Below are positions 1-64,000 of a stretch of 64,000 nucleotides of DNA, piece after piece; the stretch's first letter is position 1; each line of letters begins with the position of its first letter. A program made the position numbers and the translations under genes. The DNA lies in assembly GCA_014804695.1 (NCBI GenBank), contig JAAUZJ010000011.1:121874-185873 (forward strand), in the 5' to 3' direction. The notes beneath the pieces are model-generated. The model searched no databases, was not told where the DNA came from, and saw nothing but the letters and a program-made list of their open reading frames with translations. This DNA is from Lachnospiraceae bacterium (lineage in GTDB: Bacteria; Bacillota; Clostridia; Lachnospirales; Lachnospiraceae).

Positions 1-213
1 ATCACGGTATCAAATACAGGATGTACGCTTGAAACGAAAGAACTACCGCAGATATTCGAGAGTTTTCATCGTGGAAATAATGCGGATAGGGTGCAAGGTA
101 ATGGGCTTGGACTTTTTATCTGCAAACGGCTGATGTCGCTCATGGGTGGAGAGGTGTATGCGGATATTCGTGATAAATGTTTCTATATAACGCTTGTTGT
201 TAAAATGGCGTAA
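1..213 (+). CDS. Sensor histidine kinase, C-terminal fragment (cut by window start)
   Basis: The first 70 codons are open in frame 1 and end in TAA. They read as the end of a GHKL ATPase domain. An IFESFHRG segment (F-box like) is followed by GNGLGLFICKRL, the G2 box that closes over ATP, and a short beta-strand tail. The N-terminal sensor, dimerisation histidine and N box lie outside the window, so the signal and partner regulator are unknown. No response regulator follows on this strand. Confidence 0.85.
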   Translation: MTVSNTGCTLETKELPQIFESFHRGNNADRVQGNGLGLFICKRLMSLMGGEVYADIRDKCFYITLVVKMA

Positions 214-365
214 AGGGGCAGATGCTTGTCATAATTTGGAGGAAAATAAAGCATCTTGTATTGAAGAATTGTATTTGTTTTGTGGATTGTCTAAAGAAAA
301 ATAAGAGTATGCCAGATTTCTCCAGCATACCCCACTTTTTAAAAGTATTGAATTTTATAGCAGAT

Positions 366-554
366 TTATGATATGTTTGTTTTCCTCTGTGCGTTACGGT
401 TTTTTGCTGCTAAACGAAACGCTTTTTCCATTGCCGGCGTAAGCGCTGGGGAATCTTCATCAAATACAATTTCTCTCTTTGCCGCTTCTTCTATCTGTTT
501 AATCTGTTTCTCTGTAAGTTTTTGGTTTTCATCCAAAGTAACTGTCCGTATCAT
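366..554 (-). CDS. brnA: BrnA-like antitoxin of a BrnT/BrnA pair
   Basis: A 62-residue protein starting MIRTVTLDENQ. The start at 554 is chosen because AGAAAGGAG lies 8 nt upstream; the longer reading from 584 has no such site. It overlaps the 3' end of the upstream BrnT-like gene by 26 nt, so the two are probably translationally coupled. The N-terminal strand followed by a helical, charged middle fits the small antitoxins that neutralise BrnT and bind the operon promoter. The sequence is too short and divergent to exclude another antitoxin family; the partner carries most of the weight for the call. Confidence 0.7.
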   Translation of the reverse strand: MIRTVTLDENQKLTEKQIKQIEEAAKREIVFDEDSPALTPAMEKAFRLAAKNRNAQRKTNIS

Positions 555-810
555 AATAAATGCTCCTTTCTGTTTTGGTGGCAAGTCTTGCTGATATTAG
601 GCGTATATTCTCTTTACGCTCTGTATAAACAACAAACAAAACATCATTTACCAATCCGATGGTATTATAACGGTTTTCTTTAATACTGTGCTCATCATCA
701 TATATTTCAATACGCTGTAAGTCATTAAAAACAAGCATTTCCGTTTCAAAATCAATTCCATGCTTCTTCAAATTTAGTTTATTTTTTTCCTCATCCCATT
801 CAAATTTCAA
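529..810 (-). CDS. brnT: BrnT family toxin (ribonuclease-type)
   Basis: A 93-residue protein with the BrnT signature: FEWDEEKNKLNLKKHGIDF at the start, a central R-x-x-x-IG..NDVLFVVYTER segment and the IRLISAR motif followed by E-R-x-x-Y. BrnT proteins are RelE-fold ribonucleases that arrest growth until bound by BrnA. The start is TTG (808-810) with a GGAG about 8 nt upstream. A 9-bp inverted repeat (806-814 and 827-835) straddles the ribosome site and start codon. Toxin-first gene order is normal for this family. Confidence 0.88.
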   Translation of the reverse strand: MKFEWDEEKNKLNLKKHGIDFETEMLVFNDLQRIEIYDDEHSIKENRYNTIGLVNDVLFVVYTERKENIRLISARLATKTERSIYYDTDSYFG

Positions 811-835
811 TGTAACATCTCCTGTCTACATTGAA
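806..835. promoter_or_regulatory. Inverted repeat over the brnT ribosome site (possible operator)
   Basis: TTCAATGTA at 806-814 and TACATTGAA at 827-835 form perfect 9-bp arms separated by 12 bp containing the brnT Shine-Dalgarno. BrnA-type antitoxins autoregulate by binding upstream palindromes, so this may be the operator. In RNA it could also sequester the ribosome site. Assignment to BrnA is inference. Confidence 0.5.
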
Positions 836-997
836 AAGGTTATACACTTATATTTAGTATACTACATATTCAAAACTTTTTGTATAAATTATTTGAATAG
901 AGGCAATTACAATTTTGTGTAGAAAGTGGTATTATTAAACAAATAATGATATAACTCATTTTAACAAACGTGGATTTGCAAAATTGGAGATAGCGCT

Positions 998-1396
998 ATG
1001 ATTGATTATAAAATGACAAAAAACTTTGAAGAAGAACAATTAAGAGAGTTGTTTTCATCAGTTGGGTGGATTTCTGCAAATTATAGTGATCGTTTAGTCA
1101 GAGCATTATCCAAGTCAGATACTGTTATATCTGCATGGGATGGCTCAAAACTTGTTGGTTTGATAAATGCATTAGATGATGGAGAATTAACAGCATACGC
1201 TCACTATCTGCTGATTCGTCCTGAGTACCAGAATATGAAAATCGGAAGTAATCTCATAACGAAGTTGAAAAAGGTGTATGAGGGATATTTGTATCTTATT
1301 TTGACGGCAGAAAATGAGAAGTTACTTCCATTTTACCAAAAGATGGGCTTCCAAGTGGTTGAGGGTGCATTACCTATGATGATTCAAACGTTGTAA
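998..1396 (+). CDS. GNAT family N-acetyltransferase
   Basis: A 132-residue single-domain protein. The acetyl-CoA binding region reads LLIRPEYQNMKIGSNLITKL (around residues 71-90), a recognisable motif A with a Q-x-x-x-I-G variant of the Q/R-x-x-G-x-G/A loop. LPFYQKMGFQVVEG near the C-terminus is the typical motif B. The ATG follows GGAG by about 8 nt. The family moves acetyl groups from acetyl-CoA onto amines or proteins; the substrate cannot be read from sequence. It stands alone, divergent from the BrnT gene and convergent with the frameshifted gene downstream. Confidence 0.85.
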   Translation: MIDYKMTKNFEEEQLRELFSSVGWISANYSDRLVRALSKSDTVISAWDGSKLVGLINALDDGELTAYAHYLLIRPEYQNMKIGSNLITKLKKVYEGYLYLILTAENEKLLPFYQKMGFQVVEGALPMMIQTL

Positions 1397-1407
1397 TAAC
1401 ACCCTAA

Positions 1408-1883
1408 TTAATCATAACCGGAACCTGCCCGCAATTCTTTCTCTAAAAATTCCTTTATGTACGGATTGTTTTCCTCACTCAATGTAGGCTGAAATGCCAT
1501 GTAACGGCATTTCTGATACTGCTCACCATCCAATACAAAGGTATATCCCATTACACATTACAGTCATCGGGATTGATAAGCCGTTTGCAGACGGACGCTT
1601 TCTTGATTTCCTTTTTTACCTTTTCGGGCAGTGTATCAAGAAAGCTTTGGTATTCTTGTATATGTTCGGAATAAATGCGAAGCTTCATCCCCGTTTTTCG
1701 CGATACGAATGTTGCCAGAGTCCTTTTACTGTCGTTTAAGACATAGGACACAACATAGCCGCTTTTTTGTAATTTTATGTCGCATTTACAACCATTACTT
1801 ATCAGATACTCATTGATTTCGTTTACAAAGCTGCGGAAACGCTCGTCAACTGTTTCCATAAACATATTATATTTCTCGTCCAT
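1408..1883 (-). pseudogene. Frameshifted gene downstream of the AraC regulator
   Basis: On the minus strand translation starts at ATG 1883 (GGAGGG just upstream) and runs MDEKYNMFMETVDERF... to a stop near 1551, just after INPDDCNV. Directly beyond, in another frame, coding continues as MGYTFVLDGEQYQKCRY... and ends ...LEKELRAGSGYD at 1408. The Cys-containing junction, INPDDCN followed by MGYTF, suggests one ancestral protein of roughly 155-160 residues broken by a small deletion around 1548-1556. The intact function is not known to me. It follows the AraC regulator by 11 nt and was probably cotranscribed with it. A sequencing error could give the same picture. Confidence 0.75.
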
Positions 1884-1894
1884 AAGTCCCTCCG

Positions 1895-2746
1895 TTATCC
1901 CTTTTTCTTTGTTACGGGTATCCATACTTCATATTGTGCGTTCTGTGGATCTGGATTTAAGTAAACCTCAATATCGGGGGCGTTGGCATATTCATATCCG
2001 GAGGTCGGAAGCCACTCTGTTATAATCCGTTGCTCCAATTCCTGTATTGACTGGTTTGTGCCTGATCCGGAAAAGATTGCCCAGGTAGACGCCGGAACGG
2101 TATATTCTTCAAACTCATCACTTGTTTTTGCACTGGAAACGGCAATAAAATATTTCCATTGTTCTTCATTATTGCAGGCACTAACGCCCAAAAGTCCCAT
2201 TGGCGGCGTATCCATCATTCCTGCCAATTTCTGTATTGTTCCATTTACAGACGCCTCCTGCCACATCTTAGGCACAACCATAAAATTATTTTCGATTTCC
2301 TTATCAAGCGGTGCAGATACGCCAACTATACGGAATGCTTCTTTTGTTTCAATTCTATAATTCATTTCTGTCGCTCCTTTTACAGCAATACTAAACACAA
2401 TGGGGGAAAAAGATTTCACAGATACGCCCTCGTCTTTTACAGCCGAGGGGGCTATCCCATGAAAAGACTGAAACGCCCTGTTAAATGCGGTCGGGGAACT
2501 GTAGCCGTACTTCTCTGCAATATCAATAATCCGTTCATCCCCACCCTGCAGGTCTACCGCCGCTAAAGACATTTTTCTTCTTCGGATATACTCTGCCAGA
2601 GTGATACCCGCCATATAAGTAAACATCCTCTGATAGTGATAGGTGGAGCAGCAGGCAATCCGCCCAAGCTGTTCATAGTCAATTTCGTCTGTCAAATGTT
2701 TCTCAATATAATTCATGCTTTGGTTTAATTTTTCAACCCATTCCAT
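1895..2746 (-). CDS. AraC family regulator with GyrI-like effector domain
   Basis: A 283-residue protein. Residues about 8-105 are two helix-turn-helix motifs of the AraC/XylS type (LGRIACCSTYHYQRMFTYMAG and YGYSSPTAFNRAFQSFHG). Residues about 128-283 are a GyrI-like/SHOCT effector domain (MNYRIETKEAFRIVGV ... YEVWIPV). This Rob/SoxS-like architecture binds small hydrophobic or cationic compounds and activates efflux or detoxification genes. No efflux gene is adjacent; the only likely partner in the transcript is the broken gene downstream. The start at 2746 is preceded by GGAGGTATCTC on the coding strand. Confidence 0.9.
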   Translation of the reverse strand: MEWVEKLNQSMNYIEKHLTDEIDYEQLGRIACCSTYHYQRMFTYMAGITLAEYIRRRKMSLAAVDLQGGDERIIDIAEKYGYSSPTAFNRAFQSFHGIAPSAVKDEGVSVKSFSPIVFSIAVKGATEMNYRIETKEAFRIVGVSAPLDKEIENNFMVVPKMWQEASVNGTIQKLAGMMDTPPMGLLGVSACNNEEQWKYFIAVSSAKTSDEFEEYTVPASTWAIFSGSGTNQSIQELEQRIITEWLPTSGYEYANAPDIEVYLNPDPQNAQYEVWIPVTKKKG

Positions 2747-2848
2747 GAGATACCTCCGTATGTATTGTGTTTAAAGTGTTTTCTTTATTATAAGACTTAT
2801 TATTTATTTTTTCCTCTCTATCCTTGCACAAAAAAGAGAGGCAGCTAT

Positions 2849-3556
2849 TTAATAATTGATATTTGCTTTTCTGGCTTGGCTGCATAAGTCACGAGTAGAT
2901 AGAGTGTAACTTTTTCCGTCCTTGATAAAATGTGTCCCACACTGCCGAAATTCAAAATGTACGTTATGGGAAATACATTGTTGCCGTATCTGCAATACCC
3001 AGTCATAGTTAAGTGGTCTTGCATTTCTGTCAGACTCCCCGCCGACAACAACTAATTCTATATCGTGTAAATATGCAGAGAGAGTGATGTTTTCAATCAA
3101 CGGCTGGCAAATTATATTTTTGTGTTTAATGGGTAGTTTAGAAAAAATGCCCAAGCGGTAATCTGCGTTTTCCTGATTTTCAATCGTGCAGCCAACCGTT
3201 ACATTTTCGTACCCATCTTTCCAATCGTGTGGAATACAATCCAAAAATCTTTCAATCCGCTTTGTTAGAAAAAGAAAATGTAAGTCGGAGCGTTCACGTA
3301 TCATTTCCCAACATTCAGTACGCCACTCATCAGCGTCCTCTATCAAGAAATCTGATGAAAAGCACACATAAACCGTTTGACCGGATTTCATTTTATAATC
3401 TCCGCTTTTTGTTTTTTCAATAGGGGCGTGAAATTTTTCTGTTTTCGTAACAATGTTTGTATCAATTTCCCTTTTATAATCCCCTTTATGGATATAGCAA
3501 TATTTGCAGCCTGTACTGTATCTGTGACAACCACGCCAAGGGTTCCATATTCCCAT
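2849..3556 (-). CDS. DUF5131 (phage Gp37/Gp68-like) protein
   Basis: A 235-residue protein starting MGIWNPWRGCHRYSTGCKYC. The NPW-x-GC...GC-x-x-CY opening with Cys10, Cys17 and Cys20 is the mark of the Gp37/Gp68 (DUF5131) family, related to radical SAM/spore photoproduct lyase-like folds. FLFLTKRIERF and VVVGGESDRNARPL are also family-typical. Cys17 and Cys20 with Cys10 could hold an Fe-S cluster. The family occurs in phages and mobile elements, which suits this accessory strip. A GGGAGG site precedes ATG 3556. The biochemical role is unknown. Confidence 0.85.
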   Translation of the reverse strand: MGIWNPWRGCHRYSTGCKYCYIHKGDYKREIDTNIVTKTEKFHAPIEKTKSGDYKMKSGQTVYVCFSSDFLIEDADEWRTECWEMIRERSDLHFLFLTKRIERFLDCIPHDWKDGYENVTVGCTIENQENADYRLGIFSKLPIKHKNIICQPLIENITLSAYLHDIELVVVGGESDRNARPLNYDWVLQIRQQCISHNVHFEFRQCGTHFIKDGKSYTLSTRDLCSQARKANINY

Positions 3557-3636
3557 AGATATACCTCCCGTTTTAACTTCATCTTTTCTCGCATAGCTTC
3601 AGTTGCCGTCTTTCTGAAATGCGCAAGCGCAAGAAA

Positions 3637-3673
3637 AGGCGGAACAGCCCTTGTAATCGGGGCTATACCGCCT
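3637..3673 (-). terminator. Strong GC-rich hairpin downstream of the YgiT/DUF4258 pair
   Basis: AGGCGG, AGCCC, loop, GGCT and CCGCCT form a nested stem (3637-3673) followed on the minus strand by TTTTCTT. It lies between the end of the YgiT-like gene (3707) and the start of the DUF5131 gene (3556), so it probably ends the toxin-antitoxin transcript. Confidence 0.6.
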
Positions 3674-3706
3674 AATCTGAAATTACTTATTTGTAACTGG
3701 AAACCC

Positions 3707-3934
3707 CTATGCGGCTTTAGAGTAGTCAATGATAGAAATTTCCTGCATAAGCGATTTTGCCATATTAACAAGGGATTCAACTTGCTTTGCCACTTCATTG
3801 GAATAATATTTTTCTCCGCATTGTTCACATTCTTCACAAGGAACATTTTTTATGATGATAATGCAATTTTTATAATTTACTACGTGTGTTGTTAAAGATG
3901 GAACCGTAGTCTTGCATTTACAATACATACACAT
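3707..3934 (-). CDS. YgiT-type (MqsA-like) zinc finger antitoxin candidate
   Basis: A 75-residue protein. Residues 1-45 carry CMYCKC (C-x-x-C) and VPCEECEQCGEKYY (C-x-x-C), the two halves of the zinc finger found in YgiT/MqsA antitoxins. The tail (YSNEVAKQVESLVNMAKSL) is a helix that usually leads into DNA binding; here the protein stops without a full helix-turn-helix domain. It follows the DUF4258 gene by 5 nt on the same strand. DUF4258 plus a YgiT-type finger is a recurrent pair regarded as a toxin-antitoxin module. Confidence 0.8.
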   Translation of the reverse strand: MCMYCKCKTTVPSLTTHVVNYKNCIIIIKNVPCEECEQCGEKYYSNEVAKQVESLVNMAKSLMQEISIIDYSKAA

Positions 3935-3939
3935 TTCTA

Positions 3940-4254
3940 TTACTCCTTTCTTGTTTTTAAATCTTTTTCAAATTTATCGGTGCTTGGAAAATATGCAGTT
4001 ATAAAAAATATGGTATTGCCGTCTGAACCAACAACAATATGCAATATTTTGTTCTCTTTTGTATGTCCGTAAATAAGGCAGCTTGGATGGGGAAAATCGT
4101 CTGGATAATATTCTATGATTTCACCTGTTTGTAAACAGGATTCTACATCACTTATGCTTATATCCCTTTCCTGAATTCGCTCTAAACAATGTTTAGCCCA
4201 TTTTATGTTAGAATCAGAAGCATTATATAGCCTTTGAAGCTGTGTTATATCCAT
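3940..4254 (-). CDS. DUF4258 protein, probable toxin of a YgiT-linked pair
   Basis: A 104-residue protein. HCLERIQERDISISDVESCLQ is the family helix, followed by G-x-I-I-x-x-Y-P-x-D and P-S-C-L-I-Y-G, then ILHIVVGSDGNTIFFITAY, a pair of strands like those of RelE/HigB-fold RNases. The gene is first in a two-gene unit with the zinc finger antitoxin candidate. AGGAAGT lies just before ATG 4254. Ribonuclease activity is inferred from fold and context. Confidence 0.8.
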   Translation of the reverse strand: MDITQLQRLYNASDSNIKWAKHCLERIQERDISISDVESCLQTGEIIEYYPDDFPHPSCLIYGHTKENKILHIVVGSDGNTIFFITAYFPSTDKFEKDLKTRKE

Positions 4255-4400
4255 TTCCGAACTTCCTTTTCTCTTGTTTATTGATATTATATACCATTTT
4301 GGCAGGGAATAAAATAGTTATTGATATGTTTGAATTTTATAAATAATTAAGATAAGGAAATCAAAAAGAAATAGACGCAATGAAAGAATTTCATAAAAGA

Positions 4401-4440
4401 AATAGAAAAAGGGAATAAACCATTTCTGATTTATTCCCTT
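4401..4440 (-). terminator. Rho-independent terminator of the perR-rubredoxin operon
   Basis: AAGGGAATAAA (4409-4419) pairs with TTTATTCCCTT (4430-4440), an 11-bp stem with a 10-nt loop. On the minus strand it is followed by a run of T. It lies 13 bp past the rubredoxin stop. Confidence 0.85.
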
Positions 4441-4452
4441 ATGATACATTAT

Positions 4453-4626
4453 TTAGTTGTAGTTATCGATACAAGGCTGGAACATATCCTTAGTTACACC
4501 GCACAGAGGGCAGCACCAGTCATCTGGAAGATCTTCAAATGCTGTACCGGGAGCAATGCCGTGCTCAGGATCACCTTTCTCAGGATCATATGTATACCCA
4601 CATGGGTTACAAAAATATTTCTTCAT
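4453..4626 (-). CDS. Rubredoxin
   Basis: A 57-residue protein. C6-N-P-C9-G-Y-x-Y-D-P and C39-P-L-C42-G supply the four cysteines for one Fe atom, with the classic [20 protein letters not shown] core between them. Rubredoxins are cytoplasmic one-electron carriers. Here it sits 23 bp downstream of reverse rubrerythrin, which receives electrons from rubredoxin to reduce peroxide and oxygen. AAGGAGATAACGACT precedes the ATG. The product continues with a short Cys-containing tail ([10 protein letters not shown]) slightly longer than the minimal family length. Confidence 0.97.
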
Positions 4627-4649
4627 AGTCGTTATCTCCTTATCTGTTA

Positions 4650-5189
4650 TTACCCAAAATATCTATTAAGCAGTCCCTCAAATGCCTTGCCATGTCTAGC
4701 CTCGTCGCGAGCCATTTCATGAACGGTATCATGGATTGCATCAAGGTTAGCAGCTTTAGCACGTTTTGCAAGATCAAATTTACCTGCGGTAGCGCCGTTT
4801 TCAGCTTCAACTCTCATTTCAAGATTTTTCTTGGTTGAATCTGTTACAACTTCGCCGAGAAGTTCTGCAAATTTAGCAGCATGCTCAGCTTCTTCCCAAG
4901 CAGCTTTTTCCCAATATAAACCGATCTCAGGATAACCTTCTCTGTGAGCAACTCTTGCCATTGCAAGATACATACCAACTTCTGTACATTCTCCGTTAAA
5001 GTTTGCTCTAAGGTCAGCAAGAATATCTTCGCTTACACCCTTTGCAACACCTACTACATGTTCAGCAGCCCATGTTTTTCCGCTTCCCTGCTCTGTGAAC
5101 TTTTCAGCGGGAGCACCACACTGAGGGCATTTATCCGGTGCTGCATCTCCTTCATGTACATAGCCACATACCTGACATACATATTTCAT
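4650..5189 (-). CDS. Reverse rubrerythrin (peroxidase)
   Basis: A 179-residue protein. Residues 1-35 form a rubredoxin-like FeCys4 site (C5-x-x-C8, C21-x-x-C24) at the N-terminus. Residues about 45-178 are a ferritin-like diiron four-helix bundle with E-C-T-E and E-E-A-E-H type helices and [11 protein letters not shown] at the end. The order is the reverse of classical rubrerythrin, as in the clostridial oxygen-induced form that uses NADH through rubredoxin to reduce H2O2 and O2. It lies between perR and rubredoxin in one transcript, so PerR control is likely. GGAGAG precedes the ATG. Confidence 0.95.
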
Positions 5190-5219
5190 AGTTTTTCTCT
5201 CCTTTAATAAAGTTATATT

Positions 5220-5256
5220 TTAAGATGTTTAACTAAAGCATAGGGACACATCTTAA
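5220..5256 (-). promoter_or_regulatory. Inverted repeat between perR and reverse rubrerythrin
   Basis: TTAAGATGT (5220-5228) and ACATCTTAA (5248-5256) form 9-bp arms around a 19-nt loop. The outer arm overlaps the perR stop. There is no clear T-run after it, so it is more likely an attenuator, processing site or regulator-binding palindrome than a full terminator. Confidence 0.45.
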
Positions 5257-5654
5257 TTTTCATTATCTGGTTCGTTGCAATTACCGCAGATGCCATAGAA
5301 ATAAGTAATATGACCTTGAATCTCTCCGTTAAAATTCATCCCCGCGATATCTACAATGCTGTCAATATTGTTCATGTGTAAATCCATGACCTGCCCGCAT
5401 TTTGAGCAGACAAAATGATAATGGGGCGAGGTATCGGCATCAAAATGATCCACACCGTCTCCAAGATGCAAACGGGTAATTTCGCCCATATCTGCTAATA
5501 AAGTGAGGTTTCTATATACGGTGCCAAGACTGATATTAGGATACTGCTGTCTGACATTCATATATACAACATCGGCAGTAGGGTGATCTTTTCTTGACAT
5601 TAAAAAATTTTTGATTTCTTGCCGTTGCCGGCTGTATTTAATGGCCAAATTCAT
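5253..5654 (-). CDS. perR: PerR-type Fur family peroxide repressor
   Basis: A 133-residue Fur-family protein. The winged helix (HPTADVVYMNVRQQYPNISLGTVYRNLTLL) is followed by the metal-sensing dimerisation domain. His24, Asp72, His78, His80 and Asp91 match the regulatory-metal ligands of PerR. Asp rather than Glu at position 72 favours PerR over Fur. C83-x-x-C86 and C123-x-x-C126 make the structural zinc site. It is first in an operon with reverse rubrerythrin and rubredoxin, and a palindrome lies just upstream. The ATG at 5654 sits only 2 nt from GGAG; TTG two codons later has better spacing and could be the real start. Confidence 0.92.
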   Translation of the reverse strand: MNLAIKYSRQRQEIKNFLMSRKDHPTADVVYMNVRQQYPNISLGTVYRNLTLLADMGEITRLHLGDGVDHFDADTSPHYHFVCSKCGQVMDLHMNNIDSIVDIAGMNFNGEIQGHITYFYGICGNCNEPDNEN

Positions 5655-5662
5655 CTCTCCAA

Positions 5663-5681
5663 ATCAGTAATCATTACTGAT
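5663..5681. promoter_or_regulatory. PerR/Fur-box operator upstream of perR
   Basis: ATCAGTAATCATTACTGAT is a 19-bp palindrome with a single central base, 9 bp before the perR start. Its spacing and ATnAT core match the Per/Fur box architecture, which supports autoregulation of the peroxide operon. Confidence 0.8.
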
Positions 5682-5865
5682 ATTAGTATAACAAAGAAAG
5701 GATAATTGTCAATATAAAATAAGTTTTAAAATAAAATTTTACAAATTTTTAATAAGAATATATGAATGGCTTTATTTTTATTTGGATATTTTGTGGTATA
5801 TTAATATAAAGATAAATATTTTAACGTTTATTGTTTGATATATGAGACGGGAAGGATGAGTTTTT

Positions 5866-7359
5866 TTGAAATTTAAGACCAGGCTGCTTATTACATCAGT
5901 TTTAATTATTGTGGTGCCGCTTTTGCTTACTGCGGTTGCATTTACGGCTATAGGTATTTATATTGTCAATACGGAGCAAGACTTTAGGCCGGAAGGCGGT
6001 AATTATGCTTTTTTTACCTATACGTTGGAGAATTATGATCAGATAACGGAAGATGTCATTTTGGAAATCAGTGAGCAGCTGCATGTAGATTCAAGCATTA
6101 TGGAGAACATTGAGTATCTGGAAGAGATTAATAGAAGTCTGGCAGTGAACTCTTCTTATATTATAGTAAGAAAAGACAGTGAAATATATTATACCGGAAA
6201 TTTTAAAGCGGCAGATAGCATCTTTGATAAACTTCCCGAATACGGAAGGAACATTACAAGCTCAGAACGGGATTATTATTATAATGATATGAGGAAGCTC
6301 GTAAAGCAGCTGGATTTTAGATTTCTTGACGGGAGCGAGGGAAGCTTTTTTATAGTGACCAAAGTAAGTTCCCTTATTTCACAAAAGATGTTAGTGGATA
6401 TGATACTTGCATTTATTTTAATACTGATTTTTACCAGTATGGTTTTGACGCAGTGGATGCAAAAGGGTGTTTTTATACCGATCAATCAGTTGAATACGGC
6501 GATGCAGAATATTGCGGAGGGAAATCTGGAATACAGACTTTCAAGCGATGGTAAAGGTGAAATCGGTGAGCTGTATAGAAATTATGAAGATATGAGGCTT
6601 AGGCTTAAAGAGTCTACAGATGAGAAGTTTGAGCATGAGAAGCAGAACCGGGAATTAATAAGTAATATTTCGCATGATCTGAAAACTCCTATTACTGCGG
6701 TTAAAGGCTATGTAGAAGGAATTATGGACGGTGTGGCCGATACGCCTGAAAAAATGGATAAGTATATTAAGACCATTTACAATAAGGCCAATGATATGGA
6801 CAGGTTGATCAATGAACTTACCCTTTACTCCGGAATTGACAGTAACAGAATTCCGTACAATTTTCACCGTATTAACGTAGCAGAATATTTTGGGGACTGC
6901 GTAGAGGATGTCGGGCTGGATCTGGAGTCTAAGAATATTAAGCTCAATTATGACGATCTGGTATCGCCGGAGACACAGATTATCGCAGATCCGGAACAGC
7001 TCAAACGTGTTATTGATAATATAATTGGTAATAGTGTAAAATATATGGATAAGGAAGACGGAATTATTGATATTCGTATTCTGGACGAAGTAGACTCTAT
7101 ACGAGTTGAAATAGAAGACAATGGAAAAGGTATTGCGGCTAAAGACCTTCCTAATATTTTCGAGCGTTTCTACAGGACGGATGCTTCAAGAAATTCATCA
7201 CAGGGCGGCAGTGGTATAGGGCTTTCCATAGTCAAGAAAATTATTGAGGATCATGGGGGGTATATATGGGCAACCAGTAAAGAGCAGGAAGGAACATGTA
7301 TGCATTTTGTAATCAGAAAATATCAAGCGCCTGAACAAGAGGAGGTAAATGACGTATGA
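5866..7359 (+). CDS. Membrane sensor histidine kinase
   Basis: A 497-residue protein starting at TTG (5866) behind GGAAGGATGAG. TM1 is at about 7-33, an extracytoplasmic sensor spans about 35-170, and TM2 is at about 175-195. Then come HAMP (IPINQLNTAMQNIAEGNLEYRL), HisKA with phospho-acceptor His270 (ISHDLKTPITAVKGY), and HATPase with N box (DNIIGNSVKYMDKEDG), G1 (DNGKGI), F (IFERFYR) and G2 (GSGIGLSI). Its ATGA overlap with the next gene marks them as a cognate pair. The sensor region resembles nothing specific, so the signal is unknown. Confidence 0.95.
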   Translation: MKFKTRLLITSVLIIVVPLLLTAVAFTAIGIYIVNTEQDFRPEGGNYAFFTYTLENYDQITEDVILEISEQLHVDSSIMENIEYLEEINRSLAVNSSYIIVRKDSEIYYTGNFKAADSIFDKLPEYGRNITSSERDYYYNDMRKLVKQLDFRFLDGSEGSFFIVTKVSSLISQKMLVDMILAFILILIFTSMVLTQWMQKGVFIPINQLNTAMQNIAEGNLEYRLSSDGKGEIGELYRNYEDMRLRLKESTDEKFEHEKQNRELISNISHDLKTPITAVKGYVEGIMDGVADTPEKMDKYIKTIYNKANDMDRLINELTLYSGIDSNRIPYNFHRINVAEYFGDCVEDVGLDLESKNIKLNYDDLVSPETQIIADPEQLKRVIDNIIGNSVKYMDKEDGIIDIRILDEVDSIRVEIEDNGKGIAAKDLPNIFERFYRTDASRNSSQGGSGIGLSIVKKIIEDHGGYIWATSKEQEGTCMHFVIRKYQAPEQEEVNDV

Positions 7360-8045
7360 GCAGGATTTTAATTATTGAGGATGAAGAAGCGATTGCTGAT
7401 TTGGAAAAAGATTATTTAGAGCTTAGCGATTTTGAGGTAGTGATCGAAAATACCGGAGATGCCGGTTTAAAAAGAGCTATGTCGGAAGATTTTGACTTAT
7501 TGATTTTAGATTTGATGCTTCCCGGTATGGACGGGTTCGAGGTATGTAAGAGCATCCGTGAGGAAAAAGATATACCTATTATAATGGTATCTGCAAAAAA
7601 AGATGACATTGATAAGATCAGAGGGCTTGGACTTGGCGCCGATGATTATATGACTAAGCCTTTCAGTCCTTCCGAGCTTGTGGCGAGGGTTAAGGCGCAT
7701 ATGGCGCGTTATGACAGATTGGTAGGAAGCAACCAGAGGGCAAATGATATAATTGAAATCCGTGGCTTAAAAATTGATAAAACGGCCAGACGTGTATATT
7801 TAGACGGTGAAGAGAAGATTTTTACAACTAAGGAATTTGATTTATTATCATTTTTGGCTCAGAATCCAAACCATGTGTATACGAAGGAAGAACTTTTCAG
7901 GGAGATATGGGACATGGATTCTATAGGAGATATAGCGACGGTTACGGTGCATATTAAGAAAATCCGTGAGAAAATAGAGTTTGATACGACGAAGCCGCAG
8001 TATATTGAGACCATCTGGGGTGTGGGGTATCGGTTTAAGATTTAA
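7356..8045 (+). CDS. OmpR/PhoB family response regulator
   Basis: A 229-residue protein. The receiver domain (1-120) has acidic pair Glu8/Asp9 and Glu10, phospho-acceptor Asp52 (LILDLMLPGMDG) and the Lys of TKPFSPSELVARV. The C-terminal winged helix (about 130-229) has FTTKEFDLLSFLAQNP, RDLW-like FREIWDMD and TIWGVGYRF. It overlaps its histidine kinase by 4 nt. Target genes are not evident; the pseudouridine synthase gene follows 35 bp later, possibly in the same transcript. Confidence 0.95.
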   Translation: MSRILIIEDEEAIADLEKDYLELSDFEVVIENTGDAGLKRAMSEDFDLLILDLMLPGMDGFEVCKSIREEKDIPIIMVSAKKDDIDKIRGLGLGADDYMTKPFSPSELVARVKAHMARYDRLVGSNQRANDIIEIRGLKIDKTARRVYLDGEEKIFTTKEFDLLSFLAQNPNHVYTKEELFREIWDMDSIGDIATVTVHIKKIREKIEFDTTKPQYIETIWGVGYRFKI

Positions 8046-8080
8046 AAAGGATATTAGCGGCGCTGTAAAAGGATACCGAA

Positions 8081-8983
8081 ATGGATAAAGAGCAAATTTT
8101 ATATGAAGATAAAGATATCATAGTGTGTCATAAACCGGCAGGAATCGCCACCCAGACTGCAAAGGTTGGGCAGCGTGATATGGTGAGCGAAGTGGCTAAT
8201 TATTTGGCCGCGGCATCTAAGGCAGACAGTAAATCAAATAAGCGTCCGTATGTCGGGCTTATTCACCGCCTGGACCAGCCTGTTGAGGGCATACTTGTTT
8301 TTGCCAAGAACCAGAGGGCCGCAGGGGAACTTAGTAAGCAGATAAGTGATGGGCGGATGGAGAAATATTATTATGCGGTGGTGGCTCTTGACAGGGGAGC
8401 AGCAGAGCCGGATATAGAGGTCGAAAGAATGCCGGATGCAGAGCGGGTAATTGGAAAGACTAAAAAAACACTTGATGAAGAAGTGACAAGCACAAAGACT
8501 TGGAAAACATTAATAAATTATCTTTATAAAGATAACAAATTAAATACTTCGACAGTTGTCAATAGGAATCAAAACGGAGCAAAAAGAGCGGAGTTGCATT
8601 ATAGCCTGCTTAGCTGTATGCCTGTTAAAGATTTTTTCAAAAAATATGATAATATTACAGATAATAATATTGCGTATACAAAAACCGAAAGCGTCACCCC
8701 CATTTTATCAGATTATGAAAATACAGACATAGCTCTGGCGCAGATTAAACTAATTACAGGCAGGCATCATCAGATAAGAGTGCAAATGAGTAACGCTGGT
8801 ATGAGTCTTTTGGGCGACTATAAATATGCTGATGACAAGACTATGCAACTTGCGAAGCAGCTTGATCAAAAACAGGTAGCTCTATGCGCATATAAACTTG
8901 AATTTAATCATCCCATAACCGGAAAGCGGATGTCTTTTCATAGGGGGCCTGAATCAGGGATTTTCCAAATCTTCTCATTATAA
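8081..8983 (+). CDS. RluA family RNA pseudouridine synthase
   Basis: A 300-residue protein. The catalytic motif is HRLDQPVEGILVF with Asp65; TGRHHQIRVQM around residue 230 is the conserved KD-box region of the family. The enzyme isomerises uridine to pseudouridine in rRNA or tRNA; the target position cannot be assigned. There is no N-terminal S4 domain. Two segments (about 110-155 and 205-240) are longer and more AT-rich than in compact relatives, the second being rich in Asn, Thr and Tyr. Confidence 0.9.
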   Translation: MDKEQILYEDKDIIVCHKPAGIATQTAKVGQRDMVSEVANYLAAASKADSKSNKRPYVGLIHRLDQPVEGILVFAKNQRAAGELSKQISDGRMEKYYYAVVALDRGAAEPDIEVERMPDAERVIGKTKKTLDEEVTSTKTWKTLINYLYKDNKLNTSTVVNRNQNGAKRAELHYSLLSCMPVKDFFKKYDNITDNNIAYTKTESVTPILSDYENTDIALAQIKLITGRHHQIRVQMSNAGMSLLGDYKYADDKTMQLAKQLDQKQVALCAYKLEFNHPITGKRMSFHRGPESGIFQIFSL

Positions 8984-9011
8984 ATGAACATAAATTTCTC
9001 ATAATAATAGG

Positions 9012-9081
9012 GTGAAAAATAAATTTTTCACAAACGAACTTGTTCGTTTTGCGAGTATTGTGCTAAAACGCTTTCAGCGTT
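9012..9081. repeat. Three-hairpin intergenic element
   Basis: Between the pseudouridine synthase and AI-2E genes lie a near-perfect hairpin GTGAAAAAT/ATTTTTCAC (9012-9031), a second, AACGAAC/GTTCGTT (9033-9048), and a third, AACGCT/AGCGTT (9067-9081). The first closely resembles the hairpin after proS (18243-18268). It may end transcription of the upstream gene. The other two hairpins are unexplained. Confidence 0.6.
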
Positions 9082-9120
9082 GCCCAAACATCGCAGTTAG
9101 AGCAGGAATGGGAGATTTAG

Positions 9121-10167
9121 ATGAGAGACTGGGGCAGCGAAATTTATGATTTAATTTTTAAAAGAAATAAACTGGTGAAGTTCATGACAATAACTTTACT
9201 GGTTTATATTTTTTTTCGCTTTATTTTTCCATTAATAGCCCCGTTTTTTCTTGCGTTTATATTAATTACATTATTTTACCCGGTCTTGCATCGCATACAA
9301 AAAAGGATACCTATGAAAAAGAAGTTTCTCGCGGTTGGCGTGATGCTGCTGGTTTTAGTATTTTTAGCTATACTTTTATGGGCGCTTGGATATGGAAGCA
9401 GCATAGACCTGGAAGGGATTACCGGTTTTATTCAAAAAACTTATGATCAATTGCAGTTAACCCTTCATAATTGCTGCTACAGTCTGGATGGAAAGTTTGG
9501 CTGGAATGGATATGAAATAGAAAATTTCATTGTAGAGAAAATGACAGTGATCATGGAAAATGTTCAGGTGCAGGTGATTCCGAGGGTTTTGTCTTCTTCA
9601 TATAATTGCTTTAAGGGAATATTTGCGTTTGCAGCGTTTATTTTTATTACCCTGCTTTCGGCAATATTATTGGAAAAAGATTATTCATCCTTTATCCACT
9701 GGCTTAAGACTTCCGAAGAAATGTCCTTTATCTGGAAAACGTTAGAGAGCGTTTTGGATTATATTATTACTTTTTTAAAGGCGCAGGGCATAATTTTATT
9801 GATTATCAGTGTGTCGTGCAGTGCCGTTTTGTGGGCAGCGGGAGTGGATGGAAGTATTTTTCTTGGAATTCTTGCAGGCTTCATGGATATACTGCCATTT
9901 ATCGGAACCGGAATCGTGTTAGTGCCGGTTGCCATATGGCAGCTTCTTAACGGCTACTATGTGGCAATGGTTGTTTGTTTGTTGCTTTACATTGCCTGTA
10001 TCTGTATCAGGGAATTTCTGGAGCCTAAACTGATTGGGGAGCAGCTCGGAATTGCGCCGGTACTTATGCTGCTTGGTATTTATGCCGGGATAAAACTTTT
10101 TGGGGTAGGAGGAATCATTGAGGGGCCGCTTGCGCTTATTGTGATTCATGAACTGATGAAGGGGTGA
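9121..10167 (+). CDS. AI-2E family transporter (YtvI/PerM-like permease)
   Basis: A 348-residue polytopic membrane protein with about seven to eight hydrophobic segments: a pair at about 20-55, one at about 62-82, then a long extracytoplasmic loop, and the rest in the C-terminal half. The conserved family core is present: LLEKDYSSF, AGFMDILPFIGTGIVLVP, LEPKLIGEQLGIAPVLMLLGIYAG and GPLALIVIHEL. Members include transporters proposed for autoinducer-2 export and Na+(Li+)/H+ antiport; the substrate here is open. ATG 9121 follows GGGAGATTT. It stands alone after the hairpin element. Confidence 0.92.
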   Translation: MRDWGSEIYDLIFKRNKLVKFMTITLLVYIFFRFIFPLIAPFFLAFILITLFYPVLHRIQKRIPMKKKFLAVGVMLLVLVFLAILLWALGYGSSIDLEGITGFIQKTYDQLQLTLHNCCYSLDGKFGWNGYEIENFIVEKMTVIMENVQVQVIPRVLSSSYNCFKGIFAFAAFIFITLLSAILLEKDYSSFIHWLKTSEEMSFIWKTLESVLDYIITFLKAQGIILLIISVSCSAVLWAAGVDGSIFLGILAGFMDILPFIGTGIVLVPVAIWQLLNGYYVAMVVCLLLYIACICIREFLEPKLIGEQLGIAPVLMLLGIYAGIKLFGVGGIIEGPLALIVIHELMKG

Positions 10168-10313
10168 GTGGCTTTTTAATGAGCTTTTTTATATATAGAA
10201 AAGTTGTATATTTTTAGCAGTCATGATAAAATTTTTATAAAGTAATAAATAAAAATAATAAGTAAAAAATAGTGTGATCGTATTGTTGCATATATTAATT
10301 TGGGGGTGTTTCA

Positions 10314-11390
10314 GTGGCTGATTATATTGATGTAGAAAAAAGGATATACATACCTTTAAAACCATTAACAGTAAATTTTCATGAAAAAGAAGAAGTTGAA
10401 CTTAATGCTTTTCAGAGATTTATATTAGAGGCAATTGAAGAGAATGCAACATTAGAACAAATAGAAGACGCAACACAATTGCCTGAAAATGTGATTGAAT
10501 CGGAAATTTCGCATATGCAGCGACTAAACCTGCTTAATAAAGATTGTACATTATCAGAATTATCGAAAAATATCTTAATGATTTCAAGATGCTTAGAGAT
10601 ACTGAATAATGAAAAAAAGAAACTGTGTATCTGTCTGATCACCGGAGAACTTGAAGAATATGTTGAAGATAACTATTATAATACAGGCCAGGATGATTGG
10701 GTGATGGAAGGTGAAATAAGATTTGAGGATATATCCGAAATCAGTACAGAGGATAAAGATTCTATTTTGGCGGACAGTTTGTCTGCTTTAAGCGGATTTT
10801 CTGAAGAACAAATTAATAAAGTGCGTTCATCTGTATATGTTGAGTTGAATGAAACTGATAAAAAAATAGTGTATAAGCAGCAGAAAATTAATAAATTGCC
10901 ATGCCTGATAGGCGATAATAAATTAAAGTCTGAAGACAAGATATATGCTGAGGGCAAATTTTCAGTTATTACGGTAGAAGTGTCAAATGACAGCCTTGAA
11001 AAATATAGTGAAAAAATAGCACCCCTTAAAGAATTGTATACGGATGCACCGGAATTTATTTCTGACTTTGGAAAGAATTTGATCAAGGAATACAAGCAGT
11101 ATGAGGATTATAAAAACGAAAAACTGACATTTGCATATGACCATACATCAGGAATGATAAAGGAAGAAAAATATGATACTGATGCTTTTCCGGATGAAAG
11201 AGTGCAGCTGACGTTAAAGGCGGATAAAGAGATAGATGATAAAGTTAAAAGCCGGATTTTTGACGCTGTAAAATCAAAATGGAAATTAGATGAAAAATAT
11301 CAGGTTAAAACAGCAGATGTTAAAGAAGAGAGGTACATAGTTGGATTTTGTCTGGAAGAATTGAGAGGTGATATATATGCGGATAGATAA
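10314..11390 (+). CDS. Unrecognised protein with possible N-terminal winged helix, partner of the zinc-ribbon ATPase
   Basis: A 358-residue protein, GTG start behind TGGGGGTG. I do not recognise the family. Residues about 28-80 (LNAFQRFILEAIEENATLEQIEDATQ ... IESEISHMQRLNLL) read as a winged helix-turn-helix. The rest is soluble, acidic and Lys/Glu-rich, with no cysteine cluster or transmembrane segment. The ending, VGFCLEELRGDIYADR, overlaps the start of the next gene by 14 nt, so the two are translationally coupled. The pair looks like one functional unit, with this protein the likely recognition or adaptor part and the next the ATPase. Function is inferred from position only. Confidence 0.75.
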   Translation: MADYIDVEKRIYIPLKPLTVNFHEKEEVELNAFQRFILEAIEENATLEQIEDATQLPENVIESEISHMQRLNLLNKDCTLSELSKNILMISRCLEILNNEKKKLCICLITGELEEYVEDNYYNTGQDDWVMEGEIRFEDISEISTEDKDSILADSLSALSGFSEEQINKVRSSVYVELNETDKKIVYKQQKINKLPCLIGDNKLKSEDKIYAEGKFSVITVEVSNDSLEKYSEKIAPLKELYTDAPEFISDFGKNLIKEYKQYEDYKNEKLTFAYDHTSGMIKEEKYDTDAFPDERVQLTLKADKEIDDKVKSRIFDAVKSKWKLDEKYQVKTADVKEERYIVGFCLEELRGDIYADR

Positions 11391-13995
11391 TTATGAAAAA
11401 ACTCTTTTGGTTACAGCAGCTGCAGTAAGCTTTATCTGTGACGAATTATCTGAACAGGAAAAGCAGTATCAGAGAAATATGCAGGAAGAATATAACGCAT
11501 ATAAAAACCGCAGAAACAGGGAATATAATGATACTTTAAGATATTATGAAAATGCCGTAAAAAAATCGAAAGGAGATCCCTTACAGGCAGTGATAGAGTA
11601 TCAACGTCAAAGGATAGAAAGGCGAAAAATAGAGAATAGGCATATACATATTGATATATTGAATTTATGTACTAGACATTACGATGAAAAAGAGAATTTG
11701 TTAAAAGAATGTACTGATATTACCCAGATATCACTTGATAAAGCTGTATATAAACTGCAGGCGTATCTTGAGTATTTAGCGGATTATAAAAAACGTATTA
11801 GAGAAACATTTGAAAACTCCGGAGAAATTGAGGAGCCGTTTTCATTGACTTTGCCTAAGGATTGTGATTTTGTGCCGCATGGAACGAGCGGTGGTAGTGA
11901 AAAAGCCGGTGATGCACTCTCAGCCATGCAGTTTAAAAATATCAAGATGGTTCAATCTGCTGATGAAAAAAGGGAGTTTCAAACGTATTTAAAGGAAAAT
12001 GATTTATTAGATAATGCTGATGAGTGGATAATAGCGCCTATTTGGGATGAGGGTAAGAAAAGCGTTTTAAAAGGTGTTATTATGCAGTCCGGAAATCAGT
12101 ATGCATATAAAGCAATGTTTGAGAACTTAGAGTCAAACGCAGCGGGGCGGTTGATATTAAGATATAAAGGAATACTTGAAAAAAAGGATTTTGTTTCATT
12201 TGACAGTGTTTTTGTTACATCAAATGTAACGGTGGAATGTTATTCTCCGGAACAAATTAATAACGATAGAGCGAAATATAGTGAATTATTTGAGGAATGT
12301 TTTAAATTACAATTATACTTAACATATGAACTTCTGATGCAGAAAAAAATGGCGGCCGTTTCACCTATGGGTGCTTATTTGAAAAAATCTGCAAAAAAAC
12401 AGCAAACCAAGGCGCTTAAGCATTTTAAAGAGGGAAGAGTTGTAAACGAAAAAGTTAAAATGGCTGTTTTGAATGTGAAAGAAGAAGAATATTCGGATAA
12501 CGGATATAGAATTAATTTATTTTTTAACGGCGATATCCAAACAAATGAGACACAGGCTGACGCAGTCATAAGGGCGTTTGGTGAAGAAAAATTCTTTATG
12601 ATACAGGGGGCACCGGGGACAGGAAAAACGACCGTGATCAAAGAACTGATCATGCAGCAGTTAAACATGATTCCTGATTCAAAAATATTGTTTGTCTCTC
12701 AGACAAACGATGCACTTGATAATGTTATCAGAGGAATTGTAGAAACTTCGCAGGGGTATGAACTTATTGAAAAGAACCAGATCGTCAGGTGTGGCTCTAC
12801 GGGAAAAATTCCAGAGGATATAGATGAGTATTCACTTGAAAATAAATGTAAAAAATATAAAGAGAATCTCAAAAATCATGAAGTAAGCGGCGAAGCTATG
12901 AAACTAAGGGAGAAATGGCAAAGCTTTATTGAAGATAAAGCAAATAATGATGCTGTAGGAGAATATCTTTTGGTAGATTTCCGGATTGTCGGCGCTACAT
13001 GTGCCGGATTGGAAAGCAGACATTATGGATTAAATGGATATGAGTTTGATCTGGTTATAATTGATGATGCCGGAGCAGCATCGGCCGGAGAATTATTAAT
13101 TCCAATCAACCGGGCGAAAAAATTGATCATGATCGGCGATTACAAGCAGCAAGCAGATTCTTTGAATAAAAGTTTCTTCCAACGATTATATGATGATTGC
13201 CCGGATAATATGAAGTGTACACTGAAGACGCAGCTTAGAATGACGTCTGTTATAGCGGGACTTTTTCATAAGGCAGGCAGCCACATGGACAATAAAGAAT
13301 TTTTTGAATCCGTTAAAAAAGTCGAAGCGGATAAGAGATTGTGCGAAGCCTGTGGAAGAGAACTTGACAATAATGAAAACGTATTATGTGTAAGATGTCT
13401 TGAAAAGAGCGAGACCGTAAACTGCCAAGGCTGTAATAAAGAGATTGTATATCCGCTATATTATAAACATATTCTGAAAAAAGAAGCGGAATTGATCTGC
13501 GGATGCAGTCAAAAGGCTATATGTGAAGAATGCGGAAAGAGTGTTTGGATTGAACAGAGTGCTCTTGAAGAATTACAACTTTTAAAGAAGAAGTGCTTAT
13601 GTAATGAATGTACAGAGTTGTATAAACAAAAAGTTTATGTTACTTGTGAGCGATGTGGAGATATGATGGAATTCACGTATGCTCATAAAAGAAGGCTGGA
13701 AGAAAACGGAAACGCATTGCCGACGATATGTCCTAAATGCAGACAAGACGATAGCAGGATGGTTACAGTTGGAGTGTGCAAGGCCTGTGGAAAGGATATT
13801 ACATATCAGTCATATTTTATAGCAAGACATAATATTGGCAGACAGACACTTCATAAAGAATGCAGGGATAAATTGTGCGATCCCATTTTTTGTGAAAAGT
13901 GTGGAAGAAAATTTGTTATTACATATGGTGAGAAGGAAGATTATGAGAGTAGAGGGGATGAGATACCTAGGATATGTGAAAAGTGCAGGGGATAA
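11377..13995 (+). CDS. SF1-like ATPase fused to tandem zinc ribbons, lacking the second RecA half
   Basis: An 872-residue protein. ATG 11377 is chosen because AGAGG lies 8 nt upstream; GTG 11368 is also in frame. Residues 1-400 are Lys/Glu-rich, probably partly coiled. The Dna2/Nam7-like RecA-1 domain follows: Walker A GAPGTGKT (411-418), motif Ia FVSQTNDALDNVI, Walker B-like VIIDDAG (Asp563/Asp564 instead of DE), motif III GDYKQQ (587-592) and a motif IV-like TQLRM (618-622). Motifs V and VI, with the arginine finger of RecA-2, are absent. From about 655 to the end come repeated Cys-x2-Cys pairs forming about five zinc ribbons of 35-40 residues each. The ATPase could be a regulatory switch rather than a helicase. 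Confidence 0.85.
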   Translation: MRIDNYEKTLLVTAAAVSFICDELSEQEKQYQRNMQEEYNAYKNRRNREYNDTLRYYENAVKKSKGDPLQAVIEYQRQRIERRKIENRHIHIDILNLCTRHYDEKENLLKECTDITQISLDKAVYKLQAYLEYLADYKKRIRETFENSGEIEEPFSLTLPKDCDFVPHGTSGGSEKAGDALSAMQFKNIKMVQSADEKREFQTYLKENDLLDNADEWIIAPIWDEGKKSVLKGVIMQSGNQYAYKAMFENLESNAAGRLILRYKGILEKKDFVSFDSVFVTSNVTVECYSPEQINNDRAKYSELFEECFKLQLYLTYELLMQKKMAAVSPMGAYLKKSAKKQQTKALKHFKEGRVVNEKVKMAVLNVKEEEYSDNGYRINLFFNGDIQTNETQADAVIRAFGEEKFFMIQGAPGTGKTTVIKELIMQQLNMIPDSKILFVSQTNDALDNVIRGIVETSQGYELIEKNQIVRCGSTGKIPEDIDEYSLENKCKKYKENLKNHEVSGEAMKLREKWQSFIEDKANNDAVGEYLLVDFRIVGATCAGLESRHYGLNGYEFDLVIIDDAGAASAGELLIPINRAKKLIMIGDYKQQADSLNKSFFQRLYDDCPDNMKCTLKTQLRMTSVIAGLFHKAGSHMDNKEFFESVKKVEADKRLCEACGRELDNNENVLCVRCLEKSETVNCQGCNKEIVYPLYYKHILKKEAELICGCSQKAICEECGKSVWIEQSALEELQLLKKKCLCNECTELYKQKVYVTCERCGDMMEFTYAHKRRLEENGNALPTICPKCRQDDSRMVTVGVCKACGKDITYQSYFIARHNIGRQTLHKECRDKLCDPIFCEKCGRKFVITYGEKEDYESRGDEIPRICEKCRG

Positions 13996-14061
13996 ATATT
14001 TCGGTTGATTTGATTAATTTGAAGGGGTAGAAAATAGTAATAAAATGTAATAAAAATATTT

Positions 14062-14092
14062 GGCCTAGACATACGTGTGTCTAGGTCTTTTG
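14062..14092 (+). terminator. Terminator after the zinc-ribbon ATPase gene
   Basis: CCTAGACA (14064-14071) and TGTCTAGG (14078-14085) form an 8-bp stem, extended by two weaker pairs, with a 6-nt loop and TCTTTTGTT after it. It lies about 65 bp past the ATPase stop. The remaining intergenic sequence up to 14422 holds a short gene remnant (14125-14247) and AT-rich DNA with no other recognisable element. Confidence 0.8.
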
Positions 14093-14124
14093 TTATTATG
14101 AAATACAAAGGGTGTTTAAATTAA

Positions 14125-14247
14125 GTAAACCAAACTGCAAAAGAAGAATGTATAAGAGAAGCAGGTGGAAATTATATACATGATTATGATGAAAATCTCA
14201 TTGAAATTCCAGCAAATGTACATACTAGGATAGAAAGGAGAGATTGA
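14125..14247 (+). pseudogene. Possible 3' remnant of a lost gene
   Basis: Forty codons, open from a stop at 14122 to TGA 14247, have no start codon or ribosome site. They read like the end of a soluble protein (EECIREAGGNYIHDYDENLI then EIPANVHTRIERRD). The amino-acid pattern is coding-like, and ANVH...I-E resembles the tails of some small secreted-toxin or HNH domains, but the match is too short to name. It may be debris left between the ATPase unit and the DUF4160 pair. Confidence 0.35.
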
Positions 14248-14422
14248 AATGATAATCATGGTATACAGGTAAATTCCTATTTTTACAAATGTGAGGTCAC
14301 TTCATATTATCTCTAAAGGCGTATTGCTTGACAGTTAAAAAAATATTAAATACAATGATTTTAAATATTTTATTATAAAATCTAAGCCATGCATATTATA
14401 AATAATTTAGGGGGACTATATT

Positions 14423-14686
14423 ATGCCAGAGTTAAGTAGATTTGGTGGTATTGTAATATATCTGTTATTTAATGATACACAACAGCATAATAAACCGCAT
14501 GTTCATGTTTATTATGGAGAATATGAGGCTGCAGTTGGAATAGATGGCGAGTTATTAGCAGGTTCTTTGCCGAGAAAACAGCTAAAAATGGTTGTCGGAT
14601 GGCTGGCTTATCATGAAGAAGAGGCATATAAAGCATGGAATCTTGCAGTTAAAGGCGAGCATTTTGAAAAGATTGCACCAATGTAG
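14423..14686 (+). CDS. DUF4160 protein
   Basis: An 87-residue protein matching DUF4160: a start with ELSRFGGIVIYLLFND, then HNKPHVHVYYGEYEAAVGIDG-x-LLAGSLPRKQLKMVVGW and a terminal helix with EEAYKAWNLAVKGE. AGGGGGACT precedes the ATG. Members almost always neighbour a DUF2442 gene, as here, and the pair is suspected to be a toxin-antitoxin-like module. Molecular activity is not established. Confidence 0.9.
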   Translation: MPELSRFGGIVIYLLFNDTQQHNKPHVHVYYGEYEAAVGIDGELLAGSLPRKQLKMVVGWLAYHEEEAYKAWNLAVKGEHFEKIAPM

Positions 14687-14699
14687 GAGGTATTTAAAT

Positions 14700-14996
14700 A
14701 TGTATATTGTTGATGACATATGTTATGCCGGAGAGAAAACAGAAGGAATCAAAGTTAAGGAAGCTAAAGCAATGAGAGGCGGCATGCTTTTGGTGACATT
14801 TACAACAGGTGAAAAGAGATTATATGATACAACTTTATTAAAGGGTGAAGCATTTAGACCTTTAAGGGATAATAAAATATTTCAAAATATCTCTATTTTT
14901 CATGGAGTAATAACATGGAATAATGGAGAAATTGATATTGCGCCCGAAACGGTTTATGCGGACAGTTACCCATACGATACATTAGAAGTTGGATAA
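14700..14996 (+). CDS. DUF2442 protein
   Basis: A 98-residue protein. The start at 14700 is set by TAGGAGG 8-9 nt upstream. The pattern LLVTFTTGEKRLYDTTLLKGEAFRPLRD, then GVITWNNGEIDIAPETVYADSY, is the DUF2442 core. It begins 13 nt after DUF4160 ends, so the two are one transcript. The family is small and soluble, and some members are fused to DNA-binding domains. Its 3' end overlaps the first codons of the longer reading of the next gene. Confidence 0.9.
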   Translation: MYIVDDICYAGEKTEGIKVKEAKAMRGGMLLVTFTTGEKRLYDTTLLKGEAFRPLRDNKIFQNISIFHGVITWNNGEIDIAPETVYADSYPYDTLEVG

Positions 14997-16674
14997 AAAT
15001 AACAAAAACAAAAAATATAAAGAATATAAGCAGGATCCTTCAATGCCCAAAAAGAAAGATATAAAGCCACAAATCAACCCTACATACAACTGGAACACCC
15101 GCCTTCAAGCCATCACCCACAAAACCGGAACCATAATAGTAACCCTATACTTTATCGCCCTGACAATAATATTCCCATTTTACACCAAAGGCGGCTACGC
15201 AGAAATTGGGGAAGTGAAATATAATCTTTTCCGCAATATCGGGCTTGCATTAACGGCTGTTATGATGTTAGTTATAGCAGAGTCTCTTTTCCTGAATAGA
15301 AAAAATTTCTCCGTTATAACTTTTTATAAGAGCTTATCAGTAACGGATTGGTTAATATATGCTTATTTCATGTTTGTTCTTATTTCCTACATCTTTACGT
15401 CTTTTACGGAGGAAGCGTTCTGGGGAGCGGAAGGCTGGTTTATGGGACTTGTCAGCCAGCTTTTGTTTATCGGTATATATTTTTTATTTTCCAGATATTT
15501 TATTTGGAGTAACAAATGGCTGTATGTTATATTGATTAGTTCTGCTCTGGTTTTTTTGCTTGGGATTTTAAACAGGTATTCTGTTTATCCGATTTATATG
15601 AGTGAGCAGAATCCGGGTTTTATTTCCACAATGGGAAATATTAACTGGTTTTGCGGATATTGGGCGGTCATTTGTCCTCTCGGTGTTGTATTTTATTGGA
15701 CAAGCAGCGCAAAATGGCAGCAGACAGCTGCGGGTATATATGTAGTGATCTGTTTTATTACAGGTGTGGTTCAAGGAAGCAGCAGCGCATATCTTGTTTT
15801 TGCAGGAGTTTTTATTTTCCTGTTTACTCTTTCATTTCAGGGAAATCGGGAAATGTATAGGTTCCTGCAGCTTTGTATATTGTTTGCGTTATCGTGTCAG
15901 ATAGCTAGACTGCTTCGCTATCTGCCGGGACTTGAGATGAATTATGAGAATGAATTGGGCGTTGTGCTTACGGATACAAATCTGATGTTGTTTATAGGAT
16001 TAGTGTTTATAGCTGTATATGTACTTTTTCATTACTTTGTGAAGAAAAAGAATTGCGATGTTAAACAGTATAAAAAAATACGTAATGTCGCACTTGCTTT
16101 AATGGCAGCAGTATTAATTATATATGTATTATTATTAGTGGGAAATACTTGTCTGCCAGGCGGACTTTTTGGATTATCGGCAGTTTCGTTTTTTACGTTT
16201 GATGATGCATGGGCAAGCTATAGAGGGGCGACTTGGAGTATAGGTGTGCGGGCTTATCAGAGTATGCCGCTGCTTAATAAACTGATAGGTGAAGGACCGG
16301 ATTGCTTTGCGAGCTATGTATATTCGGTAGACGGTTTGGCGGAGCGTACATATGAGTTATTTGGCAATGCAAGACTGACTAATGCACATAACGAATGGAT
16401 TACTGTGCTTGTTAATCAGGGAATCATGGGATTTGGTTGCTTTGTTGGAGCGTTTGCAGCGGCAGTCTGCAGGTTTATGAAAAAGGCACATGTGGAGTCT
16501 GCGTTATATTTGTGTGCGGCGAGTATTTTATTTTATATGTTACACAATATGGTAAGCTTTCAGCAGATATTGAATGCTCCGTTTGTTTTTATGATATTAG
16601 GGGTTGGGGAAGGACTTTGTAGAAAACTGGTTAAAGAGGAAGTTGTGACTGGTTCAAGCTTATATTCAAATTGA
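14989..16674 (+). CDS. O-antigen ligase/polymerase-like membrane protein
   Basis: A 561-residue polytopic membrane protein with about twelve hydrophobic segments and a basic N-terminus. The Wzy/WaaL mark is the long loop with GEGPDCFASYVYS followed by NARLTNAHNEWITVLVNQGIMG, which carries the conserved His. The family transfers or polymerises lipid-linked glycans at the outer face of the membrane. TTG 14989 opens the longest frame; ATG 15043 (MPKKKDIK) is an alternative with a weak GGA upstream. Codons 15050-15190 are strikingly C-rich compared with the rest of the gene. There are no glycan-assembly neighbours, so the substrate is unknown. Confidence 0.82.
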   Translation: MDKNNKNKKYKEYKQDPSMPKKKDIKPQINPTYNWNTRLQAITHKTGTIIVTLYFIALTIIFPFYTKGGYAEIGEVKYNLFRNIGLALTAVMMLVIAESLFLNRKNFSVITFYKSLSVTDWLIYAYFMFVLISYIFTSFTEEAFWGAEGWFMGLVSQLLFIGIYFLFSRYFIWSNKWLYVILISSALVFLLGILNRYSVYPIYMSEQNPGFISTMGNINWFCGYWAVICPLGVVFYWTSSAKWQQTAAGIYVVICFITGVVQGSSSAYLVFAGVFIFLFTLSFQGNREMYRFLQLCILFALSCQIARLLRYLPGLEMNYENELGVVLTDTNLMLFIGLVFIAVYVLFHYFVKKKNCDVKQYKKIRNVALALMAAVLIIYVLLLVGNTCLPGGLFGLSAVSFFTFDDAWASYRGATWSIGVRAYQSMPLLNKLIGEGPDCFASYVYSVDGLAERTYELFGNARLTNAHNEWITVLVNQGIMGFGCFVGAFAAAVCRFMKKAHVESALYLCAASILFYMLHNMVSFQQILNAPFVFMILGVGEGLCRKLVKEEVVTGSSLYSN

Positions 16675-16791
16675 AATTTTGAAAATATTTGAACTTTTAT
16701 ACTTGTATAGTCAAATCGTTGTAGACAATCCGCGTTTATTTTATTAAAATAGTGTTTTGATAGGAAAGTTAAATAGGAGTGGAGGACTAAA

Positions 16792-18222
16792 ATGGCAGAT
16801 AAAAAGTTAGTAGAAGCAATTACATCTATGGAAGAAGATTTCGCGCAGTGGTATACGGATGTGGTAAAGAAAGCAGAGCTGATAGATTATACCAGTGTAA
16901 AAGGCTGTATGGTGCTGAGGCCCGCAGGCTATGCGATTTGGGAATTGATTCAGCAGCAATTGGACGCAATGTTTAAGGCAGTAGGGGTTCAGAATGTATA
17001 TTTGCCGATGTTTATTCCTGAGAGCTTGCTTAATAAAGAGAAAGATCATGTAGAAGGTTTCGCGCCAGAGGTTGCATGGGTTACGCATGGCGGGCAGCAG
17101 CCATTGCAGGAGAGATTATGCGTAAGACCTACTTCAGAGACGCTTTTTTGCGATTATTATAAAAATACGGTTCATTCATATAGAGATCTGCCGCAGGTGT
17201 GCAACCAGTGGTGTTCGGTTGTGCGCTGGGAAAAGGAAACAAGACCTTTTCTTAGAAGCCGCGAATTCTTATGGCAGGAAGGTCATACGGCACATGCAAC
17301 GGCACAGGATGCTGAAGAGAGAACTTTGCAGATGTTAAATGTATATGCAGAGTTTTGTGAAAAAGTGTTGGCAATGCCGGTAATAAAAGGACGTAAAACC
17401 GATAAGGAAAAATTCGCGGGTGCGATTGCAACTTACACAATTGAGGCGCTTATGCATGACGGTAAGGCGTTGCAATCGGGAACGAGCCATAACTTTGGTG
17501 ACGGTTTTGCAAAAGCTTTTGATATTCAGTTTACAGATAAAGATAATACATTAAAGCACGTACATCAGACTTCATGGGGAATGTCAACACGTCTTATCGG
17601 CGGTATCATTATGGTACATGGCGATAATTCAGGTCTGGTTCTTCCGCCTAAGATTGCGCCTACCCAGATTGTGATCATTCCGATTCAGCAGAAAAAAGAA
17701 GGCGTGCTTGAGAAGGCTTTTGAATTAAAAGATAGACTTAGCAATTTCCGCGTAAAAGTGGATGATGCAGATAAGAGTCCGGGATGGAAATTCTCTGAGC
17801 AGGAGATGCGCGGAATTCCGATCCGTGTGGAAATCGGTCCGAAGGATATCGAGGCAAATAAGTGTGTCATCTGCCGTCGCGATACTAGGGAAAAGATAGA
17901 AGTTTCATTGGATGAATTAGAGACTAAGGCTGCTGAAGTTTTGGATAAGATGCAGGTTGAGATGTTAGAGCGTGCAAGGGCACATAGAGATGAGCATACT
18001 TATGTGGCTAAGGACGCTGATGAGTTTAAGAAGATTTTCGCAGAGAAAGCCGGATTTGTAAAAGCAATGTGGTGCGGCGAGCAGGACTGCGAGGATAAGA
18101 TTAAAGAAGAACTGTCGGTTACCAGCAGATGTATGCCGTTTGAGCAGGAGCAGCTTTCGGATGTCTGTGTGTGCTGCGGAAAACCGGCCAAGAAAATGGT
18201 ATATTGGGGCAGGGCATACTAA
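16792..18222 (+). CDS. proS: Prolyl-tRNA synthetase, short archaeal/eukaryal-type (ProS type 3)
   Basis: A 476-residue class II aminoacyl-tRNA synthetase that charges tRNA-Pro. The class II core has motif 2 ([29 protein letters not shown]) and motif 3 ([20 protein letters not shown]), a HGTP anticodon-binding domain at about 280-385, and a C-terminal zinc-type domain with CVICRRD and [18 protein letters not shown]. It lacks the inserted editing domain of the bacterial-type enzyme. GTGGAGGACTAAA precedes the ATG. Upstream DNA (16675-16791) is too short for a T-box and shows none. Confidence 0.97.
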
Positions 18223-18242
18223 GTAACTCCCAAGCTTTGCAC

Positions 18243-18268
18243 AGGGTGAAAAATTTATTTTTCATCCT
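18243..18268. terminator. Bidirectional hairpin between convergent proS and sensor kinase
   Basis: AGGGTGAAAAAT and ATTTTTCATCCT pair with one G-T wobble (18243-18268), with A and T tracts on both sides of the stem. It overlaps the stop codon of the kinase gene on the other strand. The core is the same as the first hairpin at 9012-9031. Confidence 0.65.
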
Positions 18269-19560
18269 AAGGTAACCGTAAATATACATCCTCCGCCCTC
18301 GGCGTCGGAGACGGATATTTTACCGCCATGTGCAGTAACTATTTCATAAGCAATTGACAGGCCAAGCCCGAAGTGCTCTTTAGCGCTTCGGGATTTTTCT
18401 GCCCGGTAAAAGCGGTCAAAGATTTTCTTTTTATCCTCATCGGAAATGCCTATGCCGTTATCCTTAACAGATATATGAAAACGCTCTCTGCTGTGAGAAA
18501 GTGTAATGGATACTTTTCCATGTTCAGGGGTATAACTTATAGCGTTGTGTAAAAGTATGGAAATAACCTGAGTGATACGGTCCGGATCGGCGGAGCATAG
18601 CGGCAGCGCCTGTTCCGGAAGGTATATGGCAAGCTCGATTTTCTTATTATCCGCTATTGGTTTAAATGCGTCGTACGCGTTAATAAGCAAGGTGTCTAAC
18701 TCTAGGGATTGGAGTTTTATAGTAAAACTGTTGTTATCAGAGCTTGAGAGGGTAAGCATGTCATTTACCAAAGTAGACATACGAAGCGTTTCCTGACAGA
18801 TTGTTTTAAGGAAGCCCTCTTTATTGTCGGAAGCTGCTGTTTTACAACACTCTGCGGACGATAAGATCACAGCAAGAGGGGTGCGTAGCTCATGTGAAGC
18901 AGAGGCTATAAATGCGGCCTGCTTTTGATGGTTTTCTACAATAGGATGTAAAAGTTTTCCTGTAAAAAACCATGAAAATGCGGTAAGTATAAATACTGCC
19001 GCAATGTCGATCAAAACAAAGCGCACCCGCTGCTGCCATATCTGCTTTTGTAGATTTTCAAGAGAATAGAGTATACTGATTTCGAGGGTGGAATCCGGTG
19101 TAGTGGGAATGATTTTACTTGCATAAAAGTCAGCGCCCATAGATTCTGAAGTAAATTCATATTCAAAATGATAATATTCATAGGAATAAGCCGATGTTAC
19201 AACCGTCTCTACTTCAAACATATTATTATATGCCCTTACACTTTCTTCCAAAAGAGTTTTTTTCGAAAGTTCTTCATCCGTATCCGTTAGCTTATTATAT
19301 AGAAAAGGAACTCCGTTATCTGTAATAAAAAATATATATTTGCTTTGGGACTCCATTTTTGAAAGCCATTCCATAGAGATAATGGATTGGTGCTCTAAGT
19401 TAGTGGTAATGGTATTAATATCATTTTCAAAAGCCCGAAACTGATTTTGATAGAGTGTTCTTTCAGATACTAATAAGAAAATAAGTGACATGATTGTCAT
19501 AATTGTGGCGGTGATTCCTGCACACAATAAAGTCAGGCGTATGTGTACTTTCTTAAACAT
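18262..19560 (-). CDS. Sensor histidine kinase paired with the importer operon regulator
   Basis: A 432-residue protein. TM1 is at about 8-31, an extracytoplasmic region spans about 32-178, and TM2 is at about 180-200, with no clear HAMP. HisKA follows with His223 (ASHELRTPLAVIL), then HATPase with N box (LLHNAISYTPEHGK), DNGIGI, IFDRFYR and GLGLSIAYEIV. It lies 3 nt after its response regulator. The pair is divergent from the ABC importer operon at 20440, and a repeat suited to OmpR binding lies between them, so this system probably controls that operon. Confidence 0.94.
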   Translation of the reverse strand: MFKKVHIRLTLLCAGITATIMTIMSLIFLLVSERTLYQNQFRAFENDINTITTNLEHQSIISMEWLSKMESQSKYIFFITDNGVPFLYNKLTDTDEELSKKTLLEESVRAYNNMFEVETVVTSAYSYEYYHFEYEFTSESMGADFYASKIIPTTPDSTLEISILYSLENLQKQIWQQRVRFVLIDIAAVFILTAFSWFFTGKLLHPIVENHQKQAAFIASASHELRTPLAVILSSAECCKTAASDNKEGFLKTICQETLRMSTLVNDMLTLSSSDNNSFTIKLQSLELDTLLINAYDAFKPIADNKKIELAIYLPEQALPLCSADPDRITQVISILLHNAISYTPEHGKVSITLSHSRERFHISVKDNGIGISDEDKKKIFDRFYRAEKSRSAKEHFGLGLSIAYEIVTAHGGKISVSDAEGGGCIFTVTLG

Positions 19561-19563
19561 AGT

Positions 19564-20241
19564 TTAATTCTCCTGAAGACTATAGCCGATTCCTCTGATT
19601 GTTTTGATCTGAAGTTTACTGCCTGTTATTTTTAAACGTCTGCGCAAAAAGTGAATGTAGTTGTCAAGATTTCCGTCTTCTACGTCACTGTCCGGCCCCC
19701 AGATCTTAAGTAATAGTGTATTTCGGGGAATTGTCTGCCCTTTAGAGCGTAGAAATGCTTCCAGCAGCGCGGATTCTCTTTTAGACAGGGTGCAGGTTCC
19801 CGAAGGTCCGGTTAAGATACCCTCGGAGGTCTGCCATGTAATATCGGCTACAGTAATAATATTAGAGCTTGTAAGGATTTGGGGGGGGCGTCTTGTGACA
19901 CAACGGATTCTTGCAAGCAGCTCCTCAAATTCAAAGGGTTTAACCAAGTAATCATCGGCGCCAAGATCAAGGCCGTCTACCTTATCGGATAAGGCGCCAA
20001 GCGCTGTTATTAGAATAATAGGCGTGGTAATACCGCTTTTTCTTAATGAAGTCAGCACGTCGGTACCTTCCATATATGGCAGCATTCTGTCCAGTAAAAT
20101 GATGTCGTAAATATTTTGTTCACCATAATAAAGGGCGTCTTCCCCATCTAAGCAGGAATCTACACTAAAGCCCGCGGCCTCTAATTGATAGGTAAGAGAG
20201 GCATTAAGTTGTTTATCATCTTCCGCCAGTAAAACTCTCAT
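19564..20241 (-). CDS. OmpR/PhoB family response regulator
   Basis: A 225-residue protein. The receiver domain has Glu7/Asp8/Asp9, phospho-acceptor Asp51 (IILLDRMLPYMEG) and the Lys of LVKPFEFEELLARI. The C-terminal winged helix includes LSKRESALLEAFLRSKGQTI and IKTIRGIGYSL. The gene is 198 bp from the divergent solute-binding protein gene, and TTAGAG half-sites (20304-20332) lie between them. Confidence 0.94.
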   Translation of the reverse strand: MRVLLAEDDKQLNASLTYQLEAAGFSVDSCLDGEDALYYGEQNIYDIILLDRMLPYMEGTDVLTSLRKSGITTPIILITALGALSDKVDGLDLGADDYLVKPFEFEELLARIRCVTRRPPQILTSSNIITVADITWQTSEGILTGPSGTCTLSKRESALLEAFLRSKGQTIPRNTLLLKIWGPDSDVEDGNLDNYIHFLRRRLKITGSKLQIKTIRGIGYSLQEN

Positions 20242-20303
20242 TTTGCGTACCCCTTTGTATTATATCAGTATTTATAATTTTAACAAAGTAATCTTTAAAT
20301 ATT

Positions 20304-20332
20304 CTCTAAGATTTTTTAGAGGTTGTTTAGAG
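20304..20332. promoter_or_regulatory. Putative response-regulator binding site in the divergent intergenic region
   Basis: TTAGAG occurs at 20316-20321 and 20327-20332, exactly 11 bp apart, and its inverse CTCTAA at 20304-20309. Two direct half-sites about one helical turn apart are the usual binding layout for OmpR/PhoB dimers. A TATGAT at 20343-20348 just downstream could be the -10 of the importer operon, with activation replacing a weak -35. Confidence 0.55.
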
Positions 20333-20439
20333 ATAAAATTGTTATGATGCTATCGTCAGAACTAGTATTGAATGCAAAACTGTAAACAATATAAGTTTTG
20401 TAAATGCTTGTTTTATAGTAATCATAAGGAGGAGAATTT

Positions 20440-22857
20440 GTGAAGAAGATTCAATCAAAAACAAAATTTAATCAAAGTAATCAAAGAACACCAAAGAAAA
20501 TAGTATCGCTTATACTATTATTTGCAATGCTTACAACAATACTTAGCGGTTGTACTAAGACGACTGAAAGTACAAACAACCCAGATAATCCGGATGCGGC
20601 AGCGCAGACGGCTTCGGCTGGTACAAATGCAGGCAGTCAGGATAACCAATCTGCATCGGACGAACCGGTTGCAATGGGGCGGTATGTAGAAAAAGTGACA
20701 GATATGTCAGATAAAATCAACGGTTTAGTAGGTAACGGTATATTCAGATTAAATGACGGAACTCTTATTATCACCGAGGGCAGTTGCTTTCCGTTTTGGA
20801 TTTCAAAGGATAATGGAGAAACCTGGGAAGCGGATGACTGGGCGTGGCATAAAAGAATGATGGACGACGAAACGTATATTTCGGAAACAGCAATAGGCGG
20901 TGACGGTACGGTTGCCGTCCTATATGGCGTCAGTGATGACGATGGTGGTTATGAACAGTTCCTTCTTATTATAAAACCAGACGGTACGGAAATTCCTGTA
21001 GAGACGCCGACTGAAGCTGGGAAGTATCCGAGACATGTTGTGGTAACAGAGGCGGGCAGGGTTTTTGTAAGCTTTCTGGGAGGTGAAAATCTCTATGAAG
21101 CTAAGGAAGACGGAAGCTGCGAATTATTTCTCACTATGTCAGAAGGACCTCAGTTAATGAACGTTTGCGGAAATCTGTTAGTAATGGATGGTTATGACTA
21201 CAAGGCGCCGCTTATTTATGACATAGAAAAAGAGGAGTATATAGAGGATAAAGTTTTAGAAGACTTTATGAGTGAGAATTATGAGAAAGGTAATAGTTTT
21301 GGCAGTGACTGGTATGAACTATATCCCTTTATAGGAGAAGAAAATGTGATTTATATTGCAGGACAAAAGGGACTGCACAGACATGTAATAGGTGGCAGTG
21401 CAGTAGAAGAGGTCATTGACGGAAATTTATGTACATTCTCTAATCCTGCCTATGCTATTGGCGGAATGATAATGCTTCCGGATGATGAGTTTATGACCAT
21501 ATTCAGCAGCGGCAGACTGGTTCATTTCGTCTATGATCCCGATATGCCTACAGTGCCAAGCGAAAGGCTTAAAGTATACAGCCTTGAAGAAAATGATACA
21601 ATACGTCAGGCCATTTCTCTGTATCAGACCGCGAATCCGGAAGTTTATGTCGAATATGAAATGGGTATGGGAAATGACAGTTCTGTCACAAGGGATGATG
21701 CGCTAAAGAGTCTGAATACCAAGATAATGGCGGGAGAAGGACCGGATGTTCTTATATTGGATGATATGCCGTTAGATTCCTATATCGAAAAAGGTCTTTT
21801 GCTTGATTTAAGCCCGCTTATAGATGGTTTAAGCGGAGACGAAGAATTATTCGGGAACATTGTGGAGGCTATGAAGACGGACTCTAAATTATATGCTATG
21901 CCCTGTGAAATACAGGTTCCGGTTATTATGAGTGAAGAAAAGTATCTTTCCAAGGCAAAGGATTTGGCAGGTCTGGCGGATATGATAGAGGAATTGCGGA
22001 AGGATAATCCGGGTGATAACTTGTTTAATATTGCAAGTGAAAAAGGAATACTGCGTTTCTTCTCCATGACCTCGGTTCCTGCATGGACCAAGGAAAGCGG
22101 GGAAATTGATAAGGAAGCGGTTACGGAATACCTTAAACAGACAAAGAGAATTTATGACGCCCATCTGGACGGACTTTCTGAAGAGTTGATCGAAAGATAC
22201 AATCGTACAAACGAATACTGGTTGTCGGAAATGGGAGAATTATATGACGAGTCCAAGTATTTAAGAACAACTGCCAGAGGACTGGAGTATACAGCAGGAA
22301 CTATTAAGTTGTTTATGAACGCGCTCAGCTCCCGAAGTGATTATGACCATGTGATTTCCGTAAACAAGGTAGATGGATTTGAAGACAGGGTATGGGCGCT
22401 TATGGACGGACAATGCCAGAATGTATTCTGCGCCAATACATTAATGGGTATCAATGCAGCGTCGCAGTATACCTCACAGGCGCAGGATTTCATAAAACTG
22501 TGTCTTGGCAAAGAAAACCAGTCAGCTATGTTTAATGGGTTTACAGTCAATAAGGCTGCCTTTGATGATAGTTTTAAAGTGGATAAGAGTCTGGTAAATG
22601 AAGAGGGAGCGTATTCATGGGAATCTTCAAGTTATGAGGATGGCACCAGACTTGACTTTATAACATACTGGTCGAGTGAGGAGCAGGCAGCTGAATTTAA
22701 AAAGTGCATAGAGTCGTTAAGAACAGCTTATATAGAGAACGGTATGCTTGAGAATGCAGTATATGAAGAAGGTATTGCTTATTTCAGAGGAGAAAAGAGT
22801 CTTGAGGATGCAGTAAACGCTATTGAGAAGAAAGTTTCACTATATTTAGCGGAGTAG
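20440..22857 (+). CDS. Lipoprotein: Asp-box N-terminal domain fused to an extracellular solute-binding domain
   Basis: An 805-residue protein, GTG start behind AAGGAGGAG. The signal peptide ends in LSGC with lipidated Cys38, then a Ser/Asn/Ala-rich linker to about 75. Residues about 80-370 form a strand-rich region holding an Asp-box, SKDNGETW (122-129), as in sialidase-like propellers. Residues about 375-805 are a family 1 solute-binding domain (LKVYSLEENDTIRQAISLYQ, GPDVLILDDMPLDSYIEKGLL). Typical sugar-binding proteins are 400-550 residues, so the propeller-like half is an addition. It heads an operon with two permeases and an adaptor, so it probably captures a carbohydrate at the cell surface. 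Confidence 0.88.
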   Translation: MKKIQSKTKFNQSNQRTPKKIVSLILLFAMLTTILSGCTKTTESTNNPDNPDAAAQTASAGTNAGSQDNQSASDEPVAMGRYVEKVTDMSDKINGLVGNGIFRLNDGTLIITEGSCFPFWISKDNGETWEADDWAWHKRMMDDETYISETAIGGDGTVAVLYGVSDDDGGYEQFLLIIKPDGTEIPVETPTEAGKYPRHVVVTEAGRVFVSFLGGENLYEAKEDGSCELFLTMSEGPQLMNVCGNLLVMDGYDYKAPLIYDIEKEEYIEDKVLEDFMSENYEKGNSFGSDWYELYPFIGEENVIYIAGQKGLHRHVIGGSAVEEVIDGNLCTFSNPAYAIGGMIMLPDDEFMTIFSSGRLVHFVYDPDMPTVPSERLKVYSLEENDTIRQAISLYQTANPEVYVEYEMGMGNDSSVTRDDALKSLNTKIMAGEGPDVLILDDMPLDSYIEKGLLLDLSPLIDGLSGDEELFGNIVEAMKTDSKLYAMPCEIQVPVIMSEEKYLSKAKDLAGLADMIEELRKDNPGDNLFNIASEKGILRFFSMTSVPAWTKESGEIDKEAVTEYLKQTKRIYDAHLDGLSEELIERYNRTNEYWLSEMGELYDESKYLRTTARGLEYTAGTIKLFMNALSSRSDYDHVISVNKVDGFEDRVWALMDGQCQNVFCANTLMGINAASQYTSQAQDFIKLCLGKENQSAMFNGFTVNKAAFDDSFKVDKSLVNEEGAYSWESSSYEDGTRLDFITYWSSEEQAAEFKKCIESLRTAYIENGMLENAVYEEGIAYFRGEKSLEDAVNAIEKKVSLYLAE

Positions 22858-22860
22858 AAT

Positions 22861-23718
22861 ATGCGTAGGATTAACGTACGATCTTTCTTTATATTTATAT
22901 TGCCAAGTTTATTAGGAACATTAGTATTTGTAATTATTCCGTTTCTGGATGTGTTCAAACGTTCTTTTCATACGGTGATAACAAAGCAGTTTTGCGGATT
23001 ACAAAATTACAGGATTGTTTTTACCAATCAGGCTTTTGGGCTTGCCGTAAAAAACACGTTTCGTTTCACAATAGTGTGTATTCCGCTGTTAGTGGTAATC
23101 GGACTTATAATTGCAATGCCGGTCAGCAGGCTGAAAAATGCGGGAGTAATAAAGTCTCTGTATTTATTCCCGCTGGCCATGCCTACGGCAACCATTGTTA
23201 TTGTCTGGAAGATGCTTTTTTATAAGCAGGGATTTTTGAATTTATTCTTAAGTAAACTTGGAGAGCTGACCGGCTTATGGGGTGAAATACATAAAGATTA
23301 TCTGGGAAGCAGTGCGGCTTTCTGGGTATTGGTAGTCAGCTATATCTGGAAAAATACAGGCTATACATTGGTTTTATGGCTGGCGGGAATTCTGGGTATT
23401 TCCAATGAGCTCATAGAGGCGGCGAGGGTAGACGGCGCCTCAGAGCTCCAATGCTTTTTCAAAATTATACTTCCTAATTTGAAAGGCAGTCTATACACGA
23501 TAGTTATACTGTCATTCCTTAATTCTTTTAAAATATACAGGGAGGCATATTTAACTGCAGGGGCGTACCCGGAGCAGGACATATATCTTTTGCAGCATTT
23601 ATTTAATAACTGGTTTGTAAATCTGGATTTTGATAAAATGGCGGCGGCAACAGTTTGTGTTGGGGGATTTTTGTTTGTGGTCATTATGCTGCTGCAGCAT
23701 TTGTGGGATAGCAGGTAG
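22861..23718 (+). CDS. ABC sugar importer permease (MalF/UgpA-like)
   Basis: A 285-residue protein with six membrane segments. The EAA loop that contacts the ATPase reads ELIEAARVDGASELQCFFKIILPNLKGSL (around residue 180-205). It starts 3 nt after the solute-binding protein stop. This CUT1-type permease should pair with the second permease downstream. No ATPase gene lies in the operon, so a shared MsmK-type ATPase elsewhere is expected. Confidence 0.93.
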   Translation: MRRINVRSFFIFILPSLLGTLVFVIIPFLDVFKRSFHTVITKQFCGLQNYRIVFTNQAFGLAVKNTFRFTIVCIPLLVVIGLIIAMPVSRLKNAGVIKSLYLFPLAMPTATIVIVWKMLFYKQGFLNLFLSKLGELTGLWGEIHKDYLGSSAAFWVLVVSYIWKNTGYTLVLWLAGILGISNELIEAARVDGASELQCFFKIILPNLKGSLYTIVILSFLNSFKIYREAYLTAGAYPEQDIYLLQHLFNNWFVNLDFDKMAAATVCVGGFLFVVIMLLQHLWDSR

Positions 23719-23745
23719 GGAGCAATTAAGTTTTTTAAGACGGCC

Positions 23746-23882
23746 GTTGTACAATATAGACAATGTCAACGCAGGCACGCTTGCGCTACATGTCGCTCGT
23801 AGCGGTAGTAAGCTCGAAAATACCTCGCTAACTACCGACGGCTCCATAGTACCTGCTTATGATATTGTCTATATTGTACAAC
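23746..23882. repeat. 137-bp structured inverted-repeat element inside the ABC operon
   Basis: GTTGTACAATATAGACAAT (23746-23764) is the exact reverse complement of 23864-23882, and pairing continues imperfectly inward (GCAGGCAC against GTACCTGC). Inside are two hairpins: CGCTAC/GTAGCG (23784-23789, 23799-23804) and GGTAGT/ACTACC (23804-23809, 23831-23836). The RNA would fold as a long stem with a two-hairpin head. No ORF, tRNA or known riboswitch fits it. It could be a MITE-like insertion or an mRNA processing/attenuation device between the two permeases. Confidence 0.75.
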
Positions 23883-23934
23883 TAGGTTTTGAAAATAGGG
23901 AGTTTTGTAATTGCCTGTCAAGGAATGAGTTATT

Positions 23935-24804
23935 ATGGGAAATAGTGATTTAATTATTAAAAAATTAAAACCAAATTTAATAAAAGTTATATTGCTGTTG
24001 CCTGCAGTTTTTGTCTGCCTTCCGATAGTATTGCTGATAACAGGCTCGGTTATGGGAAGTGGGGAATTAAAGCAGTATTTGTCACCGCTTTTTCTCGACA
24101 GTGTAGAATTTATAAACTGGAAACTCATACCGGATTATCCGACATTTGAGAACTATGGGAAATTGCTTTTTTTGACGCCGCAGTTTTTTGTGCTGTTTTG
24201 GAACTCGATTAAGCTGGTAGCGTGTATTCTGGCAGGACAGCTCATTGTAGGGGTACCGGCGGCATGGGCCTTTGCCATGTATAAGGTGAGGGGAAACCGT
24301 GTGCTTTTTGTACTTTATGTGGTACTTATGCTGCTGCCTTTTCAGGTCACGATGCTATCAAGTTATTTAGTGCTCAATTCACTGGGGTTGATGGATACAC
24401 ATCAGGCGGTCATTTTACCGGCAGTATTTTCTACTTTTCCGGTATTTCTTGCTTACGGCGGATTCAGAAGTATTCCGATGCAGCTTATTGAAGCCGCGCG
24501 GATTGACGGCGCCGGAGAGTTTAAGATTTTTTGCCATATAGGTCTTCCTCTTGGAAAAAGCGGTATTTTGTCGGCTATGGTGCTTGGATTTCTGGAATAT
24601 TGGAATATGATGGAGCAGCCGATGGCATTTATCGAAAATAAAGCATTATGGCCGCTTTCGTTGTATCTGCCCGAAATAACATGGGCTCAGGCCGGATATG
24701 CTTTTGTGGCGTCGATGATTACATTGATTCCGGCGGTGTTTGTTTTTATATGGGGACAGGATTATTTGGAGCAGGGGATTATTTTTTCCGGATTGAAAGA
24801 ATAG
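23935..24804 (+). CDS. ABC sugar importer permease (MalG/UgpE-like)
   Basis: A 289-residue protein with six membrane segments. The EAA loop is QLIEAARIDGAGEFKIFCHIGLPLGKSGI. It complements the MalF-like permease upstream. The 216-bp gap between the two, occupied by the inverted-repeat element, is unusual because such permease genes normally abut. No strong ribosome site precedes ATG 23935. Confidence 0.93.
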   Translation: MGNSDLIIKKLKPNLIKVILLLPAVFVCLPIVLLITGSVMGSGELKQYLSPLFLDSVEFINWKLIPDYPTFENYGKLLFLTPQFFVLFWNSIKLVACILAGQLIVGVPAAWAFAMYKVRGNRVLFVLYVVLMLLPFQVTMLSSYLVLNSLGLMDTHQAVILPAVFSTFPVFLAYGGFRSIPMQLIEAARIDGAGEFKIFCHIGLPLGKSGILSAMVLGFLEYWNMMEQPMAFIENKALWPLSLYLPEITWAQAGYAFVASMITLIPAVFVFIWGQDYLEQGIIFSGLKE

Positions 24805-24824
24805 GTGGATTGTGAAAGGACGAA

Positions 24825-26243
24825 GTGGTAATGCAGGATAGAAAAGAGATGATAGTGATGCAGGAAGATAGCGGAGTTATTAGGGTGGTACAGGGCGAAA
24901 GAGAAATAATTGGCATTAGTGGAAATGGCATATATAGGGGTGGTGTAAATAAACGCAGAATCATATACGGGTTTCTTATATTTTTGGGGTTGATGTGGCT
25001 TTGTACTGTTATATCGAAGAGCATTTATGCGTCTAAACTTCCGGTGGTATCAACGGAGTATCCGGCGGAAAAGTATATAGAGCATATAGTTGAAACTGAT
25101 GGCATTGTTGTGGCTGGGGAAAAGAAGCCGATTACAGTTCTTAGCGGAGTCAGGGTAGAGAAGATTCTGGTGCAGGTTGGAGATAAAGTGGAAGAGGGAG
25201 ATATACTTTTTACAGTAGATTTGGATGATTTAAAAGAGAGTATAAGGGAAAAGGAGACGCAGATTTCCAAGCTACAGCTTCAGGTCGATACGCTCAATCA
25301 AAACGCGGAGCTTGCCAAGCAGAAAAAAGCGCTGGAGGAAGAGCGCGCAAGGGAAGACTATGATGAGCTGGCAAGGTATAATAATGATTTAGTCGGCAGG
25401 GCGGCGGAAGAGGTTAACAAGATAGAAAAAGAGATTGAAGAAGCCGGAGGAGAAGAGGCTGGCGAAGAATTAAAGGAAGCGCTCAAGGCAGCGGCATATG
25501 CGGAGGCTGACGCCAAGCGTGCCAGAGATAATGCAATAAAAGAAGCCGGAAGAAGGGTAGAAGATATCCTGCTTCCCGATAACACGGATTCTACTTTATC
25601 TTCCTATAAACTAGAACTTGCTGATCTGCAGGAGGATCTTGCAAAGTATAAGGAGATAGAAAGCAATAACGGTCAGATTCCGTCCAAGGCGGGCGGTCTT
25701 ATTACAGACATTAATATCAGCGAAGGAAACCGGGTATCAGATTCAGCAGTTATGCTGCTTGCAGACGAGACTATTCCGTATCAGTTCAAAGCAACTATAG
25801 ATAAAGAGCAGAAAAAATATCTCGGTTTAAAGGACAAAGTGTCATTGGACTTAGAAGGCGTCAGCAGAAGTATAGACTTATCGGTAGAATATTTGGCAGA
25901 AAGTGAAACCATGCCCGGAAATTACGAAATTAATATGGATTTACCGGAAGGAATAGGAATGCCCGGTTTATCAGGTACGATCAGTCACAGTGAACCCGGA
26001 GAAAAATATTACTGTTGTGTCGATCCCTATGCTGTTTACGAGAACAACGGAAGAACTTATGTATATGTAGTAAAGGAACGGGAAGGCATTTTAGGTATGG
26101 AATATTACATAGAAGAAGTAAACGTTAAAGTGCTTGATAAAAACGAAAATTGGGCGGCGCTGCAGGGTGCTCTTGACAGTGACAGTCAGGTTGTGCTTTC
26201 CGCTACTAAGGCATTAAAAAATGGGGATATAGTCAGGTTTTAA
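24825..26243 (+). CDS. HlyD-like membrane fusion/efflux adaptor protein
   Basis: About 472 residues. GTG 24825 and ATG 24831 are both possible behind AAAGGA. A cytoplasmic N-terminus of about 45 residues is followed by TM at about 47-68. Then comes a lipoyl-like half (VLSGVRVEKILVQVGDKVEEGDILFTVDLDDL), a coiled coil at about 140-280 rich in Glu, Lys and Ala, the second lipoyl half (SKAGGLITDINISEGNRVSD) and beta-barrel domains. Such adaptors work with MacB-type or other exporters, yet no exporter is encoded here. It is 20 nt behind the permease and is the last gene of the importer operon. Confidence 0.85.
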   Translation: MVMQDRKEMIVMQEDSGVIRVVQGEREIIGISGNGIYRGGVNKRRIIYGFLIFLGLMWLCTVISKSIYASKLPVVSTEYPAEKYIEHIVETDGIVVAGEKKPITVLSGVRVEKILVQVGDKVEEGDILFTVDLDDLKESIREKETQISKLQLQVDTLNQNAELAKQKKALEEERAREDYDELARYNNDLVGRAAEEVNKIEKEIEEAGGEEAGEELKEALKAAAYAEADAKRARDNAIKEAGRRVEDILLPDNTDSTLSSYKLELADLQEDLAKYKEIESNNGQIPSKAGGLITDINISEGNRVSDSAVMLLADETIPYQFKATIDKEQKKYLGLKDKVSLDLEGVSRSIDLSVEYLAESETMPGNYEINMDLPEGIGMPGLSGTISHSEPGEKYYCCVDPYAVYENNGRTYVYVVKEREGILGMEYYIEEVNVKVLDKNENWAALQGALDSDSQVVLSATKALKNGDIVRF

Positions 26244-26268
26244 AATAAAGGTATCTGATGTCAGAAGA

Positions 26269-26535
26269 CTATTTGTCATTATAGTGTCCTTTGCACTGGA
26301 TTATAATGATATTTTCGTTGTTGGCAATATAAACAAGCCTGTCTTTTTCATTAATCCTTCGGCTCCATTCTCCGTTTAGGCTGTCTTTTAGTGGTTCAGG
26401 TTTTCCTTCACCGGTAAAAGGATCACGTTGAATGGCTTTTAGAAGGTTGTTTATTTTCTTCAAGGTTTTTTTATCTTGTGACTGCCAGTAGAGATATTCT
26501 GTCCATGCATCTTCTGCAAATGTGATTTTACTCAA
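26269..26535 (-). CDS. yoeB: YoeB family toxin
   Basis: An 88-residue protein matching Txe/YoeB: FAEDAWTEYLYWQSQDKKTLKKINNLLKAIQRDPF, GEGKPEPLKDSLNGEWSRRINEKDRLVY and the terminal QCKGHYNDK. YoeB is a ribosome-associated RNase that cleaves mRNA in the A site; the conserved Glu, Arg and the C-terminal His-Tyr pair of the active site are visible. The start is TTG at 26535, inside the end of the antitoxin gene (8-nt overlap). Confidence 0.95.
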   Translation of the reverse strand: MSKITFAEDAWTEYLYWQSQDKKTLKKINNLLKAIQRDPFTGEGKPEPLKDSLNGEWSRRINEKDRLVYIANNENIIIIQCKGHYNDK

Positions 26536-26800
26536 GCTCCATAGCCTCCAGTTCTTCCATAGTTTTTACAATTACTTGTCCGTTTTTAACTTGTTGGTTG
26601 GCTTTTCTCAACTGTTCCATATTGAAATCTGAGTAAAATGGCTCCAAAGGGGCGGCTACTTCAAAAGGAATCCGACGTTCCCTCAGGGCTTTCTTTGCAT
26701 AAATCATAAAAAAGGTGGTAAGGTTCATTCCCATCTCAGCACACATCTCATCCAGTTGTTTTTTCATTTCATCGTCAAATCGAAGGCTTATAGTAGTCAT
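26528..26800 (-). CDS. RelB/DinJ family antitoxin
   Basis: A 90-residue protein. The N-terminal ribbon-helix-helix reads TTISLRFDDEMKKQLDEMCAEMGMNLTTFFMIYAKKALRE, as in DinJ/RelB. The C-terminal part (KNGQVIVKTMEELEAMELE) is the tail that wraps the toxin. It overlaps the YoeB-like toxin gene by 8 nt. YoeB is classically paired with YefM/Phd-type antitoxins, so this is a mixed pairing. AGAAAGGAAG precedes ATG 26800. Confidence 0.92.
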   Translation of the reverse strand: MTTISLRFDDEMKKQLDEMCAEMGMNLTTFFMIYAKKALRERRIPFEVAAPLEPFYSDFNMEQLRKANQQVKNGQVIVKTMEELEAMELE

Positions 26801-26823
26801 ATTATCGCTTCCTTTCTATATTT

Positions 26824-26852
26824 ATCATAACTCTGAGCGAAGCAAAATGCAA
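26824..26852 (-). promoter_or_regulatory. Promoter of the dinJ/yoeB-type pair
   Basis: On the minus strand TTGCAT (26847-26852), a 17-bp spacer and TATGAT (26824-26829) form a good sigma-A promoter, 24 bp before the antitoxin ATG. Confidence 0.7.
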
Positions 26853-27082
26853 GAATTATCATGCAATTTCTTTCAAACATATTATATGAAGAAAAAATGA
26901 TATGATGCTTTTTAATTATACTTTTTCTTATTCTAACATTATTATCCGACATAATTCCCAAACTAGGAAATTTTAACTAATATATTATACATTTTGTGAA
27001 TAAATATATATGGAATATACAAAAAACAAAAGGATTTTTAAGAAAGACAGAAGAATATTGTATGTTTTTAAGAAAAATTTGT

Positions 27083-27091
27083 TGCTATAAT
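27083..27091 (+). promoter_or_regulatory. Extended -10 promoter of the mgl-like operon
   Basis: TGCTATAAT (27083-27091) is an extended -10 box with no good -35 at the expected place, 48 bp before the binding-protein ATG. This suggests activator dependence, perhaps by the YesN-like regulator downstream. The rest of 26801-27138 is AT-rich and shows only the divergent antitoxin promoter. Confidence 0.6.
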
Positions 27092-27138
27092 CACGAATGT
27101 AACCGAGAGTTACGAACATATTAAGGGAGGTAAAATAT

Positions 27139-28284
27139 ATGAAAAAGAAAGTAATTAGTTTATTACTTACAGCTACAATGGTAGCAGCAATGGTAACCGG
27201 ATGTGGCGGTGGTTCAGACACATCATCATCAACAAATGACAGTGCAACAACAACAGATACTGCGTCAACTGACAATGCAGCAGCTGATACCACAGCAGCA
27301 GATACTTCAGCAGCAGATACAGCTAATGCAGCAGCAGATGCAGCAGGCGGAGACTTGGCAGACAAGAAAGTCGGCGTATGTATCTATCAGTTCTCAGACA
27401 ACTTTATGACACTTTTCCGTACAGAGCTTGAGAATTATCTTGTAAGCCAGGGATTCTCCAAAGATAACATCACAATCGCTGATGGTGCAAATGACCAGGC
27501 TACACAGACAGGACAGATTGATAACTTTATCGCAGACGGCGTAGACGTTCTGATCATCAATCCTGTAAACTCTTCTTCAGCAGAAACAATTACAGATAAA
27601 GTAGTTGACGCAGGTATTCCGCTTGTATACATCAACCGTGAGCCTGATGCATCAGAAGAGGCAAGATGGGAAGAGAACGGCTGGGATGTAACTTATGTTG
27701 GATGTGACGCTCGTCAATCAGGAACAATGCAGGGTGAAATGATTGTTGACCTTGGTCTTGACACTGTTGATTTAAACGGTGATGGCGTAGTTCAGTATAT
27801 CATGGTTGAAGGTGATCCTGAGAACGTTGATGCACAGTATCGTACAGAGTTTTCTATCAAAGCTCTTGAAGATGCAGGCTTGGAAGTAGAATGTCTCTCA
27901 GATCAGGTTGGTAACTGGGCACAGGATCAGGCACAGTCAATTGTAGCAAACGCTTTAGGACAGTATGGCGATGATGTAGAAGTTGTATTCTGTAACAATG
28001 ACGCAATGGCTCTTGGCGCATTACAGGCTATCGAAGCAGCAGGACGTACTGTTGGTGAGGATATCTTCCTTGTAGGCGTTGACGCTTTGTCAGAAGCTCT
28101 TGAGGATGTTATTGCAGGAACAATGACAGGAACAGTATTCAATGACCATTTCTCACAGTCACACAGTGCAGCAGATGCAGCTATCGCTTTTGTAAACGGT
28201 GAAACAAATGATTACTACATCGGTTGTGATTATGTAAAAGTTACTTCTGATAACGCACAGGAAATACTTGACATGGTTAAATAA
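27139..28284 (+). CDS. mglB: Galactose/glucose ABC transporter substrate-binding lipoprotein (MglB-like)
   Basis: A 381-residue protein. The lipoprotein signal ends MVTGC (Cys22), followed by a Ser/Thr/Ala/Asp-rich linker of about 50 residues. The type I periplasmic-binding fold follows: KVGVCIYQFSDNFMTLFR, LIINPVNSSSAETI, VYINREPDASEEARWEENG and VVFCNNDAMALGALQAI. NREP, the W in EARWEEN and NND are at places used for galactose/glucose contact in MglB. AAGGGAGG precedes the ATG. It is the first gene of a binding protein-ATPase-permease operon. Confidence 0.92.
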   Translation: MKKKVISLLLTATMVAAMVTGCGGGSDTSSSTNDSATTTDTASTDNAAADTTAADTSAADTANAAADAAGGDLADKKVGVCIYQFSDNFMTLFRTELENYLVSQGFSKDNITIADGANDQATQTGQIDNFIADGVDVLIINPVNSSSAETITDKVVDAGIPLVYINREPDASEEARWEENGWDVTYVGCDARQSGTMQGEMIVDLGLDTVDLNGDGVVQYIMVEGDPENVDAQYRTEFSIKALEDAGLEVECLSDQVGNWAQDQAQSIVANALGQYGDDVEVVFCNNDAMALGALQAIEAAGRTVGEDIFLVGVDALSEALEDVIAGTMTGTVFNDHFSQSHSAADAAIAFVNGETNDYYIGCDYVKVTSDNAQEILDMVK

Positions 28285-28300
28285 GTAAACTAATAAGCGG

Positions 28301-28333
28301 TGCGGGTGTTGTCATAGGCACCCGCATCTTTTC
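28301..28333 (+). terminator. Intra-operon hairpin after mglB
   Basis: GCGGGTG (28302-28308) and CACCCGC (28319-28325) form a 7-bp GC-rich stem with a 10-nt loop, followed by ATCTTTTCT. Its place between binding protein and ATPase genes fits partial termination, making more binding protein than the rest. Confidence 0.8.
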
Positions 28334-28362
28334 TATAATTAGAGAAGGAGAAGGGGGATAAA

Positions 28363-29871
28363 ATGGCTGAATATAAACTGGAGCTAAAGGGTGTCTGCAA
28401 ATCCTTTCCGGGCGTTAAGGCGCTTGATAATGTGCAGTTATCGCTTCGCCCCGGCACAGTCCATGCGCTGATGGGGGAAAACGGAGCGGGAAAATCTACC
28501 TTGATGAAATGTCTCTTTGGCATTTATAAGATGGATGCAGGAGAAGTTTATCTGGACGGGCAGAAGATTGAAATAGGTAATCCGGATGAAGCAATGAAGC
28601 ATGGTATTGCAATGGTGCATCAGGAGCTGCAGCCGGTACTGGCAAGAAGCGTTGGGGAGAATCTTTATCTTGGAAGGTTTCCTACCAAAAATTTTGGACC
28701 GATTAAGATAATCGACCATAAAACCATGTATGCTGAGACGGAGAAGTGGTTAAAAGAAGTTAAGATGGACTTTGATCCAAAGGCGCAGCTTGGAACGCTG
28801 TCAATCGGACAGATGCAGTCGGTTGAGATTGCGAAGGCAGTATCCCAGCAGGCCAAGGTTGTAATTTTTGATGAGCCGACTTCTTCACTTTCAGATAATG
28901 AAGTTGAAGCCTTATTCCGCATTATGAATGATTTAAGGGACAAAGGCGTTGCAATGGTTTACATATCTCACAAAATGGACGAGATTAAGCGGATTGCGGA
29001 CGATATCACCGTTATGCGTGACGGTACTTATGTAGGGACATGGCCGGCAGATGAACTTTCAACAGATCAAATTATTGAAAAAATGGTTGGACGTGAGCTG
29101 ACAAATGTTTATCCGCAAAAAGATAATGAACTCGGAGAGGTTGTTATGGAGGTGAAGAATCTTTCTTCAATTCATTCTAAGTCTTTCCAAAATATAAGTT
29201 TTACCCTTCGTAAGGGAGAGATTCTTGGCTTCGGCGGTCTGGTAGGAGCGCAGAGAACCGAACTTGTTGAAGGAATTTTCGGAATTCGTGGTGTTGCTTC
29301 CGGTGAAGTTTACATGCATGGCCAAAAAGTAAAGATCAAGCATCCGATTGATGCGATGAATGCCGGAATCGGATTGATCACGGAAGACAGACGTGGAAAC
29401 GGAATCTTCGGCTGCCTGTCCATCAAAGACAACGTAGGCGTTTCGATATATAACAAGTTTTTGAACGCAGGATTCGTGTTAGATCATAAAAAGATCAATA
29501 CAATCGTAGACGAGAATATTAAAAAGCTGAGTATCAAAACACCGAGTATGAAAGAGCACATCTCTAATCTTTCGGGAGGAAACCAGCAGAAGGTTATAGT
29601 TTCCAGATGGCTTGCAAACGATCCGGACGTACTGATCATGGATGAGCCTACCCGTGGTATTGACGTTGGCGCGAAGCATGAGATTTACGAGATCATGAAC
29701 GATCTGGCTAAGCAGGGCAAGGCAATTATCATGATTTCGTCGGAAATGGCGGAGCTTCTTGGTATGGCGGACAGAGTCTGCGTTATGTGTAACGGTAAAC
29801 TGACCGGTGAGATTACAAATCCGGAAGATATGACGCAGGAAAAAGTTATGAGCTATGCAACACAATTCTGA
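28363..29871 (+). CDS. mglA: Sugar ABC transporter ATPase (MglA-like), two ABC domains
   Basis: A 502-residue protein with tandem ABC domains. The first has Walker A GENGAGKST (about 40), signature LSIGQMQSVEIAKAV and Walker B VVIFDEPTSSL. The second has a degenerate Walker A (GLVGAQRTE) but an intact signature LSGGNQQKVIVSRWL and Walker B VLIMDEPTRGIDVGAK. This asymmetry is standard for MglA/RbsA/XylG. It powers import with the permease 17 nt downstream. Confidence 0.95.
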   Translation: MAEYKLELKGVCKSFPGVKALDNVQLSLRPGTVHALMGENGAGKSTLMKCLFGIYKMDAGEVYLDGQKIEIGNPDEAMKHGIAMVHQELQPVLARSVGENLYLGRFPTKNFGPIKIIDHKTMYAETEKWLKEVKMDFDPKAQLGTLSIGQMQSVEIAKAVSQQAKVVIFDEPTSSLSDNEVEALFRIMNDLRDKGVAMVYISHKMDEIKRIADDITVMRDGTYVGTWPADELSTDQIIEKMVGRELTNVYPQKDNELGEVVMEVKNLSSIHSKSFQNISFTLRKGEILGFGGLVGAQRTELVEGIFGIRGVASGEVYMHGQKVKIKHPIDAMNAGIGLITEDRRGNGIFGCLSIKDNVGVSIYNKFLNAGFVLDHKKINTIVDENIKKLSIKTPSMKEHISNLSGGNQQKVIVSRWLANDPDVLIMDEPTRGIDVGAKHEIYEIMNDLAKQGKAIIMISSEMAELLGMADRVCVMCNGKLTGEITNPEDMTQEKVMSYATQF

Positions 29872-29888
29872 TTATAGGGGGAAGAGAA

Positions 29889-30878
29889 ATGGCAAAGACA
29901 AAACAACAGCAAATCAAAGATTTTTTAATAAATAATGGTGTTATCATCGTAATGTTTATTCTGGTTTTTTATACCGGATTTACATCAAAGAATTTCTTTA
30001 CATCCAATAACCTTATGAATATCCTCATGAACATGAGTTCGAGACTTGTTATTGCGCTGGGTATTGCAGGCTGTGTTATTACTGCAGGCTGTGACTTGTC
30101 AGCCGGACGTATGATCGGTCTTGGAGGATGTATCGCAGGTGTGTTATTGCAGCGTATAGATTACTCCGGCAAGTTCTTTCCGAATATGGAGCCGTTAAAT
30201 GTATTTGTGGTTGCGATCATCGTTATGGTCATATGCGGTTTGTTTGGTTCGGTTACGGGATTTTTCATTGCATATCTGAACGTTCCGCCATTTATTGCGA
30301 CGCTGGCAATGATGGAAATTGTATATGGTCTTAATCTGATTTTCACAAATGCTACACCGCTTGGCGGATATGTAAAGCAGTATACTAATGTTGCAAACGG
30401 AAAGTTTCTTGGAATCAACTATCTGATTTGGATTGCAGTTATTGTAGCGGCAATTACATGGTTTATTTTTAACATGACACGTCATGGAAAATATATGTAT
30501 GCAATCGGCGGAAACCCGCAGGCAGCAGAAGTTGCCGGCGTTCCGGTAAAGGCAACCCTGATCATAATTTATATGAAAGCTGCTGCTATGTATGGTCTTG
30601 CAGGTTTCATGCTTGGTGCAAAAGCAGGTGGTGCATCTGTTCAGCTTGGATATGGTTATGAGATGGAAGCAATCGCAGCATGTACAATCGGCGGTGTATC
30701 CGTAACCGGTGGACGTGGTAAAGTATCTTCCGCTATTGTCGGTGTTGCCGTATTTGAGTTGCTTAAAGCGGCATTGCAGTACCTGGGTGTAGATGCAAAT
30801 GCACAGTACATAGCAATAGGTATTGTTATCTTCGTAGCTATTTCACTGGATATTAGAAAGTATATAGCTAAGAAATAA
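29889..30878 (+). CDS. mglC: Galactose/methyl galactoside ABC permease (MglC-like)
   Basis: A 329-residue protein with eight to ten membrane segments and the family motifs AGCDLSAGRMIGLGGCIAGVL, NVPPFIATLAMMEIVYGLN, NPQAAEVAGVPV and AIAACTIGGVSVTGGRG. It is the single permease that forms a homodimer in CUT2-type importers. It follows the ATPase gene closely, and a terminator lies 60 bp beyond its stop. Confidence 0.95.
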   Translation: MAKTKQQQIKDFLINNGVIIVMFILVFYTGFTSKNFFTSNNLMNILMNMSSRLVIALGIAGCVITAGCDLSAGRMIGLGGCIAGVLLQRIDYSGKFFPNMEPLNVFVVAIIVMVICGLFGSVTGFFIAYLNVPPFIATLAMMEIVYGLNLIFTNATPLGGYVKQYTNVANGKFLGINYLIWIAVIVAAITWFIFNMTRHGKYMYAIGGNPQAAEVAGVPVKATLIIIYMKAAAMYGLAGFMLGAKAGGASVQLGYGYEMEAIAACTIGGVSVTGGRGKVSSAIVGVAVFELLKAALQYLGVDANAQYIAIGIVIFVAISLDIRKYIAKK

Positions 30879-30938
30879 AGGAAATAATGAATTCAGGCAT
30901 AGGGTATGCTTAGTTGCTTAAGGGCAATGATGATGATA

Positions 30939-30972
30939 AATAGCGGCTGGAAAGTTTACCAGTCGCTATTTT
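30939..30972 (+). terminator. Terminator of the mgl-like operon
   Basis: AATAGCGGCTGG (30939-30950) pairs with CCAGTCGCTATT (30959-30970) with one G-T wobble and an 8-nt loop, then TT. The T-run is short, so readthrough into the sensor genes is possible. Confidence 0.75.
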
Positions 30973-31042
30973 GGTATATAGGAAAACTGGAAATTGCGGA
31001 TATTGTGAATATGGTCCAAATATCGCAGGTTGAGAGAAAGGC

Positions 31043-31369
31043 ATGGTTAATTTTATGACATTTGAGATGGTTTTAGAGCAGGCGGGAATTCCGCTTATAC
31101 TCTTTGTTGTCTGTATGTATTATGGGCTGCGTCTGCTCATTATGCAGGATGTGAGTATAATCCGCAGTAAAGATAAAGAGCCGCTCAAGGATGAAAAGGC
31201 ATATGCAAAGGCGGGCGGTAAGCTGCTGCTTTTCTATGCAGGTGCAACCCTGCTTATGGCAGTACTGGTGTTTGTGAATGTGTATGCGGCTGTAGGTGAA
31301 ATTATTGTGTGTACTCTGGTTATGGGTTTTCTTTGGAAACGGATGAATGAAAAATATGGGAAGGTGTGA
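31043..31369 (+). CDS. Small membrane protein upstream of a YesN/YesM pair
   Basis: A 108-residue protein with three hydrophobic segments at about 11-32, 58-77 and 80-98, and a charged loop with RSKDKEPLKDEK between the first two. GAGAGAAAGG precedes ATG 31043. I do not recognise the family. Its end touches the next gene (regulator), so it belongs to the sensor-regulator transcript and may modulate the sensor. Confidence 0.7.
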   Translation: MVNFMTFEMVLEQAGIPLILFVVCMYYGLRLLIMQDVSIIRSKDKEPLKDEKAYAKAGGKLLLFYAGATLLMAVLVFVNVYAAVGEIIVCTLVMGFLWKRMNEKYGKV

Positions 31370-31377
31370 TCATTGGC

Positions 31378-33012
31378 ATGAGTCAATATTCTGTTTTGCT
31401 GGTAGACGATGAAGAAGAAGTATTTGAGGTAATCAGGAAAAAACTGGATTGGGAAAGTATAGGCTTTCGGGTTGTCGGATATGCGCGCAATGGGGTAGAG
31501 GCGCTTGAAATGGCAGAGGAATTGCAGCCGGACGTGGTAATGTCGGATATAAAAATGCCTTATATGGACGGGCTTACGCTTTGCAGGAAGTTGAAGGAAC
31601 TTTATCCGACGATGAAAGTTATTATTTTTTCAGGATTTGATGATTTTGAATATGCAAAGGAAGCAATTAAGATTGAGGCCGAAGAATATATTTTAAAGCC
31701 GATTAATGCGAATGAGTTGAGAGAAGTATACGAGAGGATTAAAATTAATTTAGATAGAGAATTAGATGAAAAACGTAATATAGACAAGCTTAGGGAGTAT
31801 TATATGGAAAGTCTTCCGGTACTTCAGGAGAATTTTTATACTTCTTTAATTGAGGGGCGTATTACGGGAGATGCAATTGAAGAATATGCAAGGAACTATC
31901 AGGTTGAATTGACAGGACCGTATTATGTAGTCACTGTGCTTCATATCAGCAAGACGAATCCTGCAACGGAGGATGTTATAGCCGATCCGATTCTTCTTGC
32001 AATGTCAGTTGAGAAACTGGCTAAGGAGCAGCTTACCGGTAAATGGAACAGTAAGGTAGTGACTTATCTTGGGGATATTATTGTTATTACGCAATTATCG
32101 AGTGAAGACTCGATTACGCAGTTTACTGATAAAATGGACAGAATCTGCCAAATGGCTAAGCGGGTATGCAAGGCGCGTGTGACGGCCGGAATAGGTCATA
32201 TTTGTAATCAGCCTGCGCAGCTGCCCATGTCTTATCAGGGTGCGCAGAATGCAATATCTTACCGCGTTTTGTATGGGACAACAAGAGCGATTAATATTGC
32301 AGAAACCGATCCGCGGGAAAATGCGGATATTCCTTGGGAAGAACCCTATATTCGTGAGATTATTAAGAAAATCAAAATGGGGGAAGCAGAATCTTTACAG
32401 GAAGCGATTAAAGAATTTATTTCTAAGCTTTCCGTAAGCAAAATGTCATTACAGAAATACCGCATATTAATAATGGAGTTGATTACGGAGATATTCCGCT
32501 TTAGCGCCAATAATCAGATAAATCTGGATGTTATTCTGGGCGAAAACAGCACAGATGAGAACAACGATATTTATACTATGGCGATGCAGTTAGAATCGTC
32601 GGATGCCTTGGGAGAATGGTTGAGTGAAACCTGCCTCAAACTTCAAAAGCAGATATTGAATGAAAGACGGGATACCACTAAATCTTTTGTAACAAAGGCA
32701 ATTGAGTATGTAAAGGAGCATTATTCAGATCAGGATTTGAGCATTGAGACGGTCTGCAGTTATTTGAATGTCAGTGCGGCTTACTTTTCAACGGTTTTTA
32801 AAAAGGAGACCGGAAAAACTTTTATAAATTATCTGACGGATTATAGGATGGAAGAAGCAGAGAACCTTTTACTTATGGAGAACGAAAAAACGTATATTAT
32901 AGCGCAGAAAGTCGGATATTCCGATCCTAACTATTTTAGCTATGCTTTTAAAAAGCAATTCGGAATGTCACCTTCTAAATATAAAACAAGTAAGCTGGAG
33001 CAGACTGAATAA
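31378..33012 (+). CDS. YesN-type AraC response regulator
   Basis: A 544-residue protein (ATG 31378 preferred; GTG 31366 is in frame). The receiver domain 1-120 has acidic residues Asp10/Asp11, phospho-acceptor Asp57 (VVMSDIKMPYMDG) and Lys of YILKPINANEL. A long central linker follows to about 430. The C-terminal AraC domain (IEYVKEHYSDQDLSIETVCS, YFSTVFKKETGKTF, VGYSDPNYFSYAFKKQFG) binds DNA. It is 5 nt from the YesM-like kinase. The neighbouring mgl operon and binding proteins are the likely targets. Confidence 0.94.
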   Translation: MSQYSVLLVDDEEEVFEVIRKKLDWESIGFRVVGYARNGVEALEMAEELQPDVVMSDIKMPYMDGLTLCRKLKELYPTMKVIIFSGFDDFEYAKEAIKIEAEEYILKPINANELREVYERIKINLDRELDEKRNIDKLREYYMESLPVLQENFYTSLIEGRITGDAIEEYARNYQVELTGPYYVVTVLHISKTNPATEDVIADPILLAMSVEKLAKEQLTGKWNSKVVTYLGDIIVITQLSSEDSITQFTDKMDRICQMAKRVCKARVTAGIGHICNQPAQLPMSYQGAQNAISYRVLYGTTRAINIAETDPRENADIPWEEPYIREIIKKIKMGEAESLQEAIKEFISKLSVSKMSLQKYRILIMELITEIFRFSANNQINLDVILGENSTDENNDIYTMAMQLESSDALGEWLSETCLKLQKQILNERRDTTKSFVTKAIEYVKEHYSDQDLSIETVCSYLNVSAAYFSTVFKKETGKTFINYLTDYRMEEAENLLLMENEKTYIIAQKVGYSDPNYFSYAFKKQFGMSPSKYKTSKLEQTE

Positions 33013-33017
33013 GGGAT

Positions 33018-34886
33018 ATGGGTAGAAAGATAAAAGAACTTTACGGATGGTTAATTTCATATATCAAAAAGAGTTTTAAACCGCAGTCGATTCAGATGAC
33101 TATTACGATTTCTTTTTCCATTATATCAACTGTCTGTATGGGGATGCTTGGAGTTTCCCTGTACAACAGTTTCGTAAACAGGATGGAGCATACAATGAGC
33201 CAGAATATGGAGCAGCTTCTGGATCAGACAGCGATCAACCTGGAGACTTACCTCAAGAGTATGCGGCGTATTTCGGATGCAATGTATTATAGTGTAATTA
33301 AGGATAAAAATCTGGCTACGGATACATTGGATGAGGAAATGAATCTTTTATACGAAGCAAATAAAGGTAACCTGATCAGCATTGCCTGCTATACGAACAG
33401 CGGTAAATTAGTGGCGGCAGCGCCGGTAGCTACGGAGAAGGAAAACATAGATATTGTTAATCAGGAATGGTTTACCGAGGCTGTAGGGCAAATGGAGAAT
33501 ATTCATTTTTCCACGCCGCATGTGCAGAATTTATTTGATAACACAAGTTATCGATATTACTGGGTTGTATCTTTAAGTCAGGCAGTAGAATTGACTAATA
33601 ACGGAAATTCTACATTGGGTGTTTTGCTGGTTGACATGAACTATAGCAGTATTGAACAGCTTTTAAATAAGGCCAATACGGATAACTCTTCGGAATACGT
33701 TTATCTTATGGACGGAGACGGGGAGATTATTTATCATCCCAAACAAAAGCTTCTATATACAAATTTATATGAAGAAAATAATCTTGCAGCAGTAAATTAT
33801 GATGACGGAAGCATAATGGAAGAATTTCAGGGGGAGAAGCGTTTAGTTACAGTCAAAACTATAAGCTATACCGGCTGGAAGATTGTCAGTGTGGTGCCGA
33901 TGAACGCTTTTAATGTGGGGCTGTCAGATCTGCGTCTGGTTGTAATATTGTTTGTATCTCTAGCCATGCTGATGATCATTGTATTGAATCAGCTTGTATC
34001 GGCACGAATTGCCAAGCCGCTGCAAAGACTGAATGAATCCGTTAAAGAATGGGAAAGCGGAAATATGAATCCGGATATTTATATGGGCGGTACTATGGAA
34101 GTAGAGCATCTGGGCAGGACGCTGCGTTCTACGGTAGCACAGCTTCAGCAGTTGATGAATGATATTGTGGTGGAGCAGGAGGAAAAGCGCAAAAGTGAAT
34201 TGGATGCATTGCAATCGCAGATTAATCCCCATTTCCTATATAACACTTTGGATTCAATTGTTTGGATGATTGAAGGTGAACGATATGAAGATGCGGTTTT
34301 TATGATTACGCAGCTTGCCAGTCTTTTTAGAATAAGCCTTAGCAGGGGAAAGACAATTATCAGTATGGAGGATGAAATTAAGCATGCCAGAAACTATATG
34401 AATATACAGAAAAGACGTTATAAAGACAGTTTTGGTGTGGAATTCCGTATAGATGAGGAAATACTTAACTGCTGCACCGTTAAGCTGATCATACAGCCGT
34501 TATTGGAGAATGCCATTTATTATGCTATGGAGGGCATGGATGGAGACGGTGAGATTGAAGTTATAGGATATCGCAGGGGTGAAGATGTTTACATTGAAGT
34601 GAAGGATAACGGACTTGGTATGCCGGAGAAAATGGTAGACGAGATTTTGATAGAAAATAATCGGGTAAGGAAGAAAGGCTCAGGCGTCGGACTTATTAAT
34701 GTGCATAATCGCATAAAACTTCGTTTTGGCAGTCCGTATGGTCTGGAAATTGAAAGCAGATTGGATGAGGGAACGACAGTTCGTATACATCTGCCTTATA
34801 TTCAGTATTCTATGGAAACGGTAAAGGATTTGGAAGAAGGCCGGTTAAAACAGATAAATGGGGAGGAAAGCGATGACGAGAAGTAG
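33018..34886 (+). CDS. YesM-type sensor histidine kinase
   Basis: A 622-residue protein. TM1 is at about 27-48 and a large extracellular dCache-like sensor spans about 50-295 (VYLMDGDGEIIYHPK is characteristic). TM2 is at about 300-322, followed by HAMP. The His_kinase domain has His405 (LQSQINPHFLYNTLDSIVWM), and the HATPase has LIIQPLLENAIYYAM, DNGLGM and GSGVGLINVHNRI. It overlaps the following binding-protein gene by 14 nt, which suggests that the binding protein serves the sensor. Confidence 0.94.
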   Translation: MGRKIKELYGWLISYIKKSFKPQSIQMTITISFSIISTVCMGMLGVSLYNSFVNRMEHTMSQNMEQLLDQTAINLETYLKSMRRISDAMYYSVIKDKNLATDTLDEEMNLLYEANKGNLISIACYTNSGKLVAAAPVATEKENIDIVNQEWFTEAVGQMENIHFSTPHVQNLFDNTSYRYYWVVSLSQAVELTNNGNSTLGVLLVDMNYSSIEQLLNKANTDNSSEYVYLMDGDGEIIYHPKQKLLYTNLYEENNLAAVNYDDGSIMEEFQGEKRLVTVKTISYTGWKIVSVVPMNAFNVGLSDLRLVVILFVSLAMLMIIVLNQLVSARIAKPLQRLNESVKEWESGNMNPDIYMGGTMEVEHLGRTLRSTVAQLQQLMNDIVVEQEEKRKSELDALQSQINPHFLYNTLDSIVWMIEGERYEDAVFMITQLASLFRISLSRGKTIISMEDEIKHARNYMNIQKRRYKDSFGVEFRIDEEILNCCTVKLIIQPLLENAIYYAMEGMDGDGEIEVIGYRRGEDVYIEVKDNGLGMPEKMVDEILIENNRVRKKGSGVGLINVHNRIKLRFGSPYGLEIESRLDEGTTVRIHLPYIQYSMETVKDLEEGRLKQINGEESDDEK

Positions 34887-35850
34887 ATTTTATTTTGGTA
34901 CATTGGTTCTCGTCTTTGTGGCGGTTATTGCATGGACGTACTTTTCTATGATGGATGTCGAAAAAGAAGAGAAATCTTATCGTGTTTCCGTCATTGTAAA
35001 TAACAGCACCAGTGACAGGTGGACCGCTTTGCGTCTGGGCTTGGAACAGGCTGCAAAAGATTGCGGCATTGATTTGAATTATGTTTCGACCGGACAACTG
35101 GAAAGTGTTGAGGAAGAGATGGCATTAATAAACCGCGAGCTTGAAAATGGAGCGGAGGGAATTATTGTGCAGATGGTATCCAGTGAGGAATATGCACTTA
35201 ATATGATAGAAAAGGCAGCAGATCCTGCAATCATATTGTTAGAATCTGATGTGATTCCTGAGACTACGTATGCTTTGGCTGGGCCGGACAACATTGAGGT
35301 CGGAAGAGCGGTATCGGATGCGGTAAAGCAAGATTTTGACAAAGAGTTATACGGTAAAAAAATCGGTATTCTTGCCGGAAATCAAAAACAAATTTCCATG
35401 CAGCAGAGGCTGCAGGGATTAAAAGATGGTTTTGCCGATACAGAGATTGATATTGCGTGGGAGATTACATCAGCTGAATATGCCAGTGTAGAAAACAGCG
35501 CTTCTTTTGAAACATGGGAAAATGTTGACATTGTTATTGCATTGGGAAATGATGAAACCGAGAGAATGGTGGATTTTGTGCAAAGAGAGGAAGTAGATAT
35601 GGAAGCCCACGTTTTGTATGGAGTGGGCTGTTCCGAGAAGGCAGTGTATTACCTGGATAAAGGGGTTATAAAGATATTGGTGGTTCCGAATGAATTTAAT
35701 CTCGGGTATCAGAGTATGGAGTCAATTGCAAAACAGTTGAAATATCATTTGAGTAGGGCGGAGGACAGTCAGGTGGGCTATCTGGTGATTGACCAGACGA
35801 ATTTGTATGATGAGGAGAACCAGAAAATGTTGTTCCCGATTGTGCAGTAG
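34873..35850 (+). CDS. Membrane-anchored periplasmic-binding protein linked to the YesM sensor
   Basis: A 325-residue protein; ATG 34873 follows GGGAGGAAAG. The N-terminal segment (FYFGTLVLVFVAVIAWTYFS) is a signal anchor without a lipobox Cys. The rest is a type I periplasmic-binding fold (YRVSVIVNNSTSDRWTALRLG, AEGIIVQMVSSEEY, IVIALGNDETERMV). It overlaps the kinase gene, which fits a co-receptor that presents a sugar to the sensor, as ChvE does for VirA. That role is inference; a transport role is less likely because it is not a lipoprotein. Confidence 0.85.
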   Translation: MTRSRFYFGTLVLVFVAVIAWTYFSMMDVEKEEKSYRVSVIVNNSTSDRWTALRLGLEQAAKDCGIDLNYVSTGQLESVEEEMALINRELENGAEGIIVQMVSSEEYALNMIEKAADPAIILLESDVIPETTYALAGPDNIEVGRAVSDAVKQDFDKELYGKKIGILAGNQKQISMQQRLQGLKDGFADTEIDIAWEITSAEYASVENSASFETWENVDIVIALGNDETERMVDFVQREEVDMEAHVLYGVGCSEKAVYYLDKGVIKILVVPNEFNLGYQSMESIAKQLKYHLSRAEDSQVGYLVIDQTNLYDEENQKMLFPIVQ

Positions 35851-35902
35851 AGGGCAATTGCGAGGAGAATGAAGGGGGACGAACTGAGAGGAGTGATATG
35901 GA

Positions 35903-36961
35903 GTGAAATTGGGGAAGAGGTTGATTGTGTGTGTTATTAGTTTGGGTTTGATTGTAGGTAGTTTGTCGGGGTGTGGGAATGATGTGCAGGAGGAAGAGGT
36001 TAAGAGTATTAAGATAGGTGTGACGGTGTATGATCAGTATGATACTTTTGTGTCACAGTTGATAGACAGGTTTAATGTTTATGCGAGTGAGAAGGAAGCG
36101 GAGACGGGAGTAGCCATAAATATTGAGGTATACAATGCAGCGGATAGTCAGCCTACACAGAATAGTCAGGTGGAGACTATGATGGGTGACGGATGTAATG
36201 TGGTTTGCGTAAACCTTGTGGACAGGACGGAGCCGAAAACGATTATTGATATGGCGGAGAAGAATAACGTGCCGGTCATATTTTTTAACAGGGAATTGGT
36301 AGCAGAGGATTTGGAGAGATGGGAACAGCTTTATTATGTTGGAGCCAAGGCGTTTGAATCCGGTATTATGGAAGGTGAGATTGCCGCGGATGTTTTTAAA
36401 AATGACTCTGCTGCGGATAAAAACGGAGACGGAATTTTTCAGTATATTGTTTTAGAGGGAGAAGCCGGACATCAGGATGCGATTGTGCGTACAGAATATT
36501 CCGTTTCTACGATAATTGAACGCGGCGTAGAGGTGGAAAAGCTTAACTATGCGATTGCCAATTGGAATAGGGCGCAGGCTCAGACCAAGATGACGCAAAT
36601 GCTTGGCGAGTATGGAAATAAAATTGAACTTGTGCTTGCAAATAACGACGATATGGCGCTTGGCGCGATAGACGCTTTGAAAGCTGCCGAGATTGCACCT
36701 GAGCGTTGGCCGGTCGTGGTGGGTATAGATGGAACAAACGTAGGACTTGAGGCCGTTAAGAATGGTGAGATGGCAGGAACCGTATATAATGACAAAGAGG
36801 GACAGGCAAAAGCAATGCTAGACCTTGCATACGAACTTTCTACAGGAGGAAGTTTGGCAGGCCTGGATATGGAGGATGGAAAATATATCCGACTGCCTTA
36901 TGCGAAGGTGGGAGTAGAGGATGTTGAAGAATATATAGAGAAAAGTGAGATGATGCCGTAG
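35903..36961 (+). CDS. Second MglB-like galactose/glucose-binding lipoprotein
   Basis: A 352-residue protein, GTG start with GAGAGGAG upstream. The lipoprotein signal ends SLSGC (Cys24). The type I binding fold carries KIGVTVYDQYDTFVSQL, VPVIFFNRELVAEDLERWEQ, GIFQYIVLEGEAGHQDA and ELVLANNDDMALGAI, aligning with the 27139 protein. It ends the sensor cluster and may supply ligand either to the importer or to the sensor. Codons in the first 120 bp are unusually poor in C and rich in G and T. Confidence 0.9.
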   Translation: MKLGKRLIVCVISLGLIVGSLSGCGNDVQEEEVKSIKIGVTVYDQYDTFVSQLIDRFNVYASEKEAETGVAINIEVYNAADSQPTQNSQVETMMGDGCNVVCVNLVDRTEPKTIIDMAEKNNVPVIFFNRELVAEDLERWEQLYYVGAKAFESGIMEGEIAADVFKNDSAADKNGDGIFQYIVLEGEAGHQDAIVRTEYSVSTIIERGVEVEKLNYAIANWNRAQAQTKMTQMLGEYGNKIELVLANNDDMALGAIDALKAAEIAPERWPVVVGIDGTNVGLEAVKNGEMAGTVYNDKEGQAKAMLDLAYELSTGGSLAGLDMEDGKYIRLPYAKVGVEDVEEYIEKSEMMP

Positions 36962-37008
36962 AGAATGGGGCGGCATTTAATAGATGCGGAATTAATGCCA
37001 AATATATA

Positions 37009-37063
37009 TTGACACGCGGGTCTATATGTGATAGACTGCATTTATAGTCTATTGATAATAGAC
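37009..37063 (+). promoter_or_regulatory. Promoter and twin operators of the first BlaI/M56 module
   Basis: TTGACA (37009-37014) is followed after 17 bp by TAGACT, a weak -10. Two copies of the palindrome GTCTAT-N5-ATAGAC lie at 37020-37036 and 37047-37063, 27 bp apart. The first covers the spacer and -10; the second lies just past the start point. This is the layout of BlaI/MecI repressor sites. Confidence 0.75.
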
Positions 37064-37110
37064 CGGATTTGCTAATACGGATAATAAATTAAGCGGGAGG
37101 AGACAATCGT

Positions 37111-37470
37111 ATGAAAGAATACAAATTAGCAGAAGGTGAGTTAAGGTTTGCGGAATTAATTTGGGAAAAGGAGCCAATCACTTCTCCCGAGTTAGTGAAA
37201 TTGTGTGAGAAGAAATTTAACTGGAAAAAGTCAACGACATATACTGTTTTAAAGAAGCTGTGCGATAGAGGTATATTTCAAAATGAAAAGGCGGTGGTGA
37301 CTTCCCTGATCAGCAAAGAGGAATTTTACAGCCATAAGAGCAGGAGCTTTGTAGAAGAATCATTTGGCGGATCCATACCAAGGTTTCTGACGGCGTTTAT
37401 GGGTGGGAAAAAGCTGACGGCAGAACAGGCGGAGGAAATTAAGGATTTGATTGATAGTTTTAAAGAGTGA
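37111..37470 (+). CDS. BlaI/MecI family repressor
   Basis: A 119-residue protein. The winged helix (LAEGELRFAELIWEKEPITSPELVKLCEKKFNWKKSTTYTVLKKLCDRG) is the BlaI core, and the C-terminal helices (LTAFMGGKKLTAEQAEEIKDLIDSF) form the dimer. BlaI repressors are cleaved after the paired M56 sensor detects an envelope signal. GGGAGGAG precedes the ATG. The M56 gene is 83 bp downstream. No beta-lactamase or PBP2a gene is near. Confidence 0.93.
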   Translation: MKEYKLAEGELRFAELIWEKEPITSPELVKLCEKKFNWKKSTTYTVLKKLCDRGIFQNEKAVVTSLISKEEFYSHKSRSFVEESFGGSIPRFLTAFMGGKKLTAEQAEEIKDLIDSFKE

Positions 37471-37552
37471 GGAACTGATGTCTAAGTTCTGGTTATTGGA
37501 ATAGAGCTTCACAAATATTTAGAAAAAGCGTGTAAATAGAGGAGAGGTAACA

Positions 37553-39256
37553 ATGGAATTGAGCCAAATATTTATCAAAATATTAAACATGAGTTTCACA
37601 GCAGGTTATTGTATTATAGCAGTTATTTTGCTTAGACTTTTACTGAGAAAACAAGCTAAAATTTTTTCTTATCTGTTGTGGAGTGTAGTGCTGTTCCGGC
37701 TTATTTGTCCATTTTCAATATCGAGTGCTTACAGCCTGCTCAGGGTGAATACGGATATTATTTCACAGGAAAATATAGATAGATGGGCTACAGCTAACCT
37801 GAATCAAAATAATATAGCGGATGATGCCGTACCGACACTGCCTACATATATAAATGCAGATAATATTCAAGATTCCTATTTTAATACGGATATGCAGGAA
37901 ATGAGCAGGAATACATGGATAAATGAAGCATTTGTTGTGGCCTCATGGATATGGGTGGCAGGAATGGCGCTGCTCATACTTTATAGCATAGTAGCGACAC
38001 TGCGTATGAGATATTTTTTGAAAAAAGCTATATACATAGAGAAGAATATATATGAAGCGGAAGGGATTGCTACGCCTTTTGTATTTGGTATTATCAGACC
38101 GCGCATTTATATTCCCGAATATATAAACGAAGACGAGAGGAAGTATGTTTTGGCGCATGAAGAAATTCATATTGCAAGAAAGGATTATTTAGTAAAAATA
38201 TTGGCGTATCTGGTCGTATGCCTGCATTGGTTTAATCCGCTTGTATGGGTGGCTTTTATCTTTATGGAAAATGATATGGAAATGTCGTGTGATGAAGCGG
38301 TGCTTAGGAAACTAGGCGAAGGCGTAAAGAAAGAATACTCGCGCTCTTTGCTTTCCCTGTCTGTTGGACGAAAATTTTTCCAAAGCAGTCCGTTGGCGTT
38401 TGGAGAAGGAAATGTGAAGGATAGAATCCAGAATATATTAGGCTATCATAAAAGGGCGTTTGTAACCGTAGTATTGGCTGTGGCAATTCTTATAATTGCA
38501 GGTATAGGGCTTATATTGAATCCGGCTGGAGGTAATGTAGACGAAGTTGATTTGGATAAATTATCAGAATTTGTAGAAAATTACGCAACGGTATTTAGTG
38601 GCCGGGACGGGGCAAAAATGGTGGATGTATACATAGATGAAGAAACCGCGCTTGAAAATGTATTCATGTTGGAAAAAGCAGGGGATGGTTATACATTAGG
38701 GTTGTCAAGCCCTTTTATTGACAGCTTTAGGTATCATATTATTCATGAAGAAAATAAAGCGGATATTTACTATTATGCAATGACATCCGATCCGCATATG
38801 GCGGTATGGAAGGAACAGATGAGCTATACATTAGTTGAAGGCGAGTATAAAGCGGTTAGCAGCAGCCTAAAGTTTTTGGACAGTATTTCATCTAAAGAAG
38901 AATTTGACGAGGCGTATCTGGTTGACGGCGAATATCAGTTTGCCAATTATCAGGAAAACGGCTTTGTTGAGGCGATTAAATATCAGATAGAGGAAGGAAA
39001 TCCGTATACGGACAATATGGTATATGCAAAGCCTGAGACGGCAGCAGAGAATATCCTGAATCTGACAGGCGGAAGCGGAATAGTGGAAGGAGACTATGCA
39101 TGGCAGGCAATGGTGCGGTATACCTTTGCAGACGGAAGCGAAGTAACGCTCCCTATGTATAATCCGCTTGATGAACAGGCAGGTAGTGGCGAAAGCTGGA
39201 ACGGTCAGGATATATGGATTGTTGATACTGCGGTCTGGAATGCAAAGGCGCCGTAG
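37553..39256 (+). CDS. M56 family metallopeptidase sensor (BlaR1-like)
   Basis: A 567-residue protein. The membrane segments in the first 330 residues include the gluzincin HEEIH (202-206) in LAHEEIHIARKDYL and the downstream DMEMSCDEAVLRKLG. A further TM at about 303-325 precedes an extracytoplasmic C-terminal domain of about 240 residues. This domain is not a penicillin-binding domain: no SxxK/SxN/KTG set is visible. It contains a DUF4829-like segment (LSEFVENYATVFSGRDG). The ligand is therefore unknown. Confidence 0.9.
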   Translation: MELSQIFIKILNMSFTAGYCIIAVILLRLLLRKQAKIFSYLLWSVVLFRLICPFSISSAYSLLRVNTDIISQENIDRWATANLNQNNIADDAVPTLPTYINADNIQDSYFNTDMQEMSRNTWINEAFVVASWIWVAGMALLILYSIVATLRMRYFLKKAIYIEKNIYEAEGIATPFVFGIIRPRIYIPEYINEDERKYVLAHEEIHIARKDYLVKILAYLVVCLHWFNPLVWVAFIFMENDMEMSCDEAVLRKLGEGVKKEYSRSLLSLSVGRKFFQSSPLAFGEGNVKDRIQNILGYHKRAFVTVVLAVAILIIAGIGLILNPAGGNVDEVDLDKLSEFVENYATVFSGRDGAKMVDVYIDEETALENVFMLEKAGDGYTLGLSSPFIDSFRYHIIHEENKADIYYYAMTSDPHMAVWKEQMSYTLVEGEYKAVSSSLKFLDSISSKEEFDEAYLVDGEYQFANYQENGFVEAIKYQIEEGNPYTDNMVYAKPETAAENILNLTGGSGIVEGDYAWQAMVRYTFADGSEVTLPMYNPLDEQAGSGESWNGQDIWIVDTAVWNAKAP

Positions 39257-39322
39257 ATGGTTAGATAAAATTGATATTTTTAAAAAGTAAATTTTGTAAA
39301 TAAACTGATAATTTTTGTAGAT

Positions 39323-39370
39323 AATCGGAAAGTTTGCTGGTTTGGTTACAGGGCTTTCCGATTATTTTTT
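39323..39370 (+). terminator. Terminator after the first M56 gene
   Basis: AATCGGAAAG (39323-39332) pairs with CTTTCCGATT (39354-39363) around a 21-nt loop, followed by ATTTTTTA. It separates the two BlaI/M56 modules. Confidence 0.75.
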
Positions 39371-39383
39371 ACAAAATAAATGG

Positions 39384-39420
39384 TTGACATGTGTATACCA
39401 ATGTGTTATGGTTGGTATAC
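39384..39420 (+). promoter_or_regulatory. Promoter and operator of the second BlaI/M56 module
   Basis: TTGACA (39384-39389), 17 bp, TATGGT (39407-39412). A perfect inverted repeat, GTATACCAA (39393-39401) and TTGGTATAC (39412-39420), overlaps the spacer and -10. Its sequence differs from the GTCTAT palindromes of the first module, so the two repressors probably do not cross-regulate. Confidence 0.75.
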
Positions 39421-39485
39421 AACAGTACACCTTATATAAAAGTATTGTTTATTCAATTAAATACATAGAAAAGGAAAAGCATATT

Positions 39486-39860
39486 ATGACAAACGTAAAT
39501 TTATCGGATGGTGAATGGAAGATCATGAATCAGTTGTGGGAGCATGAGACGGCTACCATAACGGAGCTTACGGCGTGGCTGCAGGAGACAACAGGCTGGG
39601 ATAAGCACATTATTATTACTATGCTTAATCGTATGGTAAAGAAGGGGGCGGTTTCTTTTTATGAAAAAGGGCGGGCGAAGCAGTTTTATCCGCTGATTTC
39701 ACAGAGCGAGGTTTCTATTCGCGAGACAAAGGGATTTTTGAATAAGGTATATCGGGGCAGTATAGGAATGATGGTCAATGCAATGGTAGAGGATAAGGCA
39801 CTGTCGAAGCAGGATATAGAAGAGCTTTATAAAATTCTGGAACAGGCTGAATTAAAATAA
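39486..39860 (+). CDS. BlaI/MecI family repressor (second copy)
   Basis: A 124-residue protein; the start at 39486 is set by AAAGGAAAAG upstream. The winged helix reads LSDGEWKIMNQLWEHETATITELTAWLQETTGWDKHIIITMLNRMVKKGAV, closer to the standard BlaI form than the first copy. The C-terminal dimer helices are present. It lies 15 bp before the second M56 gene in one transcript, behind a promoter covered by its own palindrome. Confidence 0.94.
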   Translation: MTNVNLSDGEWKIMNQLWEHETATITELTAWLQETTGWDKHIIITMLNRMVKKGAVSFYEKGRAKQFYPLISQSEVSIRETKGFLNKVYRGSIGMMVNAMVEDKALSKQDIEELYKILEQAELK

Positions 39861-39875
39861 AAAGGGGTTGTATCA

Positions 39876-42527
39876 ATGATAGAAACAATTATTACATCTT
39901 CAATATTGATTATATGCATTATATTATTAAGGAGACTTTGCAGGGGTAAAATAAGCGCAGGCGTGCAGTATGCACTCTGGCTGATAGTGGCGCTTAGATT
40001 GATTGTGCCGGCGGTTATGGTTGTCTTTCCTAATTTGTTGCCGGAATGGGATCTTAGCATTATGAATGTGGCTGAGAAAGTCGGGACAAATGCACAGGAT
40101 TATATGCAGGAACCGGTGAATATTGGACAGATTAATGTTCCGTTTGGTAAACTGCCCTTTGTTAATGTAGCAAATGACGGACCGACAGCCGTATTTGTTG
40201 CAGGACAGATCGGCTGGACATGGTTGGACTTTTTCAAGGGTATATGGTATGCAGGAATTGTAATTGCAGGCGTATGGATGGCGGCAGTTAATATATTGTT
40301 TATGCGAAGACTTTTGGCAAACCGGACTAAATACGAGAAAGAGGATTATAAACTTCCGATATATTATGTCAAAGAACTGGCTTCTCCCTGTCTGTATGGA
40401 ATTCCGGGGAAACAGGCGGTTTATCTGCCTGAGGAAGTTATAGAGGATGAGGAGAGAATCAGACATATTCTGGCACACGAATATTGTCATTATAAGCATA
40501 GGGATGTATTATGGGCAGGACTGCGCTGCATATTGCTGGCGGTTTATTGGTTCAATCCGCTTGTGTGGTTAGCGGCTGTTTTGTCTAAACGTGACTGCGA
40601 GCTTGCCTGCGACGAAGCCGCGATCAGGATGCTTGGTGAAGATGAAAGAATTGCATACGGTAAGACGTTGCTTTCCCTGATTACCAAAACGACGAAGGCA
40701 TCGGATATAGTCTGCGCCGCAACAACGATGACGGGCACAGGCAAGAGTATTAAGGAGAGAATTAAGAGAATTGCCCAGAAGCCGAAACGGTTAGCCGTTA
40801 TTCTGCTTCCGGTTTTAGTAGCAGTGGGCGCAATCGTTGCATTTACTTTTACACAGGCAAAAGAATATCCGGAAGGTGCATTTTTCTTGGAAGGAGAGGG
40901 AGAGCAGCTTGTTTCGACAGATTGCTTCCAGATTAATTTCCCGGAAAGTATAGCGAAAGAAATATATTGCATAAAAGAAAATGACACTGATGTCACAATT
41001 TATCATAAGGATGATAAAAGAGAAATTGGAGCTTTTCGCAAGCTTATATATGAAGAGGCCGTTGCGCTTTCGGATGAGAGGGAAGTTGTACCGATCGGGG
41101 ATTATGGAAAGAATTGGAAGCTTAAGTTTCATATGAATGGCGGAGATGATAGTGAAGGTGTTATTGATGGAAACTCTATATCAACGTATTATGATCCTTA
41201 TGATGAGAATGAGACCGGGACTGGTGGGGTAGCAGGTACGGACAGTAATGCTGATTCGACTTATATAGATAATGATTCAACTGATACAGAGAGTTATTAT
41301 GGCGTTGATTCGGCTGATACTGCGTACGCATCAAACGGTGGTATCGATCCTATCCCGGCGCCGGAGGATGTAGATAGCAAGGTAATCAACCTGCCTTATG
41401 ATGAAAATGCGGATTATTCAGCGGTAGATGCCGGGGAAAAGGGAAGTGACACCCAAAATGAAGACTATACTTATATAATTTATACAGAAGATGTAAGTAA
41501 CAGTACCCCGTATGAAGAAAGTCATGATTATCTTCCGAATGAGAATATTATTGTAACAGATATAAACGATGCTTCAAGTACTGTAGACCATTTTTATACA
41601 CCTTATACGCCAAATGAGAATAATGAAACAGAAGATGTAAATAAAAATGATGCAGGGAATCAAGAGGCGGCCCCGTATGAAGAGGCACATGATTATCTTC
41701 CGAATGAGAATATTACTGTAACATATACACCCGATGAGTCACATACCGTAGTAGATCATATTTATACTCCGAACGAGAATGTTGAAGCAGAAGATATTGC
41801 AGAGAGTCAAACCGGTGCCACATATGAAGAAAGTCATGATTATCTTCCAAGCGAGAGTGTTCACGACGAAGGAACTTCTACTATAATGCTTCCTGATGAT
41901 GAGATTACTAATGTAAATATACCGGCATATAAATACTGCTATATTTACGTACCCGCAGATAATTCCGATGCCGAAGAAAATATACAAGAAAAGCTGGCAG
42001 AACTGAATCAGGAAATTATTGATTTGAGTGATTCTGTTACTATATTATTTATAAGTATGGATTCCATGGAAGAGATACTGGATATTCTTGCGGGAACTCA
42101 CCGATCGGATATTAATGATTTACCCAATATCTCTGAAATCGCCCAGACGATTCCGACCGCGGAAGGATTAAGTTATAGTATGACGGAGTTGTCAGATCGC
42201 GAGCCGGATAAGATAACGCTGCATTATCACTTATTGTATGACGATATTGCAAAGATAGATCAGGATACGCTCTTTGTGGATGCGGTATTAATGTTTTCAC
42301 TGATTGAGGATCTGGAGACATGCAGCTTCCAGATTAGTGGGGATTCTGAAAAAATTAAATATTCTGTAGCTACACTGGATGATTATCTGGCATCAACGGT
42401 GAATTATAATTATGAAAGAAGTGAAATGGAAGAGCTGTTTGGGGAACTTTATCCATGTTCTGAAACAAAGGAGGAGTTTGTTGATTTATATAACAGGGTT
42501 GTGGAGTACCTTGGGGAGCAGGAATAG
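39876..42527 (+). CDS. Large M56 metallopeptidase sensor with acidic Tyr-rich repeat region
   Basis: An 883-residue protein, far longer than the 570-600 usual for BlaR1. The N-terminal membrane protease has HEYCH (201-205) in LAHEYCHYKHRDVLWA and CDEAAIRMLG; a TM at about 306-328 precedes the outside part. Residues about 330-430 are a small folded region. Residues about 435-670 are acidic, with Tyr, Asp and Asn and three copies of YEE-[SA]-HDYLP. Residues about 680-883 include a helical domain (EEILDILAG, FVDLYNRVVEYLGEQ). The ligand-sensing part is not a penicillin-binding domain. Confidence 0.88.
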   Translation: MIETIITSSILIICIILLRRLCRGKISAGVQYALWLIVALRLIVPAVMVVFPNLLPEWDLSIMNVAEKVGTNAQDYMQEPVNIGQINVPFGKLPFVNVANDGPTAVFVAGQIGWTWLDFFKGIWYAGIVIAGVWMAAVNILFMRRLLANRTKYEKEDYKLPIYYVKELASPCLYGIPGKQAVYLPEEVIEDEERIRHILAHEYCHYKHRDVLWAGLRCILLAVYWFNPLVWLAAVLSKRDCELACDEAAIRMLGEDERIAYGKTLLSLITKTTKASDIVCAATTMTGTGKSIKERIKRIAQKPKRLAVILLPVLVAVGAIVAFTFTQAKEYPEGAFFLEGEGEQLVSTDCFQINFPESIAKEIYCIKENDTDVTIYHKDDKREIGAFRKLIYEEAVALSDEREVVPIGDYGKNWKLKFHMNGGDDSEGVIDGNSISTYYDPYDENETGTGGVAGTDSNADSTYIDNDSTDTESYYGVDSADTAYASNGGIDPIPAPEDVDSKVINLPYDENADYSAVDAGEKGSDTQNEDYTYIIYTEDVSNSTPYEESHDYLPNENIIVTDINDASSTVDHFYTPYTPNENNETEDVNKNDAGNQEAAPYEEAHDYLPNENITVTYTPDESHTVVDHIYTPNENVEAEDIAESQTGATYEESHDYLPSESVHDEGTSTIMLPDDEITNVNIPAYKYCYIYVPADNSDAEENIQEKLAELNQEIIDLSDSVTILFISMDSMEEILDILAGTHRSDINDLPNISEIAQTIPTAEGLSYSMTELSDREPDKITLHYHLLYDDIAKIDQDTLFVDAVLMFSLIEDLETCSFQISGDSEKIKYSVATLDDYLASTVNYNYERSEMEELFGELYPCSETKEEFVDLYNRVVEYLGEQE
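41509..41865 (+). repeat. Three coding repeats in the M56 ectodomain
   Basis: Copies start at 41509, 41673 and 41820, each encoding a YEE-[SA]-HDYLP-[NS]-E block. The first two continue with NENI-x-VT and end VDH-x-YTP. Spacing is 164 and 147 bp. The DNA is also conserved (catgattatcttcc in all three), which indicates recent duplication. Confidence 0.8.
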
Positions 42528-42736
42528 TATTGTATCCGATTTATAAATTATAAAATTTTAATAAAATATTAAACTTTTTGAAACATTTTTTTAATCTAAA
42601 TACTCTAATATATAGTAATGTATAAACTATATATGGTATAGTATAAACAAGTTGTTTTAGAGATTATTTAAAGATAGGTTTGTTAAATTATTATCGGGAT
42701 AAAACTATTTATTACCTTAAGGGAGTGGGGATAAAA

Positions 42737-43636
42737 GTGCAAAATACAGTACATAAGAAGAACTCGGAGATAGCCTTATGGGAAATGAATGCACCCAGAA
42801 GTAAAACTGCAAATAGGGCTGGAAGAAATCGCTCTCGTAGTTCACAAACTACTAATCGCACAAGCACTAAAAATATTCATGTAATTGAACCTACGGCCAG
42901 ACCAAAGCATTATTATCAGAGTCCTGATATGACTCTGATTGCTGAACGCAGATTGGCAAGACGCCGACGCGCATATTTTTACCGCGCGTTGGCATTTGTC
43001 ATGCTTGCGTCTATATTTGTGCTTATGGTTTCTGTAGTGGGATTTATCTTTAAATTTATGGGCAAAGAACAGGTGAAGGAAGCAAGCACTGTAAAGAGTA
43101 TGCCAATCATAAAAGATGTCGAGGAGCCTAAGATAGCTAAGCCGGATATAACGGTTGATTTGCTGGAAGTTAACGATTATTCCAGACCTGCAACTGAACT
43201 TAACGAAATTAAAAGCATTTTCGTTCATTATACCGCCAATCCCGGCACATCTGCCAAGCAGAACCGCAGTTATTTTTCCAATCTCAGCGAGACTCACGAA
43301 CGCTCAGCAAGCGCACATTTCATTGTAGGTTATGAAGGAGAAATTATACAGTGTATCCCTATGGACGAACAGGCTTATGCGGTAATGACAAGAAATGAGG
43401 ACTCTATTTCTATAGAATGCTGCTATTTGGATAAAGACGGACAGTTTACGCAGGAAACCTATGATTCATTGATACATCTTCTTGCCTGGCTTAAGCAGGA
43501 GTACAATTTGGAAAACGAGGATATACTGCGCTATTATGACTGCGGCGGCAAACTTTGCCCGATTTATTATGTGGAAAATGAAGACGCATGGGATAAGTTG
43601 CTTAGGGATGTTAGTAGGTTTGAGGAAGAACAATAA
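42737..43636 (+). CDS. Membrane-anchored N-acetylmuramoyl-L-alanine amidase (Amidase_2/PGRP type)
   Basis: About 299 residues from GTG 42737, chosen because GGGAGTGGGG lies just upstream; an in-frame TTG at 42680 gives 19 more residues without a ribosome site. The N-terminus is very basic, with Arg/Ser/Asn and RRLARRRRAYFYR before TM at about 90-110. The amidase domain follows: IFVHYTANPGTSAKQNRSYFSN with the first zinc His, SASAHFIVGYEGEIIQCIP, and CGGKLCPIYY at the end. The enzyme cuts the bond between MurNAc and L-Ala in peptidoglycan. It converges with the next gene with only 3 bp between stops. Confidence 0.9.
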   Translation: MQNTVHKKNSEIALWEMNAPRSKTANRAGRNRSRSSQTTNRTSTKNIHVIEPTARPKHYYQSPDMTLIAERRLARRRRAYFYRALAFVMLASIFVLMVSVVGFIFKFMGKEQVKEASTVKSMPIIKDVEEPKIAKPDITVDLLEVNDYSRPATELNEIKSIFVHYTANPGTSAKQNRSYFSNLSETHERSASAHFIVGYEGEIIQCIPMDEQAYAVMTRNEDSISIECCYLDKDGQFTQETYDSLIHLLAWLKQEYNLENEDILRYYDCGGKLCPIYYVENEDAWDKLLRDVSRFEEEQ

Positions 43637-43639
43637 AAT

Positions 43640-44869
43640 TTAAAGCAGCAGCCAGTCAATCAGATTTAATGCCTTGATTCCATCATAGGAATTGATATAG
43701 TTTCTATCCATAGATAATACGATTTTTTCATAATTATCTGATATCATCCGGAGCGGACGAAGCTCCCGTTCACGAACTTCCTGTGACTGCATGCTTTCCG
43801 TTACCTGAATGTATAACCTGTCATTTGGTTTCTCGGCTACAAAATCTACTTCGGTTTCACCTACCTTACCGATATAAACACGATAATCCCTGCGTATCAG
43901 TTCTAAAAACACAATGTTTTCAATTATATGTCCACGGTCGGCATCACGATACCCAAGAAGCATATTTCTAAACCCCATGTCAATAATATAATTTTTTCCA
44001 AGTGTTTTCAGTAATTGTTTTCCCCTTACATCATATCGTTTGGCAGGATAAAAAACAAAAGCATTGTACAGCATGGAAATATACCGGTTGACTGTTTTTC
44101 CGGCAATGTTTTTTTCTTTTCTATTTTGAATGTCTCCCTCATCAGAAAGCACATTTCCAATATTATTAGGTGAAGTGATGCTGCCGATATTTGAGCAAAG
44201 AAACAGCACAATTTTCTGCAATGTATGTTGGTCTGCCTGCTGGTTTCGCTGCAAAACATCCCGCAAAACAACAGTTGAATAGATACCTTCCAGCGCCTGA
44301 TTACTCCTTGCCTCATTGAATTGATATTCTCTTAGAATCGGCATGCCGCCAAATTGCAAATATGTCTGAAATTTTTCTTCCATTGTAATTGCTGTTTCAA
44401 ATTCATAAAAAGTCAGAAATTCTTTAAACGATAATGGCAGCATGCGAATCTCTACATATCTGCCTGACAGCACAGTGGAAAATTCTGTGGACAGCAAATA
44501 AGCATTGGAGCCGGTAATGTAGATATCAACATCATAATCAATCCGAAAAGACTCTATTGCTTTTTCCCAGTGTTCTACCATTTGCAACTCATCAAAAATC
44601 AAATAAACCTTTCCCTCTGCAGGAATAAGGGAACTAATATAATCGTAAAAAGCTAGATAGTTAGTCAGATTACGATATTTCAGCGACTCTAAGTTAATAT
44701 GAATAACATTGGTATCCGGCACATTGTTTTCTATCAAATATTGATGAAATAAATCAAGTAACGATGACTTTCCGCATCTGCGGATACCAGTTACAATTTT
44801 AACTAAATCAACATCTTTGTTCTGGATGAGCTGCTGTAAATATTCAGGACGATTGATAAGTTTTTGCAT
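43640..44869 (-). CDS. AAA family ATPase with DUF4143 domain
   Basis: A 409-residue protein. Residues 1-180 form the AAA_14 domain with Walker A TGIRRCGKSSLLDLF, Walker B YLIFDELQMV and the sensor segment DIYITGSNAYLL. The C-terminal DUF4143 domain (VVLRDVLQRNQ ... FLELIRRDYRVYIGKVGETEVDFVAEK) contains a PD-(D/E)xK-like E-V-D-F core. The family is widespread and thought to be linked to host-specific adaptation or nucleic-acid processing, but its role is unknown. Two 21-bp direct repeats lie upstream. Confidence 0.93.
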   Translation of the reverse strand: MQKLINRPEYLQQLIQNKDVDLVKIVTGIRRCGKSSLLDLFHQYLIENNVPDTNVIHINLESLKYRNLTNYLAFYDYISSLIPAEGKVYLIFDELQMVEHWEKAIESFRIDYDVDIYITGSNAYLLSTEFSTVLSGRYVEIRMLPLSFKEFLTFYEFETAITMEEKFQTYLQFGGMPILREYQFNEARSNQALEGIYSTVVLRDVLQRNQQADQHTLQKIVLFLCSNIGSITSPNNIGNVLSDEGDIQNRKEKNIAGKTVNRYISMLYNAFVFYPAKRYDVRGKQLLKTLGKNYIIDMGFRNMLLGYRDADRGHIIENIVFLELIRRDYRVYIGKVGETEVDFVAEKPNDRLYIQVTESMQSQEVRERELRPLRMISDNYEKIVLSMDRNYINSYDGIKALNLIDWLLL

Positions 44870-44962
44870 GGCGCATCTCCCATTATTATTTATATATAAC
44901 TTTCATTGTAAGCATTTCTATTTTTTATTATACCCTAATTTGTAATAATTACAATAGTTTTT

Positions 44963-45023
44963 GACTTTGGAGTAAGAAACTTTTTACGATAAAATACTTT
45001 TCGACTTTGAAGTATGAAACTTT
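44963..45023. repeat. Direct repeats upstream of the AAA/DUF4143 gene
   Basis: GACTTTGGAGTAAGAAACTTT (44963-44983) and a copy with two mismatches (45003-45023) lie 40 bp apart, about four helical turns. The intergenic stretch 44870-45177 otherwise is AT-rich. The repeats may bind a regulator or the ATPase itself; this is inference. Confidence 0.55.
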
Positions 45024-45177
45024 ATTTCCGAACAGACTTTATTCCTTAGAGTTCTGAAAATTTTACATTAATAATACAGTTAAAAGTAGCGCATAGCATA
45101 TGTTGCGAACTGTCATTATATAAAAAAGCACCCACCTCATAGTGGATGCTCAGTAATTATATTTGGTTAGCTGTCGC

Positions 45178-45768
45178 CTATTTAGAATTTTTGTCTTCAT
45201 CAGCTGCCGATATCTCATCAGTTCCGGTTTCTGTCTTTTTACTACTTTTCATATGTAACCATGTCTCTACCCGTTTTCTGGAAAATTCATAATTCACCAG
45301 CAGGGAAATAAGCACGCCTATACCTGTGTCTATCATACGCTCCAAAGCATAATTAATATAATTGGGAGGTGTGTTAAAAAGAATAATGCACAGTACCACT
45401 CCCCCCGGCTGTACTCCTCCCGGCCAGTGAAAACGCACACACAGGGCAATCAATATGATAATCCCCAGAAAAACCATCAGAAGCCTTAACCAATAATTGC
45501 CTTCCGGATAAAACATATGCTCTACCTGAAAAAGTCCCAGACCGATGAAGCCGCCGATAATTGTTCCAAAAAAACGATTTCCGCCGCTGCGTTTAGAGTC
45601 CTCCATGTTCACACCCATACCAAAAATTGCGCCAATGCAGGCAAAGGTAGGGTTAGCGTCCGGAAACGGAGCATAAAGAAGCGCTGTGAGTGTTGCCGCT
45701 ATAGCAGTCTTGATACTTCTAAGTCCCAGACCGGGAATGGGTGCATGCACCGGATTATGTTCTTCCAT
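45178..45768 (-). CDS. FUSC/aromatic acid exporter-like membrane protein
   Basis: A 196-residue protein. ATG 45768 follows AAAGGAATC; the longer reading would run into the tRNA gene. Residues about 14-145 have five or six membrane segments: LGLRSIKTAIAATLTALLYA, ACIGAIFGMGVNMEDSKRSG and GTIIGGFIGLGLF are typical of the FUSC superfamily. The C-terminus is cytoplasmic, charged and short. Family members export aromatic or other organic acids; the substrate is unknown. It is about 40 nt downstream of tRNA-Gly on the same strand. Confidence 0.85.
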   Translation of the reverse strand: MEEHNPVHAPIPGLGLRSIKTAIAATLTALLYAPFPDANPTFACIGAIFGMGVNMEDSKRSGGNRFFGTIIGGFIGLGLFQVEHMFYPEGNYWLRLLMVFLGIIILIALCVRFHWPGGVQPGGVVLCIILFNTPPNYINYALERMIDTGIGVLISLLVNYEFSRKRVETWLHMKSSKKTETGTDEISAADEDKNSK

Positions 45769-45806
45769 ATAACTGATTCCTTTCCAAGTAAAAATCCAAA
45801 TAAAAA

Positions 45807-45877
45807 AGCGGGTGATGGGAATCGAACCCACATATCCAGCTTGGAAGGCTGGTGTTCTACCACTGAACTACACCCGC
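45807..45877 (-). tRNA. tRNA-Gly (anticodon TCC)
   Basis: A 71-nt cloverleaf: acceptor GCGGGTG/CACCCGC, D arm GTTC..GAAC, anticodon stem CCAGC/GCTGG with loop CTTCCAA (anticodon TCC), a short variable arm, T arm GTGGG-TTCGATT-CCCAT and discriminator T. No CCA is encoded. TTTTTTATTT follows on the minus strand and could end the tRNA transcript. Confidence 0.97.
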
Positions 45878-46105
45878 AAAATGTATCATATATTTTTGAA
45901 ACCTTAGCAATAATATCATATATGGATTTTCTTGTCAATAAAATTCTGGTATAATTATAGAAATACAGCTATGGACAATTCCCAATTACCTTTTTATAAT
46001 AAAAAAGAGACAATGCAAATGTAACTGTAACACAAACATGACACAGATGTCATAAATAGTATGGCTACAAATACTAACTAGTGCCTTTATAAGGAAAAGA
46101 AAACC

Positions 46106-47851
46106 ATGAAAAGAGATACATACACACCCTCGTCACATAATCGTCCGGAATTAAACGACAATGATGACGATATACTAGACTTGGACGAAGAAGATTTAGA
46201 CACAGAAGACTTAGAAGATTCCGTAGATTTTGACAGAAAAGAAAATAAAAAAGAAGCCCGAAAAAAATATGCGGAAGATGACTATGAAGACGATTGGGAG
46301 CCGGAATGGAATGATATTGTAAACAAAAAGCTATTATATGGAATAGCAGCAGCCATAGTTCTTGTTCTGATCGTGTTGATCATCGTCTTCGCCGTTTTTT
46401 TGAAGAACAAAAAAGATGAGCGCGAAGCATTACAGATGCAGCTTGATATGGAAAACGTAGAAGACCAGCAGTCTTCGGAGGATGATATAGAGTCTGAACA
46501 GGATGTACAACCGGAAGAACCGGATGACGGACAAGATGAATCGGATTTGGAAAAAGATATTAATGATTCTGAGAATGTTGAAGTAGGAGCTCTGGATGAT
46601 GAGCAGGATCCACAGGCCAATGCGGCAGCAGGTAATGAGGGAAGCGGAGCGGAGGTTACCGTAACAGGTATAAGTGATGATGAAGTTTCCGGAGTTACAA
46701 TGGGTATAGACGTATCCAAGTATCAGGGGAATATCAACTGGGGAAAGGTCAAAGCCGCGGGCGTAGAGTTTGCCATGATCCGTGTAGGATACAGGGCTAA
46801 GACCACAGGAGAGATTTTTGAAGATCCTACTGCAAGGTATAACATGCAGGAGGCGCAAAACGCCGGCATCATGATAGGAGCATATTTCTTTTCATCCGCG
46901 GTTACGCAGGAAGAAGCAAGAGCCGAGGCTGCATTTACTAAAAATATTATTGCTAAATATAAGATCACATACCCTGTAGCGTATAATTGTGAAGATTTTC
47001 AGTCGCCTGACAGTAGGCAGTACGGATTGGATTCTTCTACAAGAACTGCGCTTGCATGTGCATATCTTGACGAAATTGCGTCAGGCGGATATACGCCTAT
47101 GTTTTATGCATCAAAAGGAGAGCTTGAGGGTAATGCCCAGTGGGATACCACGACGCTTGCTTCGAAATATAAAATATGGGTAGCGCAGTATCCGGGCAAG
47201 CCATACCCTGAGACCAGTGTTTCAGAATATTCGGGAACTCATGATATGTGGCAGTATACAAGCCAAGGAAATGTTGACGGAATACCGAGGAAAACTGATG
47301 TAAATATCGCATATTTTAAATATACAAAAGAAGCTGATGCAAAGGATGATACGCCTGCGGAGGTAGTGGAGGCAAATCCGGAAGTAGGAATTATTTTTAC
47401 AGAGGTCAATGAGACTGTAACTGCTAAGCAGGAGACTAATCTGCGCTCCGAGCCAAGTACGAATAGCGATGACACTATTGTATACAAGCTTGTACACGGT
47501 GATACGGCAACAAGAACCGGAATCGGGCATAATGGATGGTCAAGAGTCATATATAATGGACAGACACTGTACGCGGTTACTAGTTACCTTACTACCGACA
47601 TGGCGGATACCGGTCAGCAGGCGCCGCCGCAGGGACCTGTATATACTCCGGTAAATGAGCAGGTTACGGCGAAAATTGAAACTAATCTCCGGACAGAACC
47701 CAGTACGTCAAATCCGGATACGGTGGTAGGAATGTTGCATAACGGCGAGGTGCTTACCAGAGTGGGCATAGGTGATAATGGCTGGTCACAGCTTGAGTAT
47801 AACGGACAAACCGTATATGCCGTTTCAAGCTATTTAACAGTGCAGCCTTAA
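46106..47851 (+). CDS. Membrane-anchored GH25 lysozyme with two SH3b domains
   Basis: A 581-residue protein. The acidic cytoplasmic N-terminus is followed by TM at about 73-97 and an acidic linker to about 195. The GH25 muramidase domain (200-415) opens MGIDVSKYQGNINW with catalytic Asp202; the second acid pair reads YNCED, with Glu296 kept and Asn294 where many relatives have Asp. Two SH3b domains follow (about 435-500 and 515-580), each with VTA-x-x-ETNLR-[ST]-EPST and NGWS. It cleaves or binds peptidoglycan. AAGGAAAAG precedes the ATG. Confidence 0.92.
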   Translation: MKRDTYTPSSHNRPELNDNDDDILDLDEEDLDTEDLEDSVDFDRKENKKEARKKYAEDDYEDDWEPEWNDIVNKKLLYGIAAAIVLVLIVLIIVFAVFLKNKKDEREALQMQLDMENVEDQQSSEDDIESEQDVQPEEPDDGQDESDLEKDINDSENVEVGALDDEQDPQANAAAGNEGSGAEVTVTGISDDEVSGVTMGIDVSKYQGNINWGKVKAAGVEFAMIRVGYRAKTTGEIFEDPTARYNMQEAQNAGIMIGAYFFSSAVTQEEARAEAAFTKNIIAKYKITYPVAYNCEDFQSPDSRQYGLDSSTRTALACAYLDEIASGGYTPMFYASKGELEGNAQWDTTTLASKYKIWVAQYPGKPYPETSVSEYSGTHDMWQYTSQGNVDGIPRKTDVNIAYFKYTKEADAKDDTPAEVVEANPEVGIIFTEVNETVTAKQETNLRSEPSTNSDDTIVYKLVHGDTATRTGIGHNGWSRVIYNGQTLYAVTSYLTTDMADTGQQAPPQGPVYTPVNEQVTAKIETNLRTEPSTSNPDTVVGMLHNGEVLTRVGIGDNGWSQLEYNGQTVYAVSSYLTVQP

Positions 47852-47928
47852 GTTAAAAAAATAAAATAGGAGATTGTCGGTATTGGGAGTTCACAATCAC
47901 CTAAAAAAATAATAAAGGAGACGTAAGT

Positions 47929-49092
47929 ATGAAGGAAATGGTTCTTAAAAAGTTTGAAGAGATTTTTGGAGACACAGAGGGAGTAAACGTATATTTTGCA
48001 CCGGGCCGCGTCAATATGATAGGTGAGCATACGGACTATAACGGCGGACATGTTTTTCCCTGCGCATTGACAATAGGAACATATGCGGCAGCCAGAAAAA
48101 GGGAAGATGATAAGCTGCGTTTATATTCCATGAATTTTGACAAGCTGGGAGTAATTGAATCTTCGATCATAGATTTGAAGCCGGAAAAAGAAGCAGAGTG
48201 GACGAACTATCCTAAGGGCGTTATGTGGGCTTTTGAAAAAAGAGGATTCAAAATGCCATGCGGTATGGATATCGTGCTTAACGGAAATATTCCAAACGGC
48301 TCAGGTTTATCTTCTTCTGCATCACTGGAAGTGCTTACGGGTTTTATGCTCCGCGACTTATTTGGTTTTGACGTGACTAATATTGACTTGGCGCTTATAG
48401 GACAGTATTCAGAGAATAATTTTAATGGCATGAACTGCGGAATTATGGATCAGTTTGCTTCCGCAATGGGTAAAAAGGATAACGCCATTTTCCTTAATAC
48501 CGCTGACTTATCTTATGAATATGCTCCGCTTGTTCTGGAAGGAGCTAAGATAGTTGTAACTAACAGCAATGTAAAACATAAGTTGACGGATTCCTCATAT
48601 AACACTAGAAGAAACGAATGTGAAACAGCCCTTGAGGAGCTTAAGACCGTTGTGGATATTAAAGAGCTGGGCGATCTTTCCGAAGAAGAGTTTGAGGCTA
48701 ATAAATCGGCTATTAAAGATGAAGTAAGGGTAAAGAGAGCAAAACATGCCGTTTACGAGAATCAGAGAACAATTAAGGCGGTTGCGGCTTTAAAGCAAAA
48801 TGACGTTAAGCTTTTTGGTGAGTTGATGAACCTGTCCCATATTTCTTTGCGTGACGACTATCAGGTATCCTGTGAAGAGGTTGATGTTTTGGTAGAAGAA
48901 GCATGGAAGATACCGGGCGTGATTGGTTCACGTATCACTGGAGCCGGTTTTGGCGGATGTATGGTCAGCATAGTTAAGGATGAAGCTGTAGAAGAATTTA
49001 AGGAGAAGTTGGGAGCGATATATAAAGAGCGCGTTGGTAAGCAGGCTGATTTCTATGTAGTGGAAATTGGGGATGGGCCGAGTAAGTTGTAA
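47929..49092 (+). CDS. galK: Galactokinase
   Basis: A 387-residue GHMP kinase that makes galactose-1-phosphate from galactose and ATP. PGRVNMIGEHTDYNGG near residue 27 is the galactokinase signature, NGSGLSSSASLEVL the phosphate-binding loop, and GSRITGAGFGGCMVSIV the third GHMP motif. AAAGGAGACGTAAGT precedes the ATG. galT follows 50 bp later; the sugar is probably delivered by the Mgl-type importer at 27-31 kb. No galE or gal repressor is in the window. Confidence 0.97.
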   Translation: MKEMVLKKFEEIFGDTEGVNVYFAPGRVNMIGEHTDYNGGHVFPCALTIGTYAAARKREDDKLRLYSMNFDKLGVIESSIIDLKPEKEAEWTNYPKGVMWAFEKRGFKMPCGMDIVLNGNIPNGSGLSSSASLEVLTGFMLRDLFGFDVTNIDLALIGQYSENNFNGMNCGIMDQFASAMGKKDNAIFLNTADLSYEYAPLVLEGAKIVVTNSNVKHKLTDSSYNTRRNECETALEELKTVVDIKELGDLSEEEFEANKSAIKDEVRVKRAKHAVYENQRTIKAVAALKQNDVKLFGELMNLSHISLRDDYQVSCEEVDVLVEEAWKIPGVIGSRITGAGFGGCMVSIVKDEAVEEFKEKLGAIYKERVGKQADFYVVEIGDGPSKL

Positions 49093-49142
49093 ATTAATAT
49101 ATTAGGGGTATCAAACCATTATTATAAATGTGGAGGTAAGAT

Positions 49143-50648
49143 ATGATTCAAAATAATATTAGGAAATTAGTTCAATACGCATTGCAGACTAATTTGATTG
49201 AAGAGGCTGATAAAATATACACAACTAACCGCCTGCTTGAACTTTTCAGATTAGATGAATTGGAAGAAACTGACACAGATGTCACAATGACTGAAGAGGA
49301 ATTGGAAGCTGTTCTTTCGGAAATGATGGATTATGCGTATGAGCAGGGTATTATGACTGAGAATAGTATCGTGTATCGCGATTTGTTTGATACTAAGATC
49401 ATGAGTATGCTGGTTCCAAGGCCAAGCGAAGTGATTTCAACTTTTAAGGCAAAGTATGAGAAAAGCCCTCAGGAGGCAACGGACTATTTTTATAAATTGA
49501 GTCAGGATACGGATTATATAAGGCGTTATCGTATCAAGAAAGATCAGAAATGGATTGCGCCTACTAAGTATGGTGATTTGGATATTACAATCAATTTATC
49601 CAAGCCGGAAAAAGATCCCAAGGCGATTGCAGCAGCTAAAACTGCAAAGCAAAGCGGTTATCCTAAGTGTTTATTATGTATGGAAAATGAAGGATATGCG
49701 GGAAGGGTAAATCATCCGGCAAGGCAGAATCATAGAATCATACCGGTAACTATTAATGAGAGCAGATGGGGATTTCAGTATTCACCATATGTATATTATA
49801 ATGAGCATTGTATAGTTTTTAATTCCAAACATATTCCAATGAAGATTGAGCATGATACGTTTTGCAAGCTATTTGATTTTGTAAAACAGTTTCCGCATTA
49901 TTTTGTGGGCTCAAATGCTGATCTGCCGATTGTAGGAGGCTCAATTTTAAGCCACGACCATTTTCAGGGCGGTCACTATGAATTTGCAATGGCAAAGGCG
50001 CCTATTGAAAGAAAATGTACAATTAAAGGATTTGAGGATGTTGAAGCTGGAATTGTTAACTGGCCTATGTCCGTAATCCGTATTTCTTCGGAAAATACTG
50101 ACAGATTAATTGCGCTTGCAGATGTAATTCTGGATGCGTGGAGGGGATATACCGACGAGGACGCATTTATCTATGCTGAAACAGACGGTGAACCGCACAA
50201 TACGATTACTCCGATTGCAAGAAAGCGCGGAGATAAATTCGAGCTTGATTTAGTTTTGCGTAATAATATAACGACCGATGAGCATCCGCTTGGAGTGTAT
50301 CATCCCCATGCAGAGTTGCACCATATTAAAAAAGAAAATATAGGTCTGATTGAAGTTATGGGGCTTGCTGTACTGCCCGCCAGATTAAAGGGTGAAATGG
50401 AGCAGTTAGCTGAGGCTATCCTTGAGAAAAAAGATATACGTGGCGACGAAGTTTTAGAAAAGCATGCGGATTGGGTTGACGCATTTTTGACTAATTACAG
50501 TGATGTCAATAAGGACAACATAATGGACATTTTACATAAGGAAATTGGGGATGTGTTCATGAGAGTGCTGGAAGATGCCGGCGTCTATAAGAGAACCGAA
50601 GAGGGACAGGCGGCGTTTGATAGGTTTGTGGAGTCGCTGAATAAGTAA
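49143..50648 (+). CDS. galT: Galactose-1-phosphate uridylyltransferase, class II
   Basis: A 501-residue protein of the Firmicute class II GalT family, much longer than the approximately 350-residue class I enzyme. Conserved stretches are YPKCLLCMENEGYAGR, HEN-like NSKHIPMKIEHDTF, the substrate-binding GGSILSHDHFQGG with the HxH region, and LGVYHPHAELHHIKKENIGLIEVMG. It exchanges UMP between UDP-glucose and galactose-1-phosphate. TGGAGGTAAGAT precedes the ATG. A strong terminator follows. Confidence 0.96.
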   Translation: MIQNNIRKLVQYALQTNLIEEADKIYTTNRLLELFRLDELEETDTDVTMTEEELEAVLSEMMDYAYEQGIMTENSIVYRDLFDTKIMSMLVPRPSEVISTFKAKYEKSPQEATDYFYKLSQDTDYIRRYRIKKDQKWIAPTKYGDLDITINLSKPEKDPKAIAAAKTAKQSGYPKCLLCMENEGYAGRVNHPARQNHRIIPVTINESRWGFQYSPYVYYNEHCIVFNSKHIPMKIEHDTFCKLFDFVKQFPHYFVGSNADLPIVGGSILSHDHFQGGHYEFAMAKAPIERKCTIKGFEDVEAGIVNWPMSVIRISSENTDRLIALADVILDAWRGYTDEDAFIYAETDGEPHNTITPIARKRGDKFELDLVLRNNITTDEHPLGVYHPHAELHHIKKENIGLIEVMGLAVLPARLKGEMEQLAEAILEKKDIRGDEVLEKHADWVDAFLTNYSDVNKDNIMDILHKEIGDVFMRVLEDAGVYKRTEEGQAAFDRFVESLNK

Positions 50649-50658
50649 TTATAGTTTG

Positions 50659-50695
50659 AAAAATCACTGTTATTCCTACATAACAGTGATTTTTT
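50659..50695. terminator. Bidirectional terminator after galT
   Basis: AAATCACTGTTAT and ATAACAGTGATTT form a 13-bp perfect stem with a 6-nt loop, flanked by A and T tracts. It serves galT and, from the other side, the convergent lipoprotein gene. Confidence 0.92.
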
Positions 50696-50719
50696 AAATT
50701 GCTTTATCTCAAAATATAA

Positions 50720-51313
50720 TCATACAAAATTATATATAATTACTTGTTTGGCATAAAAATCATCGCCTTCGTAGAAACCCGTCATGTTAACTGATAATTG
50801 TTCTTTAATATCAGAAAATGTTCCCTCACGTTTATCAATATCTGAATCTCCATTGACTCCGCTATTTTTGACAGTCCATACTTCATAGTTAGTATTTTCA
50901 GAAAAATATACTGTAACAAATACTGCGTCATCTCCCCCATATGCAACAGCAGTTGTTGATGACAAATTAAAAGTTTTATTTATTATAATGCTATTATTTT
51001 CAATACTTATAATACTTCCATCTAGTATAGAATCTTCATTAGCGCTTTGAGAATTATTCTCATTTTCATTTTTGCTACTGTTTGACTGATTATTGTCATC
51101 ATCTTGTAAATTATTGTTTTCTTTGGTGTTTTGTAGACTATTAGCAATTTCTTCACCGGTTTGACTATTACTGATATTTTTTTCTATATCTTCATCATTA
51201 AAATTGATTGTGTCTGCTTTTGATACATACGTGTCTGAATAAGAATTGCTGCACCCTGTGGTCATTAGTAATAATTCTGTACAAATATATGCTGCTATTT
51301 TCTTGTTTCTCAT
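50720..51313 (-). CDS. Hypothetical lipoprotein
   Basis: A 197-residue protein. The signal ends LLLMTTGC (Cys21). Residues about 30-95 are a low-complexity Asn/Gln/Ser/Asp linker. Residues about 100-197 are a strand-rich domain (GSIISIENNSIIINKTF, VAYGGDDAVFVTVYFSENTNYEV, VNMTGFYEGDDFYAKQVIIYNF) that looks like a small OB-fold or beta-barrel. No family recognised. AAGGAAAAG precedes the ATG. It is more AT-rich than its neighbours, so it may have been acquired. Confidence 0.8.
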   Translation of the reverse strand: MRNKKIAAYICTELLLMTTGCSNSYSDTYVSKADTINFNDEDIEKNISNSQTGEEIANSLQNTKENNNLQDDDNNQSNSSKNENENNSQSANEDSILDGSIISIENNSIIINKTFNLSSTTAVAYGGDDAVFVTVYFSENTNYEVWTVKNSGVNGDSDIDKREGTFSDIKEQLSVNMTGFYEGDDFYAKQVIIYNFV

Positions 51314-51379
51314 TATTCTTTTCCTTCTTTCTTATAGTTTGAATAATAAGAACATAGCAGATTATTCTCTAAGTAATCT

Positions 51380-51510
51380 TTAAATCTTATGTAGCCACTT
51401 CCCACTCACAAACCGCATTGACAAGATAGTCGCTCTGACAATCCAGTCAACAAATATTCCAATCCACACTGCCATAAGTCCGAAACTTAATAAATTTATT
51501 AAGTACAGAG
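51380..51510 (-). pseudogene. MATE efflux protein remnant (C-terminal)
   Basis: On the minus strand about 40 codons read LLSFGLMAVWIGIFVDWIV followed by RATILSMRFVSGKWLHK and a stop at 51380. This matches the last transmembrane segment and tail of MATE family drug/sodium antiporters. The rest of the roughly 450-residue gene is missing, so it is a deletion remnant. The surrounding 51314-51746 holds this fragment, one inverted repeat and the MerR promoter. Confidence 0.75.
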
Positions 51511-51556
51511 AGATTTTTATCCGTATGATTAGGCGATTTTGCTTTCATATAAAAAG

Positions 51557-51589
51557 CGAGTAAAATAAATTATGACTTTATTTTACTCG
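51557..51589. terminator. 13-bp inverted repeat upstream of the MerR gene
   Basis: CGAGTAAAATAAA (51557-51569) and TTTATTTTACTCG (51577-51589) form a perfect stem with a 7-nt loop. It is AT-rich but long and may end transcripts of the lost MATE gene or insulate the MerR promoter. Confidence 0.55.
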
Positions 51590-51683
51590 TTAAAACGTAA
51601 GTGTCAATAAGCTAAATGGCAGTGTGGTATTATTGAGATAGACAAGTGTATAAAATTTATGTAAAAATTATTTTAAAACCCTC

Positions 51684-51714
51684 TTGACCTTATCGGAACG
51701 TCATAGTTTACAGT
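51684..51714 (+). promoter_or_regulatory. MerR-type promoter with 19-bp spacer
   Basis: TTGACC (51684-51689) and TACAGT (51709-51714) are separated by 19 bp, the over-long spacer that MerR regulators untwist to activate. The spacer contains an imperfect dyad around CGGAACG. It is 32 bp before the regulator ATG, so the gene is autoregulated. Confidence 0.75.
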
Positions 51715-51746
51715 GAAATTATCAAGAGAAATGGAGGACATACAAA

Positions 51747-52613
51747 ATGAGGACTGTAAAGGAAATAGCAGATATCACAGGTATCAGCGCGCGGACACTT
51801 CACTACTATGATGAAATCGGGCTGCTTGTGCCGACTGATAAAAGTGAGGTGGGATACCGGCTTTATGACGATAAGGCTTTGGAAAAACTACAGCAGATAT
51901 TATTTTTCCGTGAATTTGATATTCCCTTAAAGGAAATCAAAGCTGTTATGGAAAATCCGGCTCTTGACAGAAACCAGATACTGGAAATGCAGAGGGAGAT
52001 GCTTATTGTAAAAAAGGAACGCATGGAGCGTCTGATCAAAAGCATTGATGATATTCTGAAAGGAGAAAAGACGATGGATTTTGAAGTATTTAGTAAGACG
52101 GATATTGAAGAAATATTTGATTCTATGATTTGGCACATGCAGCCGGAACAGAAAAAGGCAATGACAGAAAGATTTGGTGGCGTTGAAGGCTTTAAAGAGC
52201 ACTTTATGAAAGAAGTATCCAGTGAGACGGCACAGAAAAACTTTAAAAAGCTTGTTGAATGGTATGGTGGAAAAGACAATGCGTTGGATGTTGCCAAGAA
52301 TCCTGTCGGACAAGATGTGATAGAGGCCTTCCGTATAAGGCAGGAAGGCGTTATGCGAAAGTTAGCGGAACGAATGAACAAGGGATATTCTGTAGATTCA
52401 TTTGAAATCAAAGAGGTTATCGGAGAATATGGCTTTGTACAAAAACAACTTTTACGCATAAAATATGAAAAGGATTTTATGCTGCAATTGGCAGAACTTT
52501 ATCAAAATAACGAAGGCATGAAAAAAGTGTGTGATACACAGTACGGAGAAGGCGTGGCAGATTTTTTTGTAAAAGCAATAAGCGCATTTTATGCGGAAGG
52601 GGAGAAATCATAG
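51747..52613 (+). CDS. MerR family activator with TipAS-like domain
   Basis: A 288-residue protein. The MerR winged helix (VKEIADITGISARTLHYYDEIGLLVP ... GYRLYDDKALEKLQQILFFREFDIPLKEIKAVM) is followed by a coiled-coil dimer helix (70-110). A C-terminal TipAS/antibiotic-binding-like helical domain (about 120-288) has MTERFGGVEGFKEHF and NEGMKKVCDTQYGEGVADFFVKAI. Such regulators bind thiopeptides or other drugs and switch on their own promoter and efflux genes. The neighbouring MATE remnant may once have been its target. GGAGG precedes the ATG. Confidence 0.93.
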   Translation: MRTVKEIADITGISARTLHYYDEIGLLVPTDKSEVGYRLYDDKALEKLQQILFFREFDIPLKEIKAVMENPALDRNQILEMQREMLIVKKERMERLIKSIDDILKGEKTMDFEVFSKTDIEEIFDSMIWHMQPEQKKAMTERFGGVEGFKEHFMKEVSSETAQKNFKKLVEWYGGKDNALDVAKNPVGQDVIEAFRIRQEGVMRKLAERMNKGYSVDSFEIKEVIGEYGFVQKQLLRIKYEKDFMLQLAELYQNNEGMKKVCDTQYGEGVADFFVKAISAFYAEGEKS

Positions 52614-52630
52614 GGAAAAGCATAAGAAAA

Positions 52631-52722
52631 GAGGGTGCTCCACGGTCATATATGACCGTCGGAGAGTCCCTCTAAGGTAGACGCGTAACTTTCATTACGC
52701 AAAACAGATAGGAATTATCTGT
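52631..52722. ncRNA. Cluster of three hairpins after the MerR gene
   Basis: Hairpin 1 (52631-52672): GAGGG/CCCTC, CTCC/GGAG and an 18-bp palindrome ACGGTCATATATGACCGT. Hairpin 2 (52683-52700): GCGTAA/TTACGC. Hairpin 3 (52704-52722): ACAGATA/TATCTGT. The first could be a terminator but has no T-run. The ordered set suggests a structured RNA or a mobile-element end. It lies between convergent regulator genes. The family is not recognised. Confidence 0.5.
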
Positions 52723-52751
52723 CGAGGTGCGGGTATGTATATATCGCAGTA

Positions 52752-53099
52752 TTATAAGTCTTCGGAAATGCCTAGCATACTGCAGAGAAAAGCAAAGCAG
52801 TCTCCTTGTTGCTTGAGATTCATTTTTTGATATAGAGAAATGAGCCTTTGATATTTTTTGAGATTGTAGATATTGTCTGCAAGCAGATGATCAGCGTTCG
52901 TCCGCGCTTCCGAGAGATATAGAATATAGTCGGTAGATACGTGAAAGAAACGGGATAAATCGACTAATAACATGGCGTCGGGAATACTGATGCCATTTTC
53001 GATTTTGCTCAGCATAGTTTGGTTTGCACCGAGTTGTTCGCCGAGAACTTGCTGCGTCAATTTTTTTTCTAATCGCAATTCTTTTATTCGAGTGTCCAT
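52752..53099 (-). CDS. XRE family transcriptional regulator
   Basis: A 115-residue protein. Residues 5-60 are the Cro/CI helix-turn-helix (IKELRLEKKLTQQVLGEQLGANQTMLSKIENGISIPDAMLLVDLSRFFHVSTDYILYLS). The rest is a short helical tail with Cys residues (GDCFAFLCSMLG). It resembles chromosomal phage-type repressors with no known ligand domain. The 389 bp upstream (53100-53488) contain direct repeats and the promoter of the next gene. Confidence 0.9.
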   Translation of the reverse strand: MDTRIKELRLEKKLTQQVLGEQLGANQTMLSKIENGISIPDAMLLVDLSRFFHVSTDYILYLSEARTNADHLLADNIYNLKKYQRLISLYQKMNLKQQGDCFAFLCSMLGISEDL

Positions 53100-53282
53100 T
53101 GAGTAAACATCCTTTCTTCTATTGTAAGCCTTTTTTAGGTGAAAAAAATTCCAATATTTAATGGGGATATTCGATAGGGAATATTTACCATTAATGACAA
53201 TAGAAAGGTTGTAGAGTACACTCGCTATTGCTGCCTGTATTTGGATTTATTTATATTAAATAGGAAAATCAGTCGAAAAAGG

Positions 53283-53323
53283 AAAAATAGTACTGAATTA
53301 AGCAAAAATAGCATCGAATCGAG
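53283..53323. repeat. Tandem 20-21 bp repeats upstream of the radical SAM gene
   Basis: AAAAATAGTACTGAATTAAGC (53283-53303) and AAAAATAGCATCGAATCGAG (53304-53323) are imperfect tandem copies, and a third partial copy begins at 53324. They lie about 30 bp before the promoter of the radical SAM gene and 180 bp from the XRE gene start, so they may be operator sites. Confidence 0.45.
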
Positions 53324-53350
53324 AAAAAATAACACTTGACAACGCTTTTA

Positions 53351-53379
53351 TTGGCTGAAATTAGCGAATGTGTTATACT
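53351..53379 (+). promoter_or_regulatory. Promoter of the radical SAM-nth-exonuclease operon
   Basis: TTGGCT (53351-53356), 17 bp, TATACT (53374-53379), 110 bp before the ATG. A TTGACA at 53336-53341 lacks a partner at the right distance. Confidence 0.55.
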
Positions 53380-53488
53380 GTTATAAGATTCGTATGTCAA
53401 AAGATATGTTTTAGGCATATAAGTTTGTTATTTTGACAATTTTTTGTAATCACATAGACATGTTATTTTTAAAGGAACAATAACAAGC

Positions 53489-55330
53489 ATGAAAATTCTC
53501 CTGACAGCCATAAATGCAAAATTCATACATTCCAATCCTGCCATATACAGTCTGCGGGCATATGCAGATGAAGAGTTTAAAGAATTTATTGAGATTGCGG
53601 AATATACGATCAATAATAAAACGGAAGAAATTCTTGCTGATATTTATAGTAAGAAACCGGATGTTATTGCTTTTTCCTGCTATATATGGAACCGCAGTAT
53701 AATAGGGATTCTGTTGGCGGAGCTGCCTAAGATACTGCCTAGGACGGATGTCTGGCTGGGAGGGCCGGAAGTGTCTTATGACGCGGATGCTCTTTTGAGA
53801 AAATATCCTATGGTAAGCGGTATTATGATTGGCGAGGGAGAAGAGACTTTTCGGGATATTGTGGAGTATTATGCAGGTGTAGGAGATGGCACGGGAATAG
53901 AAGATAACAGTGTAATAAAAGCGGTGGACAATAGGATTAGAAGTTTAAACGATATACAGGGTATTGCATATCGCGTAACAAATGGTGAAATCCATCACAC
54001 GCCGCCCAGACAGCCCACCGATATCTCCAAACTCCCATTCCTATACGACAACCTATCTTCTTTTGAAAACCGGATAATATACTACGAAAGCAACCGTGGC
54101 TGCCCTTACAGGTGCAGTTATTGTCTATCTTCCATTGATAAGACGGTGCGGTTTAGGGACCTGTCAATTGTAAAAAAGGAGCTTCAGTTTTTTCTGGATA
54201 ACAATGTGAAGCAGGTTAAATTTGTAGATAGGACTTTTAACTGCAATAAAGAACATGCACTGGAAATCTGGCGGTATATAGCAGAAAATGACAACGGTGT
54301 CACAAATTTCCATTTTGAGATTGCGGCAGAGCTTATTACGGACGAAGAAATAGACGTTCTTGGCAAAATGCGACCGGGGTTTGTGCAGATGGAAATCGGA
54401 GTTCAGACTGTCAATCCAGATACGCTTAATGAAATAAGACGGATAAGCGACATTGATAAATTGCGCGAAACGGTGAAAAAAATTACGTACAATCATAACA
54501 TTCATATACATCTGGATTTAATAGCCGGACTTCCATATGAGGATTATGATAGCTTCAAACATTCATTTAATACTGTTTATGAAATGCATCCGCAGCAGCT
54601 TCAGCTTGGTTTTTTAAAGGTACTCAAGGGTTCTTATATGCATGAAAAGGCCAAAGATTATGAGCTTAAGTATACAGACGAGCCGCCATACGAGGTGCTT
54701 TCCACTAAGTGGCTTTCTTATGATAAGATTCTCAGTCTGAAAAAGATTGAGGAGATGGTGGAAGTATATTATAACAGTAATCAGTTTGAATACACTCTGC
54801 CGGTGCTTCAGACAGCCTTTGATAACGCCTTTGACATGTATTCAGGGCTTGCTGATTTTTATAGGCAGAAGGGTTATTTGCTGATGACGCCGTCAAGGAG
54901 CTATCGCTATCAGGCGCTGCTTGAATATGCGATGAGCACGAAGCTTTCGGCTAACGAAGAATTGCTGCGGCAGCTCTTGACTTTTGATTTATATTTGAGA
55001 GAGAATATAAAGAGCAGGCCGGAATTTGTGAAAAATTTAACAGACTATAAGCCGCTTATCCGGCGTTTTTATGAGCGGGAGGAAAAGGAAAGAAATTATC
55101 TTCCCGAATATTCCGCTTATGACAGCAGGCAGCTTGCAAAGATGACGCATATAGAGGTATTCGATTATCCGGTGTGGGAGAAGGACATTTACCTTCGTAT
55201 GAAAAGGCTTGACTCGCCCTGCATGATGCTATTTGATTATAAAAAGCGAAATGCTATAAATTATGCGGCTGGGTATACAGTAATAACAAATTTGGATTCA
55301 TTAAAGGAGGCAGACCATACAAATGAATAA
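53489..55330 (+). CDS. B12-binding-domain radical SAM protein (DUF4080 type)
   Basis: A 613-residue protein. Residues 1-150 are a cobalamin-binding-like Rossmann domain (MKILLTAINAKFIHSNPAIYSL). The radical SAM core has RGCPYRCSYC with Cys205, Cys209 and Cys212 to hold the 4Fe-4S cluster, then EIAAELITDEEIDVL and GVQTVNPDTLNEIRR. The C-terminal about 230 residues are the DUF4080 region. The reaction is unknown; relatives methylate or rearrange RNA or metabolites. Codons around 54000-54110 are strikingly C-rich. Confidence 0.92.
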   Translation: MKILLTAINAKFIHSNPAIYSLRAYADEEFKEFIEIAEYTINNKTEEILADIYSKKPDVIAFSCYIWNRSIIGILLAELPKILPRTDVWLGGPEVSYDADALLRKYPMVSGIMIGEGEETFRDIVEYYAGVGDGTGIEDNSVIKAVDNRIRSLNDIQGIAYRVTNGEIHHTPPRQPTDISKLPFLYDNLSSFENRIIYYESNRGCPYRCSYCLSSIDKTVRFRDLSIVKKELQFFLDNNVKQVKFVDRTFNCNKEHALEIWRYIAENDNGVTNFHFEIAAELITDEEIDVLGKMRPGFVQMEIGVQTVNPDTLNEIRRISDIDKLRETVKKITYNHNIHIHLDLIAGLPYEDYDSFKHSFNTVYEMHPQQLQLGFLKVLKGSYMHEKAKDYELKYTDEPPYEVLSTKWLSYDKILSLKKIEEMVEVYYNSNQFEYTLPVLQTAFDNAFDMYSGLADFYRQKGYLLMTPSRSYRYQALLEYAMSTKLSANEELLRQLLTFDLYLRENIKSRPEFVKNLTDYKPLIRRFYEREEKERNYLPEYSAYDSRQLAKMTHIEVFDYPVWEKDIYLRMKRLDSPCMMLFDYKKRNAINYAAGYTVITNLDSLKEADHTNE

Positions 55331-55976
55331 AAATACTAAAGAAATTCTTGATTTGCTTGATGAACACTATGGAACGGATTATGTCTGCTACCTGCATCAT
55401 GATAATGCATGGCAGTTACTTATTGCCACGATACTCAGCGCACAGTGTACGGATGCCAGAGTTAATATTGTAACCGAAGATCTGTTTCGCAAATATACCA
55501 GCATAGATGATTTTGCCAACGCGGACTTAAAAGAGCTTGAACAGGACATTCACTCTACCGGTTTTTATCATAATAAAGCGAAAAATATTATTGCCTGCTG
55601 TAAAGATTTGCGTGATAAGTTCGGAGGAGAGGTGCCGAGTTCTATTGAGGAACTGACATCACTGTCAGGAGTAGGACGTAAGACGGCGAATGTCATACGC
55701 GGAAATATTTTTCATGAGCCAAGTGTTGTAGTGGATACCCATGTAAAGCGGATTTCCAAGAAACTCGGACTTACTAAGGAGGACGATCCTGTTAAGGTAG
55801 AGATGGAGCTTATGAAGGTTCTGCCCAAGGATCATTGGATCCTTTGGAATATACAGATAATTACATTGGGACGCCAGATCTGCAAGGCGCCTACGCCCAA
55901 ATGTGATGAATGTTTCCTTAAGGCACAGTGCGCGGATTATAAGAAACGGAATAATAAGCGAAATAAGAAAGCTTAA
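55323..55976 (+). CDS. nth: Endonuclease III
   Basis: A 217-residue DNA glycosylase/AP lyase for oxidised pyrimidines. The helix-hairpin-helix reads LSGVGRKTANVI with catalytic Lys120, and VDTHVKR holds Asp138, the same numbers as in E. coli Nth. The C-terminal 4Fe-4S motif is C-x6-C-x2-C-x5-C (CKAPTPKCDECFLKAQC). It overlaps the radical SAM gene by 8 nt behind AGGAGG, so the two are coupled. Confidence 0.97.
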   Translation: MNKNTKEILDLLDEHYGTDYVCYLHHDNAWQLLIATILSAQCTDARVNIVTEDLFRKYTSIDDFANADLKELEQDIHSTGFYHNKAKNIIACCKDLRDKFGGEVPSSIEELTSLSGVGRKTANVIRGNIFHEPSVVVDTHVKRISKKLGLTKEDDPVKVEMELMKVLPKDHWILWNIQIITLGRQICKAPTPKCDECFLKAQCADYKKRNNKRNKKA

Positions 55977-55995
55977 AAAGAACGAAAGGATCGAA

Positions 55996-56697
55996 ATGAT
56001 AGATTCATACGTATGCCTTGATTTAGAGACTACAGGCTTAGACCCCAAGCATGACAAAATTATAGAAATAGGCGCAGTTAAGGTCAAGGATAGGGAAGTT
56101 GTCGATTTAATGGAGACTTTTGTCAATCCGCAAAGACTGCTTGAAGAACGTATTATCATGCTTACGGGAATTAAGGATGAACAGCTCCTCGATGCACCTG
56201 ATATTACAGATGTATTGCCTAAGTTGATCGATTTTATTGGTGACGATATACTGCTTGGGCATAGCGTGTTGTTTGATTATTCTTTTGTGAAAAAGGCAGC
56301 AATCAATCAGCGTTTAAAATTTGAAAAGTTTGGAATAGATACATTGAAATTAGCGCGTAAGTTTTTACCTGACTTAGAAAGCCGCAGTCTGGAATTTCTG
56401 TGCAGACATTTTGAAATTGAGCACAGCGCACATCGGGCGCTTGCCGATGCAAAGGCGACATCTGAACTTTATCATAAACTGGCGGAGCTTTTTTATGAAG
56501 GGCATGAAGATGTGTTTAAGCCGAAACTGTTATCATATAATGCCAAACGGGATACGCCTATTACAATTCCGCAAAAAGAGCAGTTATATAAGTTGTTGGA
56601 CAGGCATAAAATAAAAGTAGATTATGATGTGGAAAAGCTTACCCGTAGCGAAGCAAGCCGTATTATATCTCAGATTCTTGTAGAATACGGACGATAG
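55996..56697 (+). CDS. DnaQ-like 3'-5' exonuclease
   Basis: A 233-residue protein; ATG 55996 follows GAAAGGATC. The DEDDh motifs are DLETTGLDP (Asp/Glu pair), LGHSVLFDYSFV and HRALADAKATSELY. The family includes proofreading epsilon-like and PolC-type exonucleases; the size and the extra C-terminal tail (PITIPQKEQLYKLLDRHKIKVD) suggest a stand-alone nuclease. It follows nth by 20 nt. Its last 35 bp overlap the 3' end of the gene on the other strand. Confidence 0.93.
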   Translation: MIDSYVCLDLETTGLDPKHDKIIEIGAVKVKDREVVDLMETFVNPQRLLEERIIMLTGIKDEQLLDAPDITDVLPKLIDFIGDDILLGHSVLFDYSFVKKAAINQRLKFEKFGIDTLKLARKFLPDLESRSLEFLCRHFEIEHSAHRALADAKATSELYHKLAELFYEGHEDVFKPKLLSYNAKRDTPITIPQKEQLYKLLDRHKIKVDYDVEKLTRSEASRIISQILVEYGR

Positions 56698-57271
56698 TCT
56701 GTTTAGTTGCTGAAGTGATTGTTTCGGCAACTGAATGGAGATTACGGATTTTTTCCGGGGTATTTTCTTCCTTATAAATTGTACAAAGCAGTTTATAGGA
56801 TGCACTTATATCTGTTCTGGTAGATACGGCAAATTCAAGAACTTCGCGGGCCTCTTTTACATAACCTTTTTCGTATAGACAGGCAGCCCAGCTATTTAGG
56901 GTTCTGGCAAGTACGGTATAATTTTGGTCGAAGCGTGATAAGCGGTCAAGATTGGGCGCACCGTATTGTAGTTTCAGATCGGTGTTGCTTATACCGGTAA
57001 AATTGACTATTGAGACTCCACTTAAATATTTCACGGTGTCCTGATATTCGGCAATCTGCTCATCTTCCGGCAGAATATGCATGGGAAGGCGCTCAAGCGG
57101 TATTGTGATATACTCAAGGTCATCAAGCGGTTGCTTTGTAGTATTATTGGCCCGGTGCTCCCTAGCCCAGAATTTCTGAATCGGGTCGCCGTCAATATGG
57201 TTGCGCTTGGCAATCTGAAAATTAAGCCATATAATAAAGATGATAAAACTTGCCAAAAAGGGAAATTTCAT
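56663..57271 (-). CDS. Membrane-anchored TPR-like protein of unknown function
   Basis: A 202-residue protein; ATG 57271 follows AAAGGATAT. The first 18 residues (MKFPFLASFIIFIIWLNF) are a signal anchor. The rest is helical: SWAACLYEKGYVKEAREVLEFAV and SASYKLLCTIYKEENTPEKI read as TPR-type helix pairs. I do not recognise the family. It is divergent from a 35-residue membrane protein gene, with 37 bp between the starts, and overlaps the exonuclease gene at the 3' end. Confidence 0.8.
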   Translation of the reverse strand: MKFPFLASFIIFIIWLNFQIAKRNHIDGDPIQKFWAREHRANNTTKQPLDDLEYITIPLERLPMHILPEDEQIAEYQDTVKYLSGVSIVNFTGISNTDLKLQYGAPNLDRLSRFDQNYTVLARTLNSWAACLYEKGYVKEAREVLEFAVSTRTDISASYKLLCTIYKEENTPEKIRNLHSVAETITSATKQTIVRILQESEI

Positions 57272-57308
57272 ATATAATATCCTTTCAGTAATAGAGGAGG
57301 TTGTGCTT

Positions 57309-57416
57309 ATGTTTTCGTGGCATAATAAAAAATCAAGACAGATAATATCTGCTATCATAATCATAATACTTATTTTAGCTATGGTGGTTCCGCTTTTGGT
57401 AAGTGTGGCGGTATAG
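57309..57416 (+). CDS. Small single-span membrane protein (35 residues)
   Basis: A 35-residue protein: short basic start MFSWHNKKSRQ followed by one hydrophobic helix (residues 12-35) rich in Ile, Leu and Val. AGAGGAGG lies 7-8 nt before the ATG, one of the best ribosome sites in the window, which is the main support. It is divergent from the TPR-like protein and 73 bp before the VanW gene. Many such small proteins regulate membrane partners; its role is unknown. Confidence 0.8.
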   Translation: MFSWHNKKSRQIISAIIIIILILAMVVPLLVSVAV

Positions 57417-57489
57417 TTATAGCGAGTTTAAGTTTATCATATTTTTTGCATCTAGGCAATCGCAGGTTGAGTAAGAATGGAGGATTTTT

Positions 57490-59103
57490 ATGAAAAGCAG
57501 TTGGAGAAGGCTTATCGCCACTATTGCATTGTGCGGTGGTGTCTGCATTTCAGGTATTACACTTAATGTAGACGCTAAGGAAAAAGCTAATGATAAGATT
57601 GAAGCCGGAATATATGCAGATGACATAAATTTGGAAGGTATGACTGCTTCGGAGGCTAAGAAGGAAGTTCAGGCTTATGTAGACTCGTTTGCGGATACTG
57701 AAATCGTAATGCATGCCATAGATGACGGAATCATTACCGTAACGGCATCTGAACTGGGACTTAAGTGGAAAAATAAAGAGATAATTGATGAAGCAGCAAG
57801 CCTTGGAAAGAAAGGTAATATTGTACAGTGCTATAAGGCGCTCAAGGATCTGCAGCGTTCGAATAAGATTTATGATGTAGAGTTTGATTTTGATAAAAGC
57901 AAGATTAAATCATTTATTGAAGAAAATGGCACCGAGTATAATCAGGCAGCTGTCAATGCATCCTTAAAAAGGGTAGACGGAGCTTTTGAAATTACCGATG
58001 GTCAGACCGGTATCGAGGTGGATTTAGAGGCATCTGCGGATGCAGTTTATGATTATCTGACAAGCGAGTGGAACGGTGAGGCCGGAGACGTCAATCTGGT
58101 AATAAATATAGTTGAACCAAGAGGCAGTAAGGAAGAACTCTCTATGGTAAAAGATGTTCTTGGAACTTTTACCACCAGCTACTCTACATCCGGTCAGTCC
58201 AGAAGCGCAAATGTGAGCAATGGCTGTAGTCTGATTGACGGGTGTACCTTGTATCCGGGAGATGAATTCTCAGCATATGAAGTGGTTTCTCCGTTTACGG
58301 AAGCAAATGGATATTATATGGCAGGTTCCTATGTGAACGGTATGGTAGTGGACAGTCTTGGCGGCGGAATCTGTCAGGTGTCTACAACCTTATATAATGC
58401 GGTGCTTCAGGCAGAGTTGGAAGTGACACAGCGTTACAACCATTCTATGATTGTTACTTATGTAGATCCTTCTGCGGACGCAGCGATTGCAGAATCTTCA
58501 GGCAAAGATTTTAAGTTTGTTAACAATTTGGAATATCCGATTTATATAGAAGGTCAGACAACTCCCGATAAAAATATTACTTTTACAATATACGGAGTAG
58601 AGACAAGAGACAGCAACAGGAAAGTTACTTATGAGAGCGTAGTGCTTGAGAGGATCGTGCCGGATACTGAGGTTATATATACTAATGAATCTCTGCCGGT
58701 TGGATATTGCTCAGTTCAGTCTGCGCATATCGGGTATAAGGCACAGTTATGGAAAGTTGTTACTGTTGACGGTGTTGAAGTCAGCAGGGAACAGGTTAAC
58801 AGCAGTACGTACAATAAGGCGCCAAGAAGCGCTACGGTAGGAATTGCAACTGCGGATCCGGCGGCATATAATGCAATTATGGCAGCAGTGGCAACCAATA
58901 GTGTTGACCAGGTCAAAGCTGTAGCGGGAGCATATCAGGCAACTGCAGATGCGGCAGCGGCACAGGCAGCAGGAGACGCGGTAGCAGCACAAGCGGCGGC
59001 GGATGCTGCGGCAGCACAGGCAGCAGCAGATGCAGCAGCGGCACAGGCAGCAGCAGATGCGGCAGCTCAGGAACAACCTGCTCCGGACGCGGCAGCACCG
59101 TAA
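57490..59103 (+). CDS. VanW family cell-wall protein with Ala-rich tail
   Basis: A 537-residue secreted protein with a signal peptide of about 29 residues. Residues about 35-205 include a YoaR-like peptidoglycan-binding domain (AGIYADDINLEGMTASEAKKEVQAYV). The VanW domain covers about 220-370, with GGGICQVSTTLYNAVLQAELEV and NHSMIVTYVDPSADAAI. A G5-like segment follows to about 455. The last about 55 residues are an Ala/Gln/Asp repeat, an extended tail perhaps spanning the wall. VanW proteins occur in glycopeptide-resistance loci and widely elsewhere; the function is unknown. GGAGG precedes the ATG. Confidence 0.92.
   Translation: MKSSWRRLIATIALCGGVCISGITLNVDAKEKANDKIEAGIYADDINLEGMTASEAKKEVQAYVDSFADTEIVMHAIDDGIITVTASELGLKWKNKEIIDEAASLGKKGNIVQCYKALKDLQRSNKIYDVEFDFDKSKIKSFIEENGTEYNQAAVNASLKRVDGAFEITDGQTGIEVDLEASADAVYDYLTSEWNGEAGDVNLVINIVEPRGSKEELSMVKDVLGTFTTSYSTSGQSRSANVSNGCSLIDGCTLYPGDEFSAYEVVSPFTEANGYYMAGSYVNGMVVDSLGGGICQVSTTLYNAVLQAELEVTQRYNHSMIVTYVDPSADAAIAESSGKDFKFVNNLEYPIYIEGQTTPDKNITFTIYGVETRDSNRKVTYESVVLERIVPDTEVIYTNESLPVGYCSVQSAHIGYKAQLWKVVTVDGVEVSREQVNSSTYNKAPRSATVGIATADPAAYNAIMAAVATNSVDQVKAVAGAYQATADAAAAQAAGDAVAAQAAADAAAAQAAADAAAAQAAADAAAQEQPAPDAAAP
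58935..59090 (+). repeat. Ala-rich coding tandem repeats at the VanW 3' end
   Basis: Roughly four to five copies of a 33-bp unit encoding AAAQAAADAAA-like blocks. The DNA copies are nearly identical, so this tail is prone to length change by slippage or recombination. Confidence 0.75.
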
Positions 59104-59157
59104 ATTCCATGCCATTATTTAGAGAATAAATATGTCATAACAGGCGGATAAAGTATT

Positions 59158-60159
59158 ATGAGAATTGGTAAGATATCGGAAAGTGTTCTTATTCGTTCCG
59201 TTTTAAGAAATATAAAGACAAAAAGGGAAGAAGTTTTATGCGGCGCAGGCGTGGGGAGAGACTGCGCCGTTTTGTCATTTGACGAAAATACGGAAACCGT
59301 TATTTCTACCAATCCTGTCAGTGCGCCTATGGATATGGTGGGCAGCTATGGAATACATAAGGCGCTCAACAACATAGCCGCCGCAGGAGCGGAACCGATC
59401 GGAATTATGATTTCGGCTTTACTTCCTGAAGCGACTGAGGAGAAGGAACTTCAGGCTATGATGAAGCAGGCGGAAGAGACAGCGAAGCTTCATAACGTGC
59501 AGATCATGGGAGGGCATACGGATGTGATGTCAGGTATAGACCTTCCTATACTTACGGTGACAGGCGTAGGTAAGCGAAGTAAAGTTAGTACACGGGGAAA
59601 CGAAGCTGACGGACATGCTATAAGAGCCGGACAGGATGTAATAATCAGTAAGTGGATAGGGCTTGAGGGTACAGTGAGGTTAGCAAGAGAACATAAGGAA
59701 GAATTAATCACCCGATATCCTATAGGAATGATAGAAGAAGCGATGGAATTTGAACGTTTCCTTTCGGTAGTACCGGAGGCCGCCACCGCCGTTAAGTCCG
59801 GCGTCTGCGGTATGCACGATGTTTCATGGGGCGGAATCTTCGGTGCCTTATGGGAGATGGCAGATGGCGCTGGCGTTGGACTGGAAATAGATTTAAAGAA
59901 ATTGCCGGTTCGTCAGGAGACTATAGAGATTTGTGAGTTTTATGATTTGAATCCATACGAACTGTTGTCGGGAGGTAGCCTGCTTATGACTGCAACGGAT
60001 GGAACAGGTCTTGTAAGAGAACTTAACAAAGCAGGAGTTCCTGCGGTCATAGTGGGTAAGACCACTGCGGGAAATGACAGGGTAATTTTGAATGATGATG
60101 AAAGAAGGTTCTTAGAGCCGCCAAAGATGGATCAAATATATAACATATCTGATAGTTAA
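59158..60159 (+). CDS. AIR synthase-related protein (HypE/ThiL-like)
   Basis: A 333-residue protein of the PurM/HypE/ThiL superfamily. The N-terminal half has GAGVGRDCAVLSFD, a GSYGIHKALNNIAAAGAEPIGIMI ATP-binding region and GGHTDVMSG. The C-terminal half has GVCGMHDVSWGGIFGALWEMADGAGVGLEID and LLSGGSLLMTATDG. These proteins use ATP to activate carboxyl- or carbamoyl-type groups or thiamine phosphate; no hydrogenase or thiamine genes are near, so the substrate is open. The start at 59158 is 58 bp past the VanW gene. Confidence 0.88.
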   Translation: MRIGKISESVLIRSVLRNIKTKREEVLCGAGVGRDCAVLSFDENTETVISTNPVSAPMDMVGSYGIHKALNNIAAAGAEPIGIMISALLPEATEEKELQAMMKQAEETAKLHNVQIMGGHTDVMSGIDLPILTVTGVGKRSKVSTRGNEADGHAIRAGQDVIISKWIGLEGTVRLAREHKEELITRYPIGMIEEAMEFERFLSVVPEAATAVKSGVCGMHDVSWGGIFGALWEMADGAGVGLEIDLKKLPVRQETIEICEFYDLNPYELLSGGSLLMTATDGTGLVRELNKAGVPAVIVGKTTAGNDRVILNDDERRFLEPPKMDQIYNISDS

Positions 60160-60228
60160 GTATTGGTATTATTAAATAATGTGCCTGCATATGGATTGCG
60201 GCAGAAGAAAGGAATAGGTAATGAATTT

Positions 60229-60711
60229 ATGAGAGAGAAAATATTGACAGTGATTGAAAGAAACAGCCGGATTGATACTAAAGAACTTTCGGTTATTTTG
60301 GGCGTGGAAGAAATTGATATTGTGAACGAGCTTGCAGCGCTTGAGAGCGAAGGCATTATTTGCGGCTATCATACATTGATTGACTGGGAAAAGACTTCTA
60401 TTGAAAAAGTTACTGCATTGATCGAAGTGCGGGTTACTCCACAGAGAGGACAGGGCTTTGACAGTATTGCAGAGCGCATCTATAAGTATCCCGAGGTAAC
60501 CTCTGTTTATCTTATATCAGGAGGTTTTGATCTGCTTGTTACGCTTGAGGGAAAATCTTTAAAGGAGATATCGGGCTTTGTATCTGACAAACTTTCTACG
60601 TTGGATACGGTACTTAGTACGGCAACTCATTTTATACTTAAAAAATATAAGGATCACGGAACGATTCTTGCGAAAAAATATGAAGATACAAGAGAGAAGG
60701 TGACTCCATGA
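60229..60711 (+). CDS. Lrp/AsnC family regulator
   Basis: A 160-residue protein. ATG 60229 gives the standard start (MREKILTVIERNSRIDTKELSVILGVEE), with AAAGGAATAGGT upstream at a rather long distance. Residues 1-50 form the helix-turn-helix. Residues about 60-140 form the RAM effector domain (IEVRVTPQRGQGFDSIAERIYKYPEVTSVYLISGGFDLLVTLEG). Effectors are usually amino acids. It overlaps the aminotransferase gene by 4 nt, so it probably senses that enzyme's substrate or product. Confidence 0.92.
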   Translation: MREKILTVIERNSRIDTKELSVILGVEEIDIVNELAALESEGIICGYHTLIDWEKTSIEKVTALIEVRVTPQRGQGFDSIAERIYKYPEVTSVYLISGGFDLLVTLEGKSLKEISGFVSDKLSTLDTVLSTATHFILKKYKDHGTILAKKYEDTREKVTP

Positions 60712-61874
60712 GAAATCCATTGTCAGATAAGGCAGTAGGCCTTAAGCCTTCCGGAATAAGAAAATTTTTTGATATTGTAAATGAGATGGATGACGTAATT
60801 TCTTTGAGCGTGGGAGAGCCTGATTTTGATACGCCGTGGCATATAAGGGATGAGGGAATTTACTCACTGGAGAAAGGACGCACTTTCTATACATCCAATG
60901 CAGGACTCAAGGAATTAAAAGAAGAAATCTGTCTTTATTTAAAAAGAAAACAGGGCGTGGAATATAATCCGCTTAATGAGGTGTTCGTAACGGTAGGCGG
61001 CTCGGAAGGTATAGATGCAGCAATGCGTGCCATGCTGAATCCCGGGGATGAGGTACTTATTCCGCAGCCGAGTTTTGTATCATATGAGCCTTGTGCAGTA
61101 CTGGCAGGCGGCGTTCCGGTTATTATAGAGTTAAAAGAAGAAAATGAATTTCGTCTGACTGCGCAGGAATTGGAACAAGCAATTACGGATAAAACCAAAC
61201 TCTTGGTTTTACCGTTTCCTAATAACCCGACCGGCGCAATTATGGAGAAAAAAGACCTTGAGGAAATTGCAGAGGTAATTATAAAAAATGACATATATGT
61301 CATGTCTGATGAAATTTATGCCGAGCTTACATATAAAGATAAGCATGTTTCGATTGTGGAAATTCCCGGAATGAAGGAGAGGACGATTTTGATTAATGGC
61401 TTTTCTAAGGCATATGCGATGACCGGATGGCGTCTTGGCTATGCTTGCGGACCGAAGGAAATCATTGCGCAGATGTTAAAAATTCATCAGTTTGCTATTA
61501 TGTGTGCTCCGACAACCAGTCAGTATGCCGCTGTGGAAGCGCTACGAAACGGCGATGAAGATGTGGCGCAGATGAGGGAAGAATATAATCAAAGAAGAAG
61601 ATATCTGCTCTATGCATTTAAGGAAATGGGTATTAAGTGTTTTGAGCCTTTTGGAGCATTTTATGTTTTTCCGTCTATTAAAGAGTTTGGCATGACAAGT
61701 GATGAATTTGCAACAAGGTTTTTGCAGGAGGAGAAAGTTGCGGCAGTACCGGGAACTGCGTTTGGAGATTGCGGGGAAGGATTTTTGCGTATATCTTATG
61801 CGTACTCTTTGGATAATCTTAAGGTGGCAATGGGAAGGCTTGCAGATTTCGTAGAGCGGCTAAGGAAGGGGTAG
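60708..61874 (+). CDS. Class I/II PLP-dependent aminotransferase
   Basis: A 388-residue fold-type I aminotransferase. Lys234 in NGFSKAYAMTGWRLGYA forms the Schiff base with PLP; PFPNNPTGAIMEKKDLEEI, SDEIYAEL and the Arg of GEGFLRISYAYS bind substrate carboxylate and PLP. It resembles PatA/AspC-type aromatic or aspartate aminotransferases; substrate not assigned. The ATGA overlap with the Lrp-like gene makes a regulator-enzyme pair. Confidence 0.94.
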   Translation: MRNPLSDKAVGLKPSGIRKFFDIVNEMDDVISLSVGEPDFDTPWHIRDEGIYSLEKGRTFYTSNAGLKELKEEICLYLKRKQGVEYNPLNEVFVTVGGSEGIDAAMRAMLNPGDEVLIPQPSFVSYEPCAVLAGGVPVIIELKEENEFRLTAQELEQAITDKTKLLVLPFPNNPTGAIMEKKDLEEIAEVIIKNDIYVMSDEIYAELTYKDKHVSIVEIPGMKERTILINGFSKAYAMTGWRLGYACGPKEIIAQMLKIHQFAIMCAPTTSQYAAVEALRNGDEDVAQMREEYNQRRRYLLYAFKEMGIKCFEPFGAFYVFPSIKEFGMTSDEFATRFLQEEKVAAVPGTAFGDCGEGFLRISYAYSLDNLKVAMGRLADFVERLRKG

Positions 61875-61950
61875 CAGATTCAGATTATGTCAGGCGTAAA
61901 ACTAGCAAAGTATTGTCTGAGATAGCGATAGAAATAGAAGGGATAGATTT

Positions 61951-62442
61951 ATGCATATTATTTTACATCAGCCTGAAATACCGGCAAACACCGGCAATAT
62001 CGGAAGAACCTGTGTGGCGACCGGAACTTCGTTACACCTTATTGAGCCGTTGGGTTTTCATCTGGATGAAAAGTCGATTAAGCGCTCAGGGATGGATTAC
62101 TGGGATAAGCTGAATGTGACAAGATACATGAATTACAATGAATTTCTAACTAAGAATCCCGGGGCCAAAATATGGATGGCAACCACCAAGGCAAAAAAGG
62201 TTTATACGGAAGCGGATTTCGGTGCGGACGATTTTATAATGTTTGGTAAAGAAAGCGCCGGTATTCCGGAAGAGATTCTGGTGGAGAATGAGGAAAACTG
62301 TATCAGGATTCCAATGTTGGAAGAGATTCGTTCCCTCAACCTTTCAAATGCCGTTGCGATTGTGCTTTATGAGGCGCTTAGGCAGAATGGTTTTAATAAT
62401 ATGCAGAGACAAGGCGAGCTTCACAGGCTGCAATGGCGGTAA
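61951..62442 (+). CDS. trmL: tRNA (cytidine(34)-2'-O)-methyltransferase TrmL-like
   Basis: A 163-residue SPOUT methyltransferase. HIILHQPEIPANTGNIGRTCVATG is the N-terminal signature. FGKESAGIPEEIL and CIRIPMLEEIRSLNLSNAVAIVLYEALRQ form the knotted SAM site. It 2'-O-methylates the wobble base of tRNA-Leu species. GAAGGGATAG precedes the ATG. It converges with the next sensor kinase gene with 58 bp between. Confidence 0.96.
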   Translation: MHIILHQPEIPANTGNIGRTCVATGTSLHLIEPLGFHLDEKSIKRSGMDYWDKLNVTRYMNYNEFLTKNPGAKIWMATTKAKKVYTEADFGADDFIMFGKESAGIPEEILVENEENCIRIPMLEEIRSLNLSNAVAIVLYEALRQNGFNNMQRQGELHRLQWR

Positions 62443-62500
62443 AGTGTCAATTACAGGCATGTGTTCTTACCTTTCAATTATTCTGCTGATTATGCAAGTC

Positions 62501-63925
62501 TTAATCTTCGTCTTCAATAGCTGATTTTGGCAGCGAGAAGATGAATTCAGTGCCGACGCCTTCGGTACTGATCACATTAATATGTTCACCATGGGACTGG
62601 ATGATTTCTTTAGTGATAGAGAGACCAAGACCGGTCCCTTTTTTGTCCTTTCCACGCGATATATCTGATTTGTAAAAACGATCCCATATAAGTTTCAGAT
62701 TATCTTTGGGTATGCCGATGCCGGAGTCCTTGACGCTGACAAAAACCTTATTATGCTTTTCGGTTGTTTCAAGTTTGATTATTGAATCGTTATGGCTGAA
62801 TTTAATGGCGTTATCTAACAGATTATAAAGAACCTGCTGGATTTTGCCCATGTCGGCGGTTACAAACATTTCTTCACCGGTCAGGACAAGTTCAATGGCA
62901 ATCTTTTTCATCTGGCAGGTGCCCTCAAATGATGCGGCCACATTGCGGATAATAATGTTGATATCGAAGTCGGTCTTATCCAGCATAAGCCCCTTGGTAT
63001 TTAAGTTGTTTAAGGTCAAAAGGCTGTTAGTCAATTTGGTAAGACGCTCAGTTTCGTTTAAAACGATAGTCAGATATTTTTCGTGCATGTCCTCAGGGAT
63101 AGTGCCGTCTAACATAGCTTCAAGATAGCCTTTTATTGAAGTTAAAGGGGAGCGGAAATCGTGGGAAACGTTGGCGACAAATTTCTTTTGGTCGTCTTCC
63201 GAGCGGGCAATTTCGCTTGCCATATAGGAGAGGGTAGCGGCAAGATAGCCCATTTCGTCCACGCTTTCAACAGAAAATTCATAGTGCATATTGCCGCTTG
63301 CATACTGCTCTGTGGCTTCCGTAATTTTGCGAAGCGGTATATAGACAATTTCTGTGAAAAAAATCAAAATGATTAATGAAAGCAGAAAAAGTATGATCAA
63401 CGTTATATAAGAAATATTAAGCAGGTTGTCGGAGGCTGCCCTTATACTGCTCATGGGAGTGTGTATGACAACATAGCCTTTTACTTTAAAATCAGAAGTA
63501 ATAGGTGCAAAAACGCTTAATGTATCTTCGTCAAAGGTGCCGAAAAAATCTCCGATCGTATAGTAGGAACCTTCGGTAACCGTCGGGTTAAAATTTTCAA
63601 TTACCACTTCATTTTCCACATTCATGGGAGTGGCAGAGTCAAGTATCATACGGCCGGATGGGTTAATGATCCAGACGGAAGCATTGAGGTAAGCATCAAG
63701 GGCGTCCAATTGACTTTTTACCGCTTCAAGGGTAGTTTCGCTGTTATACAGATCGGAAGCATAGGTGTTGGCGATAAGGGTGGCTTCTCTGTATAGCGAA
63801 TCAGCTTTTTCCTTTTTGAGATGGTCAAGCGTCATACTGGATACAAAGGTGGCAACCACAATAAAGCCGAAAAAGCCAAAAATTATATATGCAAGTATTA
63901 ATTTCAGATATAAAGTCTTTCTCAT
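62501..63925 (-). CDS. Sensor histidine kinase
   Basis: A 474-residue protein. TM1 is at about 8-30, an extracytoplasmic sensor with a Cache-like pattern (VWIINPSGRMILDS, GYVVIHTPMSSI) spans about 32-175, and TM2 is at about 178-200. HAMP (IPLRKITEATEQYASGNM) leads to HisKA with His255 (NVSHDFRSPLTSIKGYLEAML). The HATPase has LLDNAIKFSHNDS, DSGIGI, IWDRFYK and GTGLGLSITKEI. It follows its response regulator (cut by the window end) by 28 nt. Confidence 0.95.
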   Translation of the reverse strand: MRKTLYLKLILAYIIFGFFGFIVVATFVSSMTLDHLKKEKADSLYREATLIANTYASDLYNSETTLEAVKSQLDALDAYLNASVWIINPSGRMILDSATPMNVENEVVIENFNPTVTEGSYYTIGDFFGTFDEDTLSVFAPITSDFKVKGYVVIHTPMSSIRAASDNLLNISYITLIILFLLSLIILIFFTEIVYIPLRKITEATEQYASGNMHYEFSVESVDEMGYLAATLSYMASEIARSEDDQKKFVANVSHDFRSPLTSIKGYLEAMLDGTIPEDMHEKYLTIVLNETERLTKLTNSLLTLNNLNTKGLMLDKTDFDINIIIRNVAASFEGTCQMKKIAIELVLTGEEMFVTADMGKIQQVLYNLLDNAIKFSHNDSIIKLETTEKHNKVFVSVKDSGIGIPKDNLKLIWDRFYKSDISRGKDKKGTGLGLSITKEIIQSHGEHINVISTEGVGTEFIFSLPKSAIEDED

Positions 63926-63953
63926 TTTATGTTTAATGCCTTTCTAAGACTGC

Positions 63954-64000
63954 TTAAGCCCTTGTTTCAAATTTGTATCCAATACCCCAGATTGTTGCGA
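63954..64000 (-). CDS. OmpR/PhoB response regulator, C-terminal end (cut by window)
   Basis: The last 15 codons on the minus strand read ATIWGIGYKFETRA and a stop at 63954. This is the terminal hairpin of the OmpR/PhoB winged helix. It lies directly upstream of the sensor kinase, so the two are a pair. The receiver and most of the DNA-binding domain lie beyond the window. Confidence 0.85.
   Translation of the reverse strand, partial: ATIWGIGYKFETRA

Follow-up and report, generated by a model that had tools for sequence, protein, structure and literature searches.

A shrunken UPF1-like helicase gene of a Lachnospiraceae bacterium, probably a non-motor derivative of a four-gene module kept for its Cys-rich tail

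What can a helicase-like protein do that has one RecA domain and a Cys-rich end? The question is raised by a locus of a Lachnospiraceae bacterium (assembly GCA_014804695.1, contig JAAUZJ010000011.1). The window, that is, the whole stretch of DNA analysed, comprises 64,000 nt (121,874-185,873 of the forward strand), and the unit under study occupies its positions 10,314-13,995. An earlier note had described an SF1-type ATPase whose second half was replaced by zinc ribbons, serving as an ATP-driven switch or sensor. The features of the unit are as follows.

10314..11390, forward strand: gene 1 (A), GTG start, 358 aa, its N-terminal region resembling a winged helix; corresponds to A in the four-gene module described below
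11377..13995, forward strand: gene 2 (shrunken D), 872 aa, UPF1-like helicase remnant ending in a Cys-rich tail
12607..12633, forward strand: Walker A GAPGTGKTT, residues 411-419
13048..13074, forward strand: Walker B DLVIIDDAG, residues 558-566; E to D in the window, D to N in the sister species
13228..13242, forward strand: TQLRM, end of RecA-1, residues 618-622
13342..13992, forward strand: Cys-rich tail, aligning without gaps to that of the full-length relative L010; six putative paired sites, one including a His
14062..14087, forward strand: terminator-like hairpin, 11 pairs, then TTTTGTT

The ORF of gene 2 was listed at 11368-13995 with a GTG start; the alternative ATG at 11377, with AGAGGTG just before it, is the probable start and gives 872 aa. 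The frame is intact, as had been noted, and the same truncated form is found in a sister species. VSQTNDALDN was located at residue 440 and GDYKQQ at residue 587, so that all of the UPF1/Dna2-type RecA-1 motifs reported earlier (Walker A, DD, GDYKQQ and TQLRM) were recovered. Pfam analysis gave AAA_11 at 3e-32, and AAA_12 (RecA-2) was not among the best 25 of the 28 families listed for gene 2; the full-length relatives L010 and G194 match AAA_12 at 3.4e-37 and 6.9e-44. The reported lack of motifs V and VI was thus confirmed: RecA-2 with both motifs is present in L010, G194, G647 and G1292, and absent from the window and the sister. Gene 2 is also akin to the IGHMBP2/SMUBP-2, Upf1, Sen1 and Dna2 helicases, its RecA-1 aligning to solved structures (SMUBP-2, 2e-11). 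Those helicases are motors built on a pair of RecA domains, unlike gene 2 with its single one. The NCBIfam IGHMBP2-family model scored under its cut-off (104.6 of 348.9 bits), and PHROGs assigned gene 2 to a helicase-type family of unknown function, with no PHROGs match for gene 1 or for B or C of L010.

Comparison with L010 revealed where the second half had gone. Its gene D encodes both RecA domains and ends in the same tail, with TIDAFQGDE and ARLNVAFSRAR (motifs V and VI) between TQFRM and the tail. The ribbons are therefore no replacement: homologues keep motifs V and VI at this position, the very result that the earlier note had named as counting against it. The tail predates the truncation, and RecA-2 was lost by in-frame deletion. 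DNA alignment of the window and the sister with L010 mapped the following joints.

11377..11404, forward strand: fusion joint, where the start of gene B, otherwise lost, runs in frame into D directly behind D's hydrophobic N-terminal segment; 1230 nt missing against L010, exact ends uncertain owing to a 10-nt island
11720..11721, forward strand: 69 nt deleted in frame at this joint; in L010 AATAAAA lies close to either end, possibly by chance
11855..11856, forward strand: 384 nt deleted in frame at this joint; in L010 GATTAT lies close to either end, possibly by chance
12389..12390, forward strand: joint of a 339-nt in-frame deletion, from DNA alignment against L010
13146..13147, forward strand: 75 nt deleted in frame at this joint, which takes out the LPPVINP loop (motif III loop) that follows GDxKQ
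13270..13293, forward strand: RecA-2 gap, 624 nt gone in the window and 576 nt in the sister

The deletions are common to window and sister, in net multiples of three, with an additional 48-nt loss in the window. By this alignment the losses are B, C, the hydrophobic start of D, middle pieces of D, the motif III loop and the whole of RecA-2. Over the first 40 residues, 19-residue hydrophobicity peaks at 2.33 in D of L010, 0.95 in the window and 0.64 in the sister. Genes 1 and 2 are indeed adjacent here, as the claimed two-gene unit, but only because the two genes that lie between them in the intact module were deleted.

The intact module has the order A-B-C-D: a wHTH-like A, coil-like B and C, and the UPF1-like SF1 helicase D. 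Besides L010, this order was found in G194, G647 and G1292, three genomes from as many families; the intact module is also carried by one IMG/VR contig (L004 and G347, being the same contig, were counted once). Gene 1 has 57% identity to A of L010 (phmmer 3.6e-121) and matches A of G194 at 2.6e-8. Homology of B and of C across loci is weak (B, L010 versus G1292, 1.5e-4; C, G194 versus G1292, 1.4e-3; 0 of 440 shuffled decoys at E <= 1), and the remaining B/C equivalences are positional. Serine recombinases adjoin two of the four intact modules found, those of L010 and G1292. With the best one or two candidates scored per genome and a 1e-60 limit, which misses the shrunken form, matches were found in 1 of 392 genomes in the order search, 2 of 391 in the class search (hits including the window's own) and 0 of 398 in the phylum search, an empty answer that by itself shows nothing. 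No intact module was found in 77 genus genomes searched with gene 2 at 1e-10. Plasmid records matched gene 2 (58) and D of L010 (282), none over at least 80% of the query, which rules out whole plasmid-borne relatives among the records searched; a Streptococcus plasmid match also appeared. The module was not found as a named unit in Pfam, PADLOC, NCBIfam or PHROGs.

The best PADLOC match of the helicase core is MkoA of Mokosh type I (gene 2, 7.5e-49 over residues 94-630; the four full-length relatives, 1e-105 to 1e-121 over both RecA domains). The N-terminus of gene 1 matches MkoB weakly (2.6e-5), and hhalign of the A alignment against one MkoB likewise points to a weak relationship with its N-terminal region (probability 88.8, pairwise E 2.5e-6). 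The earlier guess at a defence system is borne out as far as lineage is concerned, and the profiles support a UPF1-like helicase with a wHTH-like partner, of the kind found in defence systems, as the right neighbourhood. For the winged helix itself the matches to A are weak: MkoB for the window, G194 and G647, Csa3/CasR regulators for G647 and G1292, and no wHTH-type match for A of L010. The definition of Mokosh type I in PMC11672841 includes a serine/threonine kinase domain. Unlike that system, the loci studied were found without kinase or PLD and carry A upstream of the helicase; the intact module also has two extra coil-like genes, and the window unit lacks RecA-2. No Pkinase was found by Pfam in the genes of the window, L010 or G194 (for the helicases, among the best 25 of 27 to 33 families listed), the control MkoA of G022 matching at 1.2e-30, and a PADLOC scan gave no kinase match in G647 and G1292. 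Neither gene 1 nor the A, B and C genes of L010 and G194 matched PLD in Pfam, a weak test since the control MkoB of G022 also had no Pfam match. No nuclease family was found by Pfam in A of the window, L010 and G194, where remote domains could escape profiles. CoCoNuT types II/III (CnuH/CnuE) and their relatives are similar in that an SF1 helicase of the UPF1 type shares its operon with a wHTH-like gene and coil-like proteins; according to PMC11090510 their wHTH-effector gene usually follows that of the helicase and generally carries a nuclease, whereas here A is upstream and no effector was recognised. No CnuB/CnuC (McrBC) genes were recognised on reading the ORF lists of the fetched loci, few flanking genes being profile-scanned. 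By analogy with CnuH/CnuE and Mokosh, D of the intact module may sense or remodel RNA or ssDNA and signal to A, B and C. The module (wHTH-like gene, two coil-like genes, helicase with a hydrophobic N-terminus) is brought to light here; its anti-phage activity is open to direct testing, and it is a more interesting lead than the shrunken unit.

The tail had been described as about five tandem Cys-x2-Cys ribbons; we group its paired Cys sites into six, presumably zinc-binding. The tail is lacking in G194, G647 and G1292. It had no match at 1e-5 in 298 other family genomes or at 0.01 in phages; a pattern-based scan of viral contigs found it on the contig of L010 only, and plasmids gave a single partial match (the last two sites, in a Lysinibacillus protein). 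A separate mobile domain was rejected on this distribution. Solved-structure searches with the tail and with the A alignment gave only weak matches, without clear meaning.

Gene 2 matched 2 of the 77 genus genomes at 1e-10, those of the window and the sister; the single sister copy has 81-82% identity to gene 2, and its truncated form excludes an assembly chimera or frameshift. Neither lineage has a stop codon in gene 2, against a neutral expectation of 19.5 per lineage on average (minimum 9; 300 runs, 0.14 changes per site), and the frame is by this simulation kept by selection. Between window and sister, dN/dS was 0.14 (0.07-0.24) for the tail, 0.30 (0.20-0.44) for RecA-1, 0.40 for the coil of gene 2, 0.48 for its middle, 0.32 for the whole gene and 0.55 (0.36-0.87) for gene 1; seven neighbouring genes gave 0.01-0.22, a range that only the tail falls within. 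Against L010 the order is reversed (RecA-1 0.12-0.14, tail 0.28), at distances near saturation (dS 1.0-1.4). Changes after the species split and older ones numbered 55 and 45 in RecA-1 and 16 and 89 in the tail (Fisher p 2e-9). In the one comparison possible, with one pair (window and one MAG) and one outgroup (L010), constraint has shifted from RecA-1 to the tail, now the best-preserved part; part of this pattern would also arise if the tail had evolved faster on the branch to L010.

The reading we favour, and consider probable, is that gene 2 encodes a non-motor derivative of the four-gene module, kept for its tail. An ancestral A-B-C-D operon, its D a UPF1-like SF1 helicase with a hydrophobic N-terminus, lost B, C, parts of D and RecA-2 by in-frame deletions shared with the sister; A and the RecA-1/ribbon protein remain, with the frame held and the tail under strongest constraint between the two species. 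Walker A, Ia, Walker B and III of RecA-1 are present by position, with Walker B as DD and the loop after GDxKQ deleted. Both shrunken copies retain the Lys and Thr of Walker A; the Walker B pair, originally D-E, has become D-D in the window but N-E in the sister; and among the catalytic positions both copies, unlike L010, differ at P676, at one of D828/E829, at K832 and at H854 (numbered as in L010). Such a protein would no longer translocate and would probably be an inefficient ATPase. With Walker A kept it may still bind ATP, and most likely it binds nucleic acid or a partner passively through the ribbons and in concert with A, perhaps in the role of a regulator or blocker. Against this reading, only the two shrunken copies are known, and among 61 RecA-1 columns invariant in four full-length helicases the changes differ little between L010 (5) and the window and sister (7 each, with 5 more deleted in each). 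The main rival, rather unlikely in our view, is that the operon became functionless after the deletions and is on its way out, its dN/dS below 1 being residual. Slow decay also fits the high values of gene 1 and the middle of gene 2, and indeed all parts but the tail lie above the seven neighbours; Walker B was lost in a different manner in each species, the window has its further 48-nt loss, and few genus genomes carry the unit. The lack of any stop or frameshift, the tail value and the in-frame nature of all large deletions argue against decay.

The ATP-driven switch of the earlier note, a single RecA domain with ribbons holding nucleic acid, could draw on the kept Walker A residues and on the purifying selection still acting on RecA-1. 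However, the motif III loop and RecA-2 are gone, and RecA-1 is less constrained between the shrunken copies than between shrunken and full-length forms; since constraint has shifted away from RecA-1 and Walker B is broken differently in each species, we regard the switch as very improbable. There is likewise just a slim chance that the A protein and the ribbon tail act as antagonists, titrating or poisoning the full A-B-C-D complex that incoming elements encode: A and the tail were kept while the motor was lost, and half of the intact modules adjoin serine recombinases, but the genus search found no intact module to antagonise. That all parts hold jointly, a mobile defence-type helicase turned by stepwise deletion into a host-kept non-motor zinc-ribbon protein constrained in its tail, possibly a chromosomal antagonist or regulator of the intact module, with that module an undescribed kinase-less Mokosh/CnuHE variant, is doubtful. 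The shrunken unit is a case of a helicase module cut down with one domain still selected, which locates the retained function, and it warns that full-length relatives should be sought before a truncated motor is called a new switch.

The flanks of the unit had been said to hold a terminator and accessory genes. A terminator-like hairpin with its T run follows gene 2, but such sites (2 in the scanned region) are no more numerous than in shuffles (mean 1.5). The genes 3' of the unit encode DUF4160 and DUF2442; they have no match at the sister locus and are therefore not part of the unit. Inspection of the neighbours, for the most part through ORF lists, showed no defence island; they were named (AI-2E permease, O-antigen ligase, prolyl-tRNA synthetase, kinases) by reading their translations, without profile search. 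Nor was an insertion hotspot for defence genes seen in 17 genus stretches, mostly of the closest relatives, fetched from the 72 of 77 genus genomes in which the AI-2E-permease-like neighbour was matched. That gene adjoins the O-antigen-ligase-like gene in 14 of the 17 stretches; in the other three the two are separated by an Fe-hydrogenase/MCP-like gene (two stretches, one Pfam-checked) or transport-type genes (one, by inspection).

The unit consists of two overlapping reading frames in the window:

Gene 1: 10314-11390, same direction as gene 2, 358 aa.
Gene 2: 11377 (ATG)-13995, same direction as gene 1, 872 aa.

Pfam analysis of gene 2 revealed a UPF1/Dna2-like RecA-1 lobe (AAA_11, 3e-32), which among solved structures matched SMUBP-2 (2e-11); AAA_12, the RecA-2 family, was not found among the best 25 of 28 Pfam families. 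The last 233 residues form a Cys-rich tail with 25 cysteines, which by our own grouping may make up six paired sites. The two-gene unit with RecA-1 and a Cys tail but no RecA-2, as described in the earlier note, was thus confirmed, with six paired sites in place of about five ribbons. The top NCBIfam model was the IGHMBP2 family helicase, with a score under the model's cut-off. PADLOC assigned gene 2 to MkoA (7.5e-49) and, weakly, the start of gene 1 to MkoB (2.6e-5), both proteins of Mokosh systems, and the lineage guessed in that note was to this extent borne out in part.

In the family set, gene 2 had matches in 3 of 299 genomes; in the genus set it had matches in 2 of 77, the window's own being counted in both. 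The genus match (G347) and a genome-contig hit (L004) proved to be one contig, and therefore a single sister copy, from a related species. Its gene 2 is 82% identical, and the flanking genes on either side are as in the window, bar two small genes. The sister locus gave no match to the DUF4160 and DUF2442 genes downstream of the unit (window 14423-14996); there, an O-antigen-ligase-like gene directly follows the unit. Genome G022 carries a Mokosh type I-like pair, a 1046-aa kinase-helicase and a 440-aa MkoB-like protein, and G194 a full helicase of 1169 aa. The decisive find among the relatives is a 1370-aa helicase on IMG/VR contig L010, in which RecA-1 is followed by RecA-2 (AAA_12, 3.4e-37) and then by a Cys-rich tail as in gene 2. 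Another IMG/VR contig breaks off inside this helicase, its 150 residues being identical. A Streptococcus salivarius plasmid (L064, NZ_CP054154.1) encodes a related AAA protein in a short gene of 1497 nt (5511-7007) downstream of several hypothetical genes; this may be a further split or shortened relative.

Upstream of the UPF1-like helicase gene of L010, termed D, lie three genes, A, B and C, the product of A being 57% identical to that of gene 1. The same order and similar gene sizes were found in three genomes, each of a different family:

Contig L010: A 353, B 189, C 210, D 1370 aa.
Genome G194: A 338, B 167, C 203, D 1169 aa.
Genome G647: A 340, B 184, C 228, D 1225 aa.
Genome G1292: A 392, B 189, C 199, D 1202 aa.
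Operon loci: L010 1766-8171; L007 4907-10549; L014 167-6312; L067 4696-10669.

The wHTH-like A proteins are related in sequence (e.g. G194-G1292, 1.4e-22; G194-window, 4.1e-8); B and C are only weakly similar across loci, correspond mainly by position, and appear coil-like by inspection. The N-terminus of D is hydrophobic in all four full-length forms, with best 19-residue means of 1.43 to 2.33, of which the lowest alone would not qualify as a membrane helix. All four D proteins were assigned to MkoA by PADLOC (1e-105 to 1e-121). No copy other than those of L010, the window and the sister showed the Cys-rich tail. Serine recombinase genes adjoin the modules of L010 and G1292, and in G647 the gene directly upstream of A (L014 6312-6650) encodes a protein of 112 aa, hydrophobic at its start and otherwise charged and coil-like. 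The module looks rare: it was found in 1 of 392 genomes of the order sample, 1 of 390 of the class sample (not counting the window's own) and 0 of 398 of the phylum sample, the last searched without a positive control; these samples overlap, with one or two candidates scored per genome.

Since the intact A-B-C-D form is common to four full-length modules in distant genomes, we infer that it was the ancestral state. DNA alignment of the window, sister and L010 operons revealed that both shrunken copies have lost 1230 nt, comprising B almost entirely, C entirely and the opening codons of D. As a result, gene 2 now starts at the start codon of B. Further losses of 69, 384, 339 and 75 nt are common to both, and the RecA-2 stretch is gone, with 576 nt missing in the sister and 624 nt in the window. 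The tail aligns to L010 without a gap. Every net deletion length is a multiple of three, for which, by our own arithmetic, the chance with six deletions is about 1 in 729; short aligned stretches interrupt both the first and the last deletion, whose boundaries are therefore alignment-dependent. Short repeats (AATAAAA, GATTAT) lie close to some deletion ends, possibly by chance.

Window-sister dN/dS was 0.55 (0.36-0.87) in gene 1 and lower, 0.32, in gene 2, against 0.01-0.22 for seven neighbouring genes. Within gene 2 the value was lowest in the tail (0.14; 93% identical), followed by RecA-1 (0.30), the coil (0.40) and the middle (0.48); only the tail falls inside the neighbours' range, so the other parts are under relaxed constraint, as would also be expected of a unit in slow decay. 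Simulated neutral change (0.14 changes per site) produced 19.5 stops per lineage on average, with a minimum of 9 in 300 runs; none was observed in either lineage. Against L010, dN/dS was 0.28 for the tail and 0.12-0.14 for RecA-1, with synonymous distances near saturation (1.0-1.4) in both, and window-L010 dN was 0.285 and 0.176, respectively. In RecA-1, 55 residue changes postdate the species split and 45 are older; in the tail the corresponding numbers are 16 and 89 (Fisher p 2e-9, taking sites as independent in one pair with one outgroup, the older class including L010's own branch). On the simplest reading, the motor has lost its importance and the tail has kept it. The unit in the window is a derivative form, either kept or gradually fading. 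In the second ribbon, a CxxC pair of L010 (tail residues 69-72) is CxC in the window (69-71) and sister, shifting one presumed zinc ligand by one residue.

Both shrunken copies retain the Lys and Thr of Walker A, and the gene 2 product could possibly still bind nucleotide. Where L010 has Asp-Glu as its Walker B pair, the window has Asp-Asp and the sister Asn-Glu. The Walker A Pro, the Lys that follows the Walker B pair and the GDHKQ His are also altered in both shrunken copies but not in L010. Four full-length helicases share 61 invariant RecA-1 columns; L010 departs from 5 of these and each shrunken copy from 7, a count not in itself striking, with 5 more deleted in each shrunken copy. Loss of RecA-2 takes away the second lobe with which RecA-1 would hydrolyse ATP or move. 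With the Walker B pair altered differently in each species and RecA-2 gone, the evidence argues against the ATP-driven switch suggested earlier, which was not supported.

Mokosh type I is described, in the portions of the sources consulted, as having its RNA helicase and PLD nuclease encoded separately, with a kinase domain in addition (PMC11672841; PMC10952713). Its helicase core is close to that of the window unit and the four-gene module. However, no kinase was seen for L010 or G194 among the Pfam matches listed, nor by PADLOC for any of the four full-length modules, and PLD had no Pfam match in gene 1 or in A, B and C of L010 and G194 (G022's MkoB likewise lacks a Pfam match). With neither kinase nor PLD found in these searches, we leave both the window unit and the module outside Mokosh, despite the close helicase core. 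In the parts of PMC11090510 consulted, the UPF1-like CnuH helicases of CoCoNuT systems typically have a wHTH-effector gene lying downstream of their own, and its authors suggest that helicase and effector are coupled; this arrangement is the best analogy for what the intact module may be. No library searched (Pfam, PADLOC, NCBIfam, PHROGs) names the four-gene operon as a unit, and no description was found in the titles and abstract beginnings listed by searches of open-licence literature. The intact module is a variant close to known helicase systems, and a better experimental object than the window unit.

As far as ORF lists show, the unit appears to occupy an ordinary chromosomal site, and the defence island raised as a possibility in the earlier note was not recognised at the window locus. 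A gene resembling the upstream neighbour is present in 72 of 77 genus genomes. It lies directly beside the O-antigen-ligase-like gene in 14 of 17 stretches examined (46-269 nt between matched regions), with unrelated genes between them in the other three; neither gene 1 nor gene 2 had a match in these stretches at 1e-6. Two genus relatives carry at the same site a gene whose product combines an Fe-hydrogenase-like part with a methyl-accepting chemotaxis signalling domain (Pfam for L045 only):

L045: 1946-3913, Fe-hydrogenase-like/chemotaxis-domain gene.
L046: 5781-7748, Fe-hydrogenase-like/chemotaxis-domain gene.
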